Positions 1-19,592 of a stretch of DNA of 19,592 nt are shown one piece after another. The stretch spans positions 1 through 19,592 of the forward strand of contig CAMNIH010000020.1 of assembly GCA_946540365.1 (NCBI GenBank). Reading direction: 5' to 3'. The notes beneath the pieces are model-generated. The model worked only from the letters and a program-made list of their open reading frames with translations. It was not told where the DNA came from and ran no database searches. Origin of the DNA: an uncultured Bacteroidales bacterium (GTDB lineage Bacteria > Bacteroidota > Bacteroidia > Bacteroidales > P3). A program made the position numbers and the translations under genes. Each line of letters begins with the position of its first letter. Position 1 is the stretch's first letter.

Positions 1-40
1 TTTTATATGTATGACAATCTGGTGGTTGCTATTGAAATGA

Positions 41-231
41 AACCCCGATGGGGTTATCGCTGCCTTGGGGGGCACCGGCGTCGGGGGCAACGCCCCCCGC
101 GTGTCCGCTGCCAGTCCGTAGGACTTGCCAAATGTCAAATTCGATGCATTTGACCCGGGCGGTTGGAAAATAAATTTTGCCATGTCGCGGAAAAAGTCTA
201 TTTTTGTAGACTTGAAAGCATCGGAGGATGC
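41..231. repeat. Array of six short hairpins upstream of the DUF3127 gene
   Basis: Six perfect short inverted repeats follow one another: 41-46/50-55, 83-88/92-97, 113-117/121-125, 134-140/148-154, 194-200/207-213 and 218-222/227-231. Stems are 5 to 7 bp and their sequences differ. Four of the six carry C-G-N-N-G at the apex (46-50, 117-121, 142-146, 222-226). The G-run at 67-73 can also pair with 92-98, competing with the 83-97 hairpin. The fifth hairpin covers the promoter -7 box and the sixth lies in the presumed 5' leader. The array may be a cluster of divergent palindromic elements or a structured region; its function is unknown. Confidence 0.6.
176..206 (+). promoter_or_regulatory. Bacteroidetes-type promoter for the DUF3127 operon
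   Basis: TTTG at 176-179 and TATTTTTG at 199-206 are separated by 19 bases. This matches the Bacteroidetes primary sigma consensus of TTTG, 19-21 bases, TAnnTTTG. Transcription would start near 213, giving a leader of about 60 bases before the ATG at 273. Confidence 0.7.
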
Positions 232-272
232 TGCATAAATTATTGGTAATTAATTAAAACAACGAGATAACG

Positions 273-719
273 ATGGAAATTACAGGTAAATTAATCCAGA
301 TTTTGCCCGATGTGCAGGGTGAATCGCAGCGTGGGCCGTGGATTCGCGGCGGTTTTGTGATCGAGACCGGCGACGACTATCCGCGCAAGGTGGCCTTCAC
401 GGCCTTTGGCGAGGAGCGTGTGGCCATGGTGAAGAACATCCCGATGGGACAGCTGGTGCAGGTGACCTTCACGCCCGAGAGCCGCGAGTTCAACGAGAAG
501 TGGTACACCGACCTGCGTTGCACGCGTGTGCAGCCCTTCGTGCCGGGCCAGATGCCTGCCCCGGCCACGGGTTATGCGTGGACGGGCAACCAGCCTGCGG
601 GCCAGACCCTCGGGACGCCGCAGCCCGCCGCCCAGCCTGCCGCCGCCCAGCAGCAGCCGGCCGGTTTCGCCCAGGCACCCACCATGCCCGCCTCCGGCGA
701 GGACGACCTGCCGTTCTAA
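273..719 (+). CDS. DUF3127 protein, SSB-like with acidic C-terminal tip
   Basis: This 148-residue protein has a folded N-terminal part (about residues 1-92) typical of DUF3127, a family largely confined to Bacteroidetes and thought to resemble OB folds. A Pro/Ala/Gln-rich linker follows (about 93-138). The protein ends in acidic residues and DDLPF, closely resembling the C-terminal tip that single-stranded DNA-binding proteins use to recruit repair and replication partners. That architecture suggests a nucleic-acid-binding role, but this is inference from the family and the tail; no catalytic motif is visible. The ATG at 273 begins the conserved start of the family (MEITGK). It is the first gene behind the promoter at 176-206 and lies 33 bases before the folate enzyme gene. 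Confidence 0.85.
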   Translation: MEITGKLIQILPDVQGESQRGPWIRGGFVIETGDDYPRKVAFTAFGEERVAMVKNIPMGQLVQVTFTPESREFNEKWYTDLRCTRVQPFVPGQMPAPATGYAWTGNQPAGQTLGTPQPAAQPAAAQQQPAGFAQAPTMPASGEDDLPF

Positions 720-752
720 GTGGAAAGTGGAAAAGTGATTGGTGAGATTCCG

Positions 753-1286
753 ATGGACAAAAGCGAGGTGAGACGGATCATGCGCGAGCGCAAGCGCGCC
801 GTGCCGCCGGAGGAGAAGCTGCGCCGCAGCGAGCTGATCATGCAGCGCGTGGAGCAGAGCGACGCCTTCCGGCAGGCCTCGGTGGTGCTGCTCTACTGGT
901 CGATGGCCGACGAGGTGCAGACGCACCGCTTCGTCGAGCGGTGGTACAGGCAGAAGACGCTGCTGCTGCCCTGCGTGGACGGCGACGACCTGCGCCTGCG
1001 GCAGTACACCGGCCCCGACTGCCTGGTGGCCGGCGAGCAGTTCGGCATCGGCGAGCCGACCGGCGAGGAGTGGACCGACCTGGAGGCCGTGGAGCTGATC
1101 GTGGTGCCGGGCGTGGCCTTCGACGGACGCGGCCACCGCATGGGGCGCGGCCGCGGATTCTACGACCGCCTGCTGAAGAGCACGCCACGGGCCGTCAAGA
1201 TCGGGGTCGGCTACGACTTCCAGATGCTGGACGCGGTGCCCGTCGAGCCGCACGACGTCAATATGGACCTTGTAATACACGACTGA
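753..1286 (+). CDS. 5-formyltetrahydrofolate cyclo-ligase
   Basis: This cytoplasmic enzyme converts 5-formyltetrahydrofolate to 5,10-methenyltetrahydrofolate using ATP, returning a storage or inhibitory folate to one-carbon metabolism. The hallmark Gly-rich motif MGRGRGFYDRLL starts at residue 130 and is preceded by the VVPGVAFD strand, as in the family. From the ATG at 753 the protein is 177 residues, close to the usual 180-200. An in-frame GTG at 720 would add 11 residues that look non-family, so I prefer 753, which has GGTGAG a few bases upstream. It follows the DUF3127 gene in the same direction. A GC-rich hairpin lies between it and the next gene at 1301-1315. Confidence 0.92.
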   Translation: MDKSEVRRIMRERKRAVPPEEKLRRSELIMQRVEQSDAFRQASVVLLYWSMADEVQTHRFVERWYRQKTLLLPCVDGDDLRLRQYTGPDCLVAGEQFGIGEPTGEEWTDLEAVELIVVPGVAFDGRGHRMGRGRGFYDRLLKSTPRAVKIGVGYDFQMLDAVPVEPHDVNMDLVIHD

Positions 1287-1300
1287 ATAACCAAAACGCT

Positions 1301-1315
1301 GCCGGCCGCGCCGGC
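1301..1315 (+). other. Small GC hairpin in intergenic gap
   Basis: Two copies of GCCGGC, itself a palindrome, flank a three-base CGC loop. This gives a compact 6-bp stem in the 39-base gap between the folate enzyme and the tail-anchored protein. No T-run follows, so it is unlikely to be an intrinsic terminator. It could stabilise or attenuate the operon transcript. Confidence 0.45.
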
Positions 1316-1325
1316 CCCCTGAGCT

Positions 1326-1820
1326 ATGCCAATGTTCTACACCCCCAAGCCACGCCAGTTCAAGTACCGGCCCCGCTTCTACGACCCCGAGAAGGAGAAG
1401 TGGGAGGCCCTGAAGCAGAAGTATGCCGACGAGCGCGCCCTGCGCGAACTGATGGAGCAGGCGGAGAAAGAGGAGAGTGGAACGAGGAATGCGGGAAGCG
1501 AGGGGGCGGACGAGGAGCTGGCCTACTTCGAGCGGCGCGTGCGCGAGCTGGACCGCGAGGAGCGCAAGGGCTTGACCTGGAAGGATGCCTTCCGCAAGCG
1601 CGAGATGCCCCGGTTCCGCTACCAGCCCCGTTTTGCGGGCAGCGACACCGCCACGGAGCACGACACCGGCGAACACCTGCAGCAGTTCAAACGCCGCGGA
1701 GCCAACATCAAGCGCCGCTTCGACCCCTCGGACACCGACTATATGAAACCCATACCCGCAGGCCGCATCATGTTCTATGCGCTGCTGGTCTGCCTGTTGC
1801 TTTATTGGATTCTCTTTTAA
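1326..1820 (+). CDS. Hypothetical tail-anchored membrane protein
   Basis: This 164-residue protein is highly charged, with a Lys/Arg/Glu-rich, probably helical body and one hydrophobic segment at the extreme C terminus (about residues 143-163, ending in F). It has no signal peptide, so it would be anchored by its tail with the body in the cytoplasm. A short aromatic-basic motif occurs twice: PRQFKYRPRF near residue 9 and PRFRYQPRF near residue 95. Both are followed by charged helix. I know similar conserved hypotheticals in Bacteroidetes but no assigned function. It lies 6 bases before panD and is probably co-transcribed. The start at 1326 is uncertain by two codons, because a second ATG lies at 1332. 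Confidence 0.8.
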   Translation: MPMFYTPKPRQFKYRPRFYDPEKEKWEALKQKYADERALRELMEQAEKEESGTRNAGSEGADEELAYFERRVRELDREERKGLTWKDAFRKREMPRFRYQPRFAGSDTATEHDTGEHLQQFKRRGANIKRRFDPSDTDYMKPIPAGRIMFYALLVCLLLYWILF

Positions 1821-1826
1821 CAAGAC

Positions 1827-2168
1827 ATGACTATCGAAGTACTGAAATCAAAGATACACCGCGTGACGGTGACGGAAGCCGACCTGGACTACATCGGCAG
1901 CATCACCATCGACGAAGCCCTGATGGAGGCATCGGGCATCATCGAAAACCAGAAGGTGGAGATCTACAATATCACCAACGGCGAACGCTTCGCCACCTAT
2001 GCCATCCGTGGCGAACGCGGGACGGGCGTGATCGGCATCAACGGTGCCGCCGCCCACAAGGCGCCGGTGGGGTCGCTGCTGATCATCGCCGCCTACGCCC
2101 AGATGACGCCCGAGGAGGCGGCCGCCTGGCATCCCACCGTCATCTTCCCCAAGGACAACCGGATATAG
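1827..2168 (+). CDS. panD: Aspartate 1-decarboxylase
   Basis: PanD decarboxylates L-aspartate to beta-alanine, the amine half of pantothenate on the way to coenzyme A. It is made as a proenzyme that cleaves itself between Gly24 and Ser25 to form the pyruvoyl cofactor. Both residues are present (IGSITID). Lys9, Arg54 and Tyr58 match the active-site positions of the Escherichia coli enzyme, and the NGAAAH segment is typical. The length of 113 residues is slightly shorter than the usual 115-126. No panB or panC is in the window. The gene sits between the tail-anchored protein and the flippase-like gene, with gaps of 6 and 12 bases, so all are probably one transcript. Confidence 0.96.
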
Positions 2169-2180
2169 CGCTGAATCTTA

Positions 2181-3233
2181 ATGGCTGACGAGGTGACAAA
2201 AAAGAAGGGGCGGTGGGGCGACGTGCTGCGGCTCGTCGTCTTTCTGGGGATAGGCATCTTCTTCATCTACTGGTTTCTGCTGAAGCTGGATGCCGACCAG
2301 AAGGCCGCCATCTGGCAGTCGTTCCTCGACGCCGACTACTGGTGGGTGGCGGCGTGCATGGCCTGCTGCCTGCTGAGCCACCTGGTGCGAGCCATGCGGT
2401 GGCGGCTGCTGTTCCACCCGCTGGGGCTGGATCCGTCGCTGTCGCACACCTTCGGGTCGGTGGTGGTGGCCTACCTGGGCAACCTGGCCTTCCCGCGGGC
2501 GGGCGAGGTGATGCGCTGCGCCACCCTGCGCACCAGCGAGGGCATCCCCGTCGAGAAGTCGCTCGGCACCGTGGTGACCGAACGCCTGATCGACCTGGTG
2601 GCCTTCGGCGCCATCGTGCTGATCGGGCTGCTGGCCATGTTCGGCCAGGCCAAGGACTGGCTCTACGACACCCTCTCGACCAAGTTCGAGACCCTGCCCA
2701 ACATGGCGATGATCGCGGGCGGGCTGGCGCTGCTGGCCGCAGTGGCCTTCGCCGCCTACAAGCTCTTCTGGAAGAAGCTGCTGCATATCGGCGTGTTCAA
2801 GAAAATCGACGAGCTGGCCCACGGCATGGTGGACGGGGTGAAGAGCATCTTCCACCTGGGCGGCCGGCGCACGCTGCTGTTCATCGTCTACAGCGTGGTC
2901 ATCTACCTGCTCTACATCTTGGGCGGGCTGATCATCTTCCAGGCCTTCGAGGCCACGCGGTGGCTGGGCTTCACGGCGGCCTTCGTGGTCTACCTGTTCG
3001 GCAGCGTGGGGATGGTCTTCTCGCAGGGCGGCATCGGAGTCTACCCCGTGCTGGTCCAGCTGGCGCTCGACATCTACGGCATACCGATGGAGGTGGGCAC
3101 CGCCTGCGGATGGCTGCTGTGGGGCAGCCAGCAGGCCATCGTCATCGCCGTCGGCGCCGCCTTCCTGATCTATTTCAGCCTCAAGAAACGCCGCGCCGCA
3201 GCGGCAAATGATATAATGAATAAAAAACCATAA
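2181..3233 (+). CDS. Flippase-like (UPF0104 / MprF N-terminal type) membrane protein
   Basis: This 350-residue inner-membrane protein has several hydrophobic segments (first near residues 15-34, then from about 55, and repeatedly to the C terminus). It belongs to the lysylphosphatidylglycerol synthase transmembrane-region family: R-x-M-R-W after the second segment, then GNLAFPRAGEVMR, and later the FSQGGIGVYP re-entrant-like segment. Relatives move lipids or lipid-linked sugars across membranes, but the substrate cannot be read from sequence. The aminoacyl-transferase domain of MprF is absent, so lysinylation of lipids is not expected. It starts 12 bases after panD and is the last gene before the palindromic repeats at 3245-3317. 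Confidence 0.85.
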   Translation: MADEVTKKKGRWGDVLRLVVFLGIGIFFIYWFLLKLDADQKAAIWQSFLDADYWWVAACMACCLLSHLVRAMRWRLLFHPLGLDPSLSHTFGSVVVAYLGNLAFPRAGEVMRCATLRTSEGIPVEKSLGTVVTERLIDLVAFGAIVLIGLLAMFGQAKDWLYDTLSTKFETLPNMAMIAGGLALLAAVAFAAYKLFWKKLLHIGVFKKIDELAHGMVDGVKSIFHLGGRRTLLFIVYSVVIYLLYILGGLIIFQAFEATRWLGFTAAFVVYLFGSVGMVFSQGGIGVYPVLVQLALDIYGIPMEVGTACGWLLWGSQQAIVIAVGAAFLIYFSLKKRRAAAANDIMNKKP

Positions 3234-3244
3234 ACCTTTTTAAG

Positions 3245-3317
3245 AATGCAGACGCGGCACGCCGCGTCTCTACAACCAACAAACAGAAATGCAGACGCGG
3301 CACGCCGCGTCTCTACA
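3245..3317. repeat. Two tandem copies of a palindromic (REP-like) element
   Basis: A 30-base unit occurs identically at 3245-3274 and 3288-3317, with a 43-base repeat distance. Each unit contains the inverted repeat GACGCGGC-AC-GCCGCGTC (3251-3268 and 3294-3311), flanked by AATGCA on one side and TCTACA on the other. The pair fills the gap between the flippase-like gene and trxB. Such elements usually recur in intergenic DNA and may protect or terminate transcripts. No T-run follows, so classic intrinsic termination is not obvious. Confidence 0.8.
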
Positions 3318-3346
3318 GCCTAAAAACCTTAAACCATAAAACCCCA

Positions 3347-4276
3347 ATGGAACACACACGTTGTCTGATTATCGGCTCGGGCCCTGCGGGCTACACGGCG
3401 GGCATCTACACCTCGCGTGCCGATTTGAAACCCATCTTGTTTGAGGGCGAGCAGCCCGGCGGTCAGCTGACCATCACCACCGAGATCGAGAACTTCCCCG
3501 GCTACCCCGAGGGCATCAGCGGCACGGCCATGATGGACGACCTCAAGCGGCAGGCCGTACGCTTCGGCTGCGATGTGCGGTCGGGCTACATCACCGCCAT
3601 CGACCTCAGCCAGCGCCCCTTCCGCGCCACCGACGACCACGGCAACGAAGTGGAGGCCGAGACGGTCATCGTGTGTACCGGCGCCAGCGCCAAGTGGCTC
3701 GGCATGGACAGCGAGCGTCAGTTCTACGGCGCGGGCGTGTCGGCCTGTGCCACCTGCGACGGCTACTTCTACAAGAACCAGCCCGTGGCCGTGGTGGGCG
3801 GCGGCGACACGGCCTGCGAGGAGGCCAACTACCTGTCGACGCTCTGCTCGAAGGTCTACCTCATCCACCGTCGCGACGAGTTGCGCGCCTCGAAGGCCAT
3901 GCAGCACCGCGTGCTGACCAACCCCAAGATCGAGATGTGCTGGAACTCGAAGCCGGCCCAGATTCTGGGTACCGACCTGGACGGCGTCACCGGCGTCGAG
4001 CTGGAGGACACCCAGAGCGGCGCCAAGCGCACGATCGACGTGACGGGCGTCTTCATCGCCATCGGCCACAAGCCCAACACCGACTTCCTCGGCGGCCAGG
4101 TGGAGCTGGACGCCCAGGGATACATCAAGGTGCAGAGCCCGAGCAGCGCCACCAACGTGGCGGGTGTGTTCGCCGCGGGCGACGTGTGCGACCCCCACTA
4201 CCGTCAGGCCATCGTGGCCGCCGGCAAGGGCGCCTCGGCCGCCATGGATGTGGAACGCTTCCTGCAGGAGAACTAA
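3347..4276 (+). CDS. trxB: Thioredoxin-disulfide reductase
   Basis: This cytoplasmic FAD enzyme passes electrons from NADPH to thioredoxin. Its 309 residues are typical of the low-molecular-weight bacterial type. Visible motifs in order are the N-terminal FAD-binding GSGPAGYTAGIY, the redox-active CATC pair (Cys134 and Cys137), the NADPH-binding VGGGDTACEEA followed by the basic HRRDELRA segment that contacts the NADPH 2'-phosphate, and the C-terminal FAD motif GVFAAGDVCD. All key residues are intact. It begins 29 bases after the second palindromic repeat and lies 17 bases before the porin-like gene. Shared transcription with the porin gene is possible, but no functional link is evident. Confidence 0.97.
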   Translation: MEHTRCLIIGSGPAGYTAGIYTSRADLKPILFEGEQPGGQLTITTEIENFPGYPEGISGTAMMDDLKRQAVRFGCDVRSGYITAIDLSQRPFRATDDHGNEVEAETVIVCTGASAKWLGMDSERQFYGAGVSACATCDGYFYKNQPVAVVGGGDTACEEANYLSTLCSKVYLIHRRDELRASKAMQHRVLTNPKIEMCWNSKPAQILGTDLDGVTGVELEDTQSGAKRTIDVTGVFIAIGHKPNTDFLGGQVELDAQGYIKVQSPSSATNVAGVFAAGDVCDPHYRQAIVAAGKGASAAMDVERFLQEN

Positions 4277-4293
4277 TCCCCCCCGTCCCGTCT

Positions 4294-6408
4294 ATGACCC
4301 ATCGGAGCAACAGGAACGGCAAGCGGCTGACGCGGTGGATCCGCGTCGGGATGCTGCTCCTGTGGCTCGTCCCCGCCGGAGCGGAGGCCCAGGTGCGCAT
4401 GAATCCCGGCAGCAGCTCGTCGATGCCCACATTCTCCGGCATGTCGAGAGCCACCCCGTCGAGGGGCACCGCCGCCAACACCACCGGCAACCCCAACAAC
4501 CCGTTCGGCACGGACAGCACGGCGGCACAGTCCGACACCTCGGCCACCAAGGGGCTCGTCTACCACAAGGAAATCCCCGACTCGGTGCTGCGGCAGAAGG
4601 TGTTCCTCTTCCACCACCGCACCGCACGGGTGTGGATCGACGAGGTGTGGAACCCCACGCTCGACCCCACGGGGGTGCAGTTCAGCGATCCGCTGGACGC
4701 CCTCAACGGCAACTACTACCTGGGCAAAGGATCGCTCGGCCATCCCCACACCGCCCTCTTCCCCACCCTGGCCGACGGGCTGCGACTGCGGCTGCAGCCC
4801 GACATCTATCCCGGCTACGCCTACACCCTCGACAACATCAACTTCTTCCAGACGCTGACTCCCTTCAGCACCCTCACCTACGGGGGGTCGCTGGCCGACG
4901 ACCACAGCCTGCGCATCACACACACGCAGAACATCATGCCGGGGTGGAACGCCTCGTTCGACTACCGCCTGTTCAACCCCGAGGGGGTATACACCTCGTC
5001 GGGGGCGCTGAACAACTACCTCAACGCGACGACCAACTACTTCTCGGCCGATTCGCGGCTGCAGGCCTCGGCGGCCCTCATCTGGCAGGCCTACACCATC
5101 GACGAGAACGGAGGCCTGAGCAACGACAGCATCTTCATCCTGCGCCAACAGTCGAACCGGGCCGGCATACCGGTCGTGCTGAGCAATGCCGGCACCCTAC
5201 AGCGCAACCTTTCGGCCATGGCCAGCGTCCTCTACAGCCTGGAACGGCAGAGCGACACCTACCGCGAACGCGACAGCCTGGCCATCGTGCAGGTCGACGA
5301 CAGCACCACCCGAGTCGACACCATCGTCGTGGTGGACACCATCCCGCTGCGCAAACCGCATGTGGTCAACCTGGGCGTGGTGGGGGCCGAGGTGGGCTAC
5401 GACCGGCAGAAGCGCGTCTTCGCCGACAGCACCCACTGGCGCGAGCAGCAGGCCACCCTCTACTGGACCAACGACGCATACGTCGACCACCGGTGGCGCA
5501 ATCCACTGAAGGTCACCGTCGGCCTGCAGCCCCGCTACCTGCGGGCCGTCATCGGGGCCGACACCCTCAGGAGCTACAGCTGGCTCAACCCCTTCCTGCA
5601 TGCCGAAGCGGCCCTGTGGCGCGCCACGCTGGCCCTCGACGCCGAACAGCGGTCGAACCCCTGGGCCGCCGACGGCAACGACCGCCGGCTGGCCGTCAGG
5701 ATCGACATGCCCTTCGACTCGGCAGGCCACACCCGGATGCGCTTCGACGCCCAGATGCAGGACCGGCCGACCGACCTCGTCAGCGTCTACTACCTCACCA
5801 ACAGCACCGGCGAGGCGACGGTCCCCTCGTCGACCATCGAGCGGTACAGCCTGCAATTCAAGCATAAAGACATCGTCGACCTCAGCGCCAGCGCCAGCCA
5901 CATCGGGCGCCACCTGTGGATCGACACGGCCCTTGCCGTCCATCAGGGGCAGCAGCCCTTCTGGCTCTTCCAGGGGGCCTTGACCCTGCGCCTCCGGGCA
6001 GGGGCGTTCCATCTGGACATGCAGCACCTGCTGCAGCACTCGACCGACAGCGACCAGCTGCCGGTGCCGCTGTGGGCGACCAAGAACTCGCTCTATGCCG
6101 ACTTCCCGCTGTTCCAGCGCACGCTGCGGGCCCAGGTGGGCGTCGACCTGCGCTACCACACCCCCTACCATGCCCCCCTCTACGACCCCGCCACGGGCCT
6201 CTTCCTGCAGCAGGACGCGCTCACGGTGGGCGGCTATCTGTGGGGCGACGTCTTCGTCAACATACAGGTCAAGCGCGCCAGCATCTACGTCAAGGCTGGC
6301 CACGTCAACGCCCTGTGGGAGACACCGGCCACCTACCTGCTTCTGCCCCACTACCCCGGCCAGGGGTTCGGCCTGCAATGGGGCCTGGCATGGGCATTCT
6401 TCGATTGA
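4294..6408 (+). CDS. Putative outer-membrane porin (Bacteroidetes putative porin family)
   Basis: This 704-residue exported protein has a signal peptide in about residues 1-32: basic start, hydrophobic [10 protein letters not shown], cleavage around AEA-Q. A low-complexity Ser/Thr/Asn-rich stretch follows (about 33-90). The long remainder alternates polar and hydrophobic residues with many aromatic girdle-like positions and ends in a C-terminal aromatic strand (LAWAFFD), as expected for a beta-barrel. Segments such as [19 protein letters not shown] match what I recall of the Bacteroidetes putative porin family, whose substrate is unknown. The open frame extends upstream to 3673 inside trxB, but the ATG at 4294 directly precedes the signal peptide and is the credible start. 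The CoA-transferase gene follows after 29 bases. Confidence 0.82.
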
Positions 6409-6437
6409 AAAATTCACAACAAATACCAACTACCACA

Positions 6438-7742
6438 ATGAACTGGAAAGACGAATATAAACGCAAAGTAAGCAAACCCGAAGATGCCATCAAAGACATC
6501 CACGATGGCGATTGCGTGGTGCTGGGCCACGCCGCCGCCGTTCCCAAAATCATCCCCAACGCGATGGCGCAACACTGCGAGGACTACAACGATGTCCTCA
6601 TCTTCCACATGACCACCCTCGGCGACAACCCCCTGCTGCATCCGCGCTGCTACGGCCACTTCCGCCACGTGAGCAACTTCCTCAGCGGCAACTCGCGCGA
6701 GGCCGTCAACCACCTCGAGGGCGACTTCTTCCCTGCCTACTTCCACGACGTGCCCGAGATGATCGGCGACGAAATCCCGTGCGACGTGGCCGTCTTCCAA
6801 GCCACCCCGCCCAACGACGAAGGCTACTGCTCGCTCGGCCTCTCGTGCGACTACGCCCTCGCCGCCATCCGCCGCGCGCGTTCCGTCATCATCGAGACCA
6901 ACGAGCTGATGCCCTTCACCTATGGCAACACGATGATCCATGTGTCGCAGATCGACCATATCATCCCCTGCGCCTACCAGCTGCCCGAGCTGCACAGCGA
7001 CGCCCCCTCGGAAGTCGAGCTCGCCATCGGTCGCCACTGCGCCTCGCTGGTCACCGACGGCTCCACCCTCCAGCTCGGCATCGGAGCCATCCCCAACGCC
7101 GTCCTCGCCGAACTGGGCAACAAGAACGACCTCGGCATCCACAGCGAGATGTTCTCCGACGGCGTGGCCGATCTGATGAAGAAAGGCAACATCAACGGCA
7201 GCCGCAAGACCCTCCACAAGGGCAAGGTGGTGGCCACCTTCATCATGGGCTCGCGCGAGCTGTACGACTTCGTCGACGGCAACGAAGCCATCGAGCTCTA
7301 CCCCGTCGACTACACCAACGACCCCATCGTCATCGCACAGCAGTACCGCATGGTGTCCATCAACTCATGCCTCGAGGTCGACCTCATGGGGCAGGTGGCC
7401 AGCGAGACGATCGGCATGCGGCAGTACAGCGGCATCGGCGGACAGATCGATTTCGTGCGCGGCGCCTCGATGGCACGCGAGGGCAAGAGCATCATCGCCA
7501 TGCCCAGCACCGCAGCCGGCGGCAGCATCTCGCGCATCAAGCCCTTCCTCACCCCCGGTTCGGCGGTCAGCACCACGCGCAACGACGTCAACTACCTGGT
7601 CACCGAATACGGCATCGCACGCCTCAAAGGGCGCACCCTGCAGCACCGTGCCGAGGACCTCATCCGCATCGCTCACCCCGACTTCCGCCCTACCCTCATC
7701 GAAGAGTACGAGCGCCGCTTCCAGTGCAAATACAGCGAATAA
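6438..7742 (+). CDS. Acetyl-CoA hydrolase/transferase family CoA-transferase (4-hydroxybutyrate type)
   Basis: The enzyme moves CoA between acetyl-CoA or butyryl-CoA and a short carboxylic acid, in fermentative acid metabolism. Its 434 residues are the usual length for 4-hydroxybutyrate or butyryl-CoA:acetate transferases. The catalytic glutamate that forms the glutamyl-CoA intermediate is Glu237 in GIHSEMFSDG. The QLGIGAIPNAV loop before it and the GIGGQIDFVRGAS motif after it are also typical of the family. The true substrate (4-hydroxybutyrate, butyrate, succinate or acetate) cannot be decided here. The start at 6438 gives the family N terminus. It follows the porin-like gene by 29 bases; no other butyrate or succinate pathway gene is nearby. 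Confidence 0.88.
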   Translation: MNWKDEYKRKVSKPEDAIKDIHDGDCVVLGHAAAVPKIIPNAMAQHCEDYNDVLIFHMTTLGDNPLLHPRCYGHFRHVSNFLSGNSREAVNHLEGDFFPAYFHDVPEMIGDEIPCDVAVFQATPPNDEGYCSLGLSCDYALAAIRRARSVIIETNELMPFTYGNTMIHVSQIDHIIPCAYQLPELHSDAPSEVELAIGRHCASLVTDGSTLQLGIGAIPNAVLAELGNKNDLGIHSEMFSDGVADLMKKGNINGSRKTLHKGKVVATFIMGSRELYDFVDGNEAIELYPVDYTNDPIVIAQQYRMVSINSCLEVDLMGQVASETIGMRQYSGIGGQIDFVRGASMAREGKSIIAMPSTAAGGSISRIKPFLTPGSAVSTTRNDVNYLVTEYGIARLKGRTLQHRAEDLIRIAHPDFRPTLIEEYERRFQCKYSE

Positions 7743-7785
7743 ATTTGGTTAAAAGAAAGAAAAAAGTCTCAACAATCAAATTATT

Positions 7786-7800
7786 TGTGTATATTTGCAC
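7786..7800 (+). promoter_or_regulatory. Promoter -7 region for the gene at 7943
   Basis: TATATTTG at 7790-7797 matches the Bacteroidetes -7 box. The surrounding 15 bases (TGTGTATATTTGCAC) are identical to those at 19256-19270, before the ExbB-like gene. No clear TTTG lies 19-21 bases upstream, so the -33 element is weak. The leader would be about 140 bases, A-rich with a C-run near 7820; I see no structured element in it. Confidence 0.6.
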
Positions 7801-7942
7801 CGTGATTTGAATCGAATCCCTCCCCCCCACGGAACGTCGAAGAACGGACAAACCAAACACAGACAACACAGAATCACGCATATACAAACAACAAGAAAAA
7901 CATACCGACCGTATAAAACATTATTCCAATAAAACAAAAAAA

Positions 7943-8578
7943 ATGAAAAAAACAGTTCTCCTCATCGCACTGGCCCTCTTCCTGTGCAGCGAATCGAAAG
8001 CCCAGTATGTTGCTGACGCGGGCAGTCTCTACACCTCGACCCAGCTCAGCCTCAGCGACAACCAACCGACCGCTTTCACCAGCATCTACAACACCCCCAT
8101 GCCCACCACCGACTTTGCCATGAACGACCAGCTGAACACGCAGCAGCTCGCTTCGCGCAAGGGATGGGGTATCGCCTGCATCATCTCGGGTGGTCTGACC
8201 ATGGTCAGCGGTGCTTCTGTCTGGCTCTTCGGAGGCATGTTCAATAACGCCGCCTCGGCCGTCGGCTCCGATCCGGAGTTTGCCAACGATCCCGAAATGC
8301 AACAAGGGCAACAAGCCGTACAAGCTGTCGGCAACGGAGTGAAGACCATCGGCATCATCGGCACCGTCGCGGGTGCCGCCCTGGTGGGTACCGGTATCTG
8401 GCTCGTCTCGTCCGACGGTGGCAGCTACTCGCGCGGTGGTCGTTCGCATGGCCGTCGCGGCGGCCGTCGTGGCGGTCGTCGTCATGCCGACCTCTTCCAG
8501 CAGCCCTCCATCCAGCCCGACTGGGGCCTCTGCCTCAACGTCACCCCCGCCAATGCCGGACTGACCCTCGTTTTCTAA
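7943..8578 (+). CDS. Hypothetical exported protein with two hydrophobic segments and an RG-rich stretch
   Basis: I do not recognise this 211-residue protein. It starts with a clear signal peptide (residues 1-20, cleavage SKA-Q). A polar region follows, then two glycine-rich hydrophobic segments (about 74-97 and 135-157) separated by an acidic, Gln-rich loop. Next comes an Arg/Gly-repeat stretch (about 164-180: RGGR, RRGG, RRGG) and a C terminus ending in hydrophobic LTLVF. The likely location is inner membrane or periplasm. The glycine-rich paired helices could span the membrane as a hairpin. It stands alone between its own promoter and a strong terminator, so it is monocistronic. Function unknown. 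Confidence 0.8.
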   Translation: MKKTVLLIALALFLCSESKAQYVADAGSLYTSTQLSLSDNQPTAFTSIYNTPMPTTDFAMNDQLNTQQLASRKGWGIACIISGGLTMVSGASVWLFGGMFNNAASAVGSDPEFANDPEMQQGQQAVQAVGNGVKTIGIIGTVAGAALVGTGIWLVSSDGGSYSRGGRSHGRRGGRRGGRRHADLFQQPSIQPDWGLCLNVTPANAGLTLVF

Positions 8579-8594
8579 ACCACCACACAACAAT

Positions 8595-8633
8595 AAAAAG
8601 AGGAGCTGCCCGTTCGGACAGCTCCTCTTTTTT
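8595..8633 (+). terminator. Intrinsic terminator after the gene at 7943
   Basis: The stem AGAGGAGCTG pairs with CAGCTCCTCT, with one mismatch and two further pairs near the GTTC loop. An A-run precedes it and a run of T follows, giving a near-symmetric, potentially bidirectional terminator 16 bases after the stop codon. Confidence 0.9.
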
Positions 8634-8639
8634 AAAACC

Positions 8640-8650
8640 GACATTTGCAC
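8640..8650 (+). promoter_or_regulatory. Possible promoter -7 box for the FKBP gene
   Basis: GACATTTGCAC differs by one base from the TAnnTTTG consensus and is followed by the GCAC seen at the two better promoters. No -33 match is visible. The ATG lies about 43 bases downstream, and a promoter is needed here because a terminator ends just upstream. Confidence 0.4.
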
Positions 8651-8693
8651 ACTTATGCAATAAAACAACCCAAACGCCGTTATAACAAGCATT

Positions 8694-9302
8694 ATGGACA
8701 AACTTAGCTATGCATTGGGCCACAATATTGGCCACCAACTGATTGGTATGGGCTTGGGAAAGAGCCTGAACATCGACGATTATGCTGACGCCATTCGCGA
8801 TGTGATGGAGGGCCGGCCGGAACAAATGAGCGCCGCCGAAGTGCAGCAGGTGCTGGAACACTTCTTCAACGAGCTGGAGGAGCGCCAGCAGGCCGAGGCC
8901 GCCGAGCGTGGCCGCGCCGCACGCGCCGAGGGCGAGGCTTTCCTGGCCGAGAACAAGAAGCAGCCTGGTGTGTCGACCACCGCCAGCGGCCTGCAGTACA
9001 CCATCTTGCAGGAGGGCACAGGCCGCCAGCCCAAGGCCAGCGACACCGTGCGCTGCCACTACGAAGGGCGACTCATCGACGGCACGGTCTTCGACTCCAG
9101 CTACCGCCGCGGCATGCCTGCCGACTTCGGCCTGCGCCAGGTCATCAGCGGATGGACCGAGGGCGTGCAGCTCATGAAAGAGGGCGCCAAGTACCGCTTC
9201 TTCATCCCCTACAACCTGGCCTACGGCGAGCGTGGCGCCGGCGCCGACATCCCGCCCTATGCCGCCCTGGTGTTCGACGTGGAACTGATCAAAGTGCTCT
9301 AA
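8694..9302 (+). CDS. FKBP-type peptidyl-prolyl cis-trans isomerase
   Basis: The protein speeds cis-trans isomerisation at proline bonds and acts as a folding helper. Its 202 residues show the two-domain layout of the FklB/FkpA/Mip group. A helical N-terminal dimerisation domain (about residues 1-95) includes a charged helix rich in Glu, Arg and Ala. The C-terminal FKBP domain (about 96-202) has VRCHYEGRLIDGTVFDSS, the VISGWTEGVQLMKEGAKYRFFIP core, LAYGERG and the closing PPYAALVFDVELI strand. No signal peptide is present (it starts MDKLSYALGHNIG), so it is probably cytoplasmic, as FklB. It is a single-gene unit converging on pruA. Confidence 0.93.
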   Translation: MDKLSYALGHNIGHQLIGMGLGKSLNIDDYADAIRDVMEGRPEQMSAAEVQQVLEHFFNELEERQQAEAAERGRAARAEGEAFLAENKKQPGVSTTASGLQYTILQEGTGRQPKASDTVRCHYEGRLIDGTVFDSSYRRGMPADFGLRQVISGWTEGVQLMKEGAKYRFFIPYNLAYGERGAGADIPPYAALVFDVELIKVL

Positions 9303-9325
9303 TCGTATTTATAATATAGACAGAA

Positions 9326-9357
9326 AAAAGGCTGGCGCCAATCGGTGCCAGCCTTTT
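9326..9357. terminator. Bidirectional terminator between the FKBP gene and pruA
   Basis: AAAAGGCTGGCGCC (9326-9339) pairs with GGTGCCAGCCTTTT (9344-9357) around an AATC loop, with one G-T pair. T-rich DNA follows on the plus strand and the A-run gives a T-run on the minus strand. It can therefore end both convergent genes. Confidence 0.9.
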
Positions 9358-9374
9358 CTTTTTGCATCTGACCT

Positions 9375-11009
9375 TTATTCAGCGGAGCTGATAAACGGAT
9401 ACTTGTAGTCGCGTGCCGGGTCGAAGGTCTCCTTGACGGCCTGCGGGCTCACCCAGCGCAGCAGGTTGAGGTAGCTGCCGGCCTTGTCGTTCGTGCCGCT
9501 GGCGCGCGCACCGCCGAAGGGCTGCTGACCCACCACGGCTCCCGTGGGCTTGTCGTTGAAGTAGATATTGCCTGCGGCGTTCTTCAGCGCCTCGTAGCCC
9601 GTGCGGAGGGCCTTGCGGTCGGTGGAGAAGATGGCACCCGTCAGGGCGTAGGGCGACGTGGTGTCGCACAGACGCAGCGTCTTCTCGTAGTCCTTGTCGT
9701 CGTAGACATAGATCGTGATGATGGGTCCGAAGATCTCCTCGCACATCGACTTGTAGTCGGGTTTCTTGGCCAGGATGACGGTGGGCTCGATGAACCAGCC
9801 CTTCTTCTTGTCGCACTTGCCGCCGAAGACGATCTCGGCATCCTTGCTCTTCTTGGCGTGGTCGATATAGTTCTTGCAGTTGTCGAACGAGGCCTCGTCG
9901 ATCACCGCATTGACGAAGGCCGAGAAGTCGCGCACATCGCCCATCTTGATTTCCTTCAGCATCTTGCCGACGATCTTCTCCACCTTGGGCCACATCGAGG
10001 CAGGCACGTAGGCACGGCTGGCGGCCGAGCACTTCTGACCCTGGAACTCGAAGGCACCGCGCACGATGGCCGTGGCCACCTGCTCGGCGTCGGCGCTCTT
10101 GTGGACGAAGATGAAATCCTTGCCGCCCGTCTCGCCCACGATCTTCGGGTAGGTACGGTACTTGTCGATATTCTGGCCGATGGCCTTCCAGAAGCCCTTG
10201 AAGGTCGACGTGCTGCCGGTGAAATGGACACCCGCCAGGTTCTCGTCGGAGAAAGCCACCTTGCCGATCAGCGAACCGCTGCCCGGCAGGAAGTTCACCA
10301 CGCCGTCAGGCAGACCCGCCTCCTTGTAGATCTTCATCAGGATATAGTTCGACAGCAGGGCCGTGGTCGAGGGCTTCCAGATGCACACGTTGCCCATCAG
10401 CACCGGGCTCAGGCACAGGTTCGAAGCAATCGAGGTGAAGTTGAACGGCGTGATGGCGAACACGAAGCCTTCCATGGCGCGGTAGGTCACGTAGTTCAGC
10501 GTTCCCTTGTCGCTGCAGGGCTGGTCGCTGTAGATCTGGCTTGCATAGAAGGTGTTGTAGCGCAGGAAATCCACCAGCTCGCACGCCGAGTCGATCTCGG
10601 CCTGCATCGTCGTCTTGCCCTGGCCCAGCATCGTCGCCGCATTGATCAGGTAGCGGTACTTGCCGCTCACCAGCGTGGCGATCTTCATCATCACGCTCGC
10701 ACGGTCGATCCAGGGCGTCTCGGCCCATTCCTGGCGCGCCTTCAGGGCCGCCGCGATAGCAGCCTGCACCTCCTTCTCGCCCACCTTGTGGTAGCGGGCC
10801 AGCACATGGTGGTTCTCCGTGGGCATCACTATCTCGCCCATCTCCTTCGTCTTCACCTCCTTGCCACCAATGATGGCGGGGATCTCGGTCACCTTGTTAT
10901 AAAGCTCGTCCAGGGCTTTGCGGATCTCCTTGCGCTCGGGACTGCCGGGAGCATAACCCTTCACGGGCTCGTTCTCGGGCTTGGGAAACATGAAAATACT
11001 GTTGTTCAT
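9375..11009 (-). CDS. pruA: L-glutamate gamma-semialdehyde (1-pyrroline-5-carboxylate) dehydrogenase
   Basis: This NAD-dependent aldehyde dehydrogenase oxidises glutamate semialdehyde, the open form of pyrroline-5-carboxylate, to glutamate. It is the last step of proline degradation and of ornithine degradation. Its 544 residues match the stand-alone ALDH4-type enzyme. Catalytic residues are visible: Glu293 in VGETGGKDF and nucleophile Cys327 in GQKCSAASRAYVP. The FAITPFNFTS cofactor loop and the C-terminal PFGGARASGTNDKAG motif are also present. No proline dehydrogenase domain is fused and none is nearby. The gene is transcribed alone from a promoter near 11052-11059 and ends at the shared terminator. 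The link to the agmatine genes through arginine and ornithine metabolism is only suggestive. Confidence 0.96.
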   Translation of the reverse strand: MNNSIFMFPKPENEPVKGYAPGSPERKEIRKALDELYNKVTEIPAIIGGKEVKTKEMGEIVMPTENHHVLARYHKVGEKEVQAAIAAALKARQEWAETPWIDRASVMMKIATLVSGKYRYLINAATMLGQGKTTMQAEIDSACELVDFLRYNTFYASQIYSDQPCSDKGTLNYVTYRAMEGFVFAITPFNFTSIASNLCLSPVLMGNVCIWKPSTTALLSNYILMKIYKEAGLPDGVVNFLPGSGSLIGKVAFSDENLAGVHFTGSTSTFKGFWKAIGQNIDKYRTYPKIVGETGGKDFIFVHKSADAEQVATAIVRGAFEFQGQKCSAASRAYVPASMWPKVEKIVGKMLKEIKMGDVRDFSAFVNAVIDEASFDNCKNYIDHAKKSKDAEIVFGGKCDKKKGWFIEPTVILAKKPDYKSMCEEIFGPIITIYVYDDKDYEKTLRLCDTTSPYALTGAIFSTDRKALRTGYEALKNAAGNIYFNDKPTGAVVGQQPFGGARASGTNDKAGSYLNLLRWVSPQAVKETFDPARDYKYPFISSAE

Positions 11010-11051
11010 AGAAACGTGATTAAAACAATTAATGTTACTTTTTTACGGGTG

Positions 11052-11059
11052 CAAATTTA
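11052..11059 (-). promoter_or_regulatory. Promoter -7 box for pruA
   Basis: Read on the minus strand this is TAAATTTG, an exact TAnnTTTG match followed by CA, about 43 bases upstream of the pruA ATG. No convincing TTTG is found 19-21 bases further upstream. Confidence 0.6.
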
Positions 11060-11216
11060 CAAAATTATTTCCATTCCCCGGTGAAAAAGTTTTCAACCAT
11101 CCGTCAACCGCCCGTGCCACTGGCACATCAAACGACGTTAAAACCACTGATTGAATGACACTTCACCACTGCTGTCATCGCCTCAGCTCTCTTCCTTTCA
11201 CCCCCGAAGACAAACG

Positions 11217-11261
11217 AAACAGGAAACCACTTCGGCACTTCGCCACAGCGGTTTCCTGTTT
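11217..11261 (-). terminator. Terminator-like hairpin after the S41 peptidase gene
   Basis: AAACAGGAAACC (11217-11228) pairs perfectly with GGTTTCCTGTTT (11250-11261) in a 12-bp stem. A 21-base loop can form a small inner GGC/GCC stem. On the minus strand the stem ends in TTT-CG-TTT, a weak T-tract. It begins 25 bases after the stop of the S41 peptidase gene. The rest of the gap up to pruA (11062-11216) holds only a small GTGCC/GGCAC hairpin at 11114-11126 and no gene that I can support. Confidence 0.65.
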
Positions 11262-11286
11262 ATCTGGGTTCGAGTTCCAGCTCCCC

Positions 11287-12888
11287 TCAGCGGGCAAACT
11301 GGCGCAGGGCTTCGCGGAAGCCGTCGTCGGCCTCCTTCATCACCATATAGTAGTAGTCGATGCCGAACAGGTTGCGGGCCACCTGTGCCTTGAGCATCAG
11401 CCACATGTAGCGGTCGCTGTGGGCCGTGCGCTCAGGCTGGGCGGCCTCCTTCTCGGTGTCGCGCACGATCCCCTTCTCGAGGGCCTCGGCGGTGAGCAGG
11501 CTGTCTAAGTGGAACGAGTCGTAGTTCTCGAGGAAAAGTTCGAAAGTCTTGACCTTGGGGTCGCGGCGGTGCTGGTCGGCCCACTGCAGGGGGAACGAGT
11601 TGAGGAGTCCCTTGCCGCGCAGCGAGATGTAGTAGTCGCTCAGCCGCATGGTGTCCATCGGCACGAAGACATCGGGCATGATGCCGCCGCCGCCGTACAC
11701 CGTGCGCCCACCGCTGGTGGTGAAACGCAGCGAATCGGGGAAGTGGATCGAGTCGGCGTTGACCATCTCGCCATGGAGAAAGCGGTTGTTCACATCCTGG
11801 CGGTAGGCGTCGCTGCCCTCGTCGTAGGGGCGCTGGATGCAGCGGCCGCTGGGCGTGAAGTAGCGCGCCGTGGTCAGCCGCAGCTGGCTGCCGTCGCTGA
11901 GGGCGAACATGCGCTGCACCAACCCCTTGCCGAACGAGCGGCGACCGACGATGATGCCGCGGTCCCAGTCCTGCACGGCACCGCTGACGATCTCGCTGGC
12001 CGAGGCCGACCCCTCGTCGATGAGGACCACGAGACGATGGTCGACGATCTCGCCGGCGGCGTTGCGCACGGCGCGGAAGTTGCCACGCCCGTTGGCGTGG
12101 TAGTTCTGCCGCGGCGTCCGGCGCCCCTCTTGGTACACCACGAGCTGTCCCCGGTCGAGGAACTCGTTGGCCAGACCATGCGCAATGTCGAGGTAGCCGC
12201 CCGTGTTGCCGCGCAGGTCGAGGATCAGCGACGTCATGCCCTTTCGGCTAAGCGACCGGAGGGCCTTGCGGAACTCGTCGACCGACGTGCGCGCAAAGCG
12301 GATCAGGCGTATGTAGCCCACACTGTCGTTGGCCATGAAATAAGTGTCGATGCTGTAGATCGGGATCTTGTCGCGCACGATATGGAAGTTGTAGACCGAC
12401 CCCTGGCGCATGATGTCCACCACCACGGTGGTGCCCTTCTTGCCGCGCAGATGGCGGAACACAAAGTCGTTGCGCGCACTATCGCCCGTGGCGTTGATGC
12501 CGTCGATGCTGATCAGCTTGTCGCCGATCATCACGCCCACCTTCTCGCTGGGGCCGCCGTCGATGACGCTCTGCACCACGATGGTGTCGTTGACGATCTG
12601 GAACGAGATGCCCACCCCCTCGAAGTTGCCCTGCAACCCCTCGTTGGCGCGATCCACGTCGCTCGCGGGGATATAGACACTGTGGGGATCCAGCGCCCGC
12701 AGCATCGCGTTGATCGCCTCCGTGCCCATGCGGTCCATGTCGGGCGACTCGGTGTAGTTGCCGTCGATCAGGCGCATCACCTCGCCCACACGCTGCTCGC
12801 CGGCGGTGGCCGTGTCGGGCACCACCACCCGCTGCCCCATGGCGCTGCCGCCAACACAGAGCAGCACTGCCAGAATCAACTTCTTCAT
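11287..12888 (-). CDS. S41 family C-terminal processing peptidase with PDZ domain
   Basis: This exported serine protease resembles CtpA/Prc, which cut envelope proteins at their C termini. Its 533 residues comprise a signal peptide (about 1-19, GSAMG-Q), a helical N-terminal part containing LDPHSVYIP (about 20-80), a PDZ domain (about 85-165: GVGISF, GPSEKVGVMIGDKLISIDG) and the protease core. Catalytic Ser296 in GSASASE and Lys321 in FGKGLVQ are spaced 25 apart, as in known members; the DLRGNTGG segment is present. The C-terminal 120 residues are helical and charged. The ATG at 12888 shares ATGA with the stop of aguA, implying translational coupling. The same frame stays open far upstream inside aguA; that extension is spurious. 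Confidence 0.94.
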   Translation of the reverse strand: MKKLILAVLLCVGGSAMGQRVVVPDTATAGEQRVGEVMRLIDGNYTESPDMDRMGTEAINAMLRALDPHSVYIPASDVDRANEGLQGNFEGVGISFQIVNDTIVVQSVIDGGPSEKVGVMIGDKLISIDGINATGDSARNDFVFRHLRGKKGTTVVVDIMRQGSVYNFHIVRDKIPIYSIDTYFMANDSVGYIRLIRFARTSVDEFRKALRSLSRKGMTSLILDLRGNTGGYLDIAHGLANEFLDRGQLVVYQEGRRTPRQNYHANGRGNFRAVRNAAGEIVDHRLVVLIDEGSASASEIVSGAVQDWDRGIIVGRRSFGKGLVQRMFALSDGSQLRLTTARYFTPSGRCIQRPYDEGSDAYRQDVNNRFLHGEMVNADSIHFPDSLRFTTSGGRTVYGGGGIMPDVFVPMDTMRLSDYYISLRGKGLLNSFPLQWADQHRRDPKVKTFELFLENYDSFHLDSLLTAEALEKGIVRDTEKEAAQPERTAHSDRYMWLMLKAQVARNLFGIDYYYMVMKEADDGFREALRQFAR

Positions 12889-13925
12889 ACGGCAGGCATC
12901 TGTTGGCTGAGGCAATGGAACGAGCCGAGGCCCCACACGATATCGGTCGAATCGATTCCCACCACCTCGCGGTCCGGGAAGCAGGCCTCGAGGATGTAGG
13001 CCGCCTCGTTGTCGGTCAGACAGCGGTAGGTGGGGAAGATCACCTTGCCGTTGGCCAGGTAGAAATTGGCGTAGCTCGCCGGCAGCCGCTGGCCTTCGTA
13101 GAAGACCACGTCGGGCATCGGCAGCTCCACGATGTCGGGCTGCTTGCCGTTGGCCAGACGCGCCCGCTTCAGTATGCTGAGGTTCCGCTGCAGCGGCTCG
13201 TAGTTCTCGTCCCACGTGTCGTACTCGACGGCCGTGATGATCCGGTCCGGCGCCACAAAGCGCGACAGGTCGTCCACGTGGCCGTCCGTGTCGTCGCCCA
13301 CAATGCCGTCCGCCAGCCAGATGATATTGTCCACCCCGTAGTAATCCCTCAGGTAGCCCTCGATTTGATCCTGGTTCAGATGGGGATTGCGGTTGGGGTT
13401 GAGCAGGCAGGAGGTTGTCGTCAGCAGGTCGCCGCAGCCGTTCACGTCGATCGAGCCACCCTCCATCACGATGCCGGGCGAGAAGAGCGGCAGCTCGGGC
13501 ATCAGCTTGTGGATCCGCACCGGCACCTCGGTGTCCAGCTCGTAGGGGTACTTGCCGCCCCAGGCGTTGTGGTTCCAGTTGACGATGGCCCTCGGCGCAG
13601 AGGCGTCGCGGTTCAGCAGGAACGCAGGCCCGTGGTCGCGGCACCAGGCGTCGTTGCTCGGGATGATATGGAGGCGGATGTTCTCCATGCGGGTGCCGAT
13701 GGCCTCCAGCTCGCGCGCCACATGGTCGCGCATCGCCTCGTCGTCCACATTGATGTGGACCGTCTCGCCCTCGGCCAGCGTCTTCACAAAGAGGTGGTAC
13801 GACGGGTAGATCGTCTCAATCTTGCCGGGCCACGAATCGGGGTTCTTCGGGTAGGTGAGCCATGTGGCCTCGTGCCGCGCCCACTCGGCGGGCATATAGT
13901 AGCCTTGTTCTTTCGGAGTCATCAT
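12885..13925 (-). CDS. aguA: Agmatine deiminase
   Basis: AguA hydrolyses agmatine to N-carbamoylputrescine and ammonia, the first step from decarboxylated arginine to putrescine. It belongs to the PAD-type guanidine-modifying superfamily. Motifs present are NDAWCRDHGPAF, the acidic-His pair in VMEGGSID and DTDGHVDD, and the nucleophile Cys338 in GLGSFHCLSQQ (numbered from this start). At 346 residues it is close to the usual 345-370. ATGs at 13934, 13925 and 13922 are all in frame. I chose 13925 because its ATGA overlaps the stop of the endonuclease gene, the same coupling as at the aguA-S41 junction. Its pathway partner aguB lies 2 kb upstream, separated by the restriction-modification pair. 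Confidence 0.94.
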   Translation of the reverse strand: MMTPKEQGYYMPAEWARHEATWLTYPKNPDSWPGKIETIYPSYHLFVKTLAEGETVHINVDDEAMRDHVARELEAIGTRMENIRLHIIPSNDAWCRDHGPAFLLNRDASAPRAIVNWNHNAWGGKYPYELDTEVPVRIHKLMPELPLFSPGIVMEGGSIDVNGCGDLLTTTSCLLNPNRNPHLNQDQIEGYLRDYYGVDNIIWLADGIVGDDTDGHVDDLSRFVAPDRIITAVEYDTWDENYEPLQRNLSILKRARLANGKQPDIVELPMPDVVFYEGQRLPASYANFYLANGKVIFPTYRCLTDNEAAYILEACFPDREVVGIDSTDIVWGLGSFHCLSQQMPAV

Positions 13926-14926
13926 TTGCAGCATTTATGAATTTCCAGAAACTTGTAGCCGTTGAGATGCACCAAATGCTCTGGCGCATCAGCTATCCAT
14001 ACTTCAGTTTCCCATGCTATGTTCAAGCAATACTTTTGATACATTTTTCTATTCAAGAATGTAGTAAAGAACACAACATTGGCGGTACACCCTGCAAGAT
14101 GTTTTCTCAATCGGTTGACACGTAGCTCGTCCATCGGACCTGAACTGTGTACAGCTTCTATCAAAAACAGCAGGTTTTTGTCCTTGCTGTACGCAATAAC
14201 ATCCGGCAGTTCTTCATGTTTCAGCGGAAAAAAATGCAGTGCATCCAACAACGCATCATCCTTATAGAGATATTTGTCCGATGTGTCGCCGACATAAAGC
14301 ACTTGCGCACCCATTCCCCATTTGGGAAGGAACTCCTCTATAATCTTTTTTTGCAGCAGATTGTGTTCTCCCGCCGACAATTCCAACGCAACACCTGAAG
14401 GCAACGTAACAGGTATTCTCGCCAATGCTCTCTTTCTCTCAAGTTCCTCGCGCACTTTTTTTCTCACCTCCATGAAATAGGCAAGTTTTTCCTCCCAGCG
14501 ACGTGTTCCAAATGTCTTCAGAAGACTGGCGAACTGAGCATCGAGCGCATAGCCTCTATTGGGGTTGTTGGTGGCAGATTGGTCTATTGATGAAGAGTTG
14601 ATAACAAGACCATCATCCACCAACATCTTCAAGTCTTTACGACGGATGTCGTCATACGAACCAGACGAAATATGCTCACCATAATGCTCATTTTCAAATT
14701 CTATAATATCTCTCGTTTTAAGAAATACCCCATTCATCACAGACTTTGCCTCCTTAAACGACGACACGATCTGTCCCGTTGCAAGGCAGGCTCCTGCCAT
14801 TTTTTCCTTCCTACGGTCTGAAGGCAATTCACAGACAGGTATTCCAACAGCATGAAGAACGTCCAACATGTCTGAATACAGCCTTTTGATTGCCTCGCTT
14901 TTATCTCCGGAAAATTTTATACGCAT
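13922..14926 (-). CDS. BsuBI/PstI-family type II restriction endonuclease
   Basis: This probable site-specific DNA endonuclease has 334 residues. The N-terminal half (about 1-170) is helical and charged, fitting the helix-turn-helix-like N-terminal domain of the family. The C-terminal half carries the catalytic region: VLYVGDTSDKYLY, then LPDVIAYSK with Asp242, then LIEAVHSSGPMDELR with Glu257. This forms the P-D...E-A-V arrangement typical of PstI and BsuBI rather than the common D-E-x-K. PstI and BsuBI cut CTGCAG, but the specificity here is not established. It overlaps the methyltransferase stop by 10 bases, and its own stop overlaps the chosen aguA start. Hand counts of two 60-base samples give 37% and 40% GC, against 67% in adjacent aguA. 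This indicates foreign origin. Confidence 0.88.
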   Translation of the reverse strand: MRIKFSGDKSEAIKRLYSDMLDVLHAVGIPVCELPSDRRKEKMAGACLATGQIVSSFKEAKSVMNGVFLKTRDIIEFENEHYGEHISSGSYDDIRRKDLKMLVDDGLVINSSSIDQSATNNPNRGYALDAQFASLLKTFGTRRWEEKLAYFMEVRKKVREELERKRALARIPVTLPSGVALELSAGEHNLLQKKIIEEFLPKWGMGAQVLYVGDTSDKYLYKDDALLDALHFFPLKHEELPDVIAYSKDKNLLFLIEAVHSSGPMDELRVNRLRKHLAGCTANVVFFTTFLNRKMYQKYCLNIAWETEVWIADAPEHLVHLNGYKFLEIHKCCK

Positions 14927-15942
14927 ACGGCATTAAAAATATTTTGTTCTCGAAATCTGTTTATTGAATATATGTCTGTCCTCTGCCTCACCGACATTTT
15001 ATACGTGTCTTTCACAGCCAAGGCTAGTTTGTATGCCAGCAACGGAGGCACGGCGTTACCTATCTGTGTGAACTGCTGCACTTCGTTGCCACAGAACTCA
15101 AACCAGTCTGGAAAGCTCTGTAGCCGGGCGGCCTCACGTTGCACTATACGCCGACGGCGCCCGTCCGGCAACTTCACTCGCTGCATGTCGCTCGTCGCAC
15201 CAGCAAGGTTTCGGCACGTGATGGTTCGTGCCGGGCGGTCGGCATAAAGGTCACGCGGATTTATACAGGCCGATTTCCGTTCATATTCAGCTATATACCT
15301 ATCCTGTGCCGGGGTCAGGAAGTGACACCCTTCCACCTCTGCATTCATCGTATCCCCTATGGCTTCGCCCACCGTGGTCTTCCTCGACTCCTTCGCAGGA
15401 AAGCGGAACACCGACTTGTGTCCAACCACAATAATGCGCTCTCTGTTCTGCGGCACACCGTAGTCAACCGCATTGACACACCGGAACTCAACAATATAGC
15501 CTAAATTACCGAGACTTTCAAGGATAAGGTCGAGATACCAGCGATGTGAATATGCCAGATTACGCACGTTTTCAAACAGAAAAACTTTAGGTTCAAGCCG
15601 CTTGACAGCATCTATAAATATCGGGAAGCCATCCCGTGCATCCTGCATGCCGAGCTGCTTTCCCCTGACACTGAAAGGCTGGCACGGCGGTCCGCCGATG
15701 ACAATGTCAGCCATGGGGTAATCATAGCCAACCTCCAGCTTGGTCAGATTGCACTCACCTTTGAGGTTGCGGTTATATGTATCCACAGCCGCAGGCACCA
15801 TCTCATACCCGACAGTCTCGAATCCCGCCGCCTCAAAGCCAAGGGACAACCCACCACATCCCGCAAAGAGGTCTATTACCTTGGCACTCTCCGTGACACG
15901 AGGCTGGAGGACGGTGTTGATGCAATCTATATATGCAGACAT
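14917..15942 (-). CDS. DNA (cytosine-5-)-methyltransferase
   Basis: This 341-residue modification enzyme transfers a methyl group from S-adenosylmethionine to carbon 5 of cytosine, protecting host DNA from the neighbouring endonuclease. The conserved motifs appear in the usual order: I, DLFAGCGGLSLGFEAAGF (residues 24-41); IV, GGPPCQPFS with catalytic Cys87; VI, FENVRNL; VIII, QNRERIIVVG; a short target-recognition region containing RPARTITCRNLAG; IX, REAARLQSFPDWF; and X, QIGNAVPPLLA. All catalytic residues are intact. Its ATG lies two bases after the aguB stop and its end overlaps the endonuclease start by 10 bases, so methylation would be made before cutting. The target sequence cannot be predicted from the sequence alone. 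Confidence 0.96.
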   Translation of the reverse strand: MSAYIDCINTVLQPRVTESAKVIDLFAGCGGLSLGFEAAGFETVGYEMVPAAVDTYNRNLKGECNLTKLEVGYDYPMADIVIGGPPCQPFSVRGKQLGMQDARDGFPIFIDAVKRLEPKVFLFENVRNLAYSHRWYLDLILESLGNLGYIVEFRCVNAVDYGVPQNRERIIVVGHKSVFRFPAKESRKTTVGEAIGDTMNAEVEGCHFLTPAQDRYIAEYERKSACINPRDLYADRPARTITCRNLAGATSDMQRVKLPDGRRRRIVQREAARLQSFPDWFEFCGNEVQQFTQIGNAVPPLLAYKLALAVKDTYKMSVRQRTDIYSINRFREQNIFNAVCV

Positions 15943-15944
15943 GT

Positions 15945-16811
15945 TCAGTCGATATATCGTTTGGTGATGTCGCCATAGGAGTCAATGCGGCGGTCGCGCA
16001 GGTAGGGCCAATGGCGGCGGTAATGGTCGGTCTCGTCGAGGTCGAGGGTGGTGATGTGCGTGGCCTCGTCGTAGTGCGGCGCCTGGTAGAGGACGCGACC
16101 GAAGGCGTTGGTCACGAAGCTGCCGCCCCAGAACTGCATGCCGCCCTCGCGGCCCGTGCGGTTCACGCTGACCACCGGCACCCCGTTGGCCACGGCGTGG
16201 CTGCGCTGGATGGTCTGCCAGGCGGCGTACTGCTCGCGGTTGTCGTGCTCCTTCTGGCGCACGTCCCAGCCGATGGCGGTGGGGAAGAAAAGGATCTGCG
16301 CCCCCTTGAGGGCCGTGATGCGGGCCGCCTCAGGGTACCACTGGTCCCAGCAGATGAGCACCCCGATCGTCGCAAAGCGCGTCTTGAAGACCTTGTAGCC
16401 CAGGTCGCCGGGCGTGAAGTAGAACTTCTCGTAGTAGCCCGGGTCATCGGGGATATGCATCTTGCGGTACTTGCCCAGATAGGAGCCGTCGGCATCGATC
16501 ACCGCCGTCGTGTTGTGGTAGAGTCCCTCGGCCCGTTTCTCGAACATCGAGCACACCAGCACCACACCCAGCTCCTTGGCCAGGGCCATGAAATGCTGCG
16601 TCGTGGGCCCCTCGGGGATGGCCTCGGCCAGACGGAAGTTCTCGTAGCGCTCCTCGTCGCAGAAATAAAGCGACGCGAACAACTCCTGCAGACAGATGAT
16701 CTGCGCCCCGCCGGCAGCCAACTCGCGCACCTTCTCGGTGTAGCGCTCTATATTCTGTTGCTTGTCCTCCACGCAGCTCATCTGCGCGATTCCAACCTTC
16801 ACTTTGTTCAT
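15945..16811 (-). CDS. aguB: N-carbamoylputrescine amidase
   Basis: AguB is a nitrilase-superfamily amidase that hydrolyses N-carbamoylputrescine to putrescine, CO2 and ammonia, completing agmatine use. The catalytic triad is intact: Glu43 in CLQELFASLYF, Lys117 in YRKMHIPDDPGYYEKFYF and Cys154 in VLICWDQWYPEAAR. The ENFRLAE and FFPTAIGWD segments also fit AguB better than other amidases. At 288 residues it has the usual length. The frame is open to 16967, but the ATG at 16811 begins the conserved MNKVKVGIAQM strand and lies just after a promoter box, so I use it. It heads the five-gene minus-strand operon and is parted from aguA by the restriction-modification genes. Confidence 0.95.
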   Translation of the reverse strand: MNKVKVGIAQMSCVEDKQQNIERYTEKVRELAAGGAQIICLQELFASLYFCDEERYENFRLAEAIPEGPTTQHFMALAKELGVVLVCSMFEKRAEGLYHNTTAVIDADGSYLGKYRKMHIPDDPGYYEKFYFTPGDLGYKVFKTRFATIGVLICWDQWYPEAARITALKGAQILFFPTAIGWDVRQKEHDNREQYAAWQTIQRSHAVANGVPVVSVNRTGREGGMQFWGGSFVTNAFGRVLYQAPHYDEATHITTLDLDETDHYRRHWPYLRDRRIDSYGDITKRYID

Positions 16812-16833
16812 CTCTATTGGTATTTTGGAATTG

Positions 16834-16841
16834 CAAAAATA
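16834..16841 (-). promoter_or_regulatory. Promoter -7 box for the aguB operon
   Basis: On the minus strand this reads TATTTTTG followed by CA, matching TAnnTTTG, 23 bases upstream of the aguB ATG. The -33 region has no exact TTTG. Transcription would carry aguB, both restriction-modification genes, aguA and the S41 peptidase gene. Confidence 0.6.
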
Positions 16842-16879
16842 CACAAAAAATTCCATTCCGCCACACATCGCCTCTTTTT

Positions 16880-16893
16880 TTTTGCAAGCAAAA
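16880..16893. repeat. Small inverted repeat in the aguB/TPR intergenic region
   Basis: TTTTGC-AA-GCAAAA is a perfect 14-base palindrome 39 bases beyond the aguB -7 box. It lies in the 308-base divergent gap (16812-17119). It could be an operator, but this is only positional inference. Confidence 0.4.
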
Positions 16894-16958
16894 GAACCTA
16901 TCGCCATATCAACCAACACCTTACACACCCACATCAAACGCACCAGCTGCCTCCTTCC

Positions 16959-17014
16959 CCTCTGCATCCTCCCTGCATCCCCTCTGCATCAAGTAGGCAT
17001 CAAGCAGGCATCCA
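16959..17014. repeat. Five GCATC repeats at exact 11-base period
   Basis: GCATC begins at 16964, 16975, 16986, 16997 and 17008, each exactly 11 bases apart. The first three are preceded by CT and the last two by AG. The last copy also forms an inverted repeat with GGATGC at 17023-17028. The period is about one DNA turn and not a multiple of three, which argues against a coding origin. The block is about 105 bases upstream of the TPR gene and about 120 bases from the aguB promoter. Confidence 0.8.
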
Positions 17015-17119
17015 CGCCCCCCGGATGCGGAGCAAGGGTCCGGGTCGTCACTGCAAAAAGGAATATAAAAACATGGCGCAATACAATAAAATCATCTCCT
17101 CGCCGTTAGGACAATCATC

Positions 17120-18235
17120 ATGATACGAAAGGCACTCATAGCAACGGTGACCCTGCTGCTGGCGACCGCGACGGCCTCGGCGCAAGGGTTGCTGGCCAAA
17201 GGCATCAACGCCGAGCAGAAGGGGCTGACCGACCTGGCCGAGGACTACTACCGCCAGGCCGCCGACACCAGCGCGACAGCCCGTCTGCGGATGGGCATCC
17301 TGCAGGAGGAGCGCGAGCGCTACGCCGACGCCGCCCGCTGGCTGGTGCGGGCCGACAGCAGCGCCCTGGCGCTGAGCCATCTGGCCCTCTGCCAGGCCGA
17401 GTTGCGGCAGTGGGCCGACGCCAAGCGCAGCGCCGAGAAGGCCATCGAGCTGGCCGACACCGCCGCCCACAGCGTGCGCAGCAGCGCCATGGCCACGCTG
17501 GCCCTGGTCTACTGCGCCGAACAGAGCTACACCAACGCCCTGCACTGGGCCCGACAGGCCGACAGCGAAGACCCCCGCTCGGCACGCGCCCACAACGTCA
17601 AGGGGGTGGTGCTCTACAGCCGCGGCAACGAGAACGAGGCCATCGCCGCCTTCCGCGACGCCCTCAAGGTCGACCCCGCCAACGTCGACGCCCATTTCAA
17701 CCTCGGCACCATCTACTGCCGCCGCAAGAACTACGACCTGGCCATCACCACCCTCCGCAGCGGCCTCAAGCAGCATCGCCGTTCGGTCAAGCTGTTCTAC
17801 TGCTTCGGGTGGGCCTACCTGCTCAAGGGCGACAACGAGCACGCCATCGAATGCCTGCAGAACGTGCTGGAGCTCGACTCGACCTACGTCAACGCCTACA
17901 ACCGGCTGGGCGACATCTACTTCGAGCGTGCCGAATACAACCGTGCCATCGAGCAGTACCACCGCGCCATACACTTCGGGCCCCGCCTGACCGAGGCCTA
18001 CCGCCTGCTGGGACGCACCCACGCCGAGCAGGGCGACTTCGGCAAGGCCATACGGCAGTACCAGAAAGCCGTCGACATCGACCCGCAGGACGGTGACACC
18101 TACTGCCGCATCGCCGAGCTCTACGCCCGTCAGAACCAGCCCAAACGCGAACAGGCCAACTACAAACGCGCCGCCCGACTCGGCAACGCGGCCGCCCGCG
18201 ACTGGTGTACCAAACATGGAATCGCCTATCAATAA
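17120..18235 (+). CDS. Secreted tetratricopeptide repeat protein
   Basis: This 371-residue protein starts with a signal peptide (about residues 1-21, ATASA-Q). The rest consists almost entirely of 34-residue TPR units, roughly eight to nine. The clearest are those with NVDAHFNLGTIYCRRKNYDLAI, YVNAYNRLGDIYFERAEYNRAI and LTEAYRLLGRTHAEQGDFGKAI. TPRs form a curved helical scaffold for protein contacts, so a periplasmic or membrane-associated adaptor role is likely. No catalytic domain is present. The start at 17120 gives the signal peptide directly. I see no TAnnTTTG box close upstream, so its promoter is undefined. The prenyl synthase gene follows after 11 bases, suggesting co-transcription. 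Confidence 0.88.
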   Translation: MIRKALIATVTLLLATATASAQGLLAKGINAEQKGLTDLAEDYYRQAADTSATARLRMGILQEERERYADAARWLVRADSSALALSHLALCQAELRQWADAKRSAEKAIELADTAAHSVRSSAMATLALVYCAEQSYTNALHWARQADSEDPRSARAHNVKGVVLYSRGNENEAIAAFRDALKVDPANVDAHFNLGTIYCRRKNYDLAITTLRSGLKQHRRSVKLFYCFGWAYLLKGDNEHAIECLQNVLELDSTYVNAYNRLGDIYFERAEYNRAIEQYHRAIHFGPRLTEAYRLLGRTHAEQGDFGKAIRQYQKAVDIDPQDGDTYCRIAELYARQNQPKREQANYKRAARLGNAAARDWCTKHGIAYQ

Positions 18236-18246
18236 TTAATATTATT

Positions 18247-19230
18247 ATGTACAACTTAAAATATTTCCTTGGACAGGTGGAACGCCTCTTCGCCGACGAG
18301 TGCTTCCTTGCCGAACCGCACGAACTCTACGAGCCCATCGACTACACGCTGCGTCTCGGCGGCAAGCGCATCCGCCCCACCCTGCTGCTGGCGGCCAACG
18401 CCCTCTTCGGCGGACGCGAGGAGGAGGCGCACGGCGCCGCCCTCGGCATCGAGACCTTCCACAACTTCACCCTGCTGCACGACGACCTCATGGACCGCTC
18501 GCCCCTGCGCCGCGGCCAGCCCACGGTCTACCGCAAGTGGGACGAGAACACGGCCGTGCTCAGCGGCGACACCATGTTCGCCCTCGCCTGGCGCTACTTC
18601 CTGCGGCAGCCCTCGCCCCGCCTGCGCGACATCCTCAACTGCTTCAACGAAACCGCCATCGAGGTCTGCGAAGGACAGCAGAAGGACATGAACTTCGAGC
18701 GCCTGGGCCTGGGCCGCGTGAGCCTCGACGACTACCTCGACATGATCCGCCAGAAGACCGCCGTCCTGCTGGCCGGCGCCCTCAAGGTCGGAGCCCTCTA
18801 CGCCGGCGCCCCGCAGGAGCAGGTGGACCTCCTCTATGCCTTCGGGCTGCACCTCGGCCTGGCCTTCCAGATGCAGGACGACCTGCTCGACGGCTACGGC
18901 GACACCGCCGTCTTCGGCAAGAAGACCGGCCAGGACATCCGCGACAACAAGATCAGCTACCTGCCCCTGACGGCCCTCACCCTGGCCGACGAGCCCCGGC
19001 GCAAGGAGCTGATGGACCTCTTCGCCGCCAAGGACAACATGGACGAGGAGGAGAAGGTGCGCCGCGTGATGGCCCTCTACGACGCCGTAGGCCTGCGGCC
19101 GGTGGTCGAACAGAACATCGCCCGCGAGTTCCAGACCGCCCGTCAGACCCTCGACCGCATCGCCGCCGACGAGGTCCGAAAGACCCCGCTGCGCGAGCTG
19201 ATGGAGACCCTCGACGGAAGAAAAAAATGA
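18247..19230 (+). CDS. Polyprenyl diphosphate synthase (trans-isoprenyl, FPP/GGPP-type)
   Basis: The enzyme joins isopentenyl diphosphate units to an allylic diphosphate to make the chain used for quinones or cell-wall lipid carrier. Its 327 residues are typical. Both metal-binding aspartate motifs are intact: DDLMD at Asp79-Asp83 and DDLLD at Asp211-Asp215. The GGKRIRP substrate motif (38-44), RRGQPT and the KKTGQD loop are also present. The first motif lacks the two-residue insertion of IspA-type farnesyl synthases. Phe74, five residues before it, is a bulky position that tends to limit chain length, so a short product is plausible but not proven. The start at 18247 (MYNLKYFL) is preferred over 18205, which lies inside the TPR gene. 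Confidence 0.92.
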   Translation: MYNLKYFLGQVERLFADECFLAEPHELYEPIDYTLRLGGKRIRPTLLLAANALFGGREEEAHGAALGIETFHNFTLLHDDLMDRSPLRRGQPTVYRKWDENTAVLSGDTMFALAWRYFLRQPSPRLRDILNCFNETAIEVCEGQQKDMNFERLGLGRVSLDDYLDMIRQKTAVLLAGALKVGALYAGAPQEQVDLLYAFGLHLGLAFQMQDDLLDGYGDTAVFGKKTGQDIRDNKISYLPLTALTLADEPRRKELMDLFAAKDNMDEEEKVRRVMALYDAVGLRPVVEQNIAREFQTARQTLDRIAADEVRKTPLRELMETLDGRKK

Positions 19231-19241
19231 CATTTTTTCTT
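19218..19241 (+). terminator. Possible AT-rich terminator hairpin overlapping a stop codon
   Basis: The A-rich run ending in ATG at 19218-19229 is the inverted repeat of CATTTTTTCTT (19231-19241), around the TGA stop of the prenyl synthase gene. The stem is AT-only apart from two pairs and is followed by TGGTTTT. It may be a weak terminator or simply a chance run next to the promoter. Confidence 0.35.
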
Positions 19242-19270
19242 GGTTTTAGAAAAAATGTGTATATTTGCAC
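19239..19270 (+). promoter_or_regulatory. Promoter for the ExbB-like gene
   Basis: TATATTTG at 19260-19267 fits the -7 consensus, with CTTG at 19239-19242 as an imperfect -33 box 17 bases upstream. The 15 bases 19256-19270 are identical to the promoter region at 7786-7800. The leader before the ATG at 19331 is about 60 bases and AT-rich. Confidence 0.65.
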
Positions 19271-19330
19271 AACGAAATATAATAGGCAAAGTATAAACAA
19301 TAAATTAATAATCAACATTCTAAAAACATC

Positions 19331-19592
19331 ATGAAAAAAGTTTTTGCTTTGATGTCAATAGTCGGACTGTTGACATTTGCCAACTTCAATGACGTGAAGG
19401 CGCAGGATCAACCCGCTGCCGAAGCCACAGAACAGGTCACCGATTCGGCCGCTCCCGCCGTTGCCGAGGAGGCCGCCGCTCCCGTCGAGGAAGCCGTTGC
19501 CCCCGCCGACGACACCAAGTCGTTCCACCAGGTGCTGAAAGAAAAGTACATCCAGGGTGGTGCCGGCTGGATGACCCCCGTGCTCCTCTGCC
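19331..19592 (+). CDS. MotA/TolQ/ExbB family proton-channel protein, N-terminal part (cut by window end)
   Basis: Only the first 87 residues are in the window. They show a signal peptide (about 1-24, VKA-Q) and an Ala/Glu/Pro-rich, acidic low-complexity stretch (about 25-62). Then comes KSFHQVLKEKYIQGGAGWMTPVLLC, which resembles the segment leading into the first membrane helix of Bacteroidetes ExbB-like proteins. These proteins form the proton-driven motor that energises outer-membrane transport with ExbD and TonB. The identification rests on that short segment and the recalled family layout, since the channel helices lie beyond the window. Its own promoter precedes it. Expected neighbours downstream would be exbD-type genes. 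Confidence 0.65.
   Translation, partial: MKKVFALMSIVGLLTFANFNDVKAQDQPAAEATEQVTDSAAPAVAEEAAAPVEEAVAPADDTKSFHQVLKEKYIQGGAGWMTPVLLC

Follow-up and report, generated by a model that had tools for sequence, protein, structure and literature searches.

A type II restriction-modification gene pair between aguB and aguA in an uncultured Bacteroidales bacterium: a candidate for repeated gain at one operon junction

Results

Genes at the agu locus

We analyzed a 19,592-nucleotide stretch of DNA from an uncultured, rumen-type Bacteroidales bacterium (hereafter, the window) and examined the minus-strand genes at its agu locus (Table 1). As the first-pass annotation had proposed, a DNA methyltransferase gene (M) and a BsuBI/PstI-type endonuclease gene (R) lie between aguB and aguA in the same direction, and both ORFs were found at the positions and on the strand expected. 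These two genes account for the entire 2.0 kb that separates aguB from aguA; they are adjacent, both frames are open and each carries the motifs of its family, as in type II restriction-modification (R-M) systems. The best NCBIfam models for aguA and aguB are agmatine deiminase and TIGR03381, respectively, with matches that are strong yet fall under the curated cut-offs, and aguB of the window is 84-98% identical to the aguB genes of loci L001 to L040 where present. The conserved start of aguA (MTPKEQ) is located at position 13922, within a longest ORF that begins at 13934, and the downstream S41 peptidase gene probably belongs to the same operon.

The genes are closely packed: the aguB stop is followed after 2 nt by the M start, M and R overlap by 10 nt, and the TGA stop of R has one base in common with the conserved ATG of aguA. 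The resulting TGATG joins aguB to aguA in most of the nine closest relatives and R to aguA in the window, so that TGA flanks the insert on both sides.

Table 1. Features of the agu locus in the window.
Feature	Coordinates	Strand	Length	Evidence or remark
Promoter-like motif of Bacteroidota type, TATTTTTG (TAnnTTTG)	16834..16841	-		just upstream of aguB
aguB, N-carbamoylputrescine amidase	15945..16811	-	288 aa	TIGR03381 1.1e-96; PF00795 1.3e-59
M, cytosine-C5 DNA methyltransferase	14917..15942	-	341 aa	PF00145 2e-62
R, BsuBI/PstI-family type II restriction endonuclease	13922..14926	-	334 aa	PF06616 8.5e-59; PF17728 1e-28
TGATG, R stop overlapping aguA start	13920..13924	-		seen in sequence
aguA, agmatine deiminase	12885..13922	-		PF04371 2e-114; TIGR03380 1.9e-81
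S41 (C-terminal processing) peptidase	11287..12888	-		PF03572 5.2e-47; overlaps aguA stop
Five weak sigma-70-like matches in the cassette	15521-15493, 15550-15521, 15171-15143, 14697-14669, 14442-14415	-		sigma-70-type scan

Whole-gene GC content is 0.437 in R and 0.518 in M, compared with 0.632 in aguA and 0.629 in aguB, which bears out the lower GC described for the two inserted genes in the first-pass annotation, although its figure of 67% for aguA was slightly high. GC3 is 0.457 in R and 0.567 in M versus 0.891 in aguA and 0.893 in aguB, and eleven family-matched genes of the window range from 0.82 to 0.92 against 0.46-0.57 for the R/M pair.

The methyltransferase, the endonuclease and their pairing

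The best solved relatives of M are M.HaeIII and M.HhaI. Its sequence includes DLFAGCGG, GGPPCQ, ENV, QNRER and GNAVPP, which we take to be motifs I, IV (PCQ), VI (ENV), VIII and X of cytosine-C5 methyltransferases. R harbors an N-terminal helix-turn-helix domain (PF17728) and a C-terminal nuclease domain (PF06616), both above cut-off, as in the BsuBI, PstI and SdaI systems. The only solved relative retrieved by sequence search was SdaI (2ixs; 8.6e-47), and residues D242 and E257 of R are invariant across 41 aligned sequences.

Of 11 loci at order and class level, 10 encode a methyltransferase 56-67% identical to M immediately before R and the eleventh lies at a contig end; the partner is of the cytosine-C5 type in all 10 Bacteroidia R loci with upstream sequence. 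In contrast, the plasmid homologues of R (33-35% identical) have an Eco57I-type methylase, an adenine-N6 enzyme, as neighbour in all three cases inspected out of 92 records; the partner in the window belongs to PF00145. This consistent pairing of a PstI-family endonuclease with a cytosine-C5 methyltransferase is one of the less expected aspects of the system. The sequence CTGCAG occurs 15 times in the 19.6-kb window versus 18.2 expected, and is thus not clearly avoided in what is little sequence.

Empty junctions and distribution of the cassette in relatives

The locus was compared across 78 co-oriented aguB-aguA loci, comprising 77 relatives and the window. The spacer measures at most 160 nt in 73 of them, and the R-M pair is present at three and absent from 75. 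One junction (L079) holds a Y1-type transposase gene with repeats, and one further locus has a 224-nt spacer. Among the nine closest relatives, seven (L001, L002, L004, L005, L007, L008 and L009) show the TGATG overlap of aguB and aguA. These counts agree with the first-pass annotation, which had held that the two genes are usually adjacent and had predicted that most close relatives would lack the cassette. In an order-wide sample of 44 genomes with aguA, with gene orders counted by hand from listed positions, aguB is followed by aguA on one contig in 22 genomes, all with gaps of at most 224 nt; the order is reversed in 14, and the two genes lie on separate contigs in eight. In genomes G218 and G425, 2.7 and 3.6 kb with other genes inside separate aguA from aguB, in the opposite gene order.

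A close R was found in two of 190 family genomes, both times at aguB-aguA, with one additional genome carrying two fragments, and a close M in three of 190. When seven related genomes were searched whole, five had no R match (G001, G002, G003, G006 and G007) and the other two were carriers. The empty aguB-aguA junctions yielded no remnant of M or R at E<=1. Decayed copies of the cassette are present elsewhere in the family (L105 and L106), and the rnfE-rnfA junction holds a remnant of an endonuclease from the same clade as R.

Carriers of the cassette

Two distant lineages, L042 and L054, known from other assemblies, carry the cassette at the same aguB-aguA junction, and in all three carriers its ends fall no more than ~10 bases from the aguB stop and the aguA start. 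M and R are 77-79% identical in every carrier pair, and aguA 78-82%. Divergence among the carriers is the same for both cassette genes, and 4-fold sites are close to saturation, so that no recent donor is seen. R of the window is 3 residues longer at its C-terminus than the 331-aa copies of L042 and L054, an extension shared with P0001 of the protein collection (8 member sequences), which is 99% identical to it. In an R tree built on 120 listed of 4057 matches, the three carriers and 15 collection proteins form one clade (support 0.972), in which P0001, P0004 and P0007 pair with the three carriers.

The agu and R trees agree in how the window separates from L042 and L054. The nearest relative of the window is L006 in the agu protein tree (support 0.06) versus L005 in the DNA tree (0.99). 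L051, the sister of L054 (support 1.0), has an empty junction, with 97% identity over a 983-bp block that includes aguB; in 100-nt steps the two are 95-100% identical along aguB and 84-96% along aguA, with no clear gradient. The gene ends of the window resemble those of its own clade, and no foreign recombination tract is visible in the flanks that were compared.

No integrase or transposase gene lies in the cassette between aguB and aguA, and the marks of transposon-borne or IS-linked R-M systems were not found there. The three carriers share no long target duplication or terminal inverted repeat, at most the 3-bp TGA being repeated; a weak repeat pair is found near the ends of the window cassette (13 nt, 85% complementary, 13867/15892), and another in L042 (15 nt, 80%) lies within the flanking genes. 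Searches of IMG/VR with the single R sequence and with the 41-sequence alignment returned no relative of R, and the three matching phage records all fall below 60% identity, for which reasons a phage or virus origin was set aside. A plasmid origin was likewise rejected, since all 92 matching plasmid records are below 60% identity and a near donor is thus not seen among plasmids.

Fitch parsimony over 79 taxa requires three changes, as opposed to one gain followed by 24 losses on the protein tree or 19 on the DNA tree, and on these trees parsimony prefers three gains. The empty sites of close relatives, the low GC3, the five of seven genomes without R and the two carriers among 190 lend good support to the horizontal insertion into the operon suggested earlier, and horizontal transfer is the most likely way for the cassette to have entered the lineage of the window.

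Expression of the inserted genes

Between 17119 and 12885, the minus strand has a single TAnnTTTG, TATTTTTG, and the window cassette has none. In all 12 aligned loci (12 of 79 distinct) the motif is found at a constant position upstream of aguB, and L042 and L054 likewise have it upstream of this gene; three further TAnnTTTG matches lie within the L042 cassette. A sigma-70-type promoter scan of 11000-17150 on both strands gave six matches, where shuffled sequence gave a mean of 2.7 (sd 1.9). Weak minus-strand matches within the cassette make up five of the six. Promoters of Bacteroidota follow a consensus different from the sigma-70 type, and we therefore give these matches little weight. Terminator-like matches number four versus 5.5 expected (sd 2.4); M contains two of these, both on the minus strand. 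A single transcript for aguB-M-R-aguA is likely from this arrangement, and a weak promoter inside the cassette may also exist. The proposal that the aguB promoter drives the defence genes is thus plausible from the upstream motif and the gene overlaps, the internal sigma-70-like matches standing against it.

Discussion

We consider it probable that a type II R-M cassette, M followed by R and both apparently intact, was gained at least three times at aguB-aguA, which would act as a shared docking place. The main alternative is a single ancient insertion in a common ancestor, followed by vertical inheritance and clean deletion in most lineages. Such a history would account for three cassettes at one place with ends so close to the flanking codons, for M and R identities near those of aguA and for the matching split in the agu and R trees; the decayed copies in L105 and L106 indicate that the cassette can be lost, and the case would strengthen if the remaining R-clade proteins, besides P0001, P0004 and P0007, all proved to lie at aguB-aguA. 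However, it requires 19-24 losses, several of them restoring the TGATG overlap, and the empty junctions hold no remnant, whereas two losses elsewhere left remnants. A GC3 of 0.46-0.57 would also be unexpected after long residence in a genome whose GC3 is close to 0.9, and we regard a single ancient insertion as unlikely.

The sharp composition difference could also arise if assembly or binning had fused the agu operon with a contig of foreign origin, a chimera that we find scarcely credible: the joints are gene-exact, P0001 has nearly the same R with the same C-terminal extension, and an artefact is unlikely because L042 and L054, from other assemblies, show the same arrangement. A different possibility concerns function, namely that restriction is an arm of polyamine metabolism, a regulated defence in which agmatine or putrescine levels control how strongly M and R are expressed. 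The operon position, the gene overlaps and the single upstream promoter motif are compatible with it, but no regulator gene lies between the agu and M/R genes, the window has no Rfam match at gathering thresholds, and the sporadic distribution better suits a passenger than an adaptation. The tie between restriction and agmatine metabolism drawn in the first-pass annotation is accordingly unsupported, and we judge regulated defence of this kind very improbable.

Under repeated gain, the aguB-aguA junction would be a common docking place in this Bacteroidales family, and the cassette could be acquired in the manner of a minimal mobile element, with homologous exchange taking place in the conserved genes on either side; alternatively, repeated illegitimate insertion may have occurred, with selection keeping both flanking genes intact. 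Needing no promoter of its own, the cassette would be read through from the aguB promoter, translational coupling over the overlapping start and stop codons would allow M to be expressed before R, and aguA and the S41 peptidase gene would stay expressed past the insert. Methylation by M would fall on cytosine C5 within a palindromic recognition site, at which R would cleave phage or plasmid DNA that lacks the mark. A more specific version is possible but doubtful: a promoterless cassette specialised in overlapping stop/start junctions of operons, which leaves its neighbours undisturbed, uses host transcription and translation, and has been regained again and again at a favoured junction, aguB-aguA, in a Bacteroidales family. 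If this were true, the rnfE-rnfA remnant would mark another operon junction that had been occupied in the same manner.

The pheS/pheT locus of Neisseria belongs to the minimal mobile elements, its genes lying between pheS and pheT. Two papers describe such elements in Neisseria as cassettes between conserved genes (PMC3898611, PMC3082526) and report a type II R-M system at pheS/pheT (PMC3082526); in this respect the present arrangement is of a kind already known. As in the elements described there, adjacent conserved housekeeping genes carry a whole-gene cassette in some lineages, the cargo is type II and no integrase or transposase accompanies it, and the same flanking genes occur with (3) and without (75) the R-M pair. 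Unlike those accounts, our comparison is between species and not strains, homologous recombination is a proposal, and the flanks are polyamine genes with a preserved stop/start overlap. Operons are named among the locations of R-M genes in PMC3031569. The absence of a mobile-element partner at the ends and the empty site in relatives resemble self-mobile type II R-M systems as portrayed by the Kobayashi group (PMC3031569, PMC3874152), from which the window differs in having no long target duplication or shared terminal inverted repeat. A keyword search of the literature on PstI/BsuBI/SdaI endonucleases, their pairing with cytosine methyltransferases and R-M systems in housekeeping operons returned no paper.

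The apparent recurrence of the cassette at a single operon junction is the other less expected aspect. This locus, empty in close relatives and occupied in at least three carriers, offers a clean natural case for how defence genes enter and persist in housekeeping transcription units, and the cytosine-C5 partner marks what appears to be a Bacteroidota sub-group of PstI-family systems. If regain at the same site is true, the junctions of conserved operons would be a reservoir of defence cassettes overlooked in searches for 'defence islands'.

Gene order and composition of the aguB-aguA cassette

The first-pass annotation had described a restriction-modification pair between aguB and aguA, and our analysis showed that this main point was read correctly: the pair is real, and the gene order and tight joints are directly observed (see table). 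The cytosine-C5 methyltransferase (M) contains the standard m5C motifs, with M.HaeIII and M.HhaI as its nearest solved structures, while the BsuBI/PstI-family endonuclease (R) matches both family domains and the SdaI structure, with D242 and E257 invariant across 41 aligned relatives. The TGA stop of aguB is followed, after 2 bases, by the ATG of M; there is a 10-nt overlap between M and R; the TGA stop of R and the conserved start of aguA have one base in common (TGATG); and aguA overlaps the S41 peptidase gene. Since the insert sits between aguB and an intact TGATG (...GACTGA, insert, TGATGAC...), a TGA is found at both of its ends. The stop used by R of L042 and L054 (331 aa), two related loci carrying the same pair, is absent at that place in the window R, which is three residues longer (CCK) and terminates at the TGA of TGATG; the same C-terminal extension is present in P0001, a 99% identical protein in the protein collection.

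The lower GC noted for the pair was also confirmed, as GC3 of M and R lies below the 0.82-0.92 of eleven window genes with a Pfam or NCBIfam match, a comparison excluding ORFs that lack a family or run antisense to named genes, whose GC3 is lower (0.42-0.67). The cassette has a GC3 of 0.39 vs 0.51-0.53 for the agu genes in L042, and of 0.54-0.56 vs 0.84-0.87 in L054.

Positions and GC3 of features in the window and in related loci
Feature	Source	Position	Strand	GC3
aguB upstream region with inverted repeat GGAATT...AATTCC	window	16812-16870		
aguB	window	16811-15945	minus	0.89
M	window	15942-14917	minus	0.567
R	window	14926-13922	minus	0.457
aguA	window	13922-12885	minus	0.89
S41 peptidase, after aguA	window	to 11287	minus	0.91
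Flippase-like	window			0.92
Pyridine nucleotide-disulphide oxidoreductase	window			0.92
Porin	window			0.82
Acetyl-CoA hydrolase	window			0.86
FKBP isomerase	window			0.83
P5C dehydrogenase	window			0.89
TPR	window			0.90
Polyprenyl synthetase	window			0.92
Decayed M-R copy	L105 (G035)	6505-7908		
R remnant	L106 (G035)	5240-5431	minus	
Vsr gene	L103	7365-7748		
Y1-type transposase joint	L079	4829-6000		

Empty and occupied junctions in relatives

The GTDB genome collection was scanned with aguA and the best 80 of 110 loci were kept. Two had no aguB match (L021 and L065, aguA <300 nt from the contig start) and one, with aguB in opposite orientation (L041), was left out, giving 77 co-oriented loci plus the window. 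As the first-pass annotation had expected of close relatives, aguB and aguA are mostly adjacent: the spacer is ≤160 nt in 73/78 loci (≤10 nt in 23 of these) and 224 nt in L075, and the pair is present in three (window, L042 and L054). L079 has a different insert at this joint: its 1166 nt hold the gene of a Y1-type (IS200-like) transposase, flanked by GC-rich repeats. Among the nine loci closest by aguA identity, seven (L001, L002, L004, L005, L007, L008 and L009) have the joint GACTGATGAC, in which the aguB stop overlaps the aguA start; the spacers of L003 and L006 are 32 and 4 nt. No M or R remnant was detected in the empty junctions at E≤1, a search that very short ones could escape. Order-wide, aguA was found in 44/344 genomes (E≤1e-60). 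In 36 of these aguB is on the same contig: it precedes aguA in 22, always with a gap ≤224 nt that is too short to hold the cassette, and follows it in 14.

In L042 and L054, M and R lie in the same order as in the window. Both are 77-79% identical in every pairing of the three carriers, with 4-fold sites 22-31% identical, near saturation; the agu genes are 78-88% identical. In trees of aguB+aguA each carrier forms a tip of its own. L051, the sister of L054, is empty; the two are 97% identical across a 983-bp block with aguB and 91% identical across aguA. By eye, its 64-nt spacer has no recognisable counterpart beside the L054 cassette. Parsimony over 79 taxa, on agu trees with several weakly supported nodes, gives 3 changes; a single gain would imply 24 losses (protein tree) or 19 (DNA tree). 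This distribution of carriers, the parsimony and the lack of remnants, together with GC3, favour repeated acquisition. The cassette may instead have resided longer at aguB-aguA, with much loss and exchange: in an R tree of 120 listed of 4057 matches, one clade (0.972) holds all three carriers and 15 proteins known by sequence only, with P0001, P0004 and P0007 pairing with carriers. Nothing marks the cassette as a transposon: it has neither a transposase nor repeats common to the three carriers.

Expression of the cassette

TAnnTTTG, the Bacteroidota -7 box, precedes aguB at a constant position in 12/12 aligned loci, hand-picked from 79 distinct ones, and also in L042 and L054. It is absent within the window and L054 cassettes and occurs three times in the AT-rich L042 cassette. 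Terminator-like sites were not above chance in the region scanned, where sigma-70-like matches numbered 6 vs 2.7 expected; five weak ones lie inside the window cassette (minus strand). The simplest model we infer is that transcription would read through from the aguB promoter into M and R, the overlapping genes being translationally coupled. The link between restriction and agmatine proposed in the first pass found no support; nothing found shows regulation by agmatine. Upstream of the window aguB, an inverted repeat surrounds this promoter-like TAnnTTTG motif (by eye); it is not evident in the relatives aligned for this region.

Other copies and a second operon

Among the 190 genomes of the L001 family, R was matched in ten: two close, both at aguB-aguA, six at 30-36%, G035 as fragments on two contigs, and one marginal. 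M (E≤1e-90) was found in three, the two aguB-aguA carriers and G035, which holds two decayed cassette copies. In the first, the M frame is open and the adjoining R matches residues 1-27 and 235-331 only, ~28-234 being lost. The second consists of the final ~60 codons from a related R, lying between rnfE and rnfA, and apparently records a previous insertion into the rnf operon. An rnfA query gave 20 loci (the remnant locus itself as L112, 16 others measured, three without measurement), and the rnfE-rnfA gap is ≤65 nt in 14 of the 16; on this sequence comparison, a cassette of this kind therefore probably entered at least one further operon joint. The two exceptions, L116 and L119, have ~1.3 kb at this joint, containing degenerate repeats as well as other genes, one of which looks thioredoxin-like by eye.

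Beyond the family, R (47-55% identity, E≤1e-60) was found in five more of the 393 genomes from the order and in 6/395 from the class. In 10/11 of these loci R is immediately preceded by M on the same strand, the contig ending in the eleventh, and agu genes had no match in the stretches fetched around the ten. At L103, one of these loci, a gene for Vsr mismatch endonuclease, a usual companion of m5C enzymes, directly follows the M-R pair.

Comparison with known systems

The aguB-aguA cassette is of a known kind. Minimal mobile elements are whole-gene cassettes placed between two conserved genes via homologous recombination (PMC3898611, PMC3082526), the pheS/pheT locus of N. meningitidis holds a type II system varying among strains (PMC3082526), and self-mobile restriction-modification units, as well as such genes in operons, are on record (PMC3031569, PMC3874152); the window cassette behaves like all of them. 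As in a minimal mobile element, the junction is seen both with the cassette and empty. Entry by homologous recombination would be a possible route; comparison of the flanks showed neither a gradient of identity nor a tract of foreign origin. Plasmid BsuBI/PstI homologues differ, with an Eco57I-type methylase beside R in 3/3 examined (of 92 records), whereas the window partner is an m5C enzyme. What our analysis adds is that the same junction is occupied in three lineages with the stop/start overlap preserved, that a remnant lies in a second operon, and that the m5C-paired systems form a coherent sub-group of the PstI family.
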